NCBI RefSeq assembly: GCF_004345665.1
Contig: NZ_SLWR01000010.1
Coordinates: 215,977-279,976 of the forward strand
DNA: 64,000 bases
DNA from: Kribbella antiqua
GTDB lineage: Bacteria > Actinomycetota > Actinomycetes > Propionibacteriales > Kribbellaceae
Direction: 5' to 3'
Both the position numbers and the translations under genes were made by a program. Below, in pieces: positions 1 through 64,000 of this stretch; position 1 is the first letter of the stretch; every line of letters begins with the position of its first letter. The notes beneath the pieces were generated by a model. That model was not told the DNA's origin and did not search any database. It was given only the letters and a program-made list of their open reading frames with translations.

Positions 1-1085
1 GCCGACAGGACGTCCTTGCCCGCGAACGGGGCGGTGGAGAAGTTCATGAAGGTGCGCTCGGTGTGCGTCCCGTTCTTGCCGAGGCGCAGGTCGATCGTGC
101 CGGACAGGTCGTCCGGGTACGCGCTCTGCACCCAGGTGTCGAAGGTCGGCAGCAGCGTCGTGACGGCGTACGTCGGGTCCACGGTCACCGGGAAGACTCG
201 AGCCGGATCCATGAACCACTTCGCATCCGGCGCGAGCACCAGCGTCGCCTTACCCGCCGACACCTTCTCCAGCGACATGGCGACCGGCGCCGCGTTCGCC
301 GGCATGCCCGTGTGCTCGTCCTTGACGGCGTCCCACATCTGTCCGACCGGGATCCGCGACCGTACGATGCTCTTCGCGTCGACGAACTCGATCGCGCCAT
401 CCTTCGACTGGCGAGCCGTCAAACCCTTTGTCCGCAAGGGAATCCGCCACACCGGCGCGGTCGCCGGCCGCTGCTTCACCACGAAGTCGGCCTCGAACCC
501 ACTCCGCCGCGCGTCCAGCATTAGGTCCACGCCCGGCTGGATTTCGGCGTACGTCGCCTTGGTCCCGGCGAGACCGGGCTCCGGAAGCTTCCACGGCGCC
601 AGCCACTCGACCTGCCGGCCGGCACCGGCCGTCGCCGACGCGAACACCTGCCCGGCGGCCGCGTTCCGCTTGCCGAGGCGCAGACCGAACTGGTGGCCAC
701 GCGGCGCTACCGCACCATCCGTGCCCTTCGCGAGTGTCAGGTCGACCGGCGACCAAGCACCGTTGGCGGCCTTGAACCGAACGGGCGCCGTATGCGCGTC
801 GGTCGTCATCGTGCCGTCCGGGTTCGCCCACGTCGTGGACGTTGCCGTACGCATCGATTCGACCTCGACACGGCTCCCCTGCGACCGCGCCGTCACCGAC
901 GCCGACACCACATCCGGGCGCGAATTCACCTTCGGCGCCGCCGGTTTCGGATCCGCCGCGGGAGCTGCCTCCGCGGGCTGCCGAGCCTCCAAGCCACTGA
1001 CCAGTAAGGCCGCCGACACCAGGACGGCCACGAACCGCGGGAACTTCTGCACCCGGGCACGCTGCGAACGATCCAGGACAAACAC
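1..1085 (-). CDS. Secreted DNRLRE-domain protein, C-terminus cut by window edge
   Basis: The minus strand stays open from a GTG at 1085 to the window edge, so the gene continues to the left. The GTG follows a GGGGAG Shine-Dalgarno-like stretch. The protein starts with an Arg-rich n-region and a hydrophobic segment (about residues 17-33), then an Ala/Pro-rich linker. Next comes a propeptide-like beta region with motifs such as GAWSPVDLTL and ATYAEIQPGVDLML. It then reaches VFPVTVDPTY followed by DTWVQSAYPDDLSG, the typical start of a DNRLRE domain as found at the front of wall-associated RHS proteins. Its domain order matches the protein at 46320-48140. Whether RHS repeats follow cannot be seen. 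An extracellular role is inferred. Confidence 0.85.
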   Translation of the reverse strand, partial: MFVLDRSQRARVQKFPRFVAVLVSAALLVSGLEARQPAEAAPAADPKPAAPKVNSRPDVVSASVTARSQGSRVEVESMRTATSTTWANPDGTMTTDAHTAPVRFKAANGAWSPVDLTLAKGTDGAVAPRGHQFGLRLGKRNAAAGQVFASATAGAGRQVEWLAPWKLPEPGLAGTKATYAEIQPGVDLMLDARRSGFEADFVVKQRPATAPVWRIPLRTKGLTARQSKDGAIEFVDAKSIVRSRIPVGQMWDAVKDEHTGMPANAAPVAMSLEKVSAGKATLVLAPDAKWFMDPARVFPVTVDPTYAVTTLLPTFDTWVQSAYPDDLSGTIDLRLGKNGTHTERTFMNFSTAPFAGKDVLS

Positions 1086-1359
1086 GATTCCCCACTCCCC
1101 GCTCGACCGGGACAGCACGGATGACTAGGCGGGTCATCCATGGGTCAAGCAGTCGGGACATCGCGCGGCCAGTAGCCGTCGTTACACAAACTGCAACAAC
1201 CTGCAGAAATCGTTGACGTGGGACGGTCGCCCGGCTACAAGCGCCTACGGCCGTGCACAACGACAGGAGGTATCGCCAGATTTGGGGTCGCGGACGGGCT
1301 GTCCGCGCTCAGCGATCCATGCCGGGATCGAACACATCCTGTCGGTCTACACCGGACCG

Positions 1360-2127
1360 TCAGGGGAGGAAGGGGGTCAGTACGGCGAGGAAGTCGTCGA
1401 GGCGTTCGGCGTGGACCCAGTGGCCGGCTCCGGGGACTTCGGCGTACTGGACCTGGGGGAAGTACGACGCGATCGTCGCGCGGTGGTCCTGCTGGACGTA
1501 ATCCGACTTGCCGCCGTAGATGAAGAGGGTCGGGCCGTCGTAGGTCAGGCCCTCGAGGTCCGGCGGCCACCCGGAGATCGACGGCAGCGCGGCCTCGATC
1601 GCCGGGAGGTTCGGGCGCCAGCGAGCGCCGGCGTCGTCGAGGATCAGGTTTTGCAGCAGGAAGGCGCGGGTGCCGGGTGACTGTACGGCGTCGGCCAGTT
1701 GAGCATCCACGTCGGAGCGACGCTGCACCGAGGACAGGTCGGCGGTGCGCATCGCCCGCGCGTACTCGACGAAGGCCGGCGGGTAGGCGACCGGAGCGGC
1801 GTCGACCACGATCAGCCGCTCGACAACACTTGGGTAGCGCAGCGCCGTGAGCATCGCGGTCTTGCCGCCCATCGAGTGCCCGACCAGTGCGACCGGGCCG
1901 ACGCCGAGCGACTCGATCGTCTCGCGTACGTCGTCGGCCATCTCCGGGTAGCTCATCGTGTCGGTGTGCGGCGACGAGCCGTGGTTGCGCAGGTCGAGCG
2001 CGAACACCCGGTGCGCGGACGAGAGCCGCCGGGCCGCGGTCATCCAGTTCCGGCCGGACCCGAACAGTCCGTGCATCACCACGACCGGCGTACCAGTTTC
2101 GCCGTACGACGTGACCGGGAGCTTCAT
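1360..2127 (-). CDS. Alpha/beta hydrolase (YbfF/esterase-like)
   Basis: This is a 255-residue single-domain hydrolase. The nucleophile elbow is GHSMGG (about residue 93), an oxyanion-type HGLFGSG lies near residue 18, and the likely catalytic His is in GAGHWVHAE near the C-terminus. The open frame extends 29 codons upstream, but the ATG at 2127 is preferred: it has an AAAGG ribosome site about 8 bases upstream and gives a normal N-terminus (MKLPVTSYGETG). It lies 10 bases after the stop of the small Cys/His protein, so the two are probably co-transcribed. The substrate is unknown; carboxylesterase or haloperoxidase-like enzymes fit the fold. Confidence 0.88.
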   Translation of the reverse strand: MKLPVTSYGETGTPVVVMHGLFGSGRNWMTAARRLSSAHRVFALDLRNHGSSPHTDTMSYPEMADDVRETIESLGVGPVALVGHSMGGKTAMLTALRYPSVVERLIVVDAAPVAYPPAFVEYARAMRTADLSSVQRRSDVDAQLADAVQSPGTRAFLLQNLILDDAGARWRPNLPAIEAALPSISGWPPDLEGLTYDGPTLFIYGGKSDYVQQDHRATIASYFPQVQYAEVPGAGHWVHAERLDDFLAVLTPFLP

Positions 2128-2137
2128 CGACAACCTT

Positions 2138-2437
2138 TCATCGGCGGCGTTGCCAGCAGGCCGTGTGCCAGTGTCGTCGCTCGTCGAGGGACTGGGAGCC
2201 GCCGATCGCGGCAAGCAGGCTCGGGTTCTCCGGCCACACCACCACGTGCGGAGTGGCGGGCGGGATCAGCTGGTCGCAGCCGGGGCAGCGGTACGCCTTG
2301 CTCGACGCGGACCCGGACACCCGCCGTACGATCCACTCTCCGTCGGCCCGCTCCTCCCGCACCTGGGAACCACCAAGCAGCGGCCGGTCACTCACGGGCC
2401 GCTGCCACTTGGAAGGCTTCCTCTTGCCGGGCGACAT
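2138..2437 (-). CDS. Small conserved Cys/His protein, possible zinc ribbon
   Basis: This is a 99-residue basic protein. A CPGC pair near residue 51 is followed about 36 residues later by H-x-H-x-x-C (HWHTAC), a spacing that could hold one zinc ion. The N-terminus is Lys/Arg-rich. Proteins like this occur in many actinomycetes and are often labelled ATP/GTP-binding, but I see no P-loop. The stop is 10 bases from the start of the alpha/beta hydrolase, suggesting an operon. Function is unknown; nucleic-acid binding is a guess from the basic N-terminus and the metal-ligand pattern. Confidence 0.75.
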   Translation of the reverse strand: MSPGKRKPSKWQRPVSDRPLLGGSQVREERADGEWIVRRVSGSASSKAYRCPGCDQLIPPATPHVVVWPENPSLLAAIGGSQSLDERRHWHTACWQRRR

Positions 2438-2507
2438 AGCCCTTAAAGGCTAGCTGTATGACCCAGCTCACGCCGGGGTGAGCCATGGACCACCCCGGCT
2501 ACGGCTG

Positions 2508-3896
2508 TCAGCTGCGGGCTACCGAGTACGCCGCTGTGCCGATGAGTTCCATCGAGACCTGGAGGCGTTCCAGGCTGACGTTCTTGGCGATGGTGTCCTC
2601 GGGCGAGTGGTACGGCGGTTCGAGGAACGCCGGGGAGATCTCGCCGCGCCAGGAGAAGTTGGCCGACGCGATGCCGACCTCCTGGAACGACTGGTGGTCC
2701 GACGCGCCGCGCTGGACCGGACCGACCATCTGCGGGTCGTACCCGAGCCGCACACCGGCCGCGCGTACGGCGTCGGTCGCGGTGTTGGCGAGACCGGTGA
2801 ACGACAGCAGCCAGTAGGTGATCGCCGGGTCCCAGCTGGTGGCGACCATGTCGTTCTGGAAGACGGCCTTGTAGCGATCGCGCTGGTCCTGCGCGAGCTG
2901 CGCCACGTGGTACCGCGACCCGATCAGGCCCTGCTCCTCCGATCCCCAGAGCGCGAACCGTAGCGTCGCACTCGTCGGGATCCGGCTGAACACCCGCGCC
3001 AGCTCCATCGTCAGCACGGTCCCGGAGCCGTCGTCGTTGGCGCCGGGCGCACCGATCACCGAGTCGTAGTGACCACTCACCATCACGATCGGCGAGTTCG
3101 CACCGCGACCGCGGCGCTCGCCGATCACGTTGTTCGAGATGAGTCCGCGGTGCGCCGTCGTACTGATCCGCAACGGCAGTGTGTTGACTACGGCCAGCGC
3201 CTCGCGGATCAGCCGCTTCTGCACCTGCGCCACCCCGATCACCGGGATCGGCGCGTCGGTCAGTCCAGCCGGCTGGAACGCGGACGCCCGGCGCGGGAAC
3301 ACCAGGTCGGCCGGCAGCAGGATCACACCGACGGCTCCACGCGCCACAGCCTCCGCGACAAAGGCTGGGCGCGCGGCCGCGGTGTCGTCCGTGATGACGA
3401 TCGCGCCGGTGACGTCGGCCGGCCAGACCGGGGCGGTTGCCGGGCCGACGTCACGGACCGGACCTTCCACGGTGACGTCGAGCTTGCCGCCGGGTGCGGC
3501 GCCGGCCTGCCAGCAGAGGTCGTCCGGCAGGATGCCGCGGACGTCCTCGATCTGGGCGATGAACTTGTCCGCGACCGGGAAGGGCTCCAGCCGCGTGTTG
3601 TACCCGAACTTGTCGAGCTGGCCGGCGATGTAGTCCGCCGCGCGCTTTTCACTCGCCGTACCGCCGATCCGCGGCCCGATGTCCTCCGACAGCACTTCCA
3701 GGTGGCGCAGCGCCCGCTCCGAGGACAGGTTCGCCACGATCTGACGGTCGTACCGGTCCAGGTTCGGGCGGTTCACCGCGCCGGGCCGTGGGTCGTCCGC
3801 GGCCCAGGCGGGAGCGGCGGGCAGAGCGGTGGCAGCGGTCACTCCGGCGACGGCGCCAAGCAAGCCACGCCGACTCAAACCGGATCTATCCGTCAT
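2508..3896 (-). CDS. Tat-exported M28-family zinc aminopeptidase
   Basis: This 462-residue secreted peptidase begins with a twin-arginine signal (SRRGLLGAVAG then AAPAWA), so export is folded and metal-loaded. A PA-type insertion appears to lie around residues 130-240. The M28 metal site follows: GHYDSVIGAPGANDDGSG supplies the His and bridging Asp, SEEQGLIGS the catalytic Glu pair, and later SDHQSF another His. Family members remove N-terminal amino acids from peptides outside the cell. The ATG at 3896 follows GAGGAGAT. The gene is probably monocistronic, with about 130 bases to the next start. The family call is firm; substrate preference cannot be read. Confidence 0.92.
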   Translation of the reverse strand: MTDRSGLSRRGLLGAVAGVTAATALPAAPAWAADDPRPGAVNRPNLDRYDRQIVANLSSERALRHLEVLSEDIGPRIGGTASEKRAADYIAGQLDKFGYNTRLEPFPVADKFIAQIEDVRGILPDDLCWQAGAAPGGKLDVTVEGPVRDVGPATAPVWPADVTGAIVITDDTAAARPAFVAEAVARGAVGVILLPADLVFPRRASAFQPAGLTDAPIPVIGVAQVQKRLIREALAVVNTLPLRISTTAHRGLISNNVIGERRGRGANSPIVMVSGHYDSVIGAPGANDDGSGTVLTMELARVFSRIPTSATLRFALWGSEEQGLIGSRYHVAQLAQDQRDRYKAVFQNDMVATSWDPAITYWLLSFTGLANTATDAVRAAGVRLGYDPQMVGPVQRGASDHQSFQEVGIASANFSWRGEISPAFLEPPYHSPEDTIAKNVSLERLQVSMELIGTAAYSVARS

Positions 3897-4026
3897 GCAG
3901 ATCTCCTCACAAGGTGGGCGGCCCCGAGAGCAGGAACCGTAACCGATCCGCCACCCGGGCGCCGCACCTCGTGAAGTTTTTTCCTGAGCAACACGGGGAA
4001 ACCCGCATCGCCGCGCCGAACGACGG

Positions 4027-5070
4027 TCAGCGCTGGTCGCGGAGCTCGCTGCCGACCTCGTGCATGTGCTGCAGACCCATCCGGTACGACTCGACCAGCC
4101 CGGTGCTCAGGTAGGGCATGCCGATCCGTTCGCAGTACGCGCGGACGATCGGCTGGGCGAAGCGCAGGTTCGCCCGCGGCATGCTCGGGAAGAGGTGATG
4201 CTCGATCTGGTAGTTCAGCCCACCCATCATCCAGTCGGTGACCAGACCGCCGTTCACGTTCCGCGAGGTCAGCACCTGCTTCTCCAGGTGACCCCACTGC
4301 TCGTCACCGTCGGGCATCTCCATGCCCTTGTGGTTCGGCGCGAACACGCTGCCGAGGTGCAGGCCGAAGATCATGTGGTGGATCAGCGCGAACAGCACCG
4401 CCTGGCCCGGCGACATGATCAGGAAGAGGGCGGTGAAGTACAGCACCAGGTGGGCGGCCATCAGGCCGAGCTCGACCTGGGCCTCGCGGCGCGGGCGGCC
4501 CAGCAGGAAGCGAATGCTGGAGACCTTGAGGTTGAATCCCTCGAGCGTAAGCAGCGGGAAGAAGATCTTCGCCTGGTTACGGCTCAGCCAGCCGTGCACG
4601 CCGGTGCGGCCCTCGGCCTGCTCGAGCGTCCAGACCAGCACGCCTTCGCCGACGTCCGGATCCTTGTCCGTGTGGTTCGGGTTGGCGTGGTGCCGGTTGT
4701 GTTTGTCGTTCCACCAGCCGTAGCTCATCCCGAGCAGCAGGTTGCCGTGCAGCATGCCGATCCAGTCGTGCAGCTTGCGCGAGCCCGCGATCTGCTGGTG
4801 ACCTGCGTCGTGGCCGAAGAACGCGGCCCGGGTGGTGAGGATGCCGAGCGGGATCGCGAGGAAGAGCACCCACCAGGAGCTGCCCAGGATCGCGATCCCC
4901 GCCCAGGTCGCGGCCATCAGGGCGAGGTTGATGCCGATTGCCATCGCGTAGGCCGCCGTACGACGCTCGAGCAGCCCGGCGGATTTGATCTCCCGCAGGA
5001 GGGGCGCGAAGTCGCTGCCCTTGGTGGCAAGGCGCGTGGAAGTAGCGGGTGATGCCAATGGCTGAGCCAT
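4027..5070 (-). CDS. Membrane fatty acid desaturase (acyl-CoA/acyl-lipid)
   Basis: This is a 347-residue integral membrane di-iron desaturase. The three histidine clusters are present in order: HDAGH (about residue 89), HNRHH (about 124) and QIEHHLFPSMPR (about 289). Hydrophobic pairs before the first box and in the middle (about 190-225) match the four-helix topology. The QIEHH form is typical of front-end and delta-6-like desaturases and of bacterial homologues. It would introduce a double bond into membrane acyl chains, using ferredoxin or a reductase encoded elsewhere. The ATG at 5070 follows GAGGACC. Regiospecificity cannot be told from sequence. Confidence 0.93.
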   Translation of the reverse strand: MAQPLASPATSTRLATKGSDFAPLLREIKSAGLLERRTAAYAMAIGINLALMAATWAGIAILGSSWWVLFLAIPLGILTTRAAFFGHDAGHQQIAGSRKLHDWIGMLHGNLLLGMSYGWWNDKHNRHHANPNHTDKDPDVGEGVLVWTLEQAEGRTGVHGWLSRNQAKIFFPLLTLEGFNLKVSSIRFLLGRPRREAQVELGLMAAHLVLYFTALFLIMSPGQAVLFALIHHMIFGLHLGSVFAPNHKGMEMPDGDEQWGHLEKQVLTSRNVNGGLVTDWMMGGLNYQIEHHLFPSMPRANLRFAQPIVRAYCERIGMPYLSTGLVESYRMGLQHMHEVGSELRDQR

Positions 5071-5300
5071 TCAGGTCCTCGTCTCAGAGCGGTGGGGGCC
5101 TAGGCGTACAGCCACGGCCAGCGTACGTCATCAAGCCTCGTCGCCCTAACGGCTGAGCACACTCCTGCCAGCACCCGGATCGGCCGGGGTGCAAACTCCC
5201 GGGAACAGAGGGGGGTTAGCCCCACTGCCCAGAGCCTTACGCTCGGTCATGATGGTGGATGCCGGGCCACGCCGTACCGGCTCTGGACACGGGAGAGACC

Positions 5301-6596
5301 ATGACGACCATTGCCACACAGTCGCCGCCGATGCGGTATCCCAAGCTTGCGCAGCCGTGGGTCGCGCTGTTCCTGGCGATTCTGGCTGAGCTCGGGATCG
5401 CCTTCTTCGTGCTGAACGTGGTGGCCGTGCCGCTGATCGCGGTCTGGGTCGGTATCCCGATGCTGCTCGCTTTCGTGCCGGCCACTCGCTGGTTCGCGAA
5501 CTGCCACCGGACCATGTTGGCCGGTGTCCTCGGCGAGCCGATTCCACGGCCGTACAAGAAGCCACCGATGCCAGGCGTGTTGATGTGGCTGCGGACCACG
5601 CTGACCGACCCGGCGACCTGGCGCGACATCGCCTGGCTGCTGGTGAACGCGGTCGTCGGGTTCACGCTGAATCTGCTGTCCGCCGTCCTGTTCCTGGCCG
5701 GGCTCTTCTACCTGGTCTATCCGCTGCTCGTCGGCGTCACGCCGGAGGGCGTCTTCACCGAGCCGTTGGGCGGACTGTTCACGGTGAACTTCTGGACCAG
5801 CTTCCTGCTGCTGCCGGTCGCCCTGCTGGCGTTCCTGATCTGGCAGGCCGCCGGCGAGCGGCTGCTGAAGGCGAACGCGTTCATGGCCCGGTCGCTGCTC
5901 GGCCCGACCGAGAGCGCCAAGCTGGCGATCCGGGTCCGGGAGCTGGCCGAGTCCCGGGCCGAGACCGTCGACACTCAGGCGGCCGAGCTGCGCCGGATCG
6001 AGCGCGACCTGCACGACGGCGCCCAGGCCCGGCTGGCCGCGCTGAGCATGAACCTCGGTATGGCCGAGGAGATGGTCGCTCGCGACCCGGCGCAGGCGGC
6101 GGCTCTGCTGACGGAGGCGCGCGAATCCGCGAGTACGGCGCTGTCCGAGCTGCGCGACCTGGTCCGTGGGATCCACCCGCCGGTGCTGGCCGACCGCGGG
6201 CTGGAAGGTGCGGTCAAGGCGCTCGCGCTGTCCTGCCCGTTCAAGGTCGACGTCACCTTCGACGTGCCGGGGCGACCACCAGCGCCAGTCGAGTCGGCGG
6301 CGTACTTCGCGATCGCAGAGGCGCTGGCGAACGCCGTGAAGTACTCGGCGGCGACGACGGCCTGGGTCCAGATCACCCATGAGCAGGAGAAGCTGCACAT
6401 GATCGTCGGCGACGACGGCGTGGGAGGTGCGGAGGTCAAGCCCGGTGGGGGTCTGTACGGTATCGAGCGGCGGCTGGCCGCCTTCGACGGTACGTTGACC
6501 GTGGTGAGCCCGACGGGCGGGCCGACCACCGTGATCATGGAGCTGCCTTGCGAGTCCTCATCGCTGAAGACCACGCCCTCCTCCGGGACGGCCTGA
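5301..6596 (+). CDS. NarL-type sensor histidine kinase with membrane sensor domain
   Basis: This is a 431-residue kinase. The N-terminal half carries four to five hydrophobic segments and resembles the actinobacterial putative-sensor domain. A coiled region (about 200-230) leads to the HisKA_3 dimerisation helix, with phospho-acceptor His238 in RDLHDGAQ. The HATPase domain follows, with ANAVKYS (N-box), DDGVGG (G1) and GLYGIERR (G2). The ATG at 5301 is chosen over an in-frame upstream start because GGGAGA lies 7 bases before it. The next gene starts inside its 3-prime end, so kinase and regulator are translationally coupled. The signal is unknown; members often respond to membrane or envelope stress. 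Confidence 0.93.
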   Translation: MTTIATQSPPMRYPKLAQPWVALFLAILAELGIAFFVLNVVAVPLIAVWVGIPMLLAFVPATRWFANCHRTMLAGVLGEPIPRPYKKPPMPGVLMWLRTTLTDPATWRDIAWLLVNAVVGFTLNLLSAVLFLAGLFYLVYPLLVGVTPEGVFTEPLGGLFTVNFWTSFLLLPVALLAFLIWQAAGERLLKANAFMARSLLGPTESAKLAIRVRELAESRAETVDTQAAELRRIERDLHDGAQARLAALSMNLGMAEEMVARDPAQAAALLTEARESASTALSELRDLVRGIHPPVLADRGLEGAVKALALSCPFKVDVTFDVPGRPPAPVESAAYFAIAEALANAVKYSAATTAWVQITHEQEKLHMIVGDDGVGGAEVKPGGGLYGIERRLAAFDGTLTVVSPTGGPTTVIMELPCESSSLKTTPSSGTA

Positions 6597-7195
6597 TCCG
6601 CCTGCTGGAGGCGCACGACTTCGAGGTCGTCGAGGCGGTCGACAACGGTCCCCGGCTGGTGCCCGCGCTGGTGGAGCACCGGCCGGATGTGGCCGTGGTC
6701 GACGTACGGCTGCCACCGACGTTCACCGACGAGGGGCTGAAGGCCGCGATCGAGGCGCGCCGGCAGGTGCCGGGGCTGCCGATCCTGGTGTTGTCGCAGT
6801 ACGTCGAGCAGCTGTACGCGCGGGAACTGCTGACCGGCGGCGGAGGCGCGGTCGGCTACCTGCTGAAGGACCGGGTCTCGAACGTCGCCGAGTTCCTGGA
6901 TTCGGTACGACGGGTCGCGGGCGGCGGCACGGCGATGGACCCGGACGTGATCGGCCAACTGCTGGCCCGCAACACTCGCGACGAACCGATCAGCCGGCTC
7001 ACGCCGCGGGAGTCCGAGGTCCTCGGCCTGATGGCGGAAGGTCGCTCCAACGCCGCCATCGCCAACGCCCTCTTCGTCACCGAGAAGGCAGTCAGCAAAC
7101 ACACCAACAACATCTTCGCCAAACTCGACCTGCCACCCTCAGAAGACGACAACCGCCGGGTGATGGCGGTCCTCACCTACCTGTCGTCACGCTGA
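6548..7195 (+). CDS. LuxR/NarL-family response regulator
   Basis: This 215-residue regulator is the partner of the preceding kinase. The receiver domain (1-125) has the acidic pair in AEDH, phospho-acceptor Asp52 in VVDVRLPP and the conserved Lys in LLKDRV. The C-terminal helix-turn-helix begins at RLTPRESEVLGLMAEG and includes NAAIANALFVTEKAVSKHTNNI, the LuxR signature. It starts at a TTG that overlaps the kinase gene by 49 bases; no ATG or GTG gives a complete receiver domain. It likely regulates its own operon and unknown targets. It converges on the ABC transporter genes with only 9 bases between the stops. Confidence 0.93.
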   Translation: MRVLIAEDHALLRDGLIRLLEAHDFEVVEAVDNGPRLVPALVEHRPDVAVVDVRLPPTFTDEGLKAAIEARRQVPGLPILVLSQYVEQLYARELLTGGGGAVGYLLKDRVSNVAEFLDSVRRVAGGGTAMDPDVIGQLLARNTRDEPISRLTPRESEVLGLMAEGRSNAAIANALFVTEKAVSKHTNNIFAKLDLPPSEDDNRRVMAVLTYLSSR

Positions 7196-7204
7196 CGAAA
7201 CCGG

Positions 7205-7945
7205 TCACCCCTCGCGCTGGCGGATTCGGCTGAGGAATTCGCGGGTGCGGGGCTCGCGGGGGTTTCCGAAGAGCTGGTCGGGCGGGCCGATCTCCAACGG
7301 ACGCCCGTGGTGCAGGAAGCACACCTGGTCGGCGACCTCTCGCGCGAACGCCATCTCGTGGGTGCAGATGAGCATGGTGATGCCGTCGGAGCGCAGGTCG
7401 CGGAGCAAGTCGAGGACTTCGCCGACCAGTTCCGGGTCCAGCGCCGAGGTGATCTCGTCGAGCAGCATCAGCGCCGGCGAGTTCACCAGCGCCCGCGCGA
7501 TCGCGGCACGCTGCTGCTGACCACCTGACAGCTCGTCCGGCTTCGCCGACGCCTTGTCCGCGAGCCCAACCCGGTCGAGCACCTCGAGTGCCCGCGCCCG
7601 CGCGACATCCCGGCGTACTCGATGAACTCGGATCGGGGCCAGCGTGACGTTGTCGAGCACCGAGAGATGCGGAAACAGGTTGTAGGACTGGAAGACGACG
7701 CCGATACCGGACCGGATCTTGTCGGCGTCGGCCCGCGGATCGGTGATGTCCACACCGTTCAGCGAGATCACGCCGTCGTCGACGGTCTCGAGCAGGTTGA
7801 CGCAGCGCAGCAGCGTCGACTTCCCCGATCCCGACGCGCCGATCAGTACGACGCACGAGCCTTCGTCGACGTCCAGATCGAAGTCGTCGAGTACGACGTT
7901 CGCGCCGTACGCCTTCCGCACTCCCCGCAGCGACAGCAGGCTCAC
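7205..7945 (-). CDS. Polar amino-acid ABC transporter, ATPase
   Basis: This is a 246-residue ATP-binding subunit. Walker A GASGSGKST is near residue 36, the Q-loop is in VVFQSYNLFPHLSVLDN, the signature is LSGGQQQR, Walker B is ALMLLDEITSALDP, and the switch His is in CTHEM. The FQSYNLFPH form is typical of the GlnQ/HisP group that imports polar amino acids. The GTG start overlaps the permease stop as GTGA, and the permease overlaps the binding protein in the same way. The three genes are therefore one coupled operon reading binding protein, permease, ATPase. Confidence 0.93.
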   Translation of the reverse strand: MSLLSLRGVRKAYGANVVLDDFDLDVDEGSCVVLIGASGSGKSTLLRCVNLLETVDDGVISLNGVDITDPRADADKIRSGIGVVFQSYNLFPHLSVLDNVTLAPIRVHRVRRDVARARALEVLDRVGLADKASAKPDELSGGQQQRAAIARALVNSPALMLLDEITSALDPELVGEVLDLLRDLRSDGITMLICTHEMAFAREVADQVCFLHHGRPLEIGPPDQLFGNPREPRTREFLSRIRQREG

Positions 7946-8808
7946 ACCGGACCACCTCCCCCGCCGTACCAGCCTTGTCGGCGGGCGACGTAATCGGTCA
8001 GCCGGGTCAGCGGGATCGTCAGCGCGACGAAGAGCAGCCCGGCCACGACGTACGGCGTGAAGTTGAAGTCGATCGCCGTCTCGAGCTGGGCCGCGCGGAT
8101 CGCGTCGATCACCCCGAGGACCGCGATCAGCCCGGAGTCCTTCTGCAGGCTGACGAAGTCGTTCAGCAACGGCGGCAGAACCCGGCGCACGGCTTGCGGC
8201 AGTACGACGAAGCGCAACGTCTGCCGATACGACAAGCCCAGCGACCGCGCGGCCGCTCGTTGCGACGGGTGCACCGATTCGATGCCCGCGCGAAACACCT
8301 CGGCGACGTACGACGAATAGGTCAGCACCAAAGCGGCGCCACCCCAGATCACCGCCTGGTTCGGGAGACCGCGCAGTTGCAGCGCAGGCACGCCGAAGCC
8401 GAGCAGGAAGATCACCAGCAGCAGCGGCAACCCGCGGAACACATCCGTGTACGCCGCGGCGAACACGCGGAGCGGGAAGAAGATCGGCCCGCGCAGGGTC
8501 CGCATGATCGCCAGCGCCATCCCGATGATCACGATCAGGACGGCGCAGACCAGCATCACCCGGATGTTCAGCCAGAGGCCCTGCGCGACGGTCGGCAGCG
8601 CCTGCCAGCCGCGGTGGACGTCGAAGAACGTGTCCCGCACCCGCGGCCAGCCCGGCGTCGAGCCGATGCCGACGGCAACCACCACCAGCACCACGATCGA
8701 GCTCACCGCCGCGATCAGGGTGGACCGCTGCGCCCGCCGGCGCCGGTACGCGATCCGTTCCTGCTGCAGCGCCGACGGTCGCCAGTCGCTCACACCGGAG
8801 GAGCTCAC
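7942..8808 (-). CDS. Polar amino-acid ABC transporter, permease
   Basis: This 288-residue permease of the HisM/GlnP class has a cytosolic N-terminus and a first helix at about residues 28-48. The long loop region is followed by the core helices and the EAA-type loop GIESVHPSQRAAARSLGLSYRQTLRFVVLPQA that contacts the ATPase. The reading frame runs open far upstream, but the GTG at 8808 is preferred because it overlaps the binding-protein stop (GTGA), matching the overlap at its other end. A GTG at 8793 is the alternative. It forms the membrane channel with the neighbouring subunits, probably as a homodimer because only one permease gene is present. Confidence 0.88.
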   Translation of the reverse strand: MSSSGVSDWRPSALQQERIAYRRRRAQRSTLIAAVSSIVVLVVVAVGIGSTPGWPRVRDTFFDVHRGWQALPTVAQGLWLNIRVMLVCAVLIVIIGMALAIMRTLRGPIFFPLRVFAAAYTDVFRGLPLLLVIFLLGFGVPALQLRGLPNQAVIWGGAALVLTYSSYVAEVFRAGIESVHPSQRAAARSLGLSYRQTLRFVVLPQAVRRVLPPLLNDFVSLQKDSGLIAVLGVIDAIRAAQLETAIDFNFTPYVVAGLLFVALTIPLTRLTDYVARRQGWYGGGGGPV

Positions 8809-9659
8809 GAGAGCTCGGGCGCGCCTGACTCGGTCAGGTACTGCTTCTGGAGATTGGCCAGCGTGCCGTCGGCCTTCAGCGCGTCGACTGCCTGGGAGAT
8901 GCAGCCGGTCAGCTTGGAGCCCTTTTCGAGCACGAAGCCGAACTGCTCGGTCTGCCCCGCCGCCGGCAACTGCCCGACGATCTTGCCGTTGTCGAGCTGC
9001 GCCGCGGTCATGTAGAACGCGGTCGGCAGGTCCACCACGATCCCGTCGATCTGCTTGTTCTTCAGCGCCTGCACGGCGAGGTCGTTGGTGTCGTACGGCG
9101 CTGCCGTCTGCTTCGGCTTGATCTGGTCGCGGATCGCCGTGTAGCTCGTCGTACCGACCTGGGCGCCCAGCTTGGCGTCGGCGAGATCGGCGATGGACTT
9201 GGCCCCGGCGATCTTGCTGCCCGCGGTGGTGATGACGGTCTGCCGGACGTCGTAGTACCCGGAGGAGAAATCGACCGCCTTGCGCCGGTCGTCCGAGATC
9301 GACACCTGGTTGACGTCGAGGTCGAACTTCTTCGGCCCCGGCGCGAACGCGGTGTTGAACTGGACCGTCTGCCACTTCACCTCGGCCGCCTCGAACCCGA
9401 GCTTCTTCGCCACCGCGTAGGTGACCGCCGACTCGTAGCCCTTGCCGTTGCTCGGGTCGTTGTTGCTGAACCAGGGCTCGTACGCCGGCTTGTCGGTACC
9501 GACGGCCAAGGTGCCTGCCGTCTTCACCGCCAGCTTGTCCTTGGTACAAGCGTCCGCCGCCGACGGGGACGACGTACCGCTGGAGCTGTCTTCCGGCGCG
9601 CAGGCCCCGAGACCCAGCACGAGGAACAGGGCCGCCACCACCGTCACAGAACGAGTCAT
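8805..9659 (-). CDS. Amino-acid ABC transporter, lipoprotein binding protein
   Basis: This is a 284-residue solute-binding lipoprotein. The signal peptide ends in a lipobox at LGLGAC and is followed by a Ser/Thr-rich tether (SSSGTSSPS). The mature part begins LAVKTAGTLAVGTDKPAYEP and continues with FDLDVNQVSISDDRRKAVDFSSGYY, the pattern of SBP_bac_3 proteins for polar amino acids. The ATG at 9659 places a short basic n-region before the hydrophobic core. An in-frame start 17 codons upstream would give an odd N-terminus. The ligand is not determinable; a glutamate/glutamine or related polar residue is likely from the family. Confidence 0.92.
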   Translation of the reverse strand: MTRSVTVVAALFLVLGLGACAPEDSSSGTSSPSAADACTKDKLAVKTAGTLAVGTDKPAYEPWFSNNDPSNGKGYESAVTYAVAKKLGFEAAEVKWQTVQFNTAFAPGPKKFDLDVNQVSISDDRRKAVDFSSGYYDVRQTVITTAGSKIAGAKSIADLADAKLGAQVGTTSYTAIRDQIKPKQTAAPYDTNDLAVQALKNKQIDGIVVDLPTAFYMTAAQLDNGKIVGQLPAAGQTEQFGFVLEKGSKLTGCISQAVDALKADGTLANLQKQYLTESGAPELS

Positions 9660-9742
9660 AGTGAGCAGAGTAAAGCCTCCGCGAGCCCAGCCTGCGCACC
9701 GTCCCACCACTACAGTGGGGGACCCGGCACGAGGTGGGGACT

Positions 9743-10990
9743 ATGGACCTGATCGACGAATTCATCGCGCAGTACACCAAGGAGTACGACTTCTACGCCG
9801 AGGCCAGCCGGCTGGCCGCCGAGATGCTCGAGTCCGATCTGCGGGCCGCCGGAGTCCGCTCGCTGGTCACCTTCCGGGCGAAGTCGATCACCCGGCTGGA
9901 AGAGAAGTGCCGCAAGCGCCACCGCGGGAAGAAGTACCAGACCCCGGCCCAGATCTACGACGACATCGTGGATCTGGCCGGCGTGCGGGTCGCTCTCTAC
10001 TACCCGGACGAGTCGGACCAGCTCGACAAGGCCATCGGCCGGCTGTTCCGGCCACTCGAGCCGAAGAAGGAGTTCGCACCAGGCGCGTCGACGCAGCCGA
10101 ACAGGTTCCCCGGGTACACCGCGACGCACTATCGGGTCCAGCTCGCGGAGTCTGATCTGTCGGAGTCGCAGCAGCGGTACAGCTTGGCGCGGATCGAGAT
10201 CCAGGTCGCCTCGGTGCTGATGCACGCGTGGTCCGAAGTCGAGCATGACCTGATCTACAAACCGTTGCAGGGCGAACTGTCGGAGCAGGAACACCGGATC
10301 CTCGATCAGCTGAACGGCCTGGTGCATGCGGGTGAGGTCGCCCTCCAGCTGCTGCAGAAGGCAGCCGAGCTCAGGGTCTCCAGCGGCGAGCGGGTGATCA
10401 CCAATCACTACGATCTGGCGGCGTTCCTGCTCAACCGCATCGGCATGCATTCCGAGGAGCCGGTCACCGACGCCGAGCTCGGCCGGGTCGACCTGCTCTT
10501 CGAACTGCTGCTGGCGCTGGACCTGAACACCCCTACGGCGCTCGATCCCTACCTCGAGATCCTGCAGATCGAGCTGGAGCGCCGGCCGATCGCCGAGCAG
10601 CTCGTCGACGGGCTGCTCGGCGACAACCTGGGCCGCTACACCCTCTACCGGCGCATCCGGGAAGACCACCAACCGCCGGGCGGCCGTCCGGTGACGGAGT
10701 CCCAGGCGTACGACGAAAGCGGGCGGTTCCTGGCTGAGTGGAGCGAGTTCGAGGCGGACGTTCGCGACCATGTCGGACCGATGCAGCTCCGCGGTGCGCC
10801 GATCATGTGGATCTTGCAGCAGTCCGATCTGCTGACCGAGGACGAACAGGACGAGATCACCTGGCTTCGCAGGGTCCGCAACCACATCGTCCACGGCGAG
10901 ATGCCGTCCGTCTCGCTGTTGGAGCGGGCAAGCTCACAATTGGCCGCGATCACCTCGGATCTCCGGCAGCGCCGATCCCAATCGGCCTAA
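9743..10990 (+). CDS. RelA/SpoT-domain protein with C-terminal HEPN-like motif
   Basis: This 415-residue cytosolic protein carries a Rel/SpoT nucleotidyltransferase domain (about 30-190). Supporting motifs are RAKSITRLEEK, DIVDLAGVRVALYY, YTATHYRVQL and EIQVASVLMHAWSEVEHDLIY, equivalent to the synthetase motifs of (p)ppGpp synthetases. There is no HD hydrolase domain and no TGS/ACT regulatory region. The remaining 220 residues are helical and end with RNHIVH (Arg379 to His384), the R-x4-H pattern of HEPN RNases. The ATG at 9743 follows GAGGTGGGGA. It could be a small alarmone synthetase or a toxic nucleotidyltransferase that modifies nucleotides or tRNA. Its stop overlaps the convergent AraC gene by 4 bases. 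The domain call is solid; the HEPN reading is tentative. Confidence 0.85.
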   Translation: MDLIDEFIAQYTKEYDFYAEASRLAAEMLESDLRAAGVRSLVTFRAKSITRLEEKCRKRHRGKKYQTPAQIYDDIVDLAGVRVALYYPDESDQLDKAIGRLFRPLEPKKEFAPGASTQPNRFPGYTATHYRVQLAESDLSESQQRYSLARIEIQVASVLMHAWSEVEHDLIYKPLQGELSEQEHRILDQLNGLVHAGEVALQLLQKAAELRVSSGERVITNHYDLAAFLLNRIGMHSEEPVTDAELGRVDLLFELLLALDLNTPTALDPYLEILQIELERRPIAEQLVDGLLGDNLGRYTLYRRIREDHQPPGGRPVTESQAYDESGRFLAEWSEFEADVRDHVGPMQLRGAPIMWILQQSDLLTEDEQDEITWLRRVRNHIVHGEMPSVSLLERASSQLAAITSDLRQRRSQSA

Positions 10991-11670
10991 CGGCGGTAGG
11001 CGGTCGGGCTGGTGCCGGTGTGCCGGCGGAAGCGGGTGGAAAAATAGAGCGGATCCGGGTACCCGACCTCGGCCGCGATGGACGCGATCGACCGCCGGGT
11101 GAGTTCGAGTAGCCGGCAGGCGGCGTCCAGGCGCCGGCGTTCGACGAACTGCCGCGGACTGACACCGAGCTGCTCCCGGAACAGATGCGCGAACCTCGAC
11201 ACTGACAGGTTGACCGCCCGCGCCAACCCGGGGACGTCCAACTGAGCCTTGAGGTCCTGGTCGATCAGCTCGATGACACGCAGCAGTCGATCATCGATCC
11301 GCACCGCCTTGGGATTCTGAGTGTCACACCAGAGCAGTGCGGCTTCGAGGGCGTTCGCGCTCAGCTGCTCGCCCTGCGGTAGGACACTGTGTTGATGCCG
11401 TACGGCGTCGCGAAGCCGACTGGCGATCCGCTCAGCGGCAGGTGCGGCCGGCCGAAGCTGAAGGATGCCGGAGGCAACTTCCGGCCAGTCGAGCAGGGGC
11501 AGCCAGTCCGGCTTGGGATGCAGATGCGCATAGAGGAAGTGCCACCGCTCACCCCGCGTCCCGTAGTCGTGCGGAGTGCCCGGCCGGACGAGGACGATCG
11601 TGCCCAGCTCCGCGTCGAGATCCGGATGCGGGCGGGCGACGTGCTGTTCTTCCATGGCAGCGTCGTCCAT
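10987..11670 (-). CDS. AraC-family regulator, N-terminally truncated
   Basis: This is a 227-residue regulator. The C-terminal double helix-turn-helix is complete (LDVPGLARAVNLSVSRFAHLFREQ, then SIASIAAEVGYPDPLYFSTRFRRHTGTSP). The cupin sensor domain starts abruptly at about residue 22 (LGTIVLVRPGTPHDYG), which is mid-domain in relatives of about 270-290 residues. The first 20 codons read the antisense of a phytanoyl-CoA dioxygenase fragment and are not AraC-like. The 5-prime third has therefore been lost. A shortened protein could still be made from the ATG at 11670, but ligand control is probably gone. It may be a pseudogene. Confidence 0.8.
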   Translation of the reverse strand: MDDAAMEEQHVARPHPDLDAELGTIVLVRPGTPHDYGTRGERWHFLYAHLHPKPDWLPLLDWPEVASGILQLRPAAPAAERIASRLRDAVRHQHSVLPQGEQLSANALEAALLWCDTQNPKAVRIDDRLLRVIELIDQDLKAQLDVPGLARAVNLSVSRFAHLFREQLGVSPRQFVERRRLDAACRLLELTRRSIASIAAEVGYPDPLYFSTRFRRHTGTSPTAYRR

Positions 11671-11856
11671 GGTTCACGCCCGAACACGTCGGCCGACCGC
11701 TTCCGCCGCTCGCTGATCTTCCACTACGTGCCCGAGGCAAGCACCGAGATCGCAGCCTTCTACAACCCGCTGGTCCGACCCGACCGTCGCCCGGCCACAC
11801 TCAATGCAGCCGTCGGCGGCGGCCCCTGCGGCGACTACGCGGAAGCCGAGCCGTAA
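11611..11856 (+). pseudogene. Phytanoyl-CoA dioxygenase C-terminal remnant
   Basis: The plus strand encodes about 81 residues that read like the end of a PhyH-family Fe(II)/2-oxoglutarate dioxygenase. AGDVLFFHGSVVHGSRPN supplies the distal metal His in the double-stranded beta-helix, and RFRRSLIFHYVPEAS the 2-oxoglutarate-binding Arg region. The proximal H-x-D motif and at least two thirds of the enzyme are missing. In the same frame upstream, the sequence is antisense to the AraC gene and shows no PhyH similarity. It has no plausible start or ribosome site of its own. A deletion through an ancestral divergent AraC/PhyH pair explains both truncations. The end overlaps the convergent kinase-like gene by 22 bases. 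Confidence 0.75.
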
Positions 11857-12824
11857 GCCCTGACCAGCGCGTCCAGCCAGTACTCGACGTTCTCGACCCA
11901 GGCCGCGCACTCGATCTCGTCCGCGTGCCGCAGCAGCCGATGCCACGACACCATCCGATGCACCGTGTGCAGCGGCTCGGCGATCTCCAGCTCGCTGCGT
12001 AGTACGTCGATGGGCGCGAGGTCCGACCACTTCTCCAGGTACGCCGTCACGACGTGATCGTCGACATCCTCACGCACAGCGGCCAACGTGGCGAACGGAT
12101 GACCCCAAACCGCGTCACCGAAGTCGAAGAAATGGTACGGCCCGGCCGGATCGGGCCTGAAGACATTCCGCGCATGCAGGTCGTTCTGATCAAGAGCCAT
12201 CGGTACGACGCCCGGCAGCGACTTCTCCACCTCGGCCACACCGTCGGCTGCACGTCGTAGGCCGGACAGGATCTCCGGGCCCGGGCGCAGCGGATGGTCA
12301 ATCGTCAAAGCGTTGAACCAATCAGCCACAAGGCTCACGGCCTCGGGCAAACGGGACGGCTCGAGCGAGGTCAACCCGCTGGCGAGCAGTGCGTCCTCAA
12401 CCCCAACGGTGTCGCGCTGGAATTCGGCGTACTCGAGGACGAGCCGGCGCCAATCCGCGCCCTCCTGATCGCCGAGCACAGGGCCTTGGTCGGCCGTCAG
12501 CAACCAGCCGCGGTCCGGATCGATCGCGAGTGGCGCAACGACGTGCTGCGGTAGGACATCTGCCAGCGCACCGATCAGAGCGGCCTCGAACGCCTGCCCG
12601 GGATTGTTCTCCTTGAACCAGAACCAGCCGTGGTCCGTCGGATAGCACCAGACTGCTGCCCAGAAGCGGATCTTGTACGGCACCGGTGCGCCGGAGACAG
12701 CGACTCCGCCGGCGGCCAAGCGCTCTCGCACCCAGCCGTCGGCGTCGGCGAACCAGTCGTCACCGGTCCAACGTCGTACCCATTGCCCCTCGGCATCGGC
12801 ACGCAACGCCATCGGCTCCAGCAC
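11835..12824 (-). CDS. Aminoglycoside phosphotransferase-like protein
   Basis: This is a protein of about 329 residues with an APH/choline-kinase-like fold. The catalytic loop appears as DQNDLHARNVF and the metal-binding Asp as YHFFDFGDAVWGHP, close to the family's HGDLHxxN and DFG-like motifs. The N-terminal lobe is Trp-rich (WFADADGWVRERLA, RFWAAVWCYP). I chose the GTG at 12824, preceded by GGTGGAAAGA; an ATG at 12812 is nearly as good, and the open frame extends further upstream without a ribosome site. Such proteins phosphorylate small molecules and need not confer drug resistance. The substrate is unknown. Confidence 0.82.
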   Translation of the reverse strand: MLEPMALRADAEGQWVRRWTGDDWFADADGWVRERLAAGGVAVSGAPVPYKIRFWAAVWCYPTDHGWFWFKENNPGQAFEAALIGALADVLPQHVVAPLAIDPDRGWLLTADQGPVLGDQEGADWRRLVLEYAEFQRDTVGVEDALLASGLTSLEPSRLPEAVSLVADWFNALTIDHPLRPGPEILSGLRRAADGVAEVEKSLPGVVPMALDQNDLHARNVFRPDPAGPYHFFDFGDAVWGHPFATLAAVREDVDDHVVTAYLEKWSDLAPIDVLRSELEIAEPLHTVHRMVSWHRLLRHADEIECAAWVENVEYWLDALVRAYGSASA

Positions 12825-12978
12825 ACGTCTTTCCACCCGCCCGAGCCTAGGCCGTCGACCGCGGACTTCGGGACAGGTTTTCAGCCACTGCAGCCACCGC
12901 GCCTCGAACGCAACACCGCTCGGAGTCTGTACGACGTTGCGCACGCTCCACACCCCGCCCAACCGGAACCGGTCGTCC

Positions 12979-14022
12979 TCATCTGTCGGTCTCGGCCCGC
13001 TGGCGCTGACTGCCGGTGGGTGACCGGCCGGAGGTTCCGCGCGCGGTGGTCATGGCCGAGCTGGTCATCTGCGGGGGTGCGACGCCGGCGGCGGTGATTC
13101 GGTGGAGGGCGATCAGGCGCTGATCGAGGCGGTACAGGGGCGCCCGGGTGATGGGCTGTGGCGCGCCGCGCTGCGCATGCTTGTCCCACGTCCACCGAAC
13201 CAGATCGGCGACCGGCTGCTCCAGGTCGGTCCGGTCCAGCAGCGGAACCGCCGTCGCGACGAACAGGTCGTGCTCTTCCTGCGTCGGCGGACGGTTGCGC
13301 TCGGCAAGCATTTCCTGCCTGGCAAGGTGCGGCGGCGGCATCCGGCCGTCGTCGCCGCGGTGGTTCTCGTACAGCACGTAGCCGTCCCGGTCGACGATGT
13401 ACAGATCGTCGGCGTACGACGCGGCCTCGATCGCGAGGGCATTGTCCGGAATGGCGCGATCGGCGCGCGGACCCAGGCCGGGATCCACCACCCACCGGCC
13501 GATCCCGGTGTCGTCCCGCGCCAGCTGGTACCGGTTCGCCCGGCCGAGCGCGCTGTTGGCCTCGTTCGTCACGACGTAGACGAGCGGGACCCGGTAATCC
13601 ACGGCGTGGAAACCGTCGATCCACCGCCTCGTCACGTCCGCGGTCTCGAGCGGCGCACTGGCGATCAGGTCGTACGGCGGGTCGCTGCGCCGGAGGTGAT
13701 CCAGGCAGCGGGAGAACAGCTTGGGCGGCAGGTGCTGGACGACGAGTTCTTGGCCCATCAGACCGTGCTCCCGCATGATCGCGTCGTACCGGGGATGCGC
13801 CTTGGCGTCGTCGTCGTAGTCGTACACGGCGACCGAATCCGCGCCGAGCGACGCTTGCAGGAGCCACTGGATGGTCGACTTGCCCGTGCCCGGGGTACCT
13901 CCGATCAGCACAGCCATGGGATGCGCTCCGGCCTGCCGCACCGGCCGCTGCGGCGGAGTGATCTGGGCGAACCGCCAGGCGACCAGTGCTTCTGCCTCGT
14001 GCGCCGTCAGCTCGAGAGTCAT
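12979..14022 (-). CDS. Zeta-toxin-like P-loop kinase
   Basis: This 347-residue protein matches zeta toxins, which phosphorylate UDP-N-acetylglucosamine and poison peptidoglycan synthesis. Walker A is GGTPGTGKST (about residue 41). It is followed by ADSVAVYDYDDD, an acidic catalytic stretch, and by ARQEMLAERNRPP in the C-terminal region. The N-terminus LELTAHEAEALVAWRFAQ is helical. The ATG at 14022 overlaps the stop of the 101-residue upstream gene as ATGA. The upstream in-frame extension of 60 codons is rejected as it runs antisense-like through that gene. It could be a toxin with its neighbour as antitoxin, or a housekeeping relative of the same kinase family. Confidence 0.82.
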   Translation of the reverse strand: MTLELTAHEAEALVAWRFAQITPPQRPVRQAGAHPMAVLIGGTPGTGKSTIQWLLQASLGADSVAVYDYDDDAKAHPRYDAIMREHGLMGQELVVQHLPPKLFSRCLDHLRRSDPPYDLIASAPLETADVTRRWIDGFHAVDYRVPLVYVVTNEANSALGRANRYQLARDDTGIGRWVVDPGLGPRADRAIPDNALAIEAASYADDLYIVDRDGYVLYENHRGDDGRMPPPHLARQEMLAERNRPPTQEEHDLFVATAVPLLDRTDLEQPVADLVRWTWDKHAQRGAPQPITRAPLYRLDQRLIALHRITAAGVAPPQMTSSAMTTARGTSGRSPTGSQRQRAETDR

Positions 14023-14324
14023 CTGTCGATCTCGGCCCGCAACCGCCGGAGCAGCTCTGGGTAGGTGCGGATCACCTCGCGGCGTTCGTCGGCCGACATC
14101 GAGTGAAGGCGGCGGAGCTCGGCGTCGTAAAAGGCGAGCTTGGCGGTCAGCTCCGTTCTGCGGCCGGTGTCGAGTTCGCGGTTGGCTAGCGTGTGGTAGC
14201 ACGCGGCCACCGTCTCGATCAGGTTCCGGACCCGCTCGCGCTCAACCCGCTCCTCGTCGTTCGGCGGAACGACCGGGTCACCGCCGAGCGCCTCGGCGAT
14301 GTGCTTGCGCTCCCCCTCGGGCAT
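14019..14324 (-). CDS. Small helical protein, candidate antitoxin to zeta-like kinase
   Basis: This is a 101-residue, highly charged protein predicted to be all-helical. An acidic N-terminus (NDEERVERERVRNLIETVAACYHTLANREL) is followed by a second helix pair (ELTAKLAFYDAELRRLHSMSADERREVIRTYPELLRRL). It resembles epsilon antitoxins in size and helical character, but I see no clear sequence signature. It precedes the zeta-like kinase with a 4-base ATGA overlap, the antitoxin-first coupled layout usual for toxin-antitoxin pairs. A regulatory or partner role is inferred from position. Confidence 0.7.
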   Translation of the reverse strand: MPEGERKHIAEALGGDPVVPPNDEERVERERVRNLIETVAACYHTLANRELDTGRRTELTAKLAFYDAELRRLHSMSADERREVIRTYPELLRRLRAEIDR

Positions 14325-14334
14325 ACCCCCAAGG

Positions 14335-16110
14335 TTAGCTGTAGTCGCGGAATCCTCGACCGGTTTTGCGGCCCAGGTAACCCGCCGTCACCAGATGTTC
14401 AAGGAGTGGTGCCGGGGCGAAGCCGGGCTCGCGGAACTCCAGGTAGAGCGTCCGCTGGATCGCCAGCGAGACGTCCAGGCCGACCACGTCGAGCAGTTCG
14501 AACGGGCCCATCGGGAGGCGGCAGCCGAGCTTCATCGCGGCGTCGATGTCGTCGACGTTCGAGTAGTGCGCCTCGAGCATCCGGACCGCGTCGTTCAGGT
14601 ACGGGAACAGCAGCGCGTTGACGATGAACCCGGCCCGGTCGCCGCACCGCACCGGATGCTTGCCAGCGGCAACAGCCACCCCGGCGACCGTGTCGGCGAC
14701 GTCGGGCGACGTGCTGACCGTGCTCACCACCTCGACCAGCTTCATCACCGGCGCCGGGTTGAAGAAGTGCAGGCCCACCACATCGGCCGGCCGCTTGGTC
14801 GCCATCGCGAGGTCGATGACTGGCAACGACGACGTCGTGGTGGCCAGGATCGCGCCTGGCTTGCAGATCTCGTCGAAGGTCTCGAACAGCGCCTGCTTGA
14901 CGCTCAGCTCCTCGACCACAGCCTCGACCACCAGGTCGACACTCGCGAGGTCGTCGAGTTTCGCCGTACCGACGATCCGGCGGAGCGCTGCGTCCCGCTC
15001 TTCCGACGAGAGCTTGCCGCGCTGGACGCCCTTCTCCAGGGAGCGTTCCAGGCCGGCCCGGACCCGGTCGACCTTTTCGGTGCCGCGGGCAACATAAAGT
15101 ACGTCGTACCCGGCCTTGGCGCAGACCTCGATGATGCCGACGGCCATCGTGCCGGAGCCGACCACACCGATCTGCTTGATCGGGCGGACCGCCGGCCCAG
15201 CGGTTGAAGTCGACGGGGTGTGCTCGTCGTCGACGACGACCGGCGAGTCCGGCGCCTCGTAGGTGTAGAAGCCGCGGCCGGTCTTGCGGCCGAGCAGGCC
15301 GGCGGTGACCATCTGCTTGAGGATCGGGGCCGGAGCGTGCAGGCGGTTGCGGCCCTGCTTGTACATCGTGTCGAGGATCTCGTACGCCGTGTCGAGGCCG
15401 ATCAGGTCGAGCAGCGCGAGCGGGCCCATCGGGTAGCCGCAGCCCAGCCGCATCGCCGCGTCGACGTCCTCGCGGGTGGCGTAGCGCGATTCCACCATCG
15501 AGACCGCGTGGTTGAGGTAGCCGAACAGCAGGGCGTTCGCGATGAAGCCGGCGCGGTCGGCGGCGACCACCGGGACCTTGTCCAGGCGGCGGGCCAGGGC
15601 GAGGACGTCCTCGACCACGTCGGGCTCGGTGACGACAGTCTTGATCACCTCGACGAACTCCTGCACCGGCGCCGGGTTGAAGAAGTGCATGCCGACGACG
15701 CGTCGCGGCCGCTCGGTGGCGACCGAGATCTCGGTGACGGACAGCGACGAGGTGTTGGTGGCGAGGATGGCGTCCTCGCGGACCACCTTGTCCAGCGCGG
15801 CGAAGATCTCCCGCTTCAGCTCGAGCCGCTCGATCACCGCCTCGATGACCAGGTCGCAGTCGGCCAGCGCCTCCATCGAGGTGGCGAAGGTGACCCGGTC
15901 GAACAGCGCCTGCTGCTCCTCGACCGACAGCTTGCCGCGCTTCACCGCCCGGTCGGTCGAGTGCTGAATGTGCCCGCGGCCACGCTCGGCCGCGTCCTCG
16001 TCGCGCTCCACGCCGACCACGGTCAGCCCGTTCCGCGCGAACACCTCCGCAATCCCGGCGCCCATCGTGCCGAGTCCGACCACACCCACCGTCTTCAACT
16101 CACGACCCAT
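14335..16110 (-). CDS. Tandem-fused 3-hydroxybutyryl-CoA dehydrogenase
   Basis: This 591-residue protein consists of two complete 3HCDH units. Unit 1 (1-285) has NAD motif GLGTMG, NTSSLSV, HFFNPAPV and DRAGFIANALLF. Unit 2 (about 300-591) has GSGTMA (third Gly replaced by Ala), TTSSLPV (Asn replaced by Thr), HFFNPAPV and DRAGFIVNALLF. Each ends with LGRKTGRGF followed by a Tyr-containing tail. It would oxidise (S)-3-hydroxyacyl-CoA to 3-ketoacyl-CoA with NAD(P) in fatty acid or hydroxybutyrate metabolism. The ATG at 16110 (MGRELKTVGVVG) is preferred over an in-frame start 18 codons upstream. The divergence at the nucleotide site of unit 2 could mean altered activity. Confidence 0.92.
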   Translation of the reverse strand: MGRELKTVGVVGLGTMGAGIAEVFARNGLTVVGVERDEDAAERGRGHIQHSTDRAVKRGKLSVEEQQALFDRVTFATSMEALADCDLVIEAVIERLELKREIFAALDKVVREDAILATNTSSLSVTEISVATERPRRVVGMHFFNPAPVQEFVEVIKTVVTEPDVVEDVLALARRLDKVPVVAADRAGFIANALLFGYLNHAVSMVESRYATREDVDAAMRLGCGYPMGPLALLDLIGLDTAYEILDTMYKQGRNRLHAPAPILKQMVTAGLLGRKTGRGFYTYEAPDSPVVVDDEHTPSTSTAGPAVRPIKQIGVVGSGTMAVGIIEVCAKAGYDVLYVARGTEKVDRVRAGLERSLEKGVQRGKLSSEERDAALRRIVGTAKLDDLASVDLVVEAVVEELSVKQALFETFDEICKPGAILATTTSSLPVIDLAMATKRPADVVGLHFFNPAPVMKLVEVVSTVSTSPDVADTVAGVAVAAGKHPVRCGDRAGFIVNALLFPYLNDAVRMLEAHYSNVDDIDAAMKLGCRLPMGPFELLDVVGLDVSLAIQRTLYLEFREPGFAPAPLLEHLVTAGYLGRKTGRGFRDYS

Positions 16111-16261
16111 GCCCCGCAGTGTGCCAGTACCACCACTGGTCCGCCCATGAGCTGAGTCACCCAAGAGTCAAACCTCACACCTCGTCAAACACCACCGGCG
16201 ACCCGAACCCGCTCGATCGCGGCGAGCCCGTCACGCGACAGCAGGATGATCCCGGCGCGCA

Positions 16262-17128
16262 TCACGAGCGTGTCGCCAGGACGTGGAACCAGGTGAAGTC
16301 GCCGCTCTGGCTACGCGCAAAGGTCTGGACGGTCCATCCGGTGGTAGTGAGCAGGTCCTGCAGGGGCTCCTCCTGCCAATGGACGAAATGGCGGGGTAGG
16401 TCGAGGCGCCGGTTCGACCACTCCTCCCCGTCGCCTTCGCGGGTGGCGAAGGCGAGGACTGGGGCGGCCTGCGCTGCCTTACGCAAAACCTGAGCCAGCT
16501 GGGTCCGGTCGAGGTGCAGGAAGACCGCGTCGGCGAAGATTGCGTCGTACGGGCCGCCGAAGTCGTCCGTGACCGCGTTCAGCAGCTCGGCGTCGTACCC
16601 GTCAGCGCGCATCATCTCGACGAAGGCCCGCGTGGCGTCAGTACGCCGTACGACGAAACCGCGCCGCTCCAGCTCGATCGCGTCGCGGCCGGTGCCGCTG
16701 CCGAGTTCGAGCACCCGCGCGCCCGGGGCGACGGCCTCGGCGAGCAGGTCGATCACCAGGTGGTTGGGCTCGGTGGGAATCGACTCCCGGAAGCGCTCGG
16801 CCGCCTGCTCGTACGTCGCCAGCGTCAGGTCGTTGTCATTCGGTACGACGCTCCACCCGTCGCCGCTGTGTTCGACAACCGCCGGCAACCGCAGCCCGAG
16901 GTCCACCCCGAGCAGTACGACGGTCTCGCCACGGTGGAGGTCGGCGATCGACTGCAGTTCGGCCTCGTCGGCTGACGGGATGACGGTCAGCCGGACGCCG
17001 AGCCGCTCAGCCAGGCGCTCGCCAACCGACGCTGCGGGCGGAGCGGCGTACACCTGGGCGATTCGTTCGGCGTCATCGACGGTGAGGTCGAGCGGCAACA
17101 GGATCCGGGCCGGGCAGATGAGGTTCAT
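16262..17128 (-). CDS. SAM-dependent methyltransferase with N-terminal extension
   Basis: This is a 288-residue protein. The C-terminal half (about 125-285) is a class I methyltransferase: motif I is [12 protein letters not shown], the acidic residue after strand 2 lies in RRTDAT, and [12 protein letters not shown] resembles motif IV. The N-terminal 120 residues ([24 protein letters not shown] onward) do not match a domain I recognise and contain acidic and Leu-rich repeats. The ATG at 17128 overlaps the TfoX-like gene stop as ATGA. A longer frame continuing upstream is a concatenation with an out-of-frame region and is not used. The substrate is unknown. Confidence 0.82.
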
Positions 17129-17448
17129 CCGCGGACGTAGTCCAGGGCCTCGGCGGCGTACGTCGGCCAGGACGAGGACTGAGCGAGCGGGATCAGCACC
17201 CACTCCTTCATCGGCTTGCCCATCCCCGGGTCGAACGGCTCCGCGCCGGGCAGCGTCAGCGCCTTCTCGCGTGGCTCCGGCGGCAGTTTGAACGTCATCG
17301 CGTCGCCGAACATCCCGGCGAGCACCTTGCGGCCGACCTTGAGGCACGGCATGCCGAACATGCTGCCGCGGGTCACCCCGGCGGACTCGAGCCCGGCCGC
17401 GACCACGTCGTACTCGGCGATCGCCTGTTCGCTGGTCTTCGGCATCAT
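17125..17448 (-). CDS. TfoX N-terminal-domain family protein
   Basis: This is a 107-residue protein with the pattern [22 protein letters not shown] followed by [25 protein letters not shown] and PMKEWVLIP. This matches small TfoX/YjbR-like proteins. Only the N-terminal-type domain is present, so a competence-regulator role as in Haemophilus TfoX should not be assumed. The ATG at 17448 gives [14 protein letters not shown], with MPKTS one codon later as an alternative. It is coupled to the methyltransferase by a 4-base overlap. Function in actinomycetes is unknown to me. Confidence 0.8.
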
Positions 17449-17520
17449 GCCCCCAGACTCCCACTCCAGACGGCCAGGCGATATGGGTTCCGGGCTGGTG
17501 GTGGACTACGGTGCTTTCTC

Positions 17521-18180
17521 GTGCGCTTGGTGATTGCTACGTGTTCTGTGGACTACTCCGGACGGCTGACGGCTCATCTGCCGATGGCGCCGCGGTTGCT
17601 GATGGTGAAGGCGGACGGGTCGGTGCTGATCCACGCCGACGGCGGGTCGTACAAACCGCTCAACTGGATGTCGCCGCCGTGCAAGCTGGTCGAGGAGGAC
17701 GCCGTCTGGAGCGTCACCAACAAGGCCGGCGAGGAGCTGCGGATCACCATCGAGGAGGTGCACAGCGACACCGCCTACGACCTCGGCACCGACCCCGGGC
17801 TGATCAAGGACGGCGTCGAGGCGCACCTGCAGGAGTTGCTCGCCGAGCACGTCCACACCTTCGGCGACGGCTGGACGCTCGTACGGCGTGAGTACCCCAC
17901 CGCGATCGGGCCCGTCGACCTGCTCTGCCGGGATGCCGACGGCAGGCACGTCGCCGTCGAGATCAAACGCAGGGGCGAAATCGACGGTGTCGAGCAGCTG
18001 ACCAGATATGTCGAGCTGCTCAACCGCGACCCGCTGCTGGCCCCCGTCCGCGGCATCTTCGCCGCCCAGCTGATCAAGCCCCAGGCCAAGGTCCTCGCCA
18101 CGGACCGAGGCCTGGAGTGCCTGACCGTCGACTACGACGCCCTCCGCGGCATGGAGTCCGACGTACTCCGTCTCTTCTGA
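17521..18180 (+). CDS. nucS: Endonuclease NucS, mismatch-specific
   Basis: This 219-residue protein is full length for actinobacterial NucS, which cuts both strands at mismatches and replaces MutS/MutL. The N-terminal beta domain (1-110, [28 protein letters not shown]) mediates dimerisation and DNA binding. The C-terminal RecB-like nuclease shows [23 protein letters not shown] (Asp, Glu-x-Lys of the PD-(D/E)xK site) and [15 protein letters not shown]. The actinobacterial protein is stimulated by the sliding clamp through a C-terminal peptide; the tail here is DVLRLF. It starts at GTG, with a strong hairpin terminator just after the stop. It is single in its transcription direction until the next small gene. 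Confidence 0.96.
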
Positions 18181-18186
18181 CCGGAG

Positions 18187-18215
18187 CCGCGGTTCCCCGG
18201 AACCGCGGAGTTTCT
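18187..18215 (+). terminator. Rho-independent terminator after nucS
   Basis: A perfect inverted repeat, CCGCGGTTCC at 18187-18196 and GGAACCGCGG at 18199-18208, is followed by AGTTTCT. The apex must open to form a loop of about six bases. It begins 7 bases past the nucS stop. Confidence 0.8.
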
Positions 18216-18289
18216 GTCAGAACAGTCAAATTTGCCCGATTTCGGGCAGATGCTTGGCTTTGACCGGCGAAACACTGCACAGTTGACGG

Positions 18290-18571
18290 GTGATCAGTGA
18301 GGCCACGGCGGGTCCGGTGGACGAACTCGCCGAACAGATCAGCCGGACCACGGGGCTCCCGCCGGAGGACGCACGGCGGGTGGTCGCCGACGTTCTGGCC
18401 TACTTCACCGAGACCACCGAAGAGTACGTCCGGCGCCGGCATCGCGAGCTGCAAACGTACGGCGCCCGCAACGACGAGATCTTCGCCCGGCTCGGCACCG
18501 AGCTGAAGACCCGCCCGGTCCGGTCCCCCGAACTCTCCGCCCGCCAGCTCCGACGGATCGTCTACGGCTGA
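18290..18571 (+). CDS. Small helical hypothetical protein
   Basis: This is a 93-residue protein starting at GTG (MISEATAGPVDELAEQ). It appears helical and contains ISRTTGLPPEDARRVVADVLAYF, a stretch resembling a HU/IHF-like or helix-turn-helix-like N-terminal helix pair, and a basic end (SARQLRRIVYG). There is no signal peptide and no Cys. It sits between two hairpin terminators, after nucS and before glmS, so it is probably an independent transcript. I do not recognise the family. The coding call rests on codon bias, position and clean boundaries. Confidence 0.7.
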   Translation: MISEATAGPVDELAEQISRTTGLPPEDARRVVADVLAYFTETTEEYVRRRHRELQTYGARNDEIFARLGTELKTRPVRSPELSARQLRRIVYG

Positions 18572-18585
18572 CGGCACCCCACGTG

Positions 18586-18608
18586 AGCCCGCCCCTGCGG
18601 CGGGCTTT
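18586..18608 (+). terminator. Terminator between small gene and glmS
   Basis: The 8-bp stem AGCCCGCC (18586-18593) and GGCGGGCT (18599-18606) has a 5-base loop and is followed by T residues. It lies 14 bases after the small gene stop and about 38 bases before glmS, so glmS needs a promoter within or upstream of this spacer, or read-through. Confidence 0.8.
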
Positions 18609-18646
18609 CCCATGAGTGAACGACAACCTCCGAAAGGCATGAACAC

Positions 18647-20467
18647 ATGTGCGGAATCGTCGGGTACGTCGGCACCAAGCCGGCCGCTCCCATCCTGGTC
18701 GACGGACTGGCGCGGCTGGAGTACCGCGGCTACGACTCGGCGGGTGTCGCCGTACTCGGGTCGAGTGAGCTCAAGGTGCACAAGGACGCCGGGCGGGTGC
18801 GGGAGCTGGAGGCGTCGCTGCCGAAGCGGTTCGGCGGCAAGCTCGGCATCGGCCACACCCGGTGGGCGACGCACGGCGGCCCGAGCAAGGACAACGCACA
18901 CCCGCATGTGAGCGGCAACGAGCGGATCGCCGTTGTCCACAACGGCATCTTCGACAACGCCGCCGCCCTGCGCGCCCAGCTCGAGGACGCCGGCGTCAAG
19001 CTGCGCTCGGAGACCGACACCGAGGTGCTCGCCCACCTGATCGAGCAGGCCGAGGGCGACACCCTCGAGGACAAGGTGCTGGCCAGCCTGCGCCGGATCG
19101 AGGGTACGTATGGCATCGCCGTCATCGACCTGGACTTCCCGGACCGGATCGTGGTCGCCCGGAACGGCAGCCCGCTGATCCTCGGCGTCGGCGACGGCGA
19201 GATGCACGTCGCTTCCGACGCGGCCGCGCTGATCCGCTACACCCGCCAGGTCGTCTACTTGGACGACGGCGAGCTGGCCACCGTCCGCGCCGACGGCTAC
19301 CGCACCTTCACCCAGGACGCCCGCGCCACCACCAAGACCGAGAGCACGGTCGAGTGGACCGCCGACGAGTACGAGCGCGGCCTGCACGAGCACTTCATGA
19401 TGAAGGAAATCCACGAGCAGCCGGAGGCGGTCGGCCGGGCCATCCGCGGCCGCCTGGACGAGCGCTTCCACACCGTCCACCTGGGCGGCCTGAACATGGA
19501 CGCGCGGGAGGCCCGGGAGATCAAGCGGGTCAAGATCCTCGGCTGCGGTTCGGCGTACTACGCCGGCCAGATGGGCGCGCAGTTCATCGAGGAGGTGGCC
19601 CGGATCCCCGCCGACGCCGAGCCGGCCTCGGAGTTCCGCTACCGCAACCCGGTGGTCGAGCGGGACACCCTCTACATCGCGGTGAGCCAGTCCGGCGAGA
19701 CGCTCGACACGCTGGTCGCCGTACAGGAGCTGAAGCGCAAGGGCGGCCGGGTGATCGGCCTGGTGAACGCAGTCGGCTCCAGCATCGCCCGTGAGGTGGA
19801 CGGCGGCGTCTACCTGCACGCCGGTCCCGAGGTCTCGGTGGCGTCGACGAAGGCGCTGACCAACATGGCGGTCGCGTTCGCGATGCTCGGCATCCACCTC
19901 GGCCGGATCCGCGATGTCTCCCCCGCCGACGGCCGCCGGCTGATCGAGGGCCTGAAGAAGATTCCGGGGCAGATCGCCGAGATCGTCGCCCAGGAAGAGG
20001 AGCTGGCCAAGATCGCTGGCCGGCTCTCCCAGCACGAGAGCCTGTTCTTCGTCGGCCGGACCCGCGGCTACCCGGTCGCCCGCGAGGGTGCGCAGAAGCT
20101 GAAGGAGATCTCCTACCGGCACGCCGAGGCGTACCAGACGTCAGAGCTGAAGCACGGCCCGCTGGCGCTGATCTCGCCGGACGTGCCGAGTGTCGCCATC
20201 GTTCCGGACGACGAGCTGCTCGACCGCAACATCGGCGCGCTGCACGAGATCGGCGCCCGCTCCGGCCCGCTGTACGTCGTGACGCACCCGGGCGTGGACG
20301 TGCCGGACGGTGTCGCGGCGAAGATCGTCGTACCGAAGAACGAGCCGGAGCTCGACCCGATCCTGCTCACCATCCCCCTGCAGATCATCGCGTACTACGC
20401 AGCCGTTGCCCTCGGCCACGACGTCGACAAGCCCCGCAACCTGGCCAAGTCGGTCACCGTCGAGTAG
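18647..20467 (+). CDS. glmS: Glutamine-fructose-6-phosphate aminotransferase (isomerizing)
   Basis: This 606-residue enzyme converts fructose-6-phosphate and glutamine to glucosamine-6-phosphate, the first step to UDP-GlcNAc and peptidoglycan. The N-terminal glutaminase domain starts MCGIVGY with nucleophile Cys2 exposed after Met removal, followed by RLEYRGYDSAG and GIGHTRWATHG. Two SIS isomerase domains follow, with CGSAYYAGQ, SQSGETLDT and SVASTKALTNM. The end LAKSVTVE is canonical. AAAGG precedes the ATG at 18647. No glmS-ribozyme-like leader is visible in the short 5-prime spacer. Confidence 0.97.
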   Translation: MCGIVGYVGTKPAAPILVDGLARLEYRGYDSAGVAVLGSSELKVHKDAGRVRELEASLPKRFGGKLGIGHTRWATHGGPSKDNAHPHVSGNERIAVVHNGIFDNAAALRAQLEDAGVKLRSETDTEVLAHLIEQAEGDTLEDKVLASLRRIEGTYGIAVIDLDFPDRIVVARNGSPLILGVGDGEMHVASDAAALIRYTRQVVYLDDGELATVRADGYRTFTQDARATTKTESTVEWTADEYERGLHEHFMMKEIHEQPEAVGRAIRGRLDERFHTVHLGGLNMDAREAREIKRVKILGCGSAYYAGQMGAQFIEEVARIPADAEPASEFRYRNPVVERDTLYIAVSQSGETLDTLVAVQELKRKGGRVIGLVNAVGSSIAREVDGGVYLHAGPEVSVASTKALTNMAVAFAMLGIHLGRIRDVSPADGRRLIEGLKKIPGQIAEIVAQEEELAKIAGRLSQHESLFFVGRTRGYPVAREGAQKLKEISYRHAEAYQTSELKHGPLALISPDVPSVAIVPDDELLDRNIGALHEIGARSGPLYVVTHPGVDVPDGVAAKIVVPKNEPELDPILLTIPLQIIAYYAAVALGHDVDKPRNLAKSVTVE

Positions 20468-20483
20468 ACCGCATCCAACGTCG

Positions 20484-20523
20484 AACGGCCCTCGCCACGC
20501 TCAGCGCGGCGAGGGCCGTTTGT
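20484..20523. terminator. Bidirectional terminator between glmS and glutaminase
   Basis: A perfect 13-bp stem, AACGGCCCTCGCC at 20484-20496 pairing with 20508-20520, encloses an 11-base loop. It is flanked by A-rich and T-rich ends so it can act on both strands. It lies between the convergent glmS (stop 20467) and glutaminase (stop 20528) genes. Confidence 0.9.
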
Positions 20524-20527
20524 GCCG

Positions 20528-21976
20528 CTACTTCTCGGTACCCATGCCTCGCTGCTTGTCGCCGCTTCCCGTGGTGGCCGCCTGATCAAGGGCGAACGCT
20601 TTACGTGGGTCTGTCGGGGCCGCCGAACTCACTCCGCCGAAGGCGAGGTACGCCGGATTGGACGGCTGGAGACGCTGGTAGGGTGCCGGCGCCGACTGCG
20701 GGCCGGACCATGCGACGGCGGTCTCCCGCCCGCGCTCGACGCCCAACTGCCGGTAGGGGTGCAGGTTGAACTGGTTCACCAGCCGGCGGCAGACCTCGAG
20801 GCCGCGCACCGAGTTGCCGGCCGGATCCAGCCGTGGCGAGTGGACCGCCATGGCCATCCGCAGCTGGGGGATCACCAGCATGATGTTGCCGGACACACCG
20901 CTCTTGCCCGGCAGCCCGACCTCGATGGCGAACTTGCCCGAACCGTCGTACATCCCGCAGTGCGCCATCAGTGACAGCGCTCGCGCGGTGGCGTCGGCGG
21001 AGAACACCCGCTCCTCCGTGAACGGCGCTACGCCACCGTTCGCCAGCGTGGCGCCCGCAGCCGCCAACCGTTTCGAGTCCAGCTCGAGCGCGCAGACCGT
21101 GGTGTAGAACCTGAGCGCATCCTCGACGGCGACCTCCCCGCTGCCGCCCATCAGCTTGTCCTTGGCGGCGATCCGTCCCGTCAGCTTCCGGTTCCCCTCG
21201 GCGGTTTCCATCTCGGCGAGGAAGGTCTCGAGATCAGACCCGGCCCGCTGCCGCCCCGTCATCGCGTCCCAGATCTCCAGGAGGGCGCGGGCCCGGGCGC
21301 TTTCCCGTTCGCCCGATCTGACCATCGCGAGCGTCCCGATCGCACCGGCGTTGATCATCGGGTTGCGCGGCACGCCGTCCTCGTCCAGGGACAGCACCGG
21401 GTCGTTGAAGGGCCCGCCGCTCTGCTCTGTGCCGACCCGCTTGTGGACCTCCTCAGGTCCCAGCTCGTCGTACGCCATCAAGAGGTTGAAGACTTTCGAC
21501 GTCGACTGGATGCTGAACGGGACGTCGGTGTCGCCGATATTGAAGACCTGGCCGTCCGCCGTGCAGATCGAGATGGCGAACTTGTCCGGGTCCGCACTCG
21601 CAAGGCTCGGAATGTACTGGGCAACCTGGCCGTCGCGGTTGTCCAGCAGATCGTGGTAGATCTCGGTGATGCCTTGGGTGATGTCCGTGAACTGCGAGTG
21701 CGGCATCACCAGCCGGCCTTGCAGCGCCTTCGCGATCACGGGTTCCTGGGCGACCCTCGCGAACTGGTCCCACTCGAGCCACTCGGGTTGTCCTGGCTCG
21801 AAGCCGGGGCGGGTGCCGAGCGCCTCCTCGAGCGCCCGTACGACCCGGGGATCGTCGTTCGCCAGTCCGGATTCCTTCAGCTCCTCGAGCAGCTTCCACT
21901 TCCAGACCACGTTCGTACGGTCGGTGTCGAGCGAGCGGAACACCTCGTCCAGACCGAACATCTCGCCGGCAGCCAT
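20528..21976 (-). CDS. glsA: Glutaminase with EF-hand-like N-terminal domain
   Basis: This is a 482-residue serine-dependent beta-lactamase-fold glutaminase that hydrolyses glutamine to glutamate and ammonia. The catalytic SxxK is in SIQSTSKVFNL. NPMINAGAIG, the ELDSKRLAAAGATLANGG region and GLPGKSGVSGN are diagnostic. Unlike the usual bacterial enzymes of about 310 residues, it carries about 90 extra N-terminal residues (LDEVFRSLDTDRTNVVWKWKLLEELKESGL) that resemble the helical EF-hand-like domain of animal glutaminases. The C-terminus also has about 75 low-complexity residues. The ATG at 21976 is used. It may be cytosolic and regulated by oligomerisation; that is inference. Confidence 0.93.
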   Translation of the reverse strand: MAAGEMFGLDEVFRSLDTDRTNVVWKWKLLEELKESGLANDDPRVVRALEEALGTRPGFEPGQPEWLEWDQFARVAQEPVIAKALQGRLVMPHSQFTDITQGITEIYHDLLDNRDGQVAQYIPSLASADPDKFAISICTADGQVFNIGDTDVPFSIQSTSKVFNLLMAYDELGPEEVHKRVGTEQSGGPFNDPVLSLDEDGVPRNPMINAGAIGTLAMVRSGERESARARALLEIWDAMTGRQRAGSDLETFLAEMETAEGNRKLTGRIAAKDKLMGGSGEVAVEDALRFYTTVCALELDSKRLAAAGATLANGGVAPFTEERVFSADATARALSLMAHCGMYDGSGKFAIEVGLPGKSGVSGNIMLVIPQLRMAMAVHSPRLDPAGNSVRGLEVCRRLVNQFNLHPYRQLGVERGRETAVAWSGPQSAPAPYQRLQPSNPAYLAFGGVSSAAPTDPRKAFALDQAATTGSGDKQRGMGTEK

Positions 21977-22075
21977 GGCTACCCCTTTCCCCAGGTGACG
22001 AACGTGAATTGCAGGTTCTCCGGAGTGTGTTTCGGCGACGGATCCGCGGTGTTAACGCGGTGTCAAACGCGCGTT

Positions 22076-22151
22076 GGCCAGTACTGGAAACTGTCCACTT
22101 CTGACCTGTCCGGGCGAGGCCGCGGCATTCCACGCTGGAGCGGACCGCCCC
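22076..22151 (+). promoter_or_regulatory. Conserved upstream element of RHS gene
   Basis: This block upstream of the RHS start aligns base by base with the DNA upstream of the DNRLRE paralogue at 46320-48140. Shared segments are GGCCA, TGTCCACTT, CCTGT, CACGCTGG and CCGCCCC, with almost the same spacing. It probably contains the promoter and an operator common to the two genes. It ends about 20 bases before the RHS ATG. The regulator is unknown. Confidence 0.6.
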
Positions 22152-22170
22152 GCCCCAGAGAGGTCAGCTC

Positions 22171-25100
22171 ATGCCGTTTCCCCGGACCTGTTTCTCGCGG
22201 CCTTATCCGACCCGACGATCGGCGCGCTGGATCGGCGTCCTCGCCGGTCTTGCCCTGACCGCAACCGTCCTCGAGACGCTGCCGGCGGCCGCAGTACCGC
22301 CGCCGCGGGCCGAGGCCGCAGTCCCGGCCGCAACCGTCACCACGCAGACGATCGGCGCCAACTTCGACGCCTTCGTGCAGAACACCTACACCACCGACCA
22401 GTCGACGACGACCGAGCTGAAGGTCGGCACGTACGACGGCGGCACCAACAAGGCCCGCTCGTACCTCCGGTTCGACAACCAGGAATGGCTGTGGGACAAG
22501 CAGATCCAGTCCGCGACGCTGAACCTGTGGGAACACCATTCCTTCTCCTGTACGGCGAAGGAATGGCAGGCCTGGCGGACGCCGGACGTCACCAACGCGG
22601 TCCGCTGGTCGAACCAGCCGGCCTGGATCGAGAAGGTCGGTACGTCGACGCAGACCAAGGGCTTCTCCAGTTCGTGTGGGGACGGCTGGGTGACGATCCC
22701 CGTGACGGCCGCCTTCCAGCACACGGCGGCGAACCGGCTGTCCAAGACGACGATCGGCGTACAGGCCGCGAGCGAGACCGACAACTACGGCTGGAAGCGG
22801 TTCAACTCCCGCGAGGCGGCGTCCAATCCGCCGTCGGTCACGATCGTCTACCAGACCAAGACGGCCGTGAACGCGCAGGCGACCGCGCCCGAAACCGTGT
22901 GTGCGACCGGCACCGACCGCCCGTACATCCGCAGCCTGAATCCGCAGCTGCGCGCACAGATCAGTGACGGCGTCGGAGCTCAAGTGTCCGCGACGTTCGA
23001 GTGGAAGCCGGTCGGCGGTACGGCGGCCACCGCGACCGCTGGTCCAGGTGCGTCCGGATCGTGGCTGGCGGCAACGGTCGGCCCGTTGACCGAAGGCGGC
23101 AGCTACGCCTGGCGAGTGCAGGGATCAGACGGTACGACGGCCGGCGACTGGTCACCGTGGTGCGAGTTCACCGTCGACACGATCGCGCCGGGATCGGCTC
23201 CCACGGTGTCTTCGACGACGTATCCGGCCGGGCTTTGGTCGGGTGGAGCGGGGGTCGCCGGCACGTTCAGCTTCGGCGCATCGGGCGTGCCGGACGTCGT
23301 CGCCTACGAGTACGGCGTGGACAGCAATCCACCTGATCAGGTCGTCAACGGTGGCGCGACCGCCTCGGTGTCGATCACTCCCACCGCGGATGGGCCGCAC
23401 ACGTTGTGGGTGCGGACGCGTGACCGTGCGGGCAATCGGTCGCCGCTGACGTCGTACACCTTCTCCGTCGGGGGTGGCGCCGTGACCTCGCCGAAGAACG
23501 GTGATGTGAGTGCGGCGAAGACCTCGATCATCGGCGTCGGCCGGTCGACCGCGACCGGTGTGACCTACCAGTGGCGCCGCGGCGACACCGACGCGTGGAC
23601 GACCGTCCCCGCGGCTCACGTGACGGTCGCCGCCGGCGGTGGCGCTGTCACCTGGCCGCTGCCGACATCTGGCAATGGCGAGTTCCCGAAGCTCAACTGG
23701 AACCTCGAGGCGACCTTGGCGGCCGCTGACGCACAGTCGATCCCACGGGATGGTCCGGTGCAGATTCGCGGCACGTTCACCGGCGGTACGGCGGCCTCCT
23801 CGGGCGCGGTGAAGCTGACCTTCGACCGCAATCTGGCGAGTGCGGCCACCAGTCTGGTCGGGCCTGGTGAGGTCAACCTGCTGACCGGCAACTTCACCCT
23901 GTCGGATGCGGATGTGTCGGTAGACGCCTATGGCAGCGACCTGACGGTCAGCCGGACGTACAACACTCGCCGGGCCGGGCAGAGCGACCAGTCCGGCATG
24001 TTCGGACCGGGCTGGATCTCTGGAGCGCTGGTTGACGAGGCGGAAACGCCGTACACCTCGCTGGGAGTGTTCGGGTCGCTCGTGCAGGTGGGGCTGCCGG
24101 ACGGGGACACCGTGGGCTTCACTGCGCGCAACGGGACGGACTTCGATCCGGAGGTGGGGCAGGAGTTCCTCCGCCTGACCTACATGAGCGCGACCGACTC
24201 CTACAAGCTGTCCGATCAGGACGGTACGTCGGTGACGTTCACTCGGGTGGCTGGTTCCGCGGCCGGGACCTATTACCCGACAGCGACCACACAGCCAGGT
24301 AGCAATCAAACGACTACCTATGTTTGGGAGAAGGTCGTTGTCGCCGGTGATGAGGTGGTCCGGCCGACGCGGATGCTCGCGCCGGTGCCGGATGGCGTCA
24401 ACTGCACCACGCTGAGCCGCGGGTGCCGGGCGTTGGGCTTCACCTACGCCACGACGACCACTGCGACGGGCTCCACGCTCGGTGACTACGCCGGGCGGGT
24501 CAAGCAGATCTCCTTTACTGCTTGGGATCCTGACCAGGCTGCGATGCGCACGGTGCCGATGGCGGCGTACGAGTACGACGGCACCGGACGACTGCGCGGC
24601 ACGTGGGATCCGCGACTGGGTACTGCGGCCAAGGAGACATACACCTACCAGGCCGACGGCGTGCTGTCCGCGGTGATGCCGGCCGGCCGGGAGCCGTGGC
24701 AGCTCAGCTACACGACAGTCGGCGGTGATGTGGCTGCCGGACGACTGCACAAGGTCACTCGCTCGACTGCTACGACGACAGTCGCCTACAAGGTGGCACT
24801 GTCCGGCTCTGGTGCGCCCAACGACCTGTCACCCGAGCAGACCAAGCGCTGGGGACAGCTCGAAGCGCCCACGGACGCTACCGCGATCTCTCCGGCCGAC
24901 GAGACTTCTGGCAGCTGGGGCCGGTCCACCGTGAGCTATCTGGACGCCAACGGCCGACTGGTCAACGAGGCGAAGCCCGGCGGCCACATCAGCACCAATT
25001 GGTACGACGGGTTCGGCAACGTGATCCGCTCACTGACAGCGGAGAACAGGGCGCGTGCGCTGAACGACAGTGACGGTTCGCCGGCGCTCTCGACGCTGAA

Positions 25101-27333
25101 CACCTACTCGCTCGACGGGTTGCGCCTCGAGACCACAGCGGAGCCAGAGACCGACGTACAACTGGCCGATGGGACTCTGACGCGTGGACGGCAGGTCGTG
25201 CGCAACACCTACGACCAGGGTGCTCCGGCCGGTGGGCCGTACAACCTCATCACCACCGAAGAGACCCTGGTCCGGCACTGGGGCACGAACGGGACCGCGC
25301 TCGAAGCGGACCGGCGCGTCACCACCACCGGCTACAACTGGTCGCTCCGTCAGCCGACGGTGACGACCACAGACCCCGGCGGACTCGCCCAGACAGTCCG
25401 GAACACGCTGGACCCGGTCACCGGACTGGTGACGTCCACAACCCAGGCGGCGGGCGGTACGACGACCACCACGCCTGCCACCCGCAAGACGATCTACTAC
25501 CGCGCCACGAGCGGCTCTGGCTATGCAGAGTGCGACCTGCGACCGGAGTGGGCGAATCTGCCCTGCCGACAGCAGCCGGGCGGTCAACCGGCCAGTGGTC
25601 CCGAGTTGCCGGCGACGGTGACGACGTACGACATCTATCACCAGCCGCGGGTGAAGACCGAGAAGACCAGTGCGGGCACGCTGCGGACGACGACCACGTC
25701 GTACGACGCAGCCGGGCGAGTCCTGGAGACGCAGGTGTCGGCGACCACCGGCACCGCCGTACCGATCCAGCGCAACGTGTACGACGCAGTGACGGGCGAT
25801 CTGCTGCGCAGCCAGTCGATCGTGGGCGGCTCGGTCACGGCGGAGGTCGTCCGCGGCTATGACACGCTCGGACAGCTCACGTCGTACCAGGATGCCGACG
25901 GCAACGTATCGAGCACGACGTATGACCTGCTCGGCCGGATGGCGACCAGCTTTGACGGCAAGACCACTCGCACCTACTCGTACGACGCACGTGGGCTGCT
26001 CACCGGGGTCAACGACGGCAACGCGGGCTCGTACTCGGGTAGCTACGACGCGGACGGGCGGCTGACGAGTGAGACGTGGCCGAACGGCGTGAAGGTCGAC
26101 ACGACGTACGACGAGAGTGGGAACGAGGCCGGACTCACCTACAGCAAGCCGGGGTGCGCCGCAGCGGACTGTGTGCTGTTCCGGGAGTCGATCACGCGCA
26201 CACCGCATGGTCAGACGGCCAAGCGCGTCTCGTCACTGTCCAGCCAGAGCTACACGCACGACCAAGCGGGTCGGATCACCGCAGTGGCAGACACTGTTGG
26301 GCAGCAATGCACCACTCGCACCTACAGCTTCAACGTCGCCGCCGACCGTCTTGCGAATGCTGAATACGCGCCGGCGGCAGATGGCTCGTGTCAGTCGGTC
26401 ACTGCCGCGTCTACTCGTAACTGGACGTACGACACCGCTGACCGCGTCACTTCGGCCGGCTACGCCTACGACGCGCTTGGGCGGACGACAACCGTTCCTG
26501 CCGTCGACACCGGCGTACCTGCTGCTGGCGCCGCGACGATCGGGTACCACGCGAACGACCTCGTCGACACGATCACGCAGGGCGGACGGACCACCGACTA
26601 CACCATCGACGTCACCGGTGAGCGGATCCGGTCGTGGACCGACAACGCGACCGGTGTGGTCGAGCAGAAGACCCAGCACTACGACAGTGACGAGGACAAG
26701 CCGGTCTGGACCCAGGAGGGCCCGGAGCGGTTCACACGGTACGTCGCTGGGCTCGCTGGGCTGACCGCGGTCATCGACAGTGACAGCGGCGTACCGGAGT
26801 GGCTGGTCACGGACCTGAGTGGGGACGTTGTCGCCACTATCCATGACGGGGACGACGCACTGTCGACGACGAGCGAGGCCGATGAGTACGGCGTCTCGCG
26901 TGATCCGGAGGCTGTCGGGAAGCAGCGGTACGGGTGGCTCGGTGGCGAGCAGCGGGCTGCTGACAGTCCTGGTGGCCTGGTGCTGATGGGTGTGCGGCTG
27001 TACAGCCCGGTCACCGGCCGATTCCTGCAGACCGATCCGGTGTACGGCGGGAGCTGCAACGCGTACGAGTACACCTGTGCGGACCCGATCGACACGTTCG
27101 ACCTCGATGGCAAGAAGGCCAAGAAAAAGAAGAAGTGGAAGTCGGACCTGCTGTTCTGGGCCGGGCCGCTCAAGCGTTTCGGCGGCTGGCTCGGGAAGAA
27201 GGGGAAGTGGCTGTGGAAGGGGTACACGCGGGCGTACGTCGGGTTCCACAAGTGGTTCTACAAGCAGCACCGGAACGTGGCCCGGTGGTCCTGGAAGTGG
27301 ACCAAGCGGGGGTGGCGGAAGCTGTTCGGCTGA
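22171..27333 (+). CDS. Secreted wall-associated RHS-repeat protein with cationic Trp-rich tail
   Basis: This is a 1720-residue protein. A signal region (1-50, RRSARWIGVLAGLALTATVL) leads directly into a DNRLRE domain (about 62-230), a fibronectin-like domain (about 245-340) and another Ig-like domain. A linker with GEVNLLTGNFTLSDADV (about 560-585) precedes the Tyr-Asp RHS repeats (about 650-1590, many YDxxGR units). The RHS core closes with GVRLYSPVTGRFLQTDP and FDLDGK, at which Rhs proteins normally release a variable toxin tip. Here the tip is residues 1648-1720, with 24 Lys/Arg, one Asp and ten Trp. The propeptide-like region found in the paralogue is absent. GAGAGGT precedes the ATG. No immunity gene follows. 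It is probably an extracellular polymorphic-toxin-like protein. Confidence 0.92.
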   Translation: MPFPRTCFSRPYPTRRSARWIGVLAGLALTATVLETLPAAAVPPPRAEAAVPAATVTTQTIGANFDAFVQNTYTTDQSTTTELKVGTYDGGTNKARSYLRFDNQEWLWDKQIQSATLNLWEHHSFSCTAKEWQAWRTPDVTNAVRWSNQPAWIEKVGTSTQTKGFSSSCGDGWVTIPVTAAFQHTAANRLSKTTIGVQAASETDNYGWKRFNSREAASNPPSVTIVYQTKTAVNAQATAPETVCATGTDRPYIRSLNPQLRAQISDGVGAQVSATFEWKPVGGTAATATAGPGASGSWLAATVGPLTEGGSYAWRVQGSDGTTAGDWSPWCEFTVDTIAPGSAPTVSSTTYPAGLWSGGAGVAGTFSFGASGVPDVVAYEYGVDSNPPDQVVNGGATASVSITPTADGPHTLWVRTRDRAGNRSPLTSYTFSVGGGAVTSPKNGDVSAAKTSIIGVGRSTATGVTYQWRRGDTDAWTTVPAAHVTVAAGGGAVTWPLPTSGNGEFPKLNWNLEATLAAADAQSIPRDGPVQIRGTFTGGTAASSGAVKLTFDRNLASAATSLVGPGEVNLLTGNFTLSDADVSVDAYGSDLTVSRTYNTRRAGQSDQSGMFGPGWISGALVDEAETPYTSLGVFGSLVQVGLPDGDTVGFTARNGTDFDPEVGQEFLRLTYMSATDSYKLSDQDGTSVTFTRVAGSAAGTYYPTATTQPGSNQTTTYVWEKVVVAGDEVVRPTRMLAPVPDGVNCTTLSRGCRALGFTYATTTTATGSTLGDYAGRVKQISFTAWDPDQAAMRTVPMAAYEYDGTGRLRGTWDPRLGTAAKETYTYQADGVLSAVMPAGREPWQLSYTTVGGDVAAGRLHKVTRSTATTTVAYKVALSGSGAPNDLSPEQTKRWGQLEAPTDATAISPADETSGSWGRSTVSYLDANGRLVNEAKPGGHISTNWYDGFGNVIRSLTAENRARALNDSDGSPALSTLNTYSLDGLRLETTAEPETDVQLADGTLTRGRQVVRNTYDQGAPAGGPYNLITTEETLVRHWGTNGTALEADRRVTTTGYNWSLRQPTVTTTDPGGLAQTVRNTLDPVTGLVTSTTQAAGGTTTTTPATRKTIYYRATSGSGYAECDLRPEWANLPCRQQPGGQPASGPELPATVTTYDIYHQPRVKTEKTSAGTLRTTTTSYDAAGRVLETQVSATTGTAVPIQRNVYDAVTGDLLRSQSIVGGSVTAEVVRGYDTLGQLTSYQDADGNVSSTTYDLLGRMATSFDGKTTRTYSYDARGLLTGVNDGNAGSYSGSYDADGRLTSETWPNGVKVDTTYDESGNEAGLTYSKPGCAAADCVLFRESITRTPHGQTAKRVSSLSSQSYTHDQAGRITAVADTVGQQCTTRTYSFNVAADRLANAEYAPAADGSCQSVTAASTRNWTYDTADRVTSAGYAYDALGRTTTVPAVDTGVPAAGAATIGYHANDLVDTITQGGRTTDYTIDVTGERIRSWTDNATGVVEQKTQHYDSDEDKPVWTQEGPERFTRYVAGLAGLTAVIDSDSGVPEWLVTDLSGDVVATIHDGDDALSTTSEADEYGVSRDPEAVGKQRYGWLGGEQRAADSPGGLVLMGVRLYSPVTGRFLQTDPVYGGSCNAYEYTCADPIDTFDLDGKKAKKKKKWKSDLLFWAGPLKRFGGWLGKKGKWLWKGYTRAYVGFHKWFYKQHRNVARWSWKWTKRGWRKLFG

Positions 27334-27353
27334 GTCGTCAGACAGGTTGATCA

Positions 27354-27370
27354 CTTGTATGATGACTGGA
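27354..27370 (+). promoter_or_regulatory. Candidate -10 box and GntR site with leaderless start
   Basis: TATGAT at 27358-27363 lies 7 bases before the A of the ATG at 27370, and no Shine-Dalgarno sequence is present. This fits a leaderless transcript. The surrounding TTGTATGATGAC resembles operators of FadR-type GntR regulators, one of which is encoded by the next gene. The -35 region is not recognisable. Confidence 0.4.
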
Positions 27371-28497
27371 TGCCGAGTGATCAGATCCGCCACATCCGTC
27401 TCTCGTCCGTCGTCCTCCCGCTCGAGCGGCCGGTCAGCGATGCCAAGGTGCTGACCGGCCGGCAAAAGCCGATGACCGAGATCGTGTTCCTGTTCGCGGA
27501 GATCGCGACCGCCGGCGATCAGCACGGGATCGGGTTCAGCTACTCGAAGCGGGCCGGTGGGCCGGCGCAGTACGCGCATGCCAAGGAGGTGGCGGCTGGG
27601 TTGATCGGCGAGGATCCGTCGGATATCGGGAAGGTGTACGACAAGCTGCTCTGGGCCGGGGCGTCGGTCGGCCGGTCCGGAGTGGCGACGCAGGCGATCG
27701 CGGCGATCGACATCGCGTTGTGGGACCTGAAGGCGAAGCGGGCCGGGCTGCCGCTGGCGAAGCTCCTTGGTGCGCATCGGGACTCCGTGCGCGCGTACAA
27801 CACCTCGGGCGGTTTCCTGCACGCGCCGATCGAGGAGGTCAAGGAGCGGGCCTCGAAGTCGCTGGCCGACGGGATCGGCGGGATCAAGATCAAGGTCGGG
27901 CAGCCCGACACCCGGATCGACCTGGAACGGGTCCGCGCCGTCCGCGAGCACCTGGGCGACGACGTACCGCTGATGGTCGACGCGAACCAGCAGTGGGATC
28001 GGCCGACGGCGCTGCGCTTCGGGCGGGTGCTCGAGCAGTTCGACCTGGTCTGGATCGAGGAACCTCTGGACGCGTACGACGCCGAGGGTCACGCGCAACT
28101 GGCAGCGGCGCTGGACACCCCGATCGCCACCGGCGAGATGCTGTCGAGCGTCACCGAGCACGTCCGGCTGATCGACGCTCGCGCCGCCGACATCATCCAG
28201 CCGGATGCGCCGCGGATCGGCGGCATCACCCCGTTCCTGCGGCTGGCCGTGCTGGCCGACCACAACGGACTCCAGCTCGCTCCGCACTTCGCGATGGAGA
28301 TCCACCTGCACCTCGCGGCAGCGTATCCGCGCGAGCCGTGGGTCGAGCACTTCGAATGGCTGAACCCCTTGTTCAACGAGCGTTTGGAGACCCTGGACGG
28401 CCGCATGCTCGTGCCTGACCGGCCCGGTTTGGGCTTCACCACCTCCGAGCAGTGCGCCGCGTGGACGGTCGACAGCTGCGAGTTCGGCACTCGATGA
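27370..28497 (+). CDS. Enolase-superfamily acid-sugar dehydratase (galactarate/talarate type)
   Basis: This 375-residue enzyme belongs to the mandelate racemase branch of the enolase superfamily. The catalytic Lys pair is KIK (Lys173 and Lys175). Metal ligands are in VDANQQW, WIEEPLD and ATGEML, and the general base His is in LAPHFAMEIHLHLAAAYP. The PHFAMEIH form resembles L-talarate/galactarate dehydratases, which remove water from hexarates. The ATG at 27370 is used; a TTG 5 codons upstream gives an unlikely extension. It is coupled by ATGA overlap to a GntR regulator and lies next to a glucarate pathway. The exact substrate is inferred, not proven. Confidence 0.87.
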   Translation: MPSDQIRHIRLSSVVLPLERPVSDAKVLTGRQKPMTEIVFLFAEIATAGDQHGIGFSYSKRAGGPAQYAHAKEVAAGLIGEDPSDIGKVYDKLLWAGASVGRSGVATQAIAAIDIALWDLKAKRAGLPLAKLLGAHRDSVRAYNTSGGFLHAPIEEVKERASKSLADGIGGIKIKVGQPDTRIDLERVRAVREHLGDDVPLMVDANQQWDRPTALRFGRVLEQFDLVWIEEPLDAYDAEGHAQLAAALDTPIATGEMLSSVTEHVRLIDARAADIIQPDAPRIGGITPFLRLAVLADHNGLQLAPHFAMEIHLHLAAAYPREPWVEHFEWLNPLFNERLETLDGRMLVPDRPGLGFTTSEQCAAWTVDSCEFGTR

Positions 28498-29180
28498 GCC
28501 GGCGCGGGCTGGCGTACGACCTGGTCGAGGAGCTGAAGCGGCGCATCCTCAGCGGGGAGATCGCGCCCGGCGAGAAGTTGCCTGCCGAGAACAGCCTGGT
28601 CGAGGAGTTCCGCGTCAGCCGGACAGTGGTGCGAGAGGCGGTGTCGCGGCTCCAGGCGGCGGGGCTGGTCGAGACGTTCCAGGGGCGCGGGTCGTTCGTG
28701 CTGGAGGTGGCTGAACGGGCCTCAGGCCTGCGGGAGGTGCGGTCGCATCGGGACGTGCTCGAGTTGCTCGACTTCCGGATCGGGGTGGAGAGCGAGGCGG
28801 CCGGGTTGGCGGCGCAGCGACGTACTGAGCATCAGGTGAAAGCGATCGAGCGGGCGCTGGACGACTTCAAGCGGATCGGCGACGACCCGAGCCGATCCGT
28901 CGAGGCCGACTTCGCGTTCCATCTCAAGGTCGCGAACGCGTCCGGCAATCGGTTCTACACCGACCTGATCAGCTCACTCGGACCGATGATGATCATGTTG
29001 CCGCGCACACGGCTGGACCCGGCGTACGAGATGTCCGACGCCACTCATCTCACCCGAGTTGTACTCGAACACGAGAACATCTCCGCCGCAATCGCGCGGG
29101 CCGATCCCGACGCCGCCCGCGCGGCGATGCGGGTGCACTTGTCAAACACCCGCCACCGCCTCCAGCCACCCAGCATCTGA
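28494..29180 (+). CDS. GntR/FadR-family transcriptional regulator
   Basis: This is a 228-residue regulator. The N-terminal winged helix-turn-helix contains LKRRILSGEIAPGEKLPAENSLVEEFRVSRTVVREAVSRLQAAGLVETFQGRGSFV, an almost canonical GntR signature. The C-terminal FCD domain (about 85-225) is helical with an Asp/His metal-site pattern (DFAFHLKVANASGN, later MRVHLSNTRHRL). FCD regulators typically bind organic or sugar acids. The ATG at 28494 overlaps the dehydratase stop, so it probably controls that operon autogenously and perhaps other genes in the island. Confidence 0.93.
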   Translation: MSRRGLAYDLVEELKRRILSGEIAPGEKLPAENSLVEEFRVSRTVVREAVSRLQAAGLVETFQGRGSFVLEVAERASGLREVRSHRDVLELLDFRIGVESEAAGLAAQRRTEHQVKAIERALDDFKRIGDDPSRSVEADFAFHLKVANASGNRFYTDLISSLGPMMIMLPRTRLDPAYEMSDATHLTRVVLEHENISAAIARADPDAARAAMRVHLSNTRHRLQPPSI

Positions 29181-29312
29181 GTGGGCAACCCATCGGACAT
29201 CCCCGACCGGGGAGTGTTGCGCACCCGGAGAGGCGGGGTAGGGCTCCGCGAAGCAGCCGTACGGGTTGTGCGCGGGAGCCGGCGAATGCGTGCGGCGGGG
29301 CAAGCCACCGCC

Positions 29313-30563
29313 TCACCAGCGAGCAGTGTTCGGGGTGAAGTCCGGCTGGATGGTTCGCATGTACGTCGTGTCGTCGCGTTTGCGGATCCCGGACGACAAG
29401 TACTGCTCGTGCAGTCGGCCGAGCGCGTCGAGATCTAGCTCGACCCCGAGCCCAGGCGTGGTCGGCACTCGGACGCTGCCGTCGACGAACTCGAGGACCC
29501 CGGGCTTGATCAGGTCCTCGGTCTTCCACGGGTAGTGCGTGTCGCACGCGTAGGTCAGGTTCGGCGTGGCTGCGGCCAGTTGCGTCATCGCTGCAAGGCT
29601 GATGCCGAGGTGCGAGTTGCTGTGCATCGACAACCCCATCCCGAAGGTGTCGCAGATCCCGGCCAGCAACTGCGACCGCCGCAACCCACCCCAGTAGTGA
29701 TGATCCGACAGCACCACTTGTACGGCGTCCGCGAGTACTGACGGCTTGAGATGCGCGAAGGCGATCACGCACATGTTCGTCGCCAGCGGGATCTCCGTCT
29801 GTGCGGCGACCTCCGCCATTCCGGCGATCCCCGGCGTCGGGTCCTCGAGGTACTCGATGACGCCGGTCAGTTCCTTCGCGACCCGCACGGACGTCAGAGG
29901 CGTCCACGCGCAGTTCGGATCGATCCGCAGCTTGTGCTCCGGGAACGCGGCCGCCAACGCTCGCACCGCCTCGACCTCCGCGGCTGGCTCGAACACGCCG
30001 CCCTTCAGCTTGATCGCTGTGAATCCATAGTGATCAACCATTGATCGGGCTTGATCAACGATTCCATCAGGATCAAGAGCCGCGCCCCACGAGTCCTCGG
30101 CACCACCCGGATGCGCGGCCCACTTGTAGAACAGATAGGCGCTGAACGGCACCGACTCCCGCACCGCCCCACCCAGCAGATCCGCGACTGGCCGCCCCAG
30201 CTCCTTGCCCTGGATGTCCAGTAGCGCGACCTCGAACGGCGACAGCACCACATCCGCGGGGTCCTGCAGGTTCAGCATCCCGCCGACCTGCGCGCTCCCG
30301 TCCTTAGCCAGTACGTCGATCACCAGCCGCCGCAAGCCATTGACGTCGAACACATCCAGCCCAGGCAGTACGTCGGCCACCGCGCGAAGCCGAGCCAGAT
30401 GAGCATCATCGGCGTACGTCTCCCCCAGCCCCACATTCCCGTTGTCGGTGTGCACCTGGACGATCGTCCGCAGCGCGAACGGCTCGTGCACCCCCACCAC
30501 GTTGAGCAGGGGCGGGTCGGCGAACGCGACCGGCGTGAGTTCGATCCTGGAAACCTTGCTCAC
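29313..30563 (-). CDS. Glucarate dehydratase-like enolase-superfamily enzyme
   Basis: This is a 416-residue enzyme of the glucarate dehydratase subgroup. The Lys pair is in AIKLKGG, the metal Asp in RIDPNCAW, and the second metal acid in YLEDPTPG. The His/Asp dyad of this subgroup appears as SMHSNSHLGIS and CDTHYPW. The enzymes dehydrate D-glucarate (and often L-idarate) to 5-dehydro-4-deoxyglucarate. Its ATG overlaps the tctA stop by 4 bases, so it is the last gene of a tctC-tctB-tctA-dehydratase operon. A second family member lies at 35556-36878; different hexarate stereochemistry is likely but unproven. Confidence 0.9.
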   Translation of the reverse strand: MSKVSRIELTPVAFADPPLLNVVGVHEPFALRTIVQVHTDNGNVGLGETYADDAHLARLRAVADVLPGLDVFDVNGLRRLVIDVLAKDGSAQVGGMLNLQDPADVVLSPFEVALLDIQGKELGRPVADLLGGAVRESVPFSAYLFYKWAAHPGGAEDSWGAALDPDGIVDQARSMVDHYGFTAIKLKGGVFEPAAEVEAVRALAAAFPEHKLRIDPNCAWTPLTSVRVAKELTGVIEYLEDPTPGIAGMAEVAAQTEIPLATNMCVIAFAHLKPSVLADAVQVVLSDHHYWGGLRRSQLLAGICDTFGMGLSMHSNSHLGISLAAMTQLAAATPNLTYACDTHYPWKTEDLIKPGVLEFVDGSVRVPTTPGLGVELDLDALGRLHEQYLSSGIRKRDDTTYMRTIQPDFTPNTARW

Positions 30564-32068
30564 ACCAACTCCTTGTCCCGTGCAGCGGACTTCCTGCGCA
30601 TCAGGTAACGCACCCCCGGCAGCGCGAGTACGGCGATCAGCGCAGCCAGCACCGTGCCGGAGATCGGCCGGGTGAAGAAGCCGGTGACGTCACCGCCGAA
30701 GATCAGCAGCGACTGCCGCACCGCCTTCTCCATCACGCTGCCGAGCACGAACGCCAGCACCAGCGGGCCGGGCTCGAACCCGAACTTCTTCATCAAGTAT
30801 CCGACCACGCCGAAGACGATCACCAGGAAGATGTCGAAGACGCGGTTGGCCACCGTGTAGACGCCGAGCAGCGTGATCAGCACGGTGATCGGCGCCAGGA
30901 TCGCCGGCCTGATCCGGAGGATCCGGACGAAGATCCCGACCATCGGGATGCTCATGATCAGCAGCAGGATGTTGCCGATGTACATCGAGTTGACCACACC
31001 CCAGAACAGGTCCGGGTGCTCCGACACCAGCTGCGGGCCCGGCGGAATGCCCTGGATCAGCAACGCGCCGAACATCAGCGCCATCGTCGCGTTGGCCGGG
31101 ATACCCAGGGTGAGCAGGGGAATGAACGACGAGGTCGCGGCCGCGTTGTTCGCCGTCTCCGGCGCCGCGACGCCTTCGATCGCACCCCGGCCGAACCGCT
31201 CCGGCTGCTTCGCCCGTCGCTTCTCCACCGCATACGCGACCAGCGACGACAACGTCGCTCCACCACCCGGCAACACCCCCAGCACGAACCCGATCACCGA
31301 GCCGCGACCGATCGCACCCCGCGACTGCTTGAGATCGTGACGAGACGGCCAGACGTTCGCGACCTTAGCCGGCGCCTGCACCTTGTGGTGCCGTTCCTCC
31401 AGGTTGTAGAGGATTTCGCCGAGCCCGAACAGACCCATCGCGATCGGCACGAAGTCGATGCCGTCGGCAAGGTTCAGGCTGTCGAAGGTGAACCGGCTCG
31501 CACCGGTGAAGGTGTCCCGTCCGACGGTTGCCAGCAGCAACCCGATGCCTGCGGCAATCACCGACTTCGTCCGCCCGCCGTTGCCAACCGTCGCGACCAG
31601 CAGTACGCCGAACAGCGACAGCGCGGCGTACTCGGGCGGACCGAAGTCCAGCGCGACCTCGGCTACCACCGGCGCCAGCAGGGTGAGGCCGATGATCGAC
31701 ACCGTGCCGCCGATGAACGACCCGATCGCCGCGACGCCGAGCGCCGTACCGGCTCGTCCTTGTTTGGCCAGGGCGAAGCCGTCGAAGACCGTGACGACCG
31801 ATGACGCCTCACCGGGTAGTCGGAGCAGGACGGACGTGATCGTGCCGCCGTACTGCGCGCCGTAGAAGATGCCGGCCAGCATGATGATCGCCGACACCGG
31901 CTCGACGCCGTACGTGATCGGCAGCAGGATCGCGATCGTGGCGGCCGGGCCGAGACCGGGCAGGACCCCGATCAGCATGCCGATGACGACGCCGATCAGG
32001 CAGTAGAGCAGGTTGACCGGTTGCAGGACGACGCCGAAGCCGTCGACCACCGGGTTGAGGAAGTCCAT
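30560..32068 (-). CDS. tctA: Tripartite tricarboxylate transporter, large permease TctA
   Basis: This is a 502-residue membrane protein with about 10-12 hydrophobic segments. Family motifs include GVLPGLGPAATIAILLPITYG near the N-terminus, GIFYGAQYGGTITSVLLRLPGEASS and GVLPGGGATLSSLVAYAVEKR in the second half, the two Gly/Pro-rich signatures of TctA. The ATG at 32068 sits 6 bases after AAGGG; the GTG one codon earlier is less well placed. With TctB and the binding protein TctC it forms a secondary importer. In this context the cargo is probably a hexarate. Confidence 0.93.
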   Translation of the reverse strand: MDFLNPVVDGFGVVLQPVNLLYCLIGVVIGMLIGVLPGLGPAATIAILLPITYGVEPVSAIIMLAGIFYGAQYGGTITSVLLRLPGEASSVVTVFDGFALAKQGRAGTALGVAAIGSFIGGTVSIIGLTLLAPVVAEVALDFGPPEYAALSLFGVLLVATVGNGGRTKSVIAAGIGLLLATVGRDTFTGASRFTFDSLNLADGIDFVPIAMGLFGLGEILYNLEERHHKVQAPAKVANVWPSRHDLKQSRGAIGRGSVIGFVLGVLPGGGATLSSLVAYAVEKRRAKQPERFGRGAIEGVAAPETANNAAATSSFIPLLTLGIPANATMALMFGALLIQGIPPGPQLVSEHPDLFWGVVNSMYIGNILLLIMSIPMVGIFVRILRIRPAILAPITVLITLLGVYTVANRVFDIFLVIVFGVVGYLMKKFGFEPGPLVLAFVLGSVMEKAVRQSLLIFGGDVTGFFTRPISGTVLAALIAVLALPGVRYLMRRKSAARDKELV

Positions 32069-32077
32069 CACGAACCC

Positions 32078-32575
32078 TTAAATCAGGCGCGGCAGCGGGA
32101 TCTGCAGCAGCACCACGAACAGGAGGTAGAACGCGGCCACGGTGGCCACGCTGATCGCGATCGACGACCGCCAGGACTCCTTGCCCAGGAACCGCAACCA
32201 CACGAAGGTGAGCAGCAGCGACGGGATCTCGAACCCGATCAGCGGCAGCAGCAACGCGAGCAGAACCAGCGTGAGTACGGCGATCGCCGTCATCACGCTG
32301 GCCCGGGAGAACTTCTCCGTGTCCGTGCCGCGCCGGCCGGTCAGCGCCAGCACCACCGACAGAGTGGTGATGACAACGCTGACCACGAAAGGCCACAGGC
32401 CTGGACCGGGAGCGGTGAGCCGCCCAAGACCGAGGCCGAGCGACCCGACCACGCCGGCCACGCCGATCAGCCCGGTGACGACCGCAGCGCCCAGCTGCGA
32501 CCACGGCCCGGCGTGCGGCGGCCGGTCCTCGGCCAACTCCGCGCGCAGGGCCTCCTCGTCGAAGACCTCACTCAT
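32078..32575 (-). CDS. tctB: Tripartite tricarboxylate transporter, small permease TctB
   Basis: This is a 165-residue protein with an acidic cytosolic N-terminus of about 25 residues, then four hydrophobic segments, the usual TctB topology. GLGRLTAPGPGLWPFVVS matches the loop common in these subunits. It overlaps tctC by 4 bases and is followed by tctA after 9 bases, so all are co-translated. Sequence is poorly conserved in this family; the call rests on topology, the GPGLWP motif and the operon. Confidence 0.88.
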   Translation of the reverse strand: MSEVFDEEALRAELAEDRPPHAGPWSQLGAAVVTGLIGVAGVVGSLGLGLGRLTAPGPGLWPFVVSVVITTLSVVLALTGRRGTDTEKFSRASVMTAIAVLTLVLLALLLPLIGFEIPSLLLTFVWLRFLGKESWRSSIAISVATVAAFYLLFVVLLQIPLPRLI

Positions 32576-33582
32576 TTCTTTGCCGCGAGCGAGATGCCGT
32601 ACTGGTCGAGCTGCGCCTTGTACTTGGTCGCGTACTCGTCGAGGATCTTCTTCACCTCGTCCGGCGTGACCTCGATCGGCGTCAGGCAGTGGGCGTCGTT
32701 GAACTTCTTGTACGTGTCGGTCGCGAAGGTCTTCTTCGCCGCGTCGCCGATCTTCGTCTTCACGTCGTCCGGAGTGCCTTTCGGCGCGGTCAGGAACCGG
32801 TACTGCGACACGACGACGTCGTACCCCTGCTCCTTCGCGGTCGGTACGTCGGGCAGGAACTTGATCCGATCGGCCGAGAACACGGCCAACGGAACGACTT
32901 TGCGAGCCTTGATCTGCTCGATGCTGTCACCGACCTGGATCGTTGCCACGTCGACCTGACTGCCGAGCAGCGCGGTCAGCGCCGGCGCCCCGCCGTCGAA
33001 TGGTACGTCGGTGGACTCGATCCCGGCCTGCTTGAAGGTCAGCGCGGAGGCCAGCTGCGCGCCGGTGCCGACGCCGGTGGTGCCGTACTTGATGTTCTTC
33101 CCGGTCTTCTTCAGGTCGGCGATCGTTTTGTAGCCGGAGGCAACCGGTGCGATCAGCACGTAGTCGTCCTGGGAGATGCCGCCGATCAGGTCGAAGTCGT
33201 CGAGCTTGACCGCTTCGTTCGCCGACACCGCGAGCGGGGTGATGGTGAACAGCGACGCGTTCTGGACCGCGATCTTGTACCCGTCCGCCTTCGCGGATTG
33301 CAGTTCCTTCGCGTTCAGCGCGCCGTTGGCGCCGGGCTTGTTCACCACCGGCACCGAGACACCCAGCTCCTTGCTGAGTCCCTGCGCGATCGCCCGGGTG
33401 ATCAGGTCGGTGCTGCCGCCCGGCGACGCGCCGACGCTCATCTCGATGTTGCCGGTCGGATACGCGCCCTCCCCGCCGCTGGAGGTCGTCTTCACCCCGC
33501 CACAGGCGGTCAGTACGACGGTTGCCGTCACACCGCTGGCCGCCATCACCAGGACGCGGCGGCTCATCTGTGTGAACTTCAT
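32572..33582 (-). CDS. tctC: Tripartite tricarboxylate transporter, binding lipoprotein TctC
   Basis: This is a 336-residue substrate-binding lipoprotein of the TctC/Bug family. The signal peptide ends at lipobox VVLTAC. The mature protein shows VGASPGGSTDLITRAIAQGLSKELG, the typical ligand-binding loop, then NKPGANGALNAKEL and FLPDVPTAKEQGYD. The ATG at 33582 follows GGAGG. It is the first gene of the transporter/dehydratase operon and is divergent from the LysR gene. It captures the acid sugar outside the membrane and delivers it to TctAB. Confidence 0.94.
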   Translation of the reverse strand: MKFTQMSRRVLVMAASGVTATVVLTACGGVKTTSSGGEGAYPTGNIEMSVGASPGGSTDLITRAIAQGLSKELGVSVPVVNKPGANGALNAKELQSAKADGYKIAVQNASLFTITPLAVSANEAVKLDDFDLIGGISQDDYVLIAPVASGYKTIADLKKTGKNIKYGTTGVGTGAQLASALTFKQAGIESTDVPFDGGAPALTALLGSQVDVATIQVGDSIEQIKARKVVPLAVFSADRIKFLPDVPTAKEQGYDVVVSQYRFLTAPKGTPDDVKTKIGDAAKKTFATDTYKKFNDAHCLTPIEVTPDEVKKILDEYATKYKAQLDQYGISLAAKK

Positions 33583-33628
33583 GGAAGATCCTCCTTCGCG
33601 GGGAGTGCTGACCCGGCTTGATTGCGTG

Positions 33629-33673
33629 AGCGTAGGGAGGCCTGATAATGCCTGTCCAAGGCCGATAAGGCAT
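33629..33673 (-). promoter_or_regulatory. tctC promoter with LysR-type box
   Basis: On the minus strand, CTTGGACAGGCAT (33660-33648) contains a TTGGACA -35 element, and TACGCT (33634-33629) is the -10, giving a start near 33622 and a leader of about 40 bases. ATGCCT (33648-33653) and AGGCAT (33668-33673) form an inverted repeat spaced by 14 bases, a plausible LysR recognition site. The same 13-mer and -10 recur upstream of 34645. Confidence 0.65.
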
Positions 33674-33695
33674 CGAGTGATACCTTGCGAGCATC

Positions 33696-34592
33696 ATGTT
33701 CTCGCTCGACCAGCTGAGCGCCTTCGTCGCCGTTGCCGAGGAACTCCACTTCGGCCGCGCCGCCGAGCGACTCAACATGACGCAGCCCCCGCTCAGCCGG
33801 CAGGTCCAGAAGCTGGAACGTGCGGTCGGCGTGCGACTCCTAGAGCGTGACAACCGCCGCGTGGTGCTGACCGAGGCCGGCCGGGCGTTCCTGACCGAGG
33901 CCCGCCGACTGCTCGCGCTGGTCGAGACCGCGGGCGACCTGGCTCGGCGAGTCGACCAGGGCGCGGCCGGGACGCTGCGACTCGGCTTCACCGCCACTTC
34001 GGCGATCCGGACGCTGGGTCCCTTGCTGCGCCGGATGTCCGAAGCGCTACCCGATGTCGACGTGATCCTGCACGAGCGCGTCACGCCGGCGCAGATCGAC
34101 GGCCTGCTTCGCGGCGAGCTGGATCTCGGGCTCGGTCGGCCGCCGGTCGACTCCCGGGTGCTCGACTCCCGGATCGTGTTCCGGGAGCCGCTCTGTGCCG
34201 TTGTCCCGAGCAACCATCGCCTCGCGACCCTCGACCGGCCGCTGTCGCCGTCCGACTTCGCCGACGAGCAGGTGATCAGCTACTCCCCCAGCCAGGCCCG
34301 CTACTTCCACGAACTCACAGTCCGCTTCCTCGCCGACTCCCATCCCCGCATCGAGCAGCGGGTCCAGCAGATTCTCACGGTGATCCTGCTCACCGCGGCC
34401 GGTCGAGGCGTGGCGCTCGTACCGGCCTCAGCCCGCAACCTCGGCGTCGAAGGCGTCACGTACTGCGAACTCGCAGGATCCGGCGAGCCCGTAGAACTCC
34501 ACGCAATCTGGAACCGGGACTCCACCAGCCCAGTCCTGCGCCGGGTGCTCGCGAAGCTCGACGACCCGTCGATACCCTCAGAGCATCAATAG
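33696..34592 (+). CDS. LysR-family transcriptional regulator
   Basis: This is a 298-residue regulator. The N-terminal winged helix-turn-helix is [41 protein letters not shown], a textbook LysR signature, followed by a linker helix and a two-subdomain effector-binding region (about 90-290). It is divergent from tctC and immediately upstream of the 5-dehydro-4-deoxyglucarate dehydratase gene. Near-identical boxes flank it on both sides, so it likely controls both transcription units in response to glucarate or a pathway intermediate. The ATG at 33696 has no strong ribosome site. Confidence 0.93.
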
Positions 34593-34637
34593 ATCCAAAA
34601 AGGATCTTGGACAGGCATCTGAACCGCTTCCTACGCT
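34591..34637 (+). promoter_or_regulatory. Promoter of 5-dehydro-4-deoxyglucarate dehydratase operon
   Basis: CTTGGACAGGCAT (34606-34618) repeats the tctC -35/operator 13-mer, and TACGCT (34632-34637) repeats its -10 at exactly the same distance. The GTG at 34645 lies about 8 bases past the -10, implying a leaderless or nearly leaderless mRNA. A palindrome, AGATCC-5-GGATCT (34591-34607), overlaps the upstream edge and the LysR stop. Confidence 0.65.
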
Positions 34638-34644
34638 GACGAGC

Positions 34645-35559
34645 GTGACCCACTACGCGCCGTCGGACCTCGCCGCTCAGCTCAAGACCGGTCTTCTCTC
34701 CTTCCCAGTCACGCACTTCAACGCCGACCTCAGCTTCAATGAGGCCGGCTACCGCGACCACCTCTCCTGGCTGAGCCAGTACGACGTCGCCGGTCTCTTC
34801 GCCGCCGGCGGCACCGGCGAGGGCTTCTCGCTGACCCCAGCCGAGATCGACACCGTCGTACGTACGGCGGTCTCAGAGGTCAACGGCAAAGTCCCGGTGC
34901 TCGCACCCGCGACCGGTGGTACGGCAAGCGCGATCGCCCAGGCACAGGCCGCCGAGGCCGCTGGTGCCGACGGTCTGCTGCTATTGCCGCCGTACCTCAC
35001 CGAGGCCGGACAGCGCGGTCTGATCGAGCATGTGTCGGCCGTCTGCCGCAGTACGTCCCTCGGAGTGACTGTCTACAGCCGGGCGAACGCGATCCTGAAC
35101 GACTTCTCCGTCGCCGAACTGGTCGACCGCAACGAGAACCTGGTCTGCTTCAAGGACGGCGTCGGCAACATCGAGATGATGACCCGGATCTACGCGCGGA
35201 TCGGCGACCGGCTCACGTACATCGGCGGCCTGCCGACCGCCGAGACCTTCGCGCTGCCGCTGCTGCAGCTCGGCGTCAGCACCTACTCGTCGGCGATCTT
35301 CAACTTCGTGCCGGAGTTCGCGCTCGGCTTCTACGCCGACGTCCTGGCCGAGAACCGCGAGTCCGTCTACCGCAAGCTGAACGACTTCGTCATCCCGTAC
35401 CTCGACATCCGCGACCGCCAGAAGGGGTACGCCGTCTCGATCGTCAAGGCCGGCGTCACCGCGATCGGCCGCGCTGCCGGCCCGGTCCGCCCACCCCTGC
35501 AGGATCTGACCGATGATGAAGTAGCCCTTCTCACCGACCTGATCGGCAAAGTGAAGTGA
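34645..35559 (+). CDS. kdgD: 5-dehydro-4-deoxyglucarate dehydratase
   Basis: This is a 304-residue DapA-family aldolase-fold enzyme. The Schiff-base Lys is in [13 protein letters not shown], and [12 protein letters not shown] is the glycine-rich substrate loop. [11 protein letters not shown] and [12 protein letters not shown] match the decarboxylating dehydratase that turns 5-dehydro-4-deoxy-D-glucarate into 2,5-dioxopentanoate. Its product would be oxidised to 2-oxoglutarate by a dehydrogenase not found in this window. The GTG start sits just past a -10 box. It is coupled to the next gene by a GTGA overlap, so the two catalyse successive steps from one transcript. Confidence 0.92.
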
Positions 35560-36878
35560 CTCCGACCGTCGCGTCCGTCGAGGTTGTGCCCGTGGCCGGG
35601 TACGACAGCATGCTGCTCAATCTGAGCGGCGCGCACGGACCGTTCTTCACCCGCAACGTCGTCATCCTGACCGACAGCGAGGGCAATACAGGTCTCGGCG
35701 AGGTCCCGGGCGGCTCCAAGATCGCGTCGACGATCTCCGACGCCGCGGAGCTCCTCATCGGCCAGGAGATCGCCCGCTACCGCCAGCTGCTCCGACGCGT
35801 TAGCCAGACCTTTGCCGACCGCGACGCCGGCGGCCGCGGCCTGCAGACCTTTGATCTACGTACGACGATCCACGCGGTGACCGGACTGGAGTCGGCACTC
35901 CTCGACGTGCTCGGGCAGCATCTCGGCGTACCGGTGGCTGAGCTGTTGGGCGACGGGCAGCAACGGACTTCTGTGCCTGTGCTCGGTTATCTCTTCTATG
36001 TCGGCGATACCGGCTTGACCGACCTTCCTTATCTGACCGGTGACGGCTTCGGTGATCGCTGGTCTGCGCTGCGGCGGCAGGCAGCGTTGACGCCCGATGC
36101 GGTGGTCGCGCTGGCCGAGGCGGCGCAGGAGCGGTACGGGTTCGCGGACTTCAAGCTGAAGGGCGGCGTGTTCGCCGGCGCCGAGGAGATCGACGCCGTA
36201 CGCGCGCTGGCGAAGCGGTTCCCGGCGGCGCGGATCACGGTCGACCCCAACGGCGCGTGGCCGGTGCGGGAGGCGATCGCGCTGTGTTCCGGGCTGGACG
36301 ACGTACTCGCGTATGTCGAGGATCCATGCGGTGCCGAGCCCGGGTTCTCCGGCCGGGAGACGATGGCGGAGTTCCGGCGGGCGACCGGGCTGCGGACGGC
36401 AACGAACATGATCGCGACCGATTGGCGGGAGTTGGCGCATGCCGTACGCGCGGACGCTGTCGACATCCCGTTGGCGGATCCGCACTTCTGGACGATGAGC
36501 GGGTCGGTGCGGGTGGCGCAGCTGTGCAACGACTTCGGGCTGACCTGGGGTTCGCACTCGAACAATCACTTCGACATCTCACTCGCGATGTTCACCCAGG
36601 TCGGCGCGGCGGCACCGGGCGACATCACCGCCCTGGACACGCATTGGATCTGGCAGGACGGTCAGGCTTTGACGTTGGATCCGTTGCAGATTGTGGACGG
36701 GGCGATCGCCGTACCGTCGAAGCCCGGCCTCGGAGTCGAGCTGGATCGGGATGCGTTGGGCGCGGCGCACGAGTTGTATCTGTCGCGCGGACTCGGGGCG
36801 CGGGATGACGCGGTGGCGATGCAGTACCTGATCAAGGACTGGGTGTTCGACCCGAAGCGGCCCTGTCTGGTGCGGTGA
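35556..36878 (+). CDS. gudD: Glucarate dehydratase
   Basis: This 440-residue enolase-superfamily enzyme is close to canonical glucarate dehydratase. The Lys pair is KLK (Lys200/Lys202), metal ligands are in TVDPNGAW and YVEDPCG, and the His/Asp dyad is in [13 protein letters not shown] and [11 protein letters not shown]. The end [11 protein letters not shown] is typical. It dehydrates D-glucarate to 5-dehydro-4-deoxyglucarate, the substrate of the preceding enzyme. The GTG start overlaps the upstream stop. Compared with the paralogue at 29313-30563 it is longer and closer to the classic GudD pattern. Confidence 0.94.
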
Positions 36879-36947
36879 TGTTCACCTGGTGTTGCCCGGG
36901 GTAGGTTTCGATCGGTCTGTCGTTGTGACTCGCCTCGGAGGAATGCC

Positions 36948-38018
36948 ATGCGCTGGCAGAAGCCGCTCGCCGCTGCTGTTGTCCTTTCCACGTTGTCTGT
37001 CGGTCTGACTGCCTCGGCTGTCGCTACTGGTGGAGCCTGCTCACCGGACGCGCGGTTCATCGGCTTCAGCGACACTTTGGACAAGACGACGTACGACGGT
37101 CAGATCGTCGCCGGGCTGTCGGCGTTGAACGTGACCGGGCGGGACAGCGCGGTCGCGTTGGTGGACAACGTGCAGACCACGCCGGCGCGGGTGTTCCAGC
37201 TGAAGATCAGCAGCACGCCGACGGTGAGCGTCGACGGTCTGACGATCCTGCGGCGGCCGGACGGTACGCCGTACACCGGCGCGGACTTCGACGGCGAGGG
37301 ACTGGTCGTCGAGCGCGGCGACCGGACCATCCTCGCGACCTCCGAGCGTGAACCGTCGATCCGACGCTTCCGGCTGTCCGACGGGTTGCAGATCGGCTCG
37401 CTGCCGGTGCCTTCGCGCTTCCAGGTCGCTCCAGCCGGTGAGGCGACGGCCAACGCGACCTTCGAGTCGCTCGCCGTTTCGCACGACGGGCTGTCGCTCT
37501 TCGCCGGGATGGAAGGGCCGCTCGCCCCCGACGGCGCCGACGCCGACGGGCGGTCGCGCAACCGCATCATCCGGTACGCCGGTCTGCCAGGCCACGACTA
37601 CCGGCCGGTCGCGCAGTACGCGTACAAGACCGACCCGGGCCTGTCGCTGGTCGAGCTCGCGGTGGTGAACCCGTTCGAGCTGGTGTCGATGGAGCGCACG
37701 TTCGTACCGGGCGTCGGGAACACGATCCGAATCTTCACTGTGTCACTACGCCACGCTGTCGATGTGACGGCGCGTACCGCGTTGACGGACGACGCCCCGT
37801 TCCTGCAGAAGAAGCTGCTCTTCGACCTGGCCGACTGCCCGCCGTCGGGCGCCGTCGCCAAGCAGCCGCAGCCGAACCCGCTCCTGGACAACGTCGAAGC
37901 CCTCGCACTGGGCGGCTACCTGCCCGGCGGCCGCCGCCAGCTCTACCTCCTCTCCGACGACAACAACGGTGCAACCCAGATCACCCGCTTCTACTCCCTC
38001 GCCGTCGACCTGCACTGA
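36948..38018 (+). CDS. Secreted phytase-like esterase-domain protein
   Basis: This is a 356-residue exported protein. The signal peptide (MRWQKPLAAAVVLSTLSVGLTASAVA) is followed by a domain resembling the esterase-like activity of phytase family, a beta-propeller. Recognisable stretches are DFDGEGLVVERGDRTILATSEREPSIRRF, ESLAVSHDGLSLFAGMEG and NVEALALGGYLPGGRRQLYLLSDDN. Three Cys are present in the mature part. The role is probably phosphate or ester scavenging outside the cell, but the family is poorly characterised. The ATG at 36948 follows GGAGG. It stands alone after the glucarate operon with a 69-base gap. Confidence 0.85.
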   Translation: MRWQKPLAAAVVLSTLSVGLTASAVATGGACSPDARFIGFSDTLDKTTYDGQIVAGLSALNVTGRDSAVALVDNVQTTPARVFQLKISSTPTVSVDGLTILRRPDGTPYTGADFDGEGLVVERGDRTILATSEREPSIRRFRLSDGLQIGSLPVPSRFQVAPAGEATANATFESLAVSHDGLSLFAGMEGPLAPDGADADGRSRNRIIRYAGLPGHDYRPVAQYAYKTDPGLSLVELAVVNPFELVSMERTFVPGVGNTIRIFTVSLRHAVDVTARTALTDDAPFLQKKLLFDLADCPPSGAVAKQPQPNPLLDNVEALALGGYLPGGRRQLYLLSDDNNGATQITRFYSLAVDLH

Positions 38019-38083
38019 TCGTCGCCGGGGGCAACCAGTCGGTTGCGGTGGCGTGATGCTGGTAGGCGCGCAACAATTTGTGG

Positions 38084-39010
38084 ATGCGCGTGATCGTGGT
38101 GGGTGCGGGCGTGATCGGGCTGACCTGTGCCGTGCGGCTGGCCGAGGGCGGGTACGACGTCGCCGTCTTCGCCCGGGACCTCCCGCTGGAGACGACCTCG
38201 GCGGTTGCGGCCGCGCTCTGGTACCCGTACCTGTCCGCGCCCGAGGATCGAGTCGTCGGCTGGTCCAGGACGACGTACGAGGAATTCGCCAAACTGGCCG
38301 AGCTCGAGCCTTCGGTCCGGATGCGGCACGGCCGGGAGTTCCTGGTCCGGCGGTCGCCGGATCCGCGGTGGGCCGACGTACTGCCTGATCTGAGCCGGGT
38401 CGCGTCGCCGCCGACCGGTTTCGAGGACGGGTGGGCGTTCACCTCGCCGGTGATCGAGATGCCGATCTACCTGCAGTCGCTGATCAAGCGGCTGGAGCAG
38501 GCCGGCGGCACGCTGACGCGGGCGGCGTTCTCGGCGCTCCCGACCACGGCCGATGTGGTCGTCAACTGCGCGGGGCTCGGGGCACGTCTCACGGCGTCGG
38601 ACCCGACCGTCACGCCGGTCCGCGGTCAGGTGATGACCGTTGAGCAGTGCGGTCTCACGGAGTGGCTGATCGCTCAACGCGCGCCGGACGACCTCACGTA
38701 CGTCGTACCGCGCGAACACGACATCGTCGTCGGCGGCACCAGCGAACCAGGCAACTGGAACCTCGCCGTCGATCCCGCCCTCGCCGACCAGATCCTCACC
38801 CGCGCCGCCGAACTGGTCCCGCAACTCCGCACGGCAAAAGTCCTCCGCCACCGCGTCGGCCTCCGCCCAACCCGCCCCACCATTCGCTGCGAACTCGTCC
38901 GAACCCGAAGCGGCGAGCCCATCGTCCACTGCTACGGCCACGGCGGCTCCGGCGTCACCCTCTCCTGGGGCTGCGCCGACGAAGTCTTCGAGCTGATCCA
39001 TGGAATCTGA
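38084..39010 (+). CDS. D-amino-acid oxidase
   Basis: This 308-residue FAD enzyme has the dinucleotide motif VIVVGAGVIGLTCAVRLAEGGYDV at the N-terminus. TSAVAAALWYPY is the DAAO-specific FAD/active-site segment, and RVGLRPTRPTIRCE contains the substrate-carboxylate Arg. HCYGHGGSGVTLSWGCA is the C-terminal FAD signature. It oxidises D-amino acids to 2-oxo acids with H2O2 release. The ATG at 38084 is used although no Shine-Dalgarno sequence is visible; an upstream TTG is worse. It overlaps the next gene by 11 bases. Confidence 0.93.
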   Translation: MRVIVVGAGVIGLTCAVRLAEGGYDVAVFARDLPLETTSAVAAALWYPYLSAPEDRVVGWSRTTYEEFAKLAELEPSVRMRHGREFLVRRSPDPRWADVLPDLSRVASPPTGFEDGWAFTSPVIEMPIYLQSLIKRLEQAGGTLTRAAFSALPTTADVVVNCAGLGARLTASDPTVTPVRGQVMTVEQCGLTEWLIAQRAPDDLTYVVPREHDIVVGGTSEPGNWNLAVDPALADQILTRAAELVPQLRTAKVLRHRVGLRPTRPTIRCELVRTRSGEPIVHCYGHGGSGVTLSWGCADEVFELIHGI

Positions 39011-39875
39011 GCACCCGATCATCCTCGACGGCGGGATGTCGAACGCGCTGGAAGAGCGCGGCCACGACCTGTCCGATCAGTTGTGGTCGGCACGGTTGCT
39101 GCGGGATGCGCCGGGCGAGATCGCCGCGGTGCATCGGGCGTACTACGACGCCGGGGCGCTGGTGGCGACGACGGCGTCGTACCAGGCGAGCGTGGTCGGC
39201 TTCGAGCGCGCGGGGGTGCCGCGGGGCGAGGCCGAGCGGCTGATCGCGAGCAGCGTCCGAATCGCCCGCGAGGTGCGGGACTCCATGGCTGACGGACGGC
39301 AGCGAATGGTGGCTGCTTCGGTCGGCCCGTACGGCGCGATGCTCGCGGACGGGTCGGAGTATCGCGGCCGGTACGGCGTGAGTGCGGCGACCCTCCGCGA
39401 CTTCCACGGGCCCCGGCTCGAGCTGCTGATCGACGCCGGCCCCGACCTGCTCGCGGTCGAGACGATCCCCGACGTCGACGAGGCCGCCGTACTGGTGGAA
39501 CTGCTGGCGGAGCTGGACTTCCCGGCCTGGTTCTCGTACTCCATCGAAGGCTCTCACACCCGCGCCGGCCAACCGCTCGCCGACGCGTTCGCCGTCGCCG
39601 CCATCGACCCAGTGGTTGCCGTAGGCATCAACTGCTGCGCGCCGGAGGACGTCCGGGCCGCGGTCGAGACGGCCGTCGAGGTCACCGGCAAACCGGCCGT
39701 CGCCTACCCCAACTCCGGCGAAACCTGGGACGCCGGCGGCCGCCACTGGACCGGCTCCTCCACCAGCCCCACTACGCTCGCGTCGGACTGGCTCGCCGCC
39801 GGCGCGACATACATAGGCGGCTGCTGCCGCGTCGGGCCTACCGACATCCGCGCCCTCGCCGCAGCGATCAGCTAG
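39000..39875 (+). CDS. mmuM: Homocysteine S-methyltransferase
   Basis: This is a 291-residue zinc enzyme of the MmuM/BHMT family. Its barrel begins with ILDGGMSNALEERGHDLSD. The zinc ligands are Cys in VGINCCAPEDV and the pair in IGGCCRVGPTDI. It methylates homocysteine, most often with S-methylmethionine, to give methionine. The ATG at 39000 lies inside the end of the D-amino-acid oxidase gene, so the two are co-translated. Why these enzymes are paired is unclear; sulfur amino acid salvage is possible. Followed by a long spacer containing a strong inverted repeat. Confidence 0.93.
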   Translation: MESEHPIILDGGMSNALEERGHDLSDQLWSARLLRDAPGEIAAVHRAYYDAGALVATTASYQASVVGFERAGVPRGEAERLIASSVRIAREVRDSMADGRQRMVAASVGPYGAMLADGSEYRGRYGVSAATLRDFHGPRLELLIDAGPDLLAVETIPDVDEAAVLVELLAELDFPAWFSYSIEGSHTRAGQPLADAFAVAAIDPVVAVGINCCAPEDVRAAVETAVEVTGKPAVAYPNSGETWDAGGRHWTGSSTSPTTLASDWLAAGATYIGGCCRVGPTDIRALAAAIS

Positions 39876-40218
39876 CCGTGCGCTCCTGACCTTGCCCGCG
39901 CCCCCTGACCTTCCTTGCTTGAGTCTATCCGTCCGCATGCATCTCCGGCTCGAGTTATCCACAGGCGCTGCGGTGCGGGCGGCGGCTGCGGGCTGCGTAA
40001 GCGTGCTGGCCGCCGCCCGATAACGGGTTGTTTGATCGCTGCCGCTTTGTTTAGGGGCTAGCGATCAAACAACCCGCTAGTGAGGCGGGCCCACGGTGGT
40101 TTTGGTCCTGAAAGCGGACGGTTCGTGGGAGGCGCGCCGGATAGCGAAACCGTCGGCGGAGGGTGTCATCGAGTCGTGGATGGGTGGCGGATCCGCGCTG
40201 GCGGGCGGCGGGTCGGGG
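39876..40218. other. Intergenic region with large inverted repeat
   Basis: This 343-base spacer lies between the convergent homocysteine methyltransferase and MocR genes. Apart from the 17-bp inverted repeat at 40024-40076 I see no gene: open frames here lack starts with ribosome sites and recognisable protein sequence. Two nearby direct GGCGGG-type tracts are ordinary GC-rich sequence. Confidence 0.6.
40024..40076. repeat. 17-bp perfect inverted repeat (hairpin)
   Basis: CGGGTTGTTTGATCGCT (40024-40040) is followed by a 19-base spacer and its exact reverse complement (40060-40076). It is less GC-rich than the surroundings. It lacks the G/C stem and T-tract of a classic terminator, though it could end transcription from both sides. 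An old mobile-element end or a DNA-binding site is also possible. Confidence 0.85.
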
Positions 40219-41607
40219 TTAGACGCCGAGGACTTGGCAGAGGAGATCCAGGGCGCCGGGGTAGGCATGGTCGGGTGGGGTGCCGTAGCCGACGATGACG
40301 GCTTGGCGGGTGGTGCGGGTGGGGTTGACGTGGTAGCGGCTGAGGGTGGCGAGGCCGAGGCCTTGGCGGGCGGCTCGGCTGACGATGTCTTCGGCGTCGC
40401 CGGGGACGTCGAGGAGGACGTGGAGACCGGCGGAGATGCCGGCGACGCGGACGTTCGGGGCGCGGACGGCGAGAAGTTCGACCAGGCGGTCGCGACGACG
40501 GCGGTAGTGCAGGCGAGAGCGTCGTACGTGCCGATCGTAGTGGCCTGAGGCAATGAACTCGGCGAGGATCAACTGGTCGAGCGTCGCGGTCTGGAAGTCC
40601 GCCGTACGCTTGGCCGCGATCACCGGCTCGAGCAGGTGCTGCGGCAACACCATCCACGCGAGCCGCAAGCCGGGCGCGAGGCTCTTGCTCGCGGTCCCGG
40701 TGTAGGCGACGCGCTCAGGATCCAACGCCTGCAAGGCTCCCACCGCCTGCCGGTCGTAGCGGAACTCGCCGTCGTAGTCGTCCTCGATCAGTACGGCGCC
40801 CGCCTCCCGCGCCCACTCGACAGCAGCCGTACGACGCTCAGGCGCCAGCGGCACGCCGGTCGGCATCTGGTGCGCAGGCGTCAGCAACGCCGCCTGCCCG
40901 GACAGCTGCGACACCCGAGCACCCAGCTCGTCGACCTCCAGCGGCACGGGCTCGAGACCGCGCGACCGGATCACGTCGCGGTGCAAGTCGTAGCCGAACT
41001 CCTCGACGGCCATCCTCGTCCCGCCCTGCGCCCGTACCACCTCACTCAGCAGACTCAGTGCCTGCACATACCCCGAGCAGATCACGATCCGCTCCGGATC
41101 GGCCCGTACACCGCGAGCCCGGGCCACGTAGTCCGCGAGCATCCGGCGCAACTCGGTCCGGCCGCGCGGATCGCCGTACCCGAAGGCCTCATTAGGTGCC
41201 GAGAGCAACGCCTTCCGCGCCGCGGCCAGCCACTCACCGCGCGGAAACGTCGACACATCCGGCGACCCAGGCATCAGGTCGTACCGATAAATCCCCTTGG
41301 GTACGACGCCCTGCGACGCAACGGGCGTGAGATCCGCCGGCACCGCCGCGCGGTTGGCGACGACTGTCCCGGACCCCTGCCGCGCGGTCAGCCACCCCTC
41401 GGCGACGAGCTGACCGTACGCATCGGCGACGGTGTTGCGAGCGATGCCGAGATCGCGAGCCAGCGATCGCGACGACGGCAGCCGAGTCCCCGCCGGCAGC
41501 CGCCCGCTGCGGATCGAGTCGTGCAACGCCCGGACCAGGTCGTTGCGTCCCCGTGTCGCGGCCAGGTCCAAGTGGAGGTCCGCACCGCCACCCGCCGTAC
41601 TCTCCAT
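40219..41607 (-). CDS. MocR/PdxR-type GntR regulator with aminotransferase domain
   Basis: This is a 462-residue chimeric regulator. The N-terminal GntR winged helix (about 15-85) contains SIRSGRLPAGTRLPSSRSLARDLGIARNTVADAYGQLVAEGWLTARQGSGT. A fold-type I aminotransferase domain follows, with the PLP Lys in TGTASKSLAPGLRLAWMV and the cofactor Asp region in AVLIEDDYDGEFRYD. MocR proteins sense PLP or amino-acid derivatives and often control vitamin B6 or amino-acid genes. The ATG at 41607 is chosen; the frame extends far upstream without ribosome site. No obvious target is adjacent; its divergent neighbour is a small secreted protein. Confidence 0.92.
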   Translation of the reverse strand: MESTAGGGADLHLDLAATRGRNDLVRALHDSIRSGRLPAGTRLPSSRSLARDLGIARNTVADAYGQLVAEGWLTARQGSGTVVANRAAVPADLTPVASQGVVPKGIYRYDLMPGSPDVSTFPRGEWLAAARKALLSAPNEAFGYGDPRGRTELRRMLADYVARARGVRADPERIVICSGYVQALSLLSEVVRAQGGTRMAVEEFGYDLHRDVIRSRGLEPVPLEVDELGARVSQLSGQAALLTPAHQMPTGVPLAPERRTAAVEWAREAGAVLIEDDYDGEFRYDRQAVGALQALDPERVAYTGTASKSLAPGLRLAWMVLPQHLLEPVIAAKRTADFQTATLDQLILAEFIASGHYDRHVRRSRLHYRRRRDRLVELLAVRAPNVRVAGISAGLHVLLDVPGDAEDIVSRAARQGLGLATLSRYHVNPTRTTRQAVIVGYGTPPDHAYPGALDLLCQVLGV

Positions 41608-41682
41608 GAATCGGACCCTACTGCGTGACCGCTTCCTGCCAGGCCGGCACCGACAGCTTCCGCCGTACCTAGGGTCAGGACC

Positions 41683-42132
41683 ATGAAGCGCAAACTCATC
41701 GCCGCCGCCATGGCCCTCGCCACCGCCGCGGGTATCAGCATCGTCAGCACACCCACCGCCAACGCCTACGCGTACTGGCGCAACGGCTACTTCTACGCCG
41801 ACACCAGCTACTCCCGGAACGTCCCCGGTGTCTACGTCAAGATCATCGGCCGCCGCGACGTCGCCAACCAGCTGTACCACGTGCGGGTCTGGCTCTACGA
41901 CACCAAGACCGACGGCAACAAGGCCGCCGCCCGGATCCGCGGCTGGGACAAGCAGACCAACAAGTTCATCGAGGAATCCAGCCTGATGCGCACCACCGGC
42001 GCCAAGGGCTCGGCGTACGGCGAGTTCACCCTCGGCACCGGCACCGCCGACACCCTCATCCTGCAGGACTGCATCTACGGCAAGACCTGCGGCTCGAACT
42101 CGGTCGCGATCTTCCGCCGCTACGCGAGCTAG
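41683..42132 (+). CDS. Small secreted hypothetical protein
   Basis: This is a 149-residue protein with a clear Sec signal (MKRKLIAAAMALATAAGISIVSTPTANA, cleavage likely after ANA). The mature part of about 121 residues is rich in Tyr, Lys, Arg and Asp. Its two Cys (CIYGKTC) could form one disulfide. Beta-rich segments (YHVRVWLYDTKTDG, TLILQDCIY) suggest a compact beta-sandwich. I do not recognise the family. It is divergent from the MocR gene by 75 bases and could be its target. Confidence is in the gene and export, not in function. Confidence 0.82.
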   Translation: MKRKLIAAAMALATAAGISIVSTPTANAYAYWRNGYFYADTSYSRNVPGVYVKIIGRRDVANQLYHVRVWLYDTKTDGNKAAARIRGWDKQTNKFIEESSLMRTTGAKGSAYGEFTLGTGTADTLILQDCIYGKTCGSNSVAIFRRYAS

Positions 42133-42142
42133 GGCGCATTGT

Positions 42143-43135
42143 TCAGACGGTGATGGCGACCTTTCCTCGCACCTGGCCGGCTTCGAGGTGGCGCATGGCG
42201 TCCGGGACCTGCTCGAGCGGGTAGGTCCTGTCAACGCTAGGCGTCACCTTGCCGGCCTCGATCAGATCGGTGAGCCGTTCGAGATCGCTGCCGCGTTCCT
42301 TGTTGATGAACATGGTCAGCCGCTGGCGGACGAACAGCGACAGGATCAGGGAGCCCAGCTGGCGGTTCATCCCGCCGGTCAGGCTGCCGCCCTCCTCACC
42401 ACCGGTGAGGACGGCAGTCCCGGTGGCGGTGAGCGCGCGCCGTAGCCGGGACAGCGACGGATTGCCGGCGATGTCGATGATCACGTCGTAGCGGTTCCCG
42501 CTCTCGGCGAAGTCGTCGCGGGTGTAGTCGATGACGTGGTCGGCACCGAGGGCCAGCACCAGATCGAGCTTGGCTGTGCTCGCCACGCCGGTGACTTCCG
42601 CGCCGGCAGCTTTGGCCAGCTGTACGGCGTAGCTGCCGACGCCGCCCGAGGCTCCGGTGATCAGCACGTGCTGGCCGGGCCCGATCCGGCCGACGGTCAC
42701 CGCGTCCTGGGCGGTCAGCGCCGAGACCGGGACCACAGCGGCCTGTTCGAAGGAGAGGTTCGCCGGCTTCCGGGCGAGCTTGTCCTCGCGGGCCACGGCG
42801 TACTCGGCGAACGAGCCGGGCGCGACGCCGTACACCTCGTCACCCACGGAGAACTTGCTCACCGCTGAGCCGACGGCCTCGACGGTGCCGGCGACATCTC
42901 GTCCCGGCACGGGGTTCTTCGGCGCGCGGAGGCCGAAGGCGAGGCGGAGGAGGTAGGGCTTGCCCGTCATCAGGTGCCAGGTGCCGCGGTCCAGGCCGGC
43001 CGCGTGCACGCGAACGAGCACTTCGTTGTCGCCGATCCCGGGTCGTGCGATCCACCCGAAGCGCAGGACGTCGGCTTCGCCGTACGAGTCCTGCAGGATC
43101 GCTCGCATGGTGGTCTGGGTGGCGCTGATGGCCAT
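42143..43135 (-). CDS. NAD(P)-dependent quinone oxidoreductase-like (zinc-less MDR)
   Basis: This is a 330-residue medium-chain dehydrogenase/reductase. The GroES-like N-terminal domain (VRVHAAGLDRGTWHLMTGKPY, GRDVAGTVEAVGS) lacks the zinc-binding Cys/His set. The cofactor loop is VLITGASGGVGSYAVQLAKAAGAEVTGV, and GADHVIDYTRDDFA follows. This is the quinone oxidoreductase/enoyl reductase subgroup. The ATG at 43135 has AGAGGA upstream; a second ATG 9 codons later is possible. It is divergent from a TetR gene, and tandem TetR-type operators lie between them, so it is very probably the regulated target. Confidence 0.92.
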   Translation of the reverse strand: MAISATQTTMRAILQDSYGEADVLRFGWIARPGIGDNEVLVRVHAAGLDRGTWHLMTGKPYLLRLAFGLRAPKNPVPGRDVAGTVEAVGSAVSKFSVGDEVYGVAPGSFAEYAVAREDKLARKPANLSFEQAAVVPVSALTAQDAVTVGRIGPGQHVLITGASGGVGSYAVQLAKAAGAEVTGVASTAKLDLVLALGADHVIDYTRDDFAESGNRYDVIIDIAGNPSLSRLRRALTATGTAVLTGGEEGGSLTGGMNRQLGSLILSLFVRQRLTMFINKERGSDLERLTDLIEAGKVTPSVDRTYPLEQVPDAMRHLEAGQVRGKVAITV

Positions 43136-43197
43136 GGTGATCCTCTGGTGCTCTAGGGGCGGTGCTGATGTCGGCGCCCCCAGCGCCGATGGTCTTT

Positions 43198-43233
43198 CGT
43201 ACTAAGTACGGCCACCGTATCGTACTTTGTACG
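43198..43233. promoter_or_regulatory. Tandem TetR-type operators
   Basis: Two 13-base palindromic sites, CGTACTAAGTACG (43198-43210) and CGTACTTTGTACG (43221-43233), lie 23 bases apart centre to centre in the spacer between the divergent oxidoreductase and TetR genes. The GTAC half-site spacing is typical of TetR-family sites. Two sites with this spacing would allow both promoters to be repressed together. Confidence 0.8.
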
Positions 43234-43252
43234 AAACTGCTATGGTCCGTGG

Positions 43253-43927
43253 ATGGAAAGATCTGAGCCCCAGGAGCCACGCCCTCGGCTCAGCCGGGAC
43301 CGGGTGCTGAGTGCCGCCGTCGCGGTGGCCGACGCGGGCGGACTCGGGTCGCTGACGATCCGCTCGCTCGCCCAAGAGCTCGGCGTCAAGCCGATGTCGG
43401 TCTACTACCACGTCGCCAACAAGGACGAGATCCTCGACGGCATCGTCGACTTCGTCTTCAGCCAGATCGAGCTGCCGGCGGCCGACGGTGACTGGCGCAC
43501 AGAGATCCGCCGGCGCGCGACGTCGGCCCGGCAGGTGCTGAGGCACCACAGCTGGGCGATCGCACTGATGGAGTCGCGGACGACCCCCGGCCCGGCCACG
43601 CTCCGCCACCACGACGCGGTCATCGCCACCCTGCGAGCGGCCGGCTTCTCGAGGGCGATGACCGCCCATGCCTACGCTCTGCTGGACGCTTACGTGTACG
43701 GGTTCGCCGTACAGGAGGCCTCCCTGCCATTCGAAGGCCCCGAAACCGTGGCGGAGGTTGCCGAGCCGATCATGGAGCACTTCGCCACCGGTGAGTATCC
43801 ACATCTGGTGGAGATGGCGACCGAGTACTACCTCCAGCCCGGCTACGACTTCGGCGACGAATTCGAGTTCGGCCTCCACCTGATCCTCGACGCCCTCGCC
43901 CAGTCGCTGCCTGGCCACCCCGGCTGA
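43253..43927 (+). CDS. TetR-family repressor (TetR_C_1 type)
   Basis: This is a 224-residue repressor. The N-terminal helix-turn-helix is LSRDRVLSAAVAVADAGGLGSLTIRSLAQELGVKPMSVYYHVANKDEILDGIVDFVF, with the YYHVxNKDEIL recognition helix of the TetR_C_1 branch. The C-terminal ligand domain has RHHSWAIALMESRTTPGPATLRHHD and LDAYVYGFAVQE, also typical. It is divergent from the oxidoreductase gene and probably represses both from the palindromes at 43198-43233. The inducer is unknown. Confidence 0.94.
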   Translation: MERSEPQEPRPRLSRDRVLSAAVAVADAGGLGSLTIRSLAQELGVKPMSVYYHVANKDEILDGIVDFVFSQIELPAADGDWRTEIRRRATSARQVLRHHSWAIALMESRTTPGPATLRHHDAVIATLRAAGFSRAMTAHAYALLDAYVYGFAVQEASLPFEGPETVAEVAEPIMEHFATGEYPHLVEMATEYYLQPGYDFGDEFEFGLHLILDALAQSLPGHPG

Positions 43928-44050
43928 CCGCCTGCACGAGCCGCGGCGTGCGATTTCCGGTGCAGACAGGCGTACAGTCGAAATAGTTCCGGAATCGACG
44001 ACATCCCACCTCGAGGTGCCAGCCACACCGGCTCTCCCGCAGGGGATGTC

Positions 44051-44431
44051 ATGTCCATACTTCACCGCGCCCGGACCACACCCGAACCTCCGGCAGCAGC
44101 GCCCAAGCCCCCGACAGCAGCGACAGTCACAGCCACGCCGCGGTCGGCCGTTGACGAGCTCTCGAAGCCGCTGCCGGCTCGGGTGCCGCGCACCCGGATC
44201 AGCAGCGCCTGGCTCGGGATTTGCGCCGCTGTCCTGGGTTTCGTCGTACTGATCATCTTCATGCTGCAGAACACCGGCAGCGTCGACGTGAACTTCCTCT
44301 GGATGGACGGCTCTGTGCCGCTCGCCCTGGCCCTGTTCATCGCCGGAGTCGCCACGACGATCGTGGCCACGACGATCGGCGCCGCCCGGATGACCCAGCT
44401 GCGCCGCCTTGTGCGCCGCAGCAAGAACTGA
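44051..44431 (+). CDS. LapA-domain (DUF1049) membrane protein
   Basis: This is a 126-residue protein. A Pro/Ala-rich cytosolic region (1-50) is followed by two transmembrane segments (about 53-73 and 91-111) around FMLQNTGSVDVNFLWMDGSVPLALALF, the LapA/DUF1049 pattern. The tail is basic (RLVRRSKN). In proteobacteria LapA helps control lipopolysaccharide assembly; actinomycete relatives have no known role. A GGGG stretch precedes the ATG. The DUF5994 gene starts 10 bases after its stop, so the two probably share an mRNA. Confidence 0.86.
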   Translation: MSILHRARTTPEPPAAAPKPPTAATVTATPRSAVDELSKPLPARVPRTRISSAWLGICAAVLGFVVLIIFMLQNTGSVDVNFLWMDGSVPLALALFIAGVATTIVATTIGAARMTQLRRLVRRSKN

Positions 44432-44441
44432 GGCTCTCGCC

Positions 44442-44977
44442 ATGACAATCACCGCCAATGACGGCAGGACCGTCATGTCCACCACTGAGCCGTCGACACC
44501 ACGACTGCGACTGCAGCCCGGTGCCGCGGCCGAACTCCTCGATGGTGCCTGGTGGCCACGGTCGACGGATCCCGTCGCCGAGCTTCCCGGTCTCGTCCTG
44601 GCCCTGGATGCTGTCCACGGTGCGATCACGCGACTGATGCTCCACGGCAACGACGGGACAGCCATCCGCGTCGACTGGCCGTGGATGGACGACTTGTGCG
44701 GCTGGGCTACTTCGCCAGCCAGCCCGCCGGTCTGCTGACAGCCTTGTCCGGGCGGGCCGGTGCCCGCGTCGATCTGGCGGTCATCCCACCGGGCACCGAG
44801 TCAGCGACAGCTGACACCGCGATGACCCTCGCCGCCACCATAGGCAACCGGATCCACGCCCAGCACATCGTCGCAAGCGTCGTCAACGATCAGACGCCTC
44901 AAACACCGCAGGCAGGGCAGGAAGACACCTGGGAAACCGACGGCGGCCACCTGGCCGGCGTCGGCCATGAACAGTGA
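44442..44977 (+). pseudogene. DUF5994-family gene with frameshift
   Basis: The first frame from the ATG at 44442 reads TPRLRLQPGAAAELLDGAWWPRSTDPVAELPGLV, the start of DUF5994 proteins. After about 44660 that frame degenerates (CGWATSPASPPVC, stop at 44738). The -1 frame takes over with RRLAVDGRLVRLGYFASQPAGLLTALSGRAG and LAVIPPGTESATADTAM, the family's C-terminal half, ending at 44977. A single-base deletion around 44620-44670, or a sequencing error, explains this. The family has no known function and is common in actinomycetes with stress genes. Confidence 0.8.
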
Positions 44978-45025
44978 ATCAAGGAGATTCGAGCTGACCG
45001 ACACCTGGCCCAGGCCGGGGAGAGA

Positions 45026-45064
45026 TCCAGGGGCAGTTCCGCACGAGCGGAATTGGCCCCTGGA
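45026..45064 (+). promoter_or_regulatory. Interrupted hairpin upstream of carboxymuconolactone decarboxylase gene
   Basis: TCCAGGGGC (45026-45034) pairs with GCCCCTGGA (45056-45064), and an inner stem TTCCGC/GCGGAA encloses ACGA. A short bulge separates the two stems. It could terminate the DUF5994 transcript (stop 44977) or act as a 5-prime element for the gene at 45120. No T-tract follows. Confidence 0.5.
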
Positions 45065-45119
45065 CTCTTGCTGGAAGTGGACCAAGGATCTGGGCCGATC
45101 GGCGCCTAGCGTGGTCGGC

Positions 45120-45581
45120 ATGAGCACAACGACGACGCGGCGGGTCAAGCTCGCCAATCTGGTTCCCGATTTCTACCAGGCGATGATCGCGCTGGACGCG
45201 GTGTCCGACGCGGGGCTCGACCCCAAGCTGGCGCACCTGGTCCGGATCAAGGCCTCCCAGCTGAACGGCTGCGCCTACTGCACCGACATGCACTCCCTCG
45301 ACCTGCTGCACGCCGGCGACGACCAGCAGCGGATCAGCCTGCTGCCGGTCTGGCGCGAGGCACGCAAGTTCTACTCCGAGCAGGAGCAGGCCGCACTGGA
45401 GCTGACCGAGGCAATCACGTTGATCAGTGTTGATCACGTCCCGGACGACGTGTACGACCTCGCGGCGAAGGCCTTTGACGACAAGGACCTTGCACAGTTG
45501 ATCGCATTGATCATCACCATCAACATGTGGACTCGCGTGGGCGTCACCGGCCGCATGGAGCCCGGCCACTACAAGCCATGA
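45120..45581 (+). CDS. Carboxymuconolactone decarboxylase/AhpD-like protein
   Basis: This is a 153-residue protein of the CMD family. The redox motif CAYCTDMHSLD (Cys-x-x-Cys-x-x-x-His) is near residue 60, as in AhpD-like alkylhydroperoxidases, and QLIALIITINMWTRVGV is the family's C-terminal helix. NLVPDFYQAMIALD precedes. It probably acts on peroxides or as a thiol-dependent reductase; true carboxymuconolactone decarboxylase activity is unlikely given the CxxC. The ATG at 45120 is preferred over upstream in-frame starts. It overlaps the next gene by 4 bases (ATGA). Confidence 0.9.
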   Translation: MSTTTTRRVKLANLVPDFYQAMIALDAVSDAGLDPKLAHLVRIKASQLNGCAYCTDMHSLDLLHAGDDQQRISLLPVWREARKFYSEQEQAALELTEAITLISVDHVPDDVYDLAAKAFDDKDLAQLIALIITINMWTRVGVTGRMEPGHYKP

Positions 45582-46285
45582 CCTCCACAGCCGAGGCCTT
45601 CCGCGCACTGCACCACGGCGGTACGCCGCTGATCCTTCCGAACGCCTGGGATCCGGTCAGCGCGCGGATCGTCGCCGAGTTCGGCTTCCCCGCGATCGCC
45701 ACCAGCAGCGGCGCGGTCGCCAGAGTCCTCGGGTACGACGACGGGCAACTGACTCCACCGGCGGAGATGTTCACCGCCGTCGCCCGGATCGTCCGCGCGG
45801 TCGACGTCCCGGTGACCGCGGATATGGAGGCGGGCTACGGCCTGCCGCCGAAGGAGTTCGTCGAGCGGCTCCTCGAAGCCGGCGCGGTCGGCTGCAATCT
45901 GGAGGACTCGGTCGACGGCATACTCACGGATCCGGCCGAGCAGGCCGACTACCTGGCCGAGGTACGCGCGACCGCCGGCGCCGATCTGGTGATCAACGCC
46001 CGCGTCGACAACTTCGTGCGCGGTGGGGAGCTCGCGGACGCCATCGAGCGCGGCCGGATCTATCGCCGTGCCGGCGCCGACTGCGTCTACCCGATCCTCG
46101 CGCCCCTGGACGTCCTGCCCGAGTTGGTCTCCGGCATCGGCGGCCCGATCAACGCGCACGCGACACCCACCGGGCCGTCGCAAGCGGACCTGATCGCCGC
46201 GGGCGCGACCCGCATCTCCTACGGCACCAGCCTGCACAACCACGTGATGACCAACCTGCGCGAGCTGCTGCCGACGCTGACGTAA
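45578..46285 (+). CDS. Isocitrate lyase/PEP-mutase-family enzyme
   Basis: This is a 235-residue barrel enzyme. LILPNAWDPVSARIVAEFGFPAIATSSGAVA and VPVTADMEAGYG, with the metal-binding acids, are typical of the PEP mutase/2-methylisocitrate lyase-like subgroup, as is NLEDSVDG. The Cys-containing loop of true isocitrate lyases (KKCGH) is not present, so it is one of the small PEP-mutase-like hydrolases or lyases. It is translationally coupled to the AhpD-like gene. The physiological substrate is unknown; oxaloacetate hydrolysis or C-C cleavage are options. Confidence 0.88.
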   Translation: MTSTAEAFRALHHGGTPLILPNAWDPVSARIVAEFGFPAIATSSGAVARVLGYDDGQLTPPAEMFTAVARIVRAVDVPVTADMEAGYGLPPKEFVERLLEAGAVGCNLEDSVDGILTDPAEQADYLAEVRATAGADLVINARVDNFVRGGELADAIERGRIYRRAGADCVYPILAPLDVLPELVSGIGGPINAHATPTGPSQADLIAAGATRISYGTSLHNHVMTNLRELLPTLT

Positions 46286-46292
46286 GACTGTG

Positions 46293-46318
46293 GGGCCGCC
46301 CGTTGTGCGGGCGGCCCT
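46293..46318. terminator. Bidirectional hairpin between convergent genes
   Basis: The 10-bp stem GGGCCGCCCG (46293-46302) and CGGGCGGCCC (46308-46317) has a 5-base loop. It occupies nearly the whole 34-base gap between the PEP-mutase-like gene and the convergent DNRLRE gene. The T-tract is weak. Confidence 0.8.
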
Positions 46319-46319
46319 G

Positions 46320-48140
46320 TCATCGCGACGCCATAGTCGGCGCTACTGCCAAGGACATGGTGTTCACGGTGAACTCACACCAGTCGGACCACGCGCCGGC
46401 CGTCGTACCGTCGGAGCCCTGGACGCGCCAGGCATAGCTGCTGCCCTCGGTGAACGCACCGTCGGGGATGGTCGAGCCCAGCCACGAGCCGGAGGCACCA
46501 GGACCCTCAGTCGTCGTGGTGCTGGTGGACGCGCCGACCACCTTCCACTCGAAGGTCGCGTAGACCGATGAGGCCAGGCTGTCACTGATCTGCGCCCGCA
46601 ACTGCGGCGTCAGGCTGGAGATGTACGGCCGGGTCGCGCCCGTCGCGCAGGTGGTGTCGGGCGCAGTCGCCACGGCGTCGACCGTCGTCTTGGTCTGGTA
46701 GACCACAGTCACCGACGGCAGGTTCGCAGCCGCGTCACGGGAGGCGAATCGCTTCCAGCCGTAGCTGTCCGTCTCACTGGCGGCCTTGATGCCGATGCTG
46801 GTCTTGGTCAGCTTGTTGGTGGCCGTGTACTGGAAGGCGGCCGTCACGGGGATCGTCACCCAGCCGTCGCCACAGGCGCTCGAGAAACCCTTTGTCTGCG
46901 TCGATGTGCCGACTCGCTCGATCCACGCCGGCTGGTTCGACCAGCGGATCGTGCTCGACTCTTCCGGCGTACGCCAGGCTTCCCAGCCCTTCGCCGTACA
47001 CGAGTAGGAGTGGTGCTCCCACAGGCTCAGCGTCGCGCCCTGGATCTGCTTGTCCCACAGCCATTCCTGGCCGTCGAACCGCAGGTACGACCTCGCCTTG
47101 GTGGACCCGCCGTCGTGCGTGCCGAGCTTGAGCTCGGTCGCGCCGGACTGGTCGCTGGTGTAGGTGTTCTCGACGAACGCATCGAAGCTCGAGCCGGTGC
47201 TCTGCGACGGGTCGATAGTCACCGGGTACACAGTGTTCGGATCGTTGAGGAACGCCGCGTCCGGGGTCAGCAGCAGCGCGTCCTTGGCGAACCCGAGCCC
47301 GACTGGCGCGCGACGGGTGTGCTCACCCGAAGCCGAGTCGACGGTCGCGTCCCACATCATCGGCGCCGGTACGTCGTACTGCTCGGCGCCGGCGCGGACG
47401 GCGAGACCGCCTTTGCCGTCCGGCTTCGCGGTCAGGCCGGCCATCTTGAACGGCATCCGGATCTGCTTCAGCTGCGTGGCCGCGGCACGGTTCTTGACCA
47501 GCAGGTGCTGCTGGTAGCCGGTCCGAGTGGCCTCGACGACCAGGTCGACGCCGGGCTTGACGTCCCGATAGGTGGCGATGGTGCCGGCCAGCTCAGGGGC
47601 GGGGAGCGGGCCGGACCAGCCGAGCGCGGAACGCTTGCCCTCGGCACCTATCGACACGAGTTCATGGTCACCATTGCCTGCTGGGCCGGACAACTTCAGG
47701 CCGTAGGGATGCGCGATCGACGCCACTGTGCCGTCCGGACGGCGGACGAGCGAGACGTCGACATCGGTCCAGCGGCCGGCCGCGTCGCTCATCCGGACCG
47801 GGCCGGCCGCCATCGTCGCTTCGATGGTTCCGTTGGGCATCGCCCGGTACTCGGTCGTCTCGGTAGTGCGGCTGGTGATCAGCACTGGTTTGCCGGTGAC
47901 CCGGGCGGCGATCGCCGCGGACGCCTCGTCGGGTCGCTCGAGCGGCAGGTCGGCGGTGGTGTCGGCCTGATCCGTCGTACCGGCCTGTTCCGTCGTACCG
48001 GCCCGTTCCGTCGTACCGGCTTGGGCGGGCGGCGCCAGCAGCGTCGCGACCAGCGCCAACCCTGCGCTGACGGCTATCCAGCGCGCCGAGCGGCGCCCCG
48101 GAAAGACGCGCAGCGGGCGCGACCTCGGGAATGCGGACAT
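46320..48140 (-). CDS. Secreted DNRLRE protein, RHS-less paralogue of the RHS protein
   Basis: This is a 606-residue protein. A signal region (RRSARWIAVSAGLALVATLL) is followed by a short AGTTE repeat, a propeptide-like region (about 65-310, TDVDVSLVRRPDG, ATYRDVKPGVDLVVEA), a DNRLRE domain (about 317-485) and a fibronectin-like domain (about 490-600). DNRLRE and fibronectin-like parts align closely with residues 62-340 of the RHS protein at 22171 (KARSYLRFD-QEWLWDKQIQ, SNQPAWIE-VGTSTQTKGFSS). It stops where that protein enters its second Ig-like domain, at APTMASR. The ATG at 48140 follows GAGAGG. It may be a surface binding module or a shortened RHS gene kept in use. Confidence 0.9.
   Translation of the reverse strand: MSAFPRSRPLRVFPGRRSARWIAVSAGLALVATLLAPPAQAGTTERAGTTEQAGTTDQADTTADLPLERPDEASAAIAARVTGKPVLITSRTTETTEYRAMPNGTIEATMAAGPVRMSDAAGRWTDVDVSLVRRPDGTVASIAHPYGLKLSGPAGNGDHELVSIGAEGKRSALGWSGPLPAPELAGTIATYRDVKPGVDLVVEATRTGYQQHLLVKNRAAATQLKQIRMPFKMAGLTAKPDGKGGLAVRAGAEQYDVPAPMMWDATVDSASGEHTRRAPVGLGFAKDALLLTPDAAFLNDPNTVYPVTIDPSQSTGSSFDAFVENTYTSDQSGATELKLGTHDGGSTKARSYLRFDGQEWLWDKQIQGATLSLWEHHSYSCTAKGWEAWRTPEESSTIRWSNQPAWIERVGTSTQTKGFSSACGDGWVTIPVTAAFQYTATNKLTKTSIGIKAASETDSYGWKRFASRDAAANLPSVTVVYQTKTTVDAVATAPDTTCATGATRPYISSLTPQLRAQISDSLASSVYATFEWKVVGASTSTTTTEGPGASGSWLGSTIPDGAFTEGSSYAWRVQGSDGTTAGAWSDWCEFTVNTMSLAVAPTMASR
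47971..48024 (-). repeat. Three tandem 18-bp repeats inside the DNRLRE gene
   Basis: TCCGTCGTACCGGCC plus three variable bases is repeated at 47971-47988, 47989-48006 and 48007-48024. On the coding strand it encodes repeats of Ala-Gly-Thr-Thr-(Glu/Asp)-(Arg/Gln) right after the signal peptide. Copy number is likely variable. Confidence 0.85.
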
Positions 48141-48246
48141 GATCAACCTCTCAGGGGTTGCCGTTCCCGGGCACGCCGGATCAGCCGGAAACGCCTGCGT
48201 CGAAAGGCGAATCGGCTGCTGGGGACGACGTACGGGCGGGAACGTC

Positions 48247-48321
48247 GGGGCGGACCCCACCAGCGTGGGCCGCAGCACGCTCCACCAACAGGGAAAAAGT
48301 GGACAACTTCCCTAATTGGCC
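48247..48321 (-). promoter_or_regulatory. Conserved upstream element of DNRLRE paralogue
   Basis: Reading on the minus strand, this block matches 22076-22151 upstream of the RHS gene (GGCCA, TGTCCACTT, CCTGT, CACGCTGG, CCGCCCC in order with similar spacing). An inverted repeat AGGGAA-12-TTCCCT (48290-48313) lies at its core. Here about 105 bases separate the block from the ATG, against about 20 at the RHS gene, so extra leader DNA is present. Confidence 0.6.
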
Positions 48322-48322
48322 A

Positions 48323-49327
48323 TCAGCTGAGCAGGCCGAGGCGTTGCGCGGCGGCGCCGGCGGCGAAGCGAGTGGGCGCGTCGACGAACTCCATCACGGC
48401 GGAGATGTGCCGTCGTACGGTACGAACGCTGAGGTTCAGATGCCGCGCGATCGCCTCGTCCTTCAGCCCATGCGCCAGCAACGCCAGCACTTCCCGCTCG
48501 GTCGCGCCCAGTCCCCTTCCCTGCCTTGCGATTGGTACGACGGGAGTCGCAGTGGCCCAGAGTTGGTCGTAGTACTGCGTCAACGCCGCGATCAGCACAG
48601 CGGACCGGACGAGCAAGGCACCGGCAGTGCCAGGCGGCACCAGGCCCACGACCGCGAGGTGGTCGTCGACGATCACCATCCGGGCCGGAAGATCCTGGAC
48701 AGTGCGCACTTCGACACCGGCTTCGACCGCGGCCCGGATCGCTTCCGCGCCACGTGGGTCGGCGAGGTAGTTCGGCGTACACAACTCGCGGAAATGCATG
48801 CTCGAGCATTGGCTGTTGAGTGGTGACGGCAGCACCGGCGCGGGCTGATCGGGATCGTTGACCGCGATCGAGCGATAGGTGCATTGGACCGTGTGGATCG
48901 AGGTGGTTCAGCGTTCGACGATCTCATCCGGATCGGTCAGCACCTGCGCGAGTACGGACGAGACCTCACCGGACTGCCGGTCGTGCAGCTGGAGTTGATG
49001 CACCTCGGCGGCGGCGACGTACCCCTGCAGCAGGCGCTCGTGTTGCTTGGTGAGCTCACGATGCACCAGGGTGAGCAGGCCGGTGACCGCAATCAGAGCG
49101 TCGACGGGCCGAAGCAGGACTGCCTCCGGGCTCCATTGGAGATAGGCCAAGCGGCGATTCACGAGTTCCTGATCGACTGGATCGTTCTCGTGAGCGGGAC
49201 GCCCGCCGATGATCGTCAGCTCCAGATAGGCCTCTGCGACCTTGTCCGGAAGCAGTTCGCGGACCAGTTTCTCGAGTTCGGACAGTTCCTGCCGCCGGCT
49301 GAAGCCAGCCGCTATCTGTGCAGTCAT
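48323..49327 (-). pseudogene. LuxR-type HTH regulator interrupted by in-frame TGA
   Basis: From the ATG at 49327 the frame encodes a helical N-terminal region (SELEKLVRELLPDKVAEAYLELTIIGG through DPDEIVER) and meets TGA at 48910-48908. In the same frame it resumes as IHTVQCTYRSIAVNDPDQ and continues through SSMHFRELCTPNYLADPRG and VRTVQDLPARMVIVDD to a LuxR helix-turn-helix (GLGATEREVLALLAHGLKDEAIARHLNLSVRTVRRHISAV), ending at 48323. This is the usual order of actinomycete LuxR-tailed regulators of about 330 residues. One nonsense change has split it. The C-terminal half could be re-initiated at 48835. It lies directly upstream of the DNRLRE paralogue, in the same direction. Confidence 0.78.
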
Positions 49328-49497
49328 GGCATCCCCCACCACAATCAGCCACCGGGCGGTGGCAGCCAGTTGTGGCAAAGAAGCTACCACTGAGTTGTCT
49401 AGTCAGGTAGTTATCTTTCTTGAATTGCCCATGTCGAGAAACCGAACCCAGCTCCGTCCCCTGGTCAGAACAACAACCCGACGGAAGGATGCGCACC

Positions 49498-49986
49498 ATG
49501 ACCAGGGAAGAAATCGCCGCGGTACTGGCCAAGCCCTACGCACAGCAGCTGCTCAACGGCCCCGAGCCGGCCCGGCTCGCGTACGTCGGCCTGGACGGCG
49601 ACCCGCGCGCGATCCCGATCGGCTTCTGGACTTCGGGCGAGCAGATCCTGATGGCCACCGTCCCCAAGTCCGCCAAGGTCGCCGCCCTCCGCAAGAACCC
49701 GAAGGTCGCCCTCACCATCGACACCGGCGCCTTCCCACCCAAGGTCCTCCTCCTCCGCGGCACCGCCGATGTCGAACTGGTCGACGGCGTCCCCGAGGGC
49801 TACCTGGTAGCCGGCCACAAGGTGATGACCGACGAGCAGTACCCGGACTGGGAGGCCGGCGTAAAGGGCCTCTACGACCAAATGGCCGTCATCACCATCA
49901 CCCTCACTTGGGCCAAACTCCTCGACTTCGAAACCACCATCCCCAGCGCCGTCGAAGACCTCATCAAAGAAAAGTCAGCCGGCTAA
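49498..49986 (+). CDS. Pyridoxamine 5-phosphate oxidase-like protein
   Basis: This is a 162-residue split-barrel flavoprotein-type protein. ARLAYVGLDGDPRAIPIGFWTSGEQILMATVPKSAKVAALRKNPKVALTID is the usual PNPOx-like core for binding FMN or F420, followed by KVLLLRGTADVELVDGVPEGY. The ATG at 49498 lies 9 bases after GGAAGG; an ATG three codons earlier abuts the ribosome site and is less likely. It is divergent from the interrupted LuxR regulator with about 170 bases between them. It may be an F420- or heme-linked oxidoreductase; substrate unknown. Confidence 0.87.
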   Translation: MTREEIAAVLAKPYAQQLLNGPEPARLAYVGLDGDPRAIPIGFWTSGEQILMATVPKSAKVAALRKNPKVALTIDTGAFPPKVLLLRGTADVELVDGVPEGYLVAGHKVMTDEQYPDWEAGVKGLYDQMAVITITLTWAKLLDFETTIPSAVEDLIKEKSAG

Positions 49987-50221
49987 GAGGTTTCTCCCCA
50001 CGCGTGGTACGCGACCGCTCCTCCGTCGCGTCAGCTACGCCCGCTCCCGCCCATCCAACGCACCTTGCGGGCTCGTCGCCCGGCGGTCTGCACGCTTGCG
50101 GACGCGGTGCCGAAGCAGCCGCCGCGTAGCAGACCAAGACCTAGGAGACCCCCGTCGTCACCGGCGGGGGCGGTTGGTGCGCGTCACTGCTTGCGCTCCT
50201 TGCTGCCCGCCGTTATGGTCG

Positions 50222-50247
50222 TACGAACGTAAGACATACGAACGTAA
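50222..50247 (+). promoter_or_regulatory. Direct repeats upstream of SDR gene
   Basis: TACGAACGTAA occurs at 50222-50232 and again at 50237-50247, in phase at 15 bases, within a locally AT-richer stretch just before the SDR ribosome site (AAGGGAG). This is a likely operator or promoter element; the nearby TetR regulator at 52249 is the obvious candidate binder. The rest of the spacer (49987-50221) shows no gene. Confidence 0.6.
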
Positions 50248-50269
50248 TTCAAACCAAGGGAGCCCCGTG

Positions 50270-51085
50270 ATGGCAGCAACTCGGCAGGTCGCGCTCGTAA
50301 CAGGTGCCACCTCAGGCATCGGCAAGGCGGCAGCGATCGCGCTGGCCGCCGCGGGCTTTGAGGTGATCGGAACCGGCCGCAACACCGCGCGCGCCACGCC
50401 GCCTGCCGGGGTGACCTACCTCGACCTCGACGTGACCAGCGACGAATCGGTCGCCTCAGCGGTCAAGCAGGTGATCGACCGGTTCGGCCGCGTCGACGTC
50501 CTGGTCAACAACGCCGGCGTCGGCTCAACCGGCGCAGCCGAGGAGTTCTCGATCACCCAGACGCAGGACATCTTCGACATCAACGTCTACGGCGTCATGC
50601 GGATGACCAAGGCGGTCCTGCCGCACATGCGCGCCCAGGGCCGCGGACGCATCATCAACGTCTCGTCCCTCAGCGGGTTCGTTCCCAGCCCGTTCATGAC
50701 CGTCTATGTCTCGACCAAGCACGCGGTCGAGGGCTACTCCCAGTCGCTGGACCACGAGGTGCGCGAGTACGGCGTCCGGGTCCTGCTCGTCGAGCCCGGC
50801 CCGATCAACACTCCGTTCGCAGGCCACAGCGTGGAGGCCGACACCCCCATGCCGCTGTACGCGGCGGGACGCCGCAACTACGACGAGCTGCTGGAGAAGA
50901 ACCTCAGCAGCGGCGACGACCCCGCCGTCGTCGCCAAGGTGATCGTCGCGGCGGCCACCGACCGGAACCCGAAACTACGGCGCACCGCCGGCACGACCGC
51001 CCGGACCATCAACGCGGTGTACCGCGTCGCCCCGGCCCGGGTCTTCGACCGCGTCATCCGCAGATTCAACCGGATGCCGACCTGA
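50270..51085 (+). CDS. Short-chain dehydrogenase/reductase
   Basis: This is a 271-residue classical SDR. The cofactor motif is TGATSGIGKAAA, NNAGVG follows, the catalytic Ser is in INVSSLSGFV and the Tyr-Lys pair in YVSTKHAVEGYSQSLDHEV; PGPINTPF comes after. The ATG at 50270 follows AAGGGAG. Basic residues after the first strand (GTGRNTAR) suggest NADP preference. Substrate unknown. Part of its sequence (50713-50809) is repeated in degenerate form at 52113-52195 beyond the next gene, pointing to rearrangement around this locus. Confidence 0.93.
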   Translation: MAATRQVALVTGATSGIGKAAAIALAAAGFEVIGTGRNTARATPPAGVTYLDLDVTSDESVASAVKQVIDRFGRVDVLVNNAGVGSTGAAEEFSITQTQDIFDINVYGVMRMTKAVLPHMRAQGRGRIINVSSLSGFVPSPFMTVYVSTKHAVEGYSQSLDHEVREYGVRVLLVEPGPINTPFAGHSVEADTPMPLYAAGRRNYDELLEKNLSSGDDPAVVAKVIVAAATDRNPKLRRTAGTTARTINAVYRVAPARVFDRVIRRFNRMPT

Positions 51086-51136
51086 TCGCCCGCCTTGGGT
51101 CCGTCGGGGAGATTGACAACCACGGAGAGACAAATC

Positions 51137-52096
51137 ATGACGTCCGAAGCCAAAACAGGACTGGAAATAGAAGAACACGGCACGACCTTGATTGTGCGCA
51201 TTGATGGCGGCGAGCATGCGCTGCTGGATCCAGGCATGGCGGCTCAACTCGGCAGACTCGTCGACAGGGCTGACAAGGATCCCAGCATCCACGCCGTCGT
51301 GTTCACGGGAGCCCATCCCGACCGATTCTTGAGCCACGCAGACATCACCTGGCTCCAAGAGGGCGGTGTCGGGTTTCCACCCATCAATACCCGTACGGCG
51401 GGGTTTGTCTTTCGCCTAGCGACCGCTGTCAACAAGATGCCGGGCATCAGGTCACTCGCGGGCAAGACCAAGCTGAAGACCCTCCTGCAACTGGATGGCC
51501 TGCACGCGACGTTCCTGAAGATGAACGCGAGCGGCACCATCTTCATCGCGGCACTCAACGGCTCGGCGCTCGCCATCGGCGCGGAATTCGCCTGGGCATG
51601 TGATGTGCGGATCATGGCAGATGGAGACTTTGTCATCGGCCTGACCGAGGTGCTGCTCGCGCTCACCCCGGGCGGCGGGGGTTCCCAGCGATTGACTCGC
51701 TTGATCGGCTCCCGGCAATCGCTGGCCGCGATCCTTGAGGGCAAGCCGTTCACCCCTGCAGAAGCCCTCGCGCTCGGTGCTGTCGACGAAGTGGTACCGC
51801 AGAACAGGGTGCTTGAGCGCGCGATTGAGCGAGCTGAATACCTGAGCCTGCGGTCGAAGAAGTCGCTCGGGGCGATCAAGCGGTCGGTGTACTTCGGCGC
51901 CTCGATGCCGCTGTTGGACGGCCTGCAGCTCGAGCACGCGGAGTTCCTCGTGAGGGATCAGGCCAAAGAAGCCCAGCAGCGGATGCTCGAATACGTCGTC
52001 GCAACGGAAGCGACAGGCGACCTGCCCTTGCTGGACCCCAAGACGTACGCCCGCGCACTGCGCGAGGGTCGCATCGGCGGCGGTTCAAACGAATAG
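51137..52096 (+). CDS. Enoyl-CoA hydratase/isomerase-family protein, probably acquired
   Basis: This is a 319-residue crotonase-fold protein. NGSALAIGAEFAWACDVRIMADGDFVIGLTEVLLALTPGGGGSQRLTRLIG carries the oxyanion loop and the catalytic Glu region, and FTPAEALALGAVDEVVP is the family's C-terminal motif. It has an insertion around FPPINTRTAGFVF compared with short hydratases. Third codon positions show noticeably more A/T than neighbouring genes (for example the opening residues EAKTGLEIEEHG). With the SDR relic just downstream this suggests transfer into the SDR/TetR locus. The ATG at 51137 follows GGAGAGAC. Confidence 0.87.
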   Translation: MTSEAKTGLEIEEHGTTLIVRIDGGEHALLDPGMAAQLGRLVDRADKDPSIHAVVFTGAHPDRFLSHADITWLQEGGVGFPPINTRTAGFVFRLATAVNKMPGIRSLAGKTKLKTLLQLDGLHATFLKMNASGTIFIAALNGSALAIGAEFAWACDVRIMADGDFVIGLTEVLLALTPGGGGSQRLTRLIGSRQSLAAILEGKPFTPAEALALGAVDEVVPQNRVLERAIERAEYLSLRSKKSLGAIKRSVYFGASMPLLDGLQLEHAEFLVRDQAKEAQQRMLEYVVATEATGDLPLLDPKTYARALREGRIGGGSNE

Positions 52097-52112
52097 AACG
52101 AACCACTCATAC

Positions 52113-52195
52113 AACAAGGCGGCCGAGGGCTACTCCGGGTCGCTGGACAACGAGGTCCGAGCACGGCGTCCCGGAACCTCGTCGAGCCGGGCGGC
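52113..52195 (+). pseudogene. Degenerate fragment of a second SDR copy
   Basis: This stretch matches 50713-50809 of the SDR gene: GAGGGCTACTCC, GTCGCTGGAC, ACGAGGT, ACGGCGTCC and CTCGTCGAGCC occur in the same order. Small deletions disrupt the frame. It corresponds to the SDR segment just after the catalytic Tyr-Lys. It has no start or stop context and is a relic. Confidence 0.75.
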
Positions 52196-52248
52196 ACACT
52201 GACCTTGGCCAGCGGAGCCAAGCCCCGACCGAGCTGGAGGAGGAACGC

Positions 52249-52842
52249 GTGGTGCGGTACACGAAAGAACACAAGCAGGAGACCAGGCAGCGGATCATCG
52301 CCACCGCCGGTCGACGGCTCAAGCGGGACGGCATCGACGGCTCCGGAGTCGCGACGCTCATGAAGGACGCGGGCCTGACCAACGGCGCCTTCTACGCCCA
52401 CTTCGAATCCAAGGACAGCCTCGTCGCCGCCGCGATCGCCAACGAACTGGACACACTGCACGCGAACCTCGTCGCGCAGGCCGAGCCCGGCCGAGCCGGC
52501 CTCGAACAGATCGTGCGCTGGTACCTCTCGCCCGACCACCGGGACAACCCCGTCGACGGCTGCCCCAACGCCGCCCTGCTCGACGAGATCGCGCGCAGCG
52601 GCGACGACGCAATCAGGCAGGCCTACACCGACGGCGTGCTGGTCGTCATCGACGGCCTCGCCGCCCGCATGACACCCGAGGATCCGGCCTCGGCCCGCGT
52701 GAAGGCGCTCAGCCTCCTCGGCCTGATGGTCGGGACGCTACAACTCGCCCGGGCTCTGACCGACCGACAGCTCTCCGACAACCTCCTGGAGCAGGGCCTC
52801 CGCAATGCCTTGGCCCTGGTAGACGCTGAGCTCGGAGCATGA
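52249..52842 (+). CDS. TetR-family transcriptional regulator
   Basis: This is a 197-residue regulator. The DNA-binding N-terminus is KEHKQETRQRIIATAGRRLKRDGIDGSGVATLMKDAGLTNGAFYAHFESKDSLVAAAI, a classic TetR helix-turn-helix with GAFYAHFxSKDSL. The C-terminal domain (LEQIVRWYLSPDHRDNPVDGCPNAALLDEIARSG) matches the group often found with reductases. A strong GGAGGAGG precedes tandem GTG codons; the first at 52249 is used. It follows the SDR relic, suggesting that an SDR-TetR pair was the ancestral arrangement. Confidence 0.92.
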   Translation: MVRYTKEHKQETRQRIIATAGRRLKRDGIDGSGVATLMKDAGLTNGAFYAHFESKDSLVAAAIANELDTLHANLVAQAEPGRAGLEQIVRWYLSPDHRDNPVDGCPNAALLDEIARSGDDAIRQAYTDGVLVVIDGLAARMTPEDPASARVKALSLLGLMVGTLQLARALTDRQLSDNLLEQGLRNALALVDAELGA

Positions 52843-52888
52843 CCCGGCATCTGCTTCTGGGACGGCGTGGATCTTGGGAGCCGGGTCA
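52840..52888. terminator. Possible hairpin between TetR and aldo/keto reductase
   Basis: TGACCCGGC (52840-52848) and GCCGGGTCA (52880-52888) are exact inverted repeats with a 31-base loop between two convergent genes, including both stop codon regions. The long loop and absent T-tract make terminator activity uncertain. Confidence 0.4.
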
Positions 52889-53716
52889 GGACCACCATTT
52901 CTGGTTTCGGGACAATGCGTCGGCGGTCTGGTTGGTGGTGTCGAGGGCGTCGAGTGCCGCCATGGACTCGTCGTCGAGTTCGAAGTCGAGGACGTCGAAG
53001 TTTTGGTCGATGCGGTCGTGGTGGGTTGACTTGGGGATGACCGACAAGCGCTTCTGGAGTGCCCAGCGGATGAGGACTTGGGCGGGGGTGCGGTCGGTGG
53101 CGGATGCGATCCGGGCGACGACCGGGTCGCCGAGGTGGCGGCCGGTGCCGAGTGGGCTGTAGGCCTGCGCGAGTACGTTCGCGTCCTCGCAGGCATCGAC
53201 AAGGCCTCGGCGGTATTCGAAGGGGCTGAACTGGATCTGGTTGACCGCGGGCTGGATCTGGCTGACCTTGGAGAGCTCCTGGAGCTCGGAGGCGCTGAAG
53301 TTCGAGATGCCGATGGCTTTGGTCAGGCCGGCTTCAACGGCCGCCTCCATGCCGGGCCAAGCCCACGTCGGGCCACCCTGCGGCCAGTGGATCAGGTAGA
53401 GGTCGAGGTACTCGGTTCCGAGGCGGGCCAAGCTCTTCTCCGCCTCGACCCGCGCGTCCTTGCCGCCCGGGTAGAACTTCGTGGTGAGGAAGATTTCCTC
53501 CCGCGGGATCCCACTGCTGGCGATCGCCCGCCCCACACTCGTCTCGTTCCGGTACGCCTGGGCCGTGTCGATCAGCCGATACCCCTTCTCCAGCGCCCAC
53601 GTGACCGCCTGCTCACACTCCCGGCCGTCCCGCACCTGCCACACTCCCAACCCAAGCAGCGGAATCTCCGCACCATTCGAGAGTGTCCGAGTCGGCCCTG
53701 CGCTGTTAGCGGTCAT
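52886..53716 (-). CDS. Aldo/keto reductase
   Basis: This is a 276-residue barrel reductase. GVWQVRDGRECEQAVTWALEKGYRLIDTAQAYRNE supplies the catalytic Asp and Tyr. LTTKFYPG carries the catalytic Lys and YLIHWPQGG the His. NADPH binding is indicated by IPKSTHHDRIDQNFDVLDFEL. It is close to 2,5-diketogluconate reductase-like enzymes of broad carbonyl specificity. The ATG at 53716 is used. It stands alone between the TetR gene and the mutase. The physiological substrate is not deducible. Confidence 0.93.
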   Translation of the reverse strand: MTANSAGPTRTLSNGAEIPLLGLGVWQVRDGRECEQAVTWALEKGYRLIDTAQAYRNETSVGRAIASSGIPREEIFLTTKFYPGGKDARVEAEKSLARLGTEYLDLYLIHWPQGGPTWAWPGMEAAVEAGLTKAIGISNFSASELQELSKVSQIQPAVNQIQFSPFEYRRGLVDACEDANVLAQAYSPLGTGRHLGDPVVARIASATDRTPAQVLIRWALQKRLSVIPKSTHHDRIDQNFDVLDFELDDESMAALDALDTTNQTADALSRNQKWWS

Positions 53717-53785
53717 GTACTCCTTCTACCACGCCCGCAAAGCACGGCGGAGGAGCGGCGGGTGGCACGTGTGGGAAGGAAATTC

Positions 53786-55765
53786 CTACAGTTTGTTGGC
53801 TCGGCGGATGACGTCGACGACGTCGGACATCATGCCGGTCAGGTCGTAGTCCTTGGGGGTGTAGACGGCGGCGACGCCGGCTGCCTGCAGGGCTCGGGCG
53901 TCGGCGTCGGGGACTATGCCGCCTACGACGACTGGGACGTCTTCGAGACCGGCTTCCCGCAGGCCCGCGACTACCTGGGGGACCAGTTCCATGTGGGAGC
54001 CGGACAGGATGGAGAGGCCGACGCAGTGCACGTCCTCGGCGACCGCAGCGGCGACGATCTGCTCGGGGGTCAGCCGGATGCCTTGATAAATCACCTCGAA
54101 GCCGACGTCACGCGCGCGTACGGCGACCTGCTCAGCACCGTTCGAATGACCGTCCAAACCGGGCTTGCCAACCAGGAATCGCAACCGCCCACCCAACTCC
54201 GAGGACGTCGCAGAGACCTTCGCGCGTACGGCGGCAATCGCCTCGCCACCGCCGGAGACGCCAACCGAGCCGGACACCCCGGTCGGCGCGCGGTACTCGC
54301 CGAACATCTCGCGCAGAACCCCAGCCCACTCCCCCGTCGTCACCCCCGCACGGGCGCACTCCAGGGTCGCCGGCATCAGGTTGTCCGTCCCCTTCGCCAC
54401 CTCACGCAGCTTCAGAAGCGCCGCCTCGACTGCCCCCGAATCCCGCGAGGAGCGCCACGAGACCAGCGATTCCAAAGCAGCCGATTCGGCCGCCGGATCG
54501 ACCGTCTGGATGGCGGTGTCGAGGTCGGCGGTCAGCGGCGACGGCTCGGTGTTCTCGAACTTGTTCACGCCGACGACGACCTGCTCGCCTGACTCGATCC
54601 GCTGCCGGCGTTCGGCGTGCGATGCCACCAACGCCTGCTTCAAGTAGCCGCTCTCTACAGCCGCGACCGCGCCGCCCATCGCCTGCACGCGATCGATCTC
54701 CTCACGCGCACCGTCGACCAACGAGGAAACCTTCGCCGTGATCACGTGCGAGCCGTCGAAGATGTCGTCGTACTCGAGCAAATCGGACTCGTAAGCCAAC
54801 ACTTGCTGCATCCGCAGCGACCACTGCTGGTCCCACGGCCGCGGCAATCCCAAAGCCTCGTTCCAGGCCGGCAGTTGCACGGCCCGTGCACGGGCGTTCT
54901 TCGACAACGTCACGCCGAGCATCTCGAGCACGATCCGCTGGACGTTGTTCTCCGGCTGCGCCTCCGTCAACCCGAGCGAGTTCACCTGTACGCCGTACCG
55001 CAGCCGCCTGGCCTTCGGGTCCGAAACGCCGTACCGATCCAAAGTCAGCTCGTCCCAGAGCTGGACGAACGCGCGCATCTTGCACGTCTCCTCGATGAAC
55101 CGCACCCCGGCGTTCACGAAGAACGAGATCCGCTGGACGACGTCACCGAACCGCTCCGGCGGCACCTGACCGCCGTCCCGGACCCGGTCCAGTACGGCGA
55201 TCGCAGTCGACAGCGCGAACGCGAGCTCCTGCACGGGGGTCGCGCCGGCCTCCTGCAGGTGGTAGCTGCAGATGTTGATCGGGTTCCACTTCGGCATCTG
55301 AGCGACCGTGTACGCGATCAGATCCGTGGTCAGCCGCAGCGAGGCGTCCGGCGGGAACGCGTACGTGCCGCGCGACAGGTACTCCTTCACGATGTCGTTC
55401 TGCGTCGTACCGGTCAGCTCGGACGGCAGCGCGCCCTGCTCCTGCGCGGCGACCTGGTAGAGCGCGAGCAGCCACATCGCGGTGGCGTTGATCGTCATCG
55501 ACGTGTTCATCTGCGCGAGCGGGATCTGGTCGAACAGCGCGCGGACGTCACCGAGATGAGCGATCGGTACGCCGACCTTGCCGACCTCACCCTTCGCCAG
55601 CGGGTGATCGGCGTCGTACCCGGTTTGCGTGGGCAGGTCGAAGGCGACCGACAAGCCCGTCTGCCCCTTGGCCAGGTTCCGCCGGAACAACGCGTTCGAC
55701 TCCGCCGCCGACGAATGCCCCGCATACGTCCGCATCACCCACGGCCGATCCTTCTCGGTAGCCAT
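53786..55765 (-). CDS. meaA: B12-dependent acyl-CoA mutase, MeaA/ethylmalonyl-CoA mutase type
   Basis: This 659-residue single-chain mutase has a catalytic barrel (about 20-500) beginning DRPWVMRTYAGHSSAAESNALFRRNLAKGQTGLSVAFDLPTQTGYD. The cobalamin domain at the C-terminus carries GLDGHSNGAEQVAVRARDVGFEV, the D-x-H-x-x-G base-off motif, then LSILSGSH and VVVGGIVP. Its N-terminal motif and length fit MeaA/Ecm rather than the two-subunit methylmalonyl-CoA mutase. It would interconvert ethylmalonyl-CoA and methylsuccinyl-CoA in the ethylmalonyl-CoA pathway; the partner carboxylase/reductase is not nearby. The ATG at 55765 is preferred over an upstream in-frame start. Confidence 0.92.
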   Translation of the reverse strand: MATEKDRPWVMRTYAGHSSAAESNALFRRNLAKGQTGLSVAFDLPTQTGYDADHPLAKGEVGKVGVPIAHLGDVRALFDQIPLAQMNTSMTINATAMWLLALYQVAAQEQGALPSELTGTTQNDIVKEYLSRGTYAFPPDASLRLTTDLIAYTVAQMPKWNPINICSYHLQEAGATPVQELAFALSTAIAVLDRVRDGGQVPPERFGDVVQRISFFVNAGVRFIEETCKMRAFVQLWDELTLDRYGVSDPKARRLRYGVQVNSLGLTEAQPENNVQRIVLEMLGVTLSKNARARAVQLPAWNEALGLPRPWDQQWSLRMQQVLAYESDLLEYDDIFDGSHVITAKVSSLVDGAREEIDRVQAMGGAVAAVESGYLKQALVASHAERRQRIESGEQVVVGVNKFENTEPSPLTADLDTAIQTVDPAAESAALESLVSWRSSRDSGAVEAALLKLREVAKGTDNLMPATLECARAGVTTGEWAGVLREMFGEYRAPTGVSGSVGVSGGGEAIAAVRAKVSATSSELGGRLRFLVGKPGLDGHSNGAEQVAVRARDVGFEVIYQGIRLTPEQIVAAAVAEDVHCVGLSILSGSHMELVPQVVAGLREAGLEDVPVVVGGIVPDADARALQAAGVAAVYTPKDYDLTGMMSDVVDVIRRANKL

Positions 55766-55840
55766 GTACCCGAGAGTAGGACCGTGTGCCCTTGTGAGTC
55801 CCCCGCTCGTGACCGGTGTCACCAGCGGTGTGGATCACAG

Positions 55841-56209
55841 TCAGGCGCTGATGGGCAGAGGGTTTCTTTCGACGTGCAGGATGCGGTGGAGCCGCGTGAC
55901 CGCGAGGATGCGGACGACTGACGGCACCGGGTGCCACAGCACCAGTTGACGGCCCAGGATCTGCGTACGGCGATGTGCGGCGACCAGCAGGCCGAGGCCG
56001 GAGGCGTCGACCGCGTCCACTTCCTCGAGGTCGACGATGACGTCGCCGTCGGAGCTGTCGATCACCCGGTTCAGCGTCTGCCGGACGTCGCCGACGGACC
56101 GAACATCCAGGATTCCGGTCAGATGCACCACATTGCCCTCGACCGGGTTATCCGGTGTCGGGAACTGTTGGTTTTTGTTGTCTGAATCGTCGTGGGTCGG
56201 TGCGAGCAT
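55841..56209 (-). CDS. STAS-domain protein (anti-sigma factor antagonist-like)
   Basis: This is a 122-residue protein. After a polar N-terminus (about 25 residues) a single STAS domain follows: VVHLTGILDVRSVGDVRQTLNRVIDSSDGDVIVDLEEVDAVDASGLGLLVAAHRRTQ, with the phosphorylatable Ser in DASGLG. Such proteins bind anti-sigma kinases to free a sigma factor. The kinase is not adjacent. The ATG at 56209 follows GAGGGCA. It is divergent from a small membrane protein with a 127-base spacer. Confidence 0.9.
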   Translation of the reverse strand: MLAPTHDDSDNKNQQFPTPDNPVEGNVVHLTGILDVRSVGDVRQTLNRVIDSSDGDVIVDLEEVDAVDASGLGLLVAAHRRTQILGRQLVLWHPVPSVVRILAVTRLHRILHVERNPLPISA

Positions 56210-56336
56210 GTCCGTGCCCTCCGCTCTCCCGGCGGCCCCCGAGTCATCGGCCGCACTGCAGCGTCTTGTGTTGGTAAAGACTCCCCGGCGACGCGGAAGG
56301 TTGCCAAGACCTCGCGAGGTTTTATTTCGCGAGACA

Positions 56337-56669
56337 ATGTTGTACGTGTTCCGTGAGGAGTACTTCATCTTCCCGATCGTGGCCGCCGCCTTGATCGGGG
56401 CCGTCGTACTGCTCTGTCGCTGGGCATTCTCCCGGGCCAAGGGCGGATCGCTGGTACGACGCACCGACTACTCCCCGGCCCGTCCGGACAGTTTCGGGCT
56501 GCTGGTGGTCATCTACACCACCCGGACCTACGACGACGCACGCCGTACGGCGGAACGCCTGACACATCAGCGGATCCGCGCCACCACCGCCCGCACCACC
56601 GACGGCTGGAGCGTCTACGTCTGGCCCGCCGACGAGACCGCGGCCCGCGAATTCCTCAGAGCGTCCTGA
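56337..56669 (+). CDS. Small single-pass membrane protein
   Basis: This is a 110-residue protein with one transmembrane segment (about 9-30) and a basic C-terminal domain. GLLVVIYTTRTYDDARRTAERLTHQRIRATTARTTDGWSVYVWPADETAAREFL resembles DUF2007-like signal-transducing domains by its repeated alternation and terminal Asp-Glu-Ala helix; I am not certain. The ATG at 56337 is the first start after the divergent promoter region, where CTCGCG and CGCGAG form a small inverted repeat. Function unknown. Confidence 0.7.
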   Translation: MLYVFREEYFIFPIVAAALIGAVVLLCRWAFSRAKGGSLVRRTDYSPARPDSFGLLVVIYTTRTYDDARRTAERLTHQRIRATTARTTDGWSVYVWPADETAAREFLRAS

Positions 56670-56819
56670 GCCCACGCAAGCCGCGAAGCTCCCGCCGGAT
56701 GACCTCCGGAGAGCGTTCTCGCGCGTCTTCTCACGACGGACCGGGGTCGCGAGAAGGGGGTTGGGGACATCGGGCAAGAAGTGGGTGTGCCGACCGGCGC
56801 ACCAGACGTGAGGAGTTCG

Positions 56820-57437
56820 ATGACGCCCGACCTGGCCTTGGCGACGCTTGCGTTCCCGCTGCCGGCCGCCGTACCGGCCGGCCAGACCGACGAGGACGGC
56901 TGGGTGCTGGAAGCCTCGGTCCGGGAGCCGGATCGGTTCACGCAGATCTTCGACAAGTACTTCGGTCAGGTGCACTCGTACGTCGCTCGCCGCCTCGGGA
57001 CCGACATCGCGGACGACCTGGCGGCGGAGACGTTCCTGATCGCGTTCCGGCAGCGCGAGCGCTTCGATCGTCGTACGGGCGCAGTCCGGGCCTGGCTGTA
57101 CGGCATCGCGACGAACCTGATCCGCCGGCACCGCCGCGACGAGCTCCGCGCGTGGCGAGCGCTCGCGAAACTCCCACCGCCGACGCCGACCACCGGACAC
57201 GAGGACCGCATCGCCGCGCAGGTCACCGCACAAGCCGCGAGCCGCGAACTCGCCGCCGCCCTCGCGAAGGTCTCCACCAAGGACCGCGAAGTGCTGCTAC
57301 TCGTCGCCCTCGGCCAGCTCACGTACGACGAAGTGGCCGCCGCGCTGGGCATCGCGTACGGAACGGTCTGCTCCCGGCTCTCCCGGGCCCGCCGCGTGAT
57401 CCGCAAGTCCCTCCCGAACCCGACAGGTGACGCCTGA
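56820..57437 (+). CDS. ECF-type RNA polymerase sigma factor
   Basis: This is a 205-residue sigma factor. Region 2 spans FTQIFDKYFGQVHSYVARRLGTDIADDLAAETFLIAFRQRERFD and RAWLYGIATNLIRRHRR. Region 4 is ELAAALAKVSTKDREVLLLVALGQLTYDEVAAALGIAYGTVCSRLSRARRVIRKSL. Regions 1 and 3 are missing, as in ECF sigmas. The ATG at 56820 sits 5 bases after GAGGAG and excludes 13 poorly supported upstream codons. It overlaps the next gene by ATGA and probably controls the downstream CU044_5270-type genes and protease. Confidence 0.93.
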   Translation: MTPDLALATLAFPLPAAVPAGQTDEDGWVLEASVREPDRFTQIFDKYFGQVHSYVARRLGTDIADDLAAETFLIAFRQRERFDRRTGAVRAWLYGIATNLIRRHRRDELRAWRALAKLPPPTPTTGHEDRIAAQVTAQAASRELAAALAKVSTKDREVLLLVALGQLTYDEVAAALGIAYGTVCSRLSRARRVIRKSLPNPTGDA

Positions 57438-57616
57438 TGAACGAGCTCGAGTCCATCCGCAAGGCGTTCCCGGAGACGGATGGCCCGTCCCCCGAAGCAG
57501 CCGCCGCCGCGCGCCGCCAGGTGGAAGCACTGATCCGCGAGTTTCCGGAACAAAATCTGCACGGAGCGACGATTTCCGGAAAGCAGCACGCGCGGGGTGG
57601 GTGGGGACCGCAGTGA
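57437..57616 (+). CDS. N-terminal piece of CU044_5270-type sigma partner
   Basis: This is a 59-residue acidic-then-basic cytosolic segment ([39 protein letters not shown]) whose ATG overlaps the sigma stop. Its opening matches the N-terminus of CU044_5270-family membrane proteins encoded after ECF sigma genes. It ends at TGA 57614-57616 just where the family would reach its membrane helix. The helix and the rest lie in the -1 frame. It is either the 5-prime half of a frameshifted gene or a genuine separate peptide. Confidence 0.6.
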   Translation: MNELESIRKAFPETDGPSPEAAAAARRQVEALIREFPEQNLHGATISGKQHARGGWGPQ

Positions 57617-58443
57617 CCGCGGTTGCCGCGGTGGTGACGGTCGTGGTCTTGGGCGTGCCGCTGGTTCAGGGGACTGGGGGCGATGCGGGGGTCGCGCCGC
57701 CAACGGTGACGCCGACCGCGCCACGACTCGCCACCGCGAGCCAGGTGTTGCTGTGGGCGGCGGTCCAGCAGGAAGTGGACGAGAAGGTCTCCGGGAAGTT
57801 CTTCCGGGTGCGCAGTCTGTACGTCAGTCGAAACCAGCGCAGGACGATCAGCGAGAGCTGGATGCCGGCCAAGCGAGGACGCCAGTCGTGGTTCGGCTGG
57901 GTCGACCTCGTCGACCATCCCAAACCGAACCTGAACAAGATGTCCTTCGCCGAGGTTCCGCCCGGCTACTACTTGACCGGGGACAAGCCGCTCAGCGCGC
58001 AACAGATCGCGGCGCTGCCGACTGACCCGGTCAAGCTGCGTGCCCTCCTCGCCAGCGCCGCCGGCCCCGGCGCGTCGGCCGACCAACTGAACTACACCGT
58101 CTTCACCGCCGCGGGCCGACTGTTGTTCGAGATGCCCTCGCCGCCGAAGCTCCGGGGCGCGGCGCTCCGCGTCCTCGCCGCCCTGCCAGACACCAAGGTC
58201 CGCGCGGACGTCAAGGACCCGATCGGTCGCACCGGCACCGAGATCAGCATCGACGTCGACCTGTCCAGGCCGGGCGCGAACGCGACGATCTACAGGTTCG
58301 GCGACGCCAAGTTCATCATCGACCCGGCCACCGGCCGGCTGCTGAGCTCGGTCGTCAGCGGCCCGAAGCCGCTCACCACCGTCGTCCTCGAATCCGGCTG
58401 GACCGACGAGACCCCCACGGCTCCCGCCCCAGCGATCCGCTGA
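57613..58443 (+). CDS. CU044_5270-type membrane protein, C-terminal piece
   Basis: From a GTG that overlaps the preceding TGA (GTGA), this frame encodes 276 residues. A membrane helix (VTAVAAVVTVVVLGVPLV) is followed by an external domain with family motifs FRVRSLYVSRNQRRTISESWMPAKRG, GDKPLSAQQIAALPTDP and RLLFEMPSPPKLRGAALRVLAALPDTKV, ending near DPATGRLLSSV. Without the upstream piece there is no cytosolic sigma-binding segment. A one-base indel near 57560-57610 would restore a single protein of about 335 residues. Probably a sigma-linked membrane regulator or sensor. Confidence 0.75.
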   Translation: MTAVAAVVTVVVLGVPLVQGTGGDAGVAPPTVTPTAPRLATASQVLLWAAVQQEVDEKVSGKFFRVRSLYVSRNQRRTISESWMPAKRGRQSWFGWVDLVDHPKPNLNKMSFAEVPPGYYLTGDKPLSAQQIAALPTDPVKLRALLASAAGPGASADQLNYTVFTAAGRLLFEMPSPPKLRGAALRVLAALPDTKVRADVKDPIGRTGTEISIDVDLSRPGANATIYRFGDAKFIIDPATGRLLSSVVSGPKPLTTVVLESGWTDETPTAPAPAIR

Positions 58444-58480
58444 CCTCAAGCCCCACTCGAGCCACTACGAGAGGTGAACT

Positions 58481-61400
58481 ATGCCCAGATTCCGCCCCCG
58501 ACGGCTGATCCCGGCCGTCGCGATCGCCGCGGTGGCCGTCGCCGCCGTGGCCTTCCCCGCCTCCGGCAACCAGTCCGCCAGTACGGCGAGCGGCCGGAGC
58601 GCAGCCACCCAAGCACCCAGCACGTTCACGCTGATCACCGGTGACAAGGTGATCGCCCGCCAGGGCCCCGGCGGCACCTTCAGCACCGAGGTCCGGCCCG
58701 GTCCCGGCCGCGCCGGCATGATGTTCCACAAGGTTGCCCTAGGCAAGCAGCAGTCGGTGATCCCGTTCGACGCGGTCCCGCTGGTCGCGGCCGGCCTCGT
58801 CGACCCTCGGCTGTTCGATGTTGCCCTGCTCGCGGATCTCGGCCTCGACGACGTGTCTTCCCCCGACCTCCCACTCCTGGTCGAACACGCCGGTCGGGCG
58901 ACCACTTTCAAAGGCACGAAGATCAAGCGCGAACTCCCCTTGGTCGGCGCCGTCGCGCTGCGCCAGGACCGTCGTACGGCGAATACCTTCTGGCAATCCT
59001 GGAAAAGCAGCAAGAAGAAGATCTGGCTCGACGGTGGCATCAAGCCCACTCTCGATCGCAGCGTCGCGCAGATCGGCGCGCCGGTCGCATGGCAGGCGGG
59101 TGCGACCGGCAAGGGCGTGAAGGTTGCCGTCCTCGACTCCGGGTACGACGCCACCCACGCCGACCTCGAGGACCGGGTCGTCGCAGCCAAGAGCTTCGTT
59201 GACGACAACACGGTCGACGATCAGGTTGGCCACGGTACGCACGTCGCCTCGACGGTCGCCGGCACGGGACAGGCGTCCGGCGGCAAGTACCGCGGTGTCG
59301 CACCGGAGGCGGACCTGATGATCGGCAAGGTTTGCGGCCGGAAGGGCTGCGAGCTGTCCGACATCATCGCGGGCATGGAGTGGGCCGCCCACGCAGGCGC
59401 GAAGGTGGTGAATCTCAGCCTGGGCGGCTGGGCGTCCGACGGCACCGACGTCGTCTCACAGGCGGTCAACGAGCTGACCGCGAGTACCGGCACGCTCTTC
59501 GTCGCATCAGCCGGGAATGACGGCATCGAGTCGAGCATCGGCAGCCCGGCCGCCGCTGACGCCGCGCTGGCCGTCGCCTCGGTCACCAAGTCCGACACGC
59601 TCAGCACGTTCTCCAGCCGCGGTCCCCGGCTCGGCGACTTCGCCGTGAAGCCGGACATCGCGGCACCGGGCGACCGGATCGTCGCCGCCCGCGCCGCCGG
59701 GACATTGGCGCCGTTCGCGATCAATCCGTCGTACGCCGAACTGTCCGGCACCTCGATGGCATCGCCGCACGTCGCGGGCGCGGCCGCGCTGCTCGCCCAG
59801 TTGCATCCGGGCTGGAAAGCGCCGGAATTGAAGGCAGCGCTGATGAACTCCGCCCTCGGCCTCCCCGGGATCGGCGTCTTCGGCCAAGGCGCCGGCCGGG
59901 TCGATCTGTCCCGCGCGGTCAAGCAGTCCGTGATCGCCACACCGGCCACGGTCGACCTTGGCCTGCAGAGTTACCCGCACGCCGACGACAAGCCCGTCAC
60001 GAAGACGGTGACCTATCGCAACGACGGCGGCAAGCCGATCAACCTGAAGCTCTCCCTGGAGGCCAAGCCGGCGAAGGTGTTCCGGCTCAGCCGGTCGAGC
60101 ATCGTCGTACCGGCCAACGGTACGGAGACGGTCGACATCACCGCAGACACTTCCACCGAAGGTCCCAACGGTGCGTACGCCGGCTGGCTTGTTGCTACTG
60201 GCAACGGTACGGCGATCAGGACGACCGTTGGCGTGGGCAAGGAAATACCGAGCTACGAGCGGAAGATCGTCATGCTCGACCGCTCCGGCAAGCCGGTGGT
60301 CAACGACGAGACCCAGTTCGGCGCGGTGTTCCTGGCCGACGTGGAGCACCAGCAGGGCTATTTCGCCGTGCCGGGCGACACGATCCGGTTGCCGCAAGGC
60401 CGCTATGCGATGGACGCTCTGCTGGGGAAGTCCAACGAGGAGGGGCAGGGGTACGCCGAGGGGACCTACTTCGGTGAGCCGGAGCTCGTCGTAGGCGAGT
60501 CGGGCAGCCTCGTCCTCGACGGCCGCAAGGCCAACAAGGTCGCGGTCCAAGCACCAGTCGCCGGGGCTTCCGCTGCCACAGCGGGCGTCGGGTACGCCAC
60601 GCCACTCGGCAACAGCACCTTCGTCGGCGGCATCGCGGTCATCAACCCGCTGCGACCCGACTTCTCCCCCGACCTGTACGTCGTACCGAACGCCACTGGG
60701 ACGGCGAAGACCTTCACTGGCTTCGCCCATGTCGCGTGGGCGAAGATGCCGCCGGATCAGTCACCGGAAGGCGGCTTCTACCTGGACAGCCCTTACCTCT
60801 ACCACGACGTCTCCACCTGGCCGGGCCGCTTCCCCACCAAGCCGGCGCTGGTCAGCAAGGAGTACGCCCACCTCGACGCGTCGTACGCCGGTGAGCCCGG
60901 GACGCGCGGCAACAACTACGGCTTCCCCTCGCTGCCGCAGAAAGACAGCGGCGGGCATGTGGTCGGGCTGTTCCTCTTCACCCCTGCGATCGAGATGAAC
61001 CTGCCGTTCCGGCGCCAGGAGTACTACGCCGCCAAGGGCGTCAACTGGGCCTTCGAGACCGAGGTGTTCCGCTATCTGCCGGAGGACGGCGCGGTCGAGT
61101 ACACAGCCGTCGTCGACTCCCAGCACACCGCCTACCCAGCCGGGCGTACGACGAAGGTCCGTTGGCAGCAGGGTGTCTTCGGCCCGAGCCTGCCGGACCG
61201 GCGCGCAGGCATGCCGGGACGCGAGCCGCAGCCGTTCACCTACCGCGACGGCGACAGCCTGACAGTTGACGTCCCGCTGTACGCCGACGGCGGCGCGGGA
61301 CGGCTCGGCGACGCGATCATCGACTCCGAGCACACCACTCTGTCGCACGAGGGCGTCGAGCTCGGCGCCAGCGACGCACTCCGGTTGCAGACCTTCCAAC

Positions 61401-61846
61401 TGCCGGCGGAAGAAGCGCAGTACGTGCTCACCAAGACGGCGACACGCTCACCGGACCGCTACAAGCTGTCCACGGACATCGAATCGGTCTGGACGTTCCG
61501 CTCGCAGCGCACGCCCGACGGCCAGTCCACGGCGCTGCCGCTGATGAACGTGCGCTACCAACCCGCTCTCGACGACCGCAACCGGGCACCAGCCGGACGC
61601 TTCGAGGTCCCGTTCACCATCGAGCACCAGTACGGCGCGACGCGGCGACCGGTGGTGTCGGTGGCAGTAGAGGCGTCGTACGACGGCAAGACCTGGCACA
61701 CCGTGCCCGTCCGCCGGACCACCACCGGCTGGACCGCGGTCACCGACCAGCCAGCCGGGACCTTCGTCTCCCTGCGGGCGCACGCCACAGACTCAGCCGG
61801 GAACGAGGTGAACCAGACCATCCACCGAGCGTTTGAGGTGAGGTAG
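58481..61846 (+). CDS. Large secreted subtilisin-like (S8) serine protease
   Basis: This is a 1121-residue exported protease. A signal peptide (RRLIPAVAIAAVAVAAVAFPASG) and propeptide precede the S8 domain (about 195-480). The Asp is in GVKVAVLDSGYDATHADL, the His in VGHGTHVASTVAGTG, the oxyanion Asn in FVASAGNDG, and the Ser in GTSMASPHVAGAAALLAQ. About 640 residues follow, with Ig-like/C5a-peptidase-like beta domains (VTYRNDGGKPINLKLSLEAKP onward). GAGAGGT precedes the ATG. It starts 37 bases after the CU044_5270-type gene and may be a target or co-member of the sigma operon. Role: extracellular protein degradation. Confidence 0.93.
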   Translation: MPRFRPRRLIPAVAIAAVAVAAVAFPASGNQSASTASGRSAATQAPSTFTLITGDKVIARQGPGGTFSTEVRPGPGRAGMMFHKVALGKQQSVIPFDAVPLVAAGLVDPRLFDVALLADLGLDDVSSPDLPLLVEHAGRATTFKGTKIKRELPLVGAVALRQDRRTANTFWQSWKSSKKKIWLDGGIKPTLDRSVAQIGAPVAWQAGATGKGVKVAVLDSGYDATHADLEDRVVAAKSFVDDNTVDDQVGHGTHVASTVAGTGQASGGKYRGVAPEADLMIGKVCGRKGCELSDIIAGMEWAAHAGAKVVNLSLGGWASDGTDVVSQAVNELTASTGTLFVASAGNDGIESSIGSPAAADAALAVASVTKSDTLSTFSSRGPRLGDFAVKPDIAAPGDRIVAARAAGTLAPFAINPSYAELSGTSMASPHVAGAAALLAQLHPGWKAPELKAALMNSALGLPGIGVFGQGAGRVDLSRAVKQSVIATPATVDLGLQSYPHADDKPVTKTVTYRNDGGKPINLKLSLEAKPAKVFRLSRSSIVVPANGTETVDITADTSTEGPNGAYAGWLVATGNGTAIRTTVGVGKEIPSYERKIVMLDRSGKPVVNDETQFGAVFLADVEHQQGYFAVPGDTIRLPQGRYAMDALLGKSNEEGQGYAEGTYFGEPELVVGESGSLVLDGRKANKVAVQAPVAGASAATAGVGYATPLGNSTFVGGIAVINPLRPDFSPDLYVVPNATGTAKTFTGFAHVAWAKMPPDQSPEGGFYLDSPYLYHDVSTWPGRFPTKPALVSKEYAHLDASYAGEPGTRGNNYGFPSLPQKDSGGHVVGLFLFTPAIEMNLPFRRQEYYAAKGVNWAFETEVFRYLPEDGAVEYTAVVDSQHTAYPAGRTTKVRWQQGVFGPSLPDRRAGMPGREPQPFTYRDGDSLTVDVPLYADGGAGRLGDAIIDSEHTTLSHEGVELGASDALRLQTFQLPAEEAQYVLTKTATRSPDRYKLSTDIESVWTFRSQRTPDGQSTALPLMNVRYQPALDDRNRAPAGRFEVPFTIEHQYGATRRPVVSVAVEASYDGKTWHTVPVRRTTTGWTAVTDQPAGTFVSLRAHATDSAGNEVNQTIHRAFEVR

Positions 61847-61877
61847 CAGTGTTGTGGGCGGCGTCTAAGGTCGAAGC

Positions 61878-63533
61878 ATGGGGATACTGCTCGAGCTTGA
61901 CCTGACCAGGGGTGTGCTGGAGACGCCGCCCGCTTCGCCGGTGGCCGCGTTCCGGGCCAGGCACCTGCCGACGCTGCGCGAGTTGGTGGCGGCGCTGCGG
62001 AAGGGCGCGCGGGACGACTCCGTGGTCGGACTAGTCGCGCATCTGGGTGGGCATCGGCTGTCGCTCGCCCAGGTGCAGGACCTCCGGGAGGCGGTCGCCG
62101 ATTTCCGTACGTCGGGCAAGCCGGCCGTCGCCTGGACCGAGTCGTTCGGCGAGACCGGCAGCGGGACCGTGCCGTACTATCTGGCGACCGCGTTCGACGA
62201 GATCTGGGTGCAGCCGTCCGGCGAGCTCGCCATCACCGGCGTCTCGGTCCAGGCCGTGTTCGTCCGGAGCGCGCTGGACAAGGCTGGAGTGATCCCGCAG
62301 TTCGGCAAGCGCCGCGAGTACAAGACGGCCGCGGACACCTTTACCGAGAAGGAGATGACGGCTCCCGCGCGCGAGATGGCGGCGCGGCTGGCGGAGTCGG
62401 CGTACGAGCAGATCGTCGAGGGCATCGCCGTACGGCGTCGTCTCGACACCACGCGGGTCCGGGAGCTGGTGGACAGCGCCCCACTGGCCGCGCAGGCGGG
62501 CCTCGAAGCTGGACTGGTCGACCGGCTCGGCTACCGCTCGGATGTGTACGACGAACTCCGCAAAGGGCTCGGCGAAGGGACCACGCGGTTGCTGGCCGAG
62601 CGGTACATCCGCCGCGGGCCGCGCACTCTGGAGGATCTGCGCAAGACTCTGCCCTGGCCGCAGAAGCCGGTGGTAGCCGTCGTACGGATCTCCGGCGGCA
62701 TCACGGTAGGCCGCAACTCCAGCAGCCCGCTCGGCGGTCAGGGCTCAGGCTCCGACACGGTCGGCGCCGCGCTGCGTGCCGTGGCCGACGAGGACAAGGT
62801 GAAGGCCGTCGTACTGCGGGTGGACAGCCCGGGCGGCTCGTACGTCGCCTCGGACGCGATCCGCAACGAGGTGCTCCGGCTGCGGTCCACCGGGCGGCCG
62901 GTGATCGCTTCGATGGGCAGCGTGGCGGCGTCCGGCGGGTACTTCGTCGCGATGCCGGCCGATGTGATCGTCGCGCAACCGGGCACGATCACCGGCTCGA
63001 TCGGCGTGCTGTCCGGCAAGGGCGTCGTACGGGATGCACTCGGGCGGATCGGGATCTCGCAGGAGGCGGTGTCGGAGGGCGAGAACGCGCGGATGTACTC
63101 CGCGCAGGAGGAGTTCACCGACGAGCAGTGGGCTCGGTTGGAGGAGACCCTCGACCGCATCTACAAGGACTTCGTCGCCAAGGCCGCCCAGGACCGCGGC
63201 CTCCCCGAGGAGCAGCTTGAGTCCCTCGCCCGCGGCCGGGTCTGGACCGGCGCCGACGCGCACGCGCGCAAGCTCGTCGACGAGCTCGGCGGCTTCCAGC
63301 ACGCTCTGACGATCGCCTGCAACCGCGCCGGCCTGGACCGCGACAACATCGCCCTCGCCGCGGTCCCACACCGCAACCTGCTGGACCACCTCCGCGCCCC
63401 CACGACCACCGACGACCTGGCCGTTACCGCGCCGCCGCTGACCCTCGACGGCATCACCACCGGGCTGTACTCCGCACTCGGCCTCCCACCGGCAGGCGTA
63501 CTGCGGATGCCACTCAACTGGCAGCTCGGCTAA
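61878..63533 (+). CDS. sppA: SppA-type S49 peptidase, cytosolic double-domain form
   Basis: This is a 551-residue protein with two S49 domains as in SppA 67K. The N-terminal half supplies the Lys (FGKRREYKTAADTFTEKEMTAPAREMA), and the C-terminal half the Ser (IASMGSVAASGGYFVAMPADVIVAQPGTITGSIGV). VVLRVDSPGGSYVASDAIRNEV is the substrate-binding strand. I see no N-terminal membrane helix; the protein begins MGILLELDLTRG, so it is probably soluble or peripheral, unlike the anchored enzyme. It degrades released signal peptides or other small membrane peptides. It overlaps the convergent FAD enzyme by 4 bases at the stops. Confidence 0.92.
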   Translation: MGILLELDLTRGVLETPPASPVAAFRARHLPTLRELVAALRKGARDDSVVGLVAHLGGHRLSLAQVQDLREAVADFRTSGKPAVAWTESFGETGSGTVPYYLATAFDEIWVQPSGELAITGVSVQAVFVRSALDKAGVIPQFGKRREYKTAADTFTEKEMTAPAREMAARLAESAYEQIVEGIAVRRRLDTTRVRELVDSAPLAAQAGLEAGLVDRLGYRSDVYDELRKGLGEGTTRLLAERYIRRGPRTLEDLRKTLPWPQKPVVAVVRISGGITVGRNSSSPLGGQGSGSDTVGAALRAVADEDKVKAVVLRVDSPGGSYVASDAIRNEVLRLRSTGRPVIASMGSVAASGGYFVAMPADVIVAQPGTITGSIGVLSGKGVVRDALGRIGISQEAVSEGENARMYSAQEEFTDEQWARLEETLDRIYKDFVAKAAQDRGLPEEQLESLARGRVWTGADAHARKLVDELGGFQHALTIACNRAGLDRDNIALAAVPHRNLLDHLRAPTTTDDLAVTAPPLTLDGITTGLYSALGLPPAGVLRMPLNWQLG

Positions 63534-64000
63534 AGCGACTGCGGGAAGGTGAAAAATCCCTCGGGGTCGTAGGCCCGCTTGACCTCGCGCAGCCGGCCGA
63601 GGTTCTCCCCGTGGTACGCCGTCAACGCGTCGTCGAGGGTCGGGTCGGGAAAGTTGGTGTAGACCCGCCCGGTGCCGTACGGCTCGAGCGGGCTGAAGAC
63701 CTGGGCAAGCTTGGCGCGGTCGGTGCCTACGAGCTCCAGCAGGAACGCCGTGTCGCGGTGAGCGAAGGCGGTCGCGGTCGCCGGGACTCGGTTGTAGGCG
63801 CCGCCCATCGGCGTGAAGTTCACGTCGCCGGGTGCGTCGCGGAGCAACTCCTCGATCACCGCCACCGGGAGCGGCCCAGCGAAGAACTCCGACTTGCTGA
63901 CCGCCATGCTTTCGCCCGCGTCGGGATCGTCACCGAGGCCGACGAGCGACTCCTTCAGCCGGCGATACGGCAGCTGCTCGACCACCGCGAATGTCGGCGA
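63530..64000 (-). CDS. BBE-type FAD-linked oxidoreductase, C-terminal part
   Basis: The minus strand stays open to the right edge, so only the last 156 or so residues are visible. The end DDALTAYHGENLGRLREVKRAYDPEGFFTFPQSL is the berberine-bridge C-terminal signature (Tyr-x-x-Asn-x-x-Arg-Leu-x-x-x-Lys-x-x-Tyr-Asp-Pro). Upstream stretches (GPLPVAVIEELLRD, GGAYNRVPATATAFAHRDTAFLLELVG) match the substrate-binding domain of FAD_binding_4 oxidases. The flavin-binding half lies outside the window. It would oxidise sugars or secondary metabolites with oxygen. The start codon is unknown. Confidence 0.9.
   Translation of the reverse strand, partial: SPTFAVVEQLPYRRLKESLVGLGDDPDAGESMAVSKSEFFAGPLPVAVIEELLRDAPGDVNFTPMGGAYNRVPATATAFAHRDTAFLLELVGTDRAKLAQVFSPLEPYGTGRVYTNFPDPTLDDALTAYHGENLGRLREVKRAYDPEGFFTFPQSL

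Follow-up and report, generated by a model that had tools for sequence, protein, structure and literature searches.

What does an RHS protein carry at its tip when neither an enzyme nor an immunity gene is evident? Most of the RHS tips known so far are enzymes accompanied by immunity genes. The question is raised by a gene on the plus strand (22171–27333) of the window, by which we mean the whole stretch of 64,000 nucleotides that was analysed, from the 8.1 Mb genome of Kribbella antiqua. Its product – a probably secreted YD/RHS-repeat protein of 1720 residues, recognised from its open reading frame, domain matches and homologues – ends in a cationic, Trp-rich tail that an earlier note on this DNA likened to a membrane-active antimicrobial peptide mounted on an RHS core.

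The protein begins with a putative signal peptide, RRSARWIGVLAGLALTATVLETLPAAA, read from the sequence (22171–22320), followed by a DNRLRE domain (22366–22845; NF033679, residues 66–225, E 3.6e-19), by a DUF6531 domain that marks the start of the RHS region (23872–24021; PF20148, residues 568–617) and by the end of the RHS core (Rhs_assc_core, 26887–27114; TIGR03696, residues 1573–1647). RHS/YD repeats and the RHS-associated core are matched by PF05593, PF20148, TIGR03696 and TIGR01643. Given the signal sequence, the 1720-residue protein is presumably exported by a route of Sec or Tat type. To the left, and divergent from the RHS gene, lies a glutaminase gene (20528–21976, minus strand; TIGR03814); to the right an MR/MLE-type dehydratase gene (27355–28497, plus strand; PF13378, PF02746), which starts at ATG 27371 or at TTG 27355 and is itself followed by a GntR/FCD gene.

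In-frame translation of 27112–27333 yields KKAKKKKKWKSDLLFWAGPLKRFGGWLGKKGKWLWKGYTRAYVGFHKWFYKQHRNVARWSWKWTKRGWRKLFG and a stop codon: 73 residues including 24 Lys or Arg, one Asp, no Glu and ten Trp, the composition originally described. The first Lys, K1648, is still part of the core motif DLDGK, one residue beyond the point at which the TIGR03696 model stops, leaving a tip proper of 72 residues (27115–27330, or 27115–27333 with the stop codon). That this is genuine coding sequence follows from its GC content by codon position (0.43/0.47/0.96). The tip accounts for some 9 kDa of a protein of about 180 kDa and bears a net charge of +22 over its 72 residues, or +23. Compared with 125 tips borne by cores of the same type (see below) it ranks first for Trp content, second for net charge per residue and sixth from the shortest, ranks that argue against chance as the source of its composition; in hydrophobicity it is fifth lowest of 121 such tips.

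Composition is matched by periodicity. Of 1000 shuffles, 1 surpasses the mean helical hydrophobic moment of the tip at a window of 18 residues and 11 do so at a window of 11, whereas its beta-strand moment is ordinary by the same comparison; the best 18-mer is RNVARWSWKWTKRGWRKL, and the moment stays high to the final residues. AlphaFold2 models residues 4–72 as a single helix, at low confidence (pLDDT 64; 55 for an orthologue tip, values too low to support a fold search). The examination of amphipathicity and structure proposed in the earlier note is compatible with a helix, weakly so as regards the structure model, and the tip has the positive amphipathic character of cationic antimicrobial peptides. 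The likeness to a membrane-active peptide holds in these respects, with added weight from the membrane-protein neighbours of related tips; it fails in that the tip has no hydrophobic segment (best 19-mer, Kyte–Doolittle mean 0.05), and membrane-spanning helices of the kind known from Tse5 and Tox-WTIP were sought in it and not found. The suggestion that the tip forms pores is therefore doubtful. An enzymatic tip can be rejected: neither the window tip nor those of its orthologues matched any Pfam family, and the window tip found no relative among solved chains (best E 0.87).

A further issue is how such a tip would be set free. The RHS autoprotease motif that precedes the tip reads DPXGX18DPXG (PMC10684867). 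The putative autoprotease aspartates of the window protein, D1622 and D1644, stand 22 residues apart, which is the canonical spacing, and both are invariant in 26 DLDG-type cores of the class; the second motif of the window core reads DLDG and not DPXG, and the Leu of the cleavage site is replaced by Lys. Conservation of both aspartates at this spacing makes release of the tip plausible, and by comparison with other RHS proteins we infer that the core forms a cocoon and cleaves itself after DLDGK, at K1648. The cocoon suggests another account of the charge, namely that it serves only the packing of the tip into, or its export from, an acidic shell. Cargo translocated by Tc-type cocoons needs a pI of about 8 or more (PMC6868009), and the window protein stripped of signal region and tip has a net charge of -46. 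Yet within the genus the RHS tips of DPxG type lack a cationic character, so that charge is not needed in general, and the Tc study itself counsels avoiding amphipathic helices in cargo of this sort (PMC6868009); we regard this account as very improbable.

Evidence that the tip is an exchangeable module comes from eight orthologues – from seven further genomes within the genus and from a second contig of the window's own genome (G000:C2) – that are 74–76% identical over the N-terminal 500 residues. Their tips, of 91–110 residues, are 20–38 residues longer than the window tip, nearly devoid of acidic residues, and end in Gly/Cys segments. They comprise type A, KGAGLSMLRKSFWAK...GAQGCAFGVV, and type B, GGALGVLTVDTIKNGW...GCAGGVIMYH, which are homologous to one another, with a score never reached by shuffles. 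Homology of the window tip to either type is undetectable (42–99.6% of shuffles score equally), and the idea that it is a diverged version of them was rejected on this ground. A wider comparison with related RHS tips, as the earlier note had advised, brought to light a class of short acid-poor tips and no homologue of the exact tail; selection on the window tip is consequently not measurable. Judged from the sequences, close relatives with N-terminal parts so similar and tips that are not homologous have swapped tips, and this is the exchange that defines polymorphic toxins. All orthologues also possess some 300 propeptide-like residues after the signal sequence that are absent from the window protein.

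The other hallmark of polymorphic toxins, an adjacent small immunity-like gene, is missing from the window gene and from each of the eight orthologues. The original observation that no immunity gene follows is borne out, the dehydratase gene being next. Type A tips have dN/dS values mostly of 0.2–0.5, against 0.13–0.3 for the core; this purifying selection indicates that acid-poor tips lacking adjacent immunity are retained for some function. A non-toxic role is one alternative: a cationic, aromatic tail could bind anionic polymers of the wall, such as teichoic acids, and hold the YD protein on the surface of its producer, and a protein of this kind would require no immunity. The strong positive charge and the lack of an immunity gene in all nine family members agree with an anchor, and wall-binding parts are frequent in Gram-positive RHS relatives (PMC13018210), though not at the tip there. 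A structural anchor would not, however, be expected to be non-homologous between close paralogues, nor to sit behind an RHS core and conserved autoprotease aspartates, the place of released cargo; moreover, the tail is not shared by every RHS protein in the genome. An anchoring role is in our view quite improbable.

The history of the locus bears on a more serious alternative. In 12 relatives the glutaminase gene adjoins the dehydratase gene and the RHS gene is absent, in three further relatives no RHS gene precedes the dehydratase, and the dehydratase is conserved in 27 of 38 genomes of the genus. Homology to the empty site breaks off near 22077 and begins again near 27333 (27333–27341 in most relatives). 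Upstream of the gene, 126 of 177 aligned bases are identical to the paralogue at G000:C2, a similarity that begins abruptly at 22075; the promoter region so defined (22075–22170, plus strand) is missing from the empty site of the relatives and was carried with the gene. Since the left boundary of the homology matches the start of the promoter and the right one the end of the gene, the insertion consists of promoter and gene only. Its right junction falls at the RHS stop codon, a position that would, as far as the alignment goes, suit either a precise end or a tip shortened during the insertion, and truncation must therefore be taken seriously.

By this alternative the tail is only a basic, amphipathic linker or entry segment, the actual payload – a Gly-rich hairpin or an enzyme – and its immunity gene having been lost on relocation. 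The junction at the stop codon of an inserted promoter and gene is what such a loss would leave. The longer orthologue tips with their terminal Gly/Cys segments point the same way, as does the similar Trp/Lys-rich stretch in tips L006 and L040 of the class, which continues into a further C-terminal part; so, too, does the lack of some 300 residues near the N-terminus. Against these points, the tail is not homologous to the N-terminal part of the orthologue tips, frame and GC3 are intact up to the stop, the moment is high to the last residues, and some class tips are just as short (47–93 residues). We consider loss of a payload, the strongest of the alternatives, unlikely, while giving it substantial weight. 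A frameshift, which the earlier note had named together with a longer enzymatic tip in relatives as grounds for abandoning its reading, can be rejected: frame and GC3 are unbroken, there is no room for extra coding sequence before the dehydratase gene, and the longer tips are unrelated to the window tail, so that the tail did not arise simply by a frameshift that shortened one of them. What stands is that the relatives' tips are longer and that the junction lies at the stop codon; the longer tips match no enzyme.

Some 19 kb away, at 45–49 kb, lies what is likely, from its gene content, to be the ancestral RHS site. Only an N-terminal homologue of 652 residues remains there (46320–48278, minus strand; 70% identity to residues 30–349), close to LuxR-like, CMD and PEP-mutase-like genes. 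This homologue need not be a remnant and may be a regular companion, as the same type of gene occurs directly 3′ of the full RHS gene in four other species (L118, L120, L122 and L123). LuxR-like genes whose products end in FVDAPTRFAAGAAAQRLGLLG, possibly regulators, adjoin most of the RHS orthologues (L118, L120, L122, L123, L117), and one of the same type persists at 48.3–49.4 kb of the window.

Comparison with other actinobacterial RHS proteins shows that a tip of this kind is not unique to the window protein. With a profile of the core end we collected distinct tips from the genus, class and phylum and divided them by core ending into D[L/I/T]xG (125 distinct proteins) and DPxG (91). Tips of the first type have a median length of 134 residues with 3.0% Asp/Glu, 16% Lys/Arg and 3.7% Trp, against 275 residues with 10%, 11% and 1.7%, a balanced charge, in the second. 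Mann–Whitney p values for the contrast range from 5e-11 to 7e-29 (length 7e-29, acid content 2e-21); they overstate the evidence because the sequences are related by descent, though the separation is plain in the lists of tips. A tree likewise separates the two core types, the best split misplacing 11 of 213 sequences with support of 0.88, and of 296 genomes sampled across the bacterial class, 65 contain a match to the D[L/I/T]xG type. The window core conforms to the pattern YGWLG..QRA...LMGVRLY..DP..GG..Y.Y..DP...DLDGK, and its tip is short and acid-poor like the others. In actinobacteria, cores of this type as a rule carry short, acid-poor, cationic tips, and the window tip is by its sequence an extreme, possibly truncated, example of a widespread kind.

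Further tips in the class likewise begin with amphipathic stretches of Trp and Lys. Tip L006, from the same genome, consists of five KRFGKWAWKHT-like amphipathic 11-mers followed by a Gly-rich hairpin, and tip L040, from Virgisporangium, of KWGGKHAWRGIKWGG repeats followed by a further block. The coding region of L006 and L055 (G000:C10, about 210650–211080, minus strand) belongs to a YD protein 5 kb to the left of the window; its tip, with about five tandem KRFGKWAWKHT units before a Gly-rich, Cys-containing segment, resembles an amphipathic helix built from repeats.

Clues to what the class does come from small genes next to the RHS genes. As neighbours we accepted closed open reading frames on the same strand, 50–260 residues long, starting -35 to +100 from the stop and passing a filter on codon-position GC, a rule by which some of the soluble neighbours counted may be spurious. 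Neighbours were found for 50 DLDG-type and 36 DPxG tips; those with at least two hydrophobic segments, and hence membrane spans, number 25 of 50 in the former and 2 of 36 in the latter (Fisher p 6e-6; 3e-5 under a stricter filter), the neighbours of DPxG tips being mostly soluble and acidic. Examples are the small membrane proteins beside L016 (96 residues), L020 (88), L024 (82), L030 (76) and L041 (68), and in the same genome that beside L053 (93). This contrast suggests that the DLDG-type tips act at membranes: small membrane-protein neighbours are to be expected if many of them do, as with CDI ionophore toxins and their two-helix immunities (PMC11630599). From the gene contexts it is probable that many, though not all, DLDG-type tips act on bacterial membranes, half of the small neighbours (for example those of L038 and L040) being soluble. 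Among newly fetched class members, no significant contrast in membrane neighbours emerged between acid-poor and balanced tips (p 0.17), so that the membrane claim rests on core type; nor was tip hydrophobicity significantly linked to a membrane or soluble neighbour (p 0.12). The window tip has no membrane-protein neighbour.

The tips L038 (6001–6426, Micromonospora) and L040 (6001–6498, Virgisporangium) share a C-terminal block, FGR..GR.GI.NR..VR.G..WN.K.QRN.F..H.G....NW..R..PR.HWD.F, that matches no Pfam family, and have soluble acidic neighbours; on this pattern they probably represent an enzymatic tip of a new type. Nucleases are common among RHS tips, and these two relatives, together with the high positive charge, invite the thought that the window tip is a basic RNase or a DNA- or RNA-binding toxin. 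With 72 residues, no family match, hardly any residues of catalytic type (one Asp, no Glu, two His) and no soluble acidic immunity protein encoded alongside, it is a poor candidate, and we judge such a role highly unlikely.

The best explanation that we can offer starts from what is observed – the gene and its core, the composition and amphipathic periodicity of the tip, its membership of the class, the exchange of tips, the insertion of a single gene and the absence of adjacent immunity – and extends it by a membrane action that we infer. The exported protein would be of polymorphic-toxin type, from an actinobacterial lineage of YD/RHS proteins with a 'DLDG' core. By analogy, the core would enclose the tip in a cocoon and cut itself after DLDGK (1648), freeing 72 residues of net charge +22; the amphipathic helix of Lys/Arg and Trp would bind anionic bacterial membranes and disturb them, or else supply the contact through which tips of this sort gain entry to membranes. 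This tip would have replaced the longer, unrelated, acid-poor tips of the orthologues by the exchange typical of polymorphic toxins. That a released cationic, amphipathic tip helix acts at anionic membranes we put forward tentatively, at slightly short of an even chance. In its favour we count the ranks in Trp and charge, the helical moment and helix model, the traits and membrane neighbours of the class tips, the repeats of L006, the conserved aspartates and purifying selection on type A tips; against it, the lack of a hydrophobic segment and of a membrane neighbour, the two non-significant comparisons given above and the soluble half of the class neighbours. In a bolder version, an RHS protein can be armed with a warhead resembling an antimicrobial peptide, namely a bare amphipathic helix of Trp and Lys, about 70 residues long, whose killing depends on charge and membrane affinity and therefore requires no cognate immunity; such a tip would be the minimal form within a large class of actinobacterial tips that lack acidic residues and act on membranes. 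We think this improbable.

The literature yielded nothing specific on actinobacterial RHS tips of this kind or on RHS proteins of Kribbella, our reading of it being confined to open-access papers and so weak evidence of absence. Membrane-acting RHS tips as such are known already (Tse5; Tox-WTIP), whereas we found no description of a secreted actinobacterial RHS core lineage with almost only short, acid-poor, cationic tips. Our data indicate one such lineage, its tips rich in Trp and uncovered by Pfam models. If these tips are membrane-active, they amount to a large and as yet unassayed reservoir of delivered membrane toxins, and orphans like the window tip would show whether a delivered tip can dispense with specific immunity.

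Among the closest known systems is Tse5, a pore-forming RHS effector of the Pseudomonas aeruginosa type VI secretion system (PMC9637101, PMC10684867), with which the window protein shares the RHS core, the putative aspartyl autoprotease Asp pair and, as proposed here, a small membrane-acting tip. Tse5 is, however, a T6SS-delivered protein of a Gram-negative, and its C-terminal toxin of about 16 kDa has a cognate immunity protein, Tsi5; the window tip, at about 9 kDa, is strongly basic and has neither a hydrophobic segment nor an immunity gene. Tox-WTIP, likewise a non-enzymatic tip associated with RHS proteins, was given no immunity family in the 2012 survey of polymorphic toxins (PMC3482391); it differs in having two hydrophobic membrane helices of its own with RxxR and WTIP motifs, neither of which occurs in the window tip. 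The CDI ionophore toxins (PMC11630599) pair a membrane-acting tip with a hydrophobic immunity protein of 72–100 residues, as we see for many DLDG-class tips, but they are five-helix bundles of Gram-negative CdiA proteins, and the window gene has no such partner. TelE and EsxX (PMC10434224, PMC12744356) are Gram-positive polymorphic toxins with membrane-depolarising C-termini; these are LXG proteins of the type VII secretion system, whose glycine zippers are found in class relatives and are absent from the window tip. In composition and helical amphipathicity the tip resembles the Trp/Lys-rich cationic antimicrobial peptides; those are free peptides, whereas the sequence described here forms the C-terminus of an RHS protein of 180 kDa.
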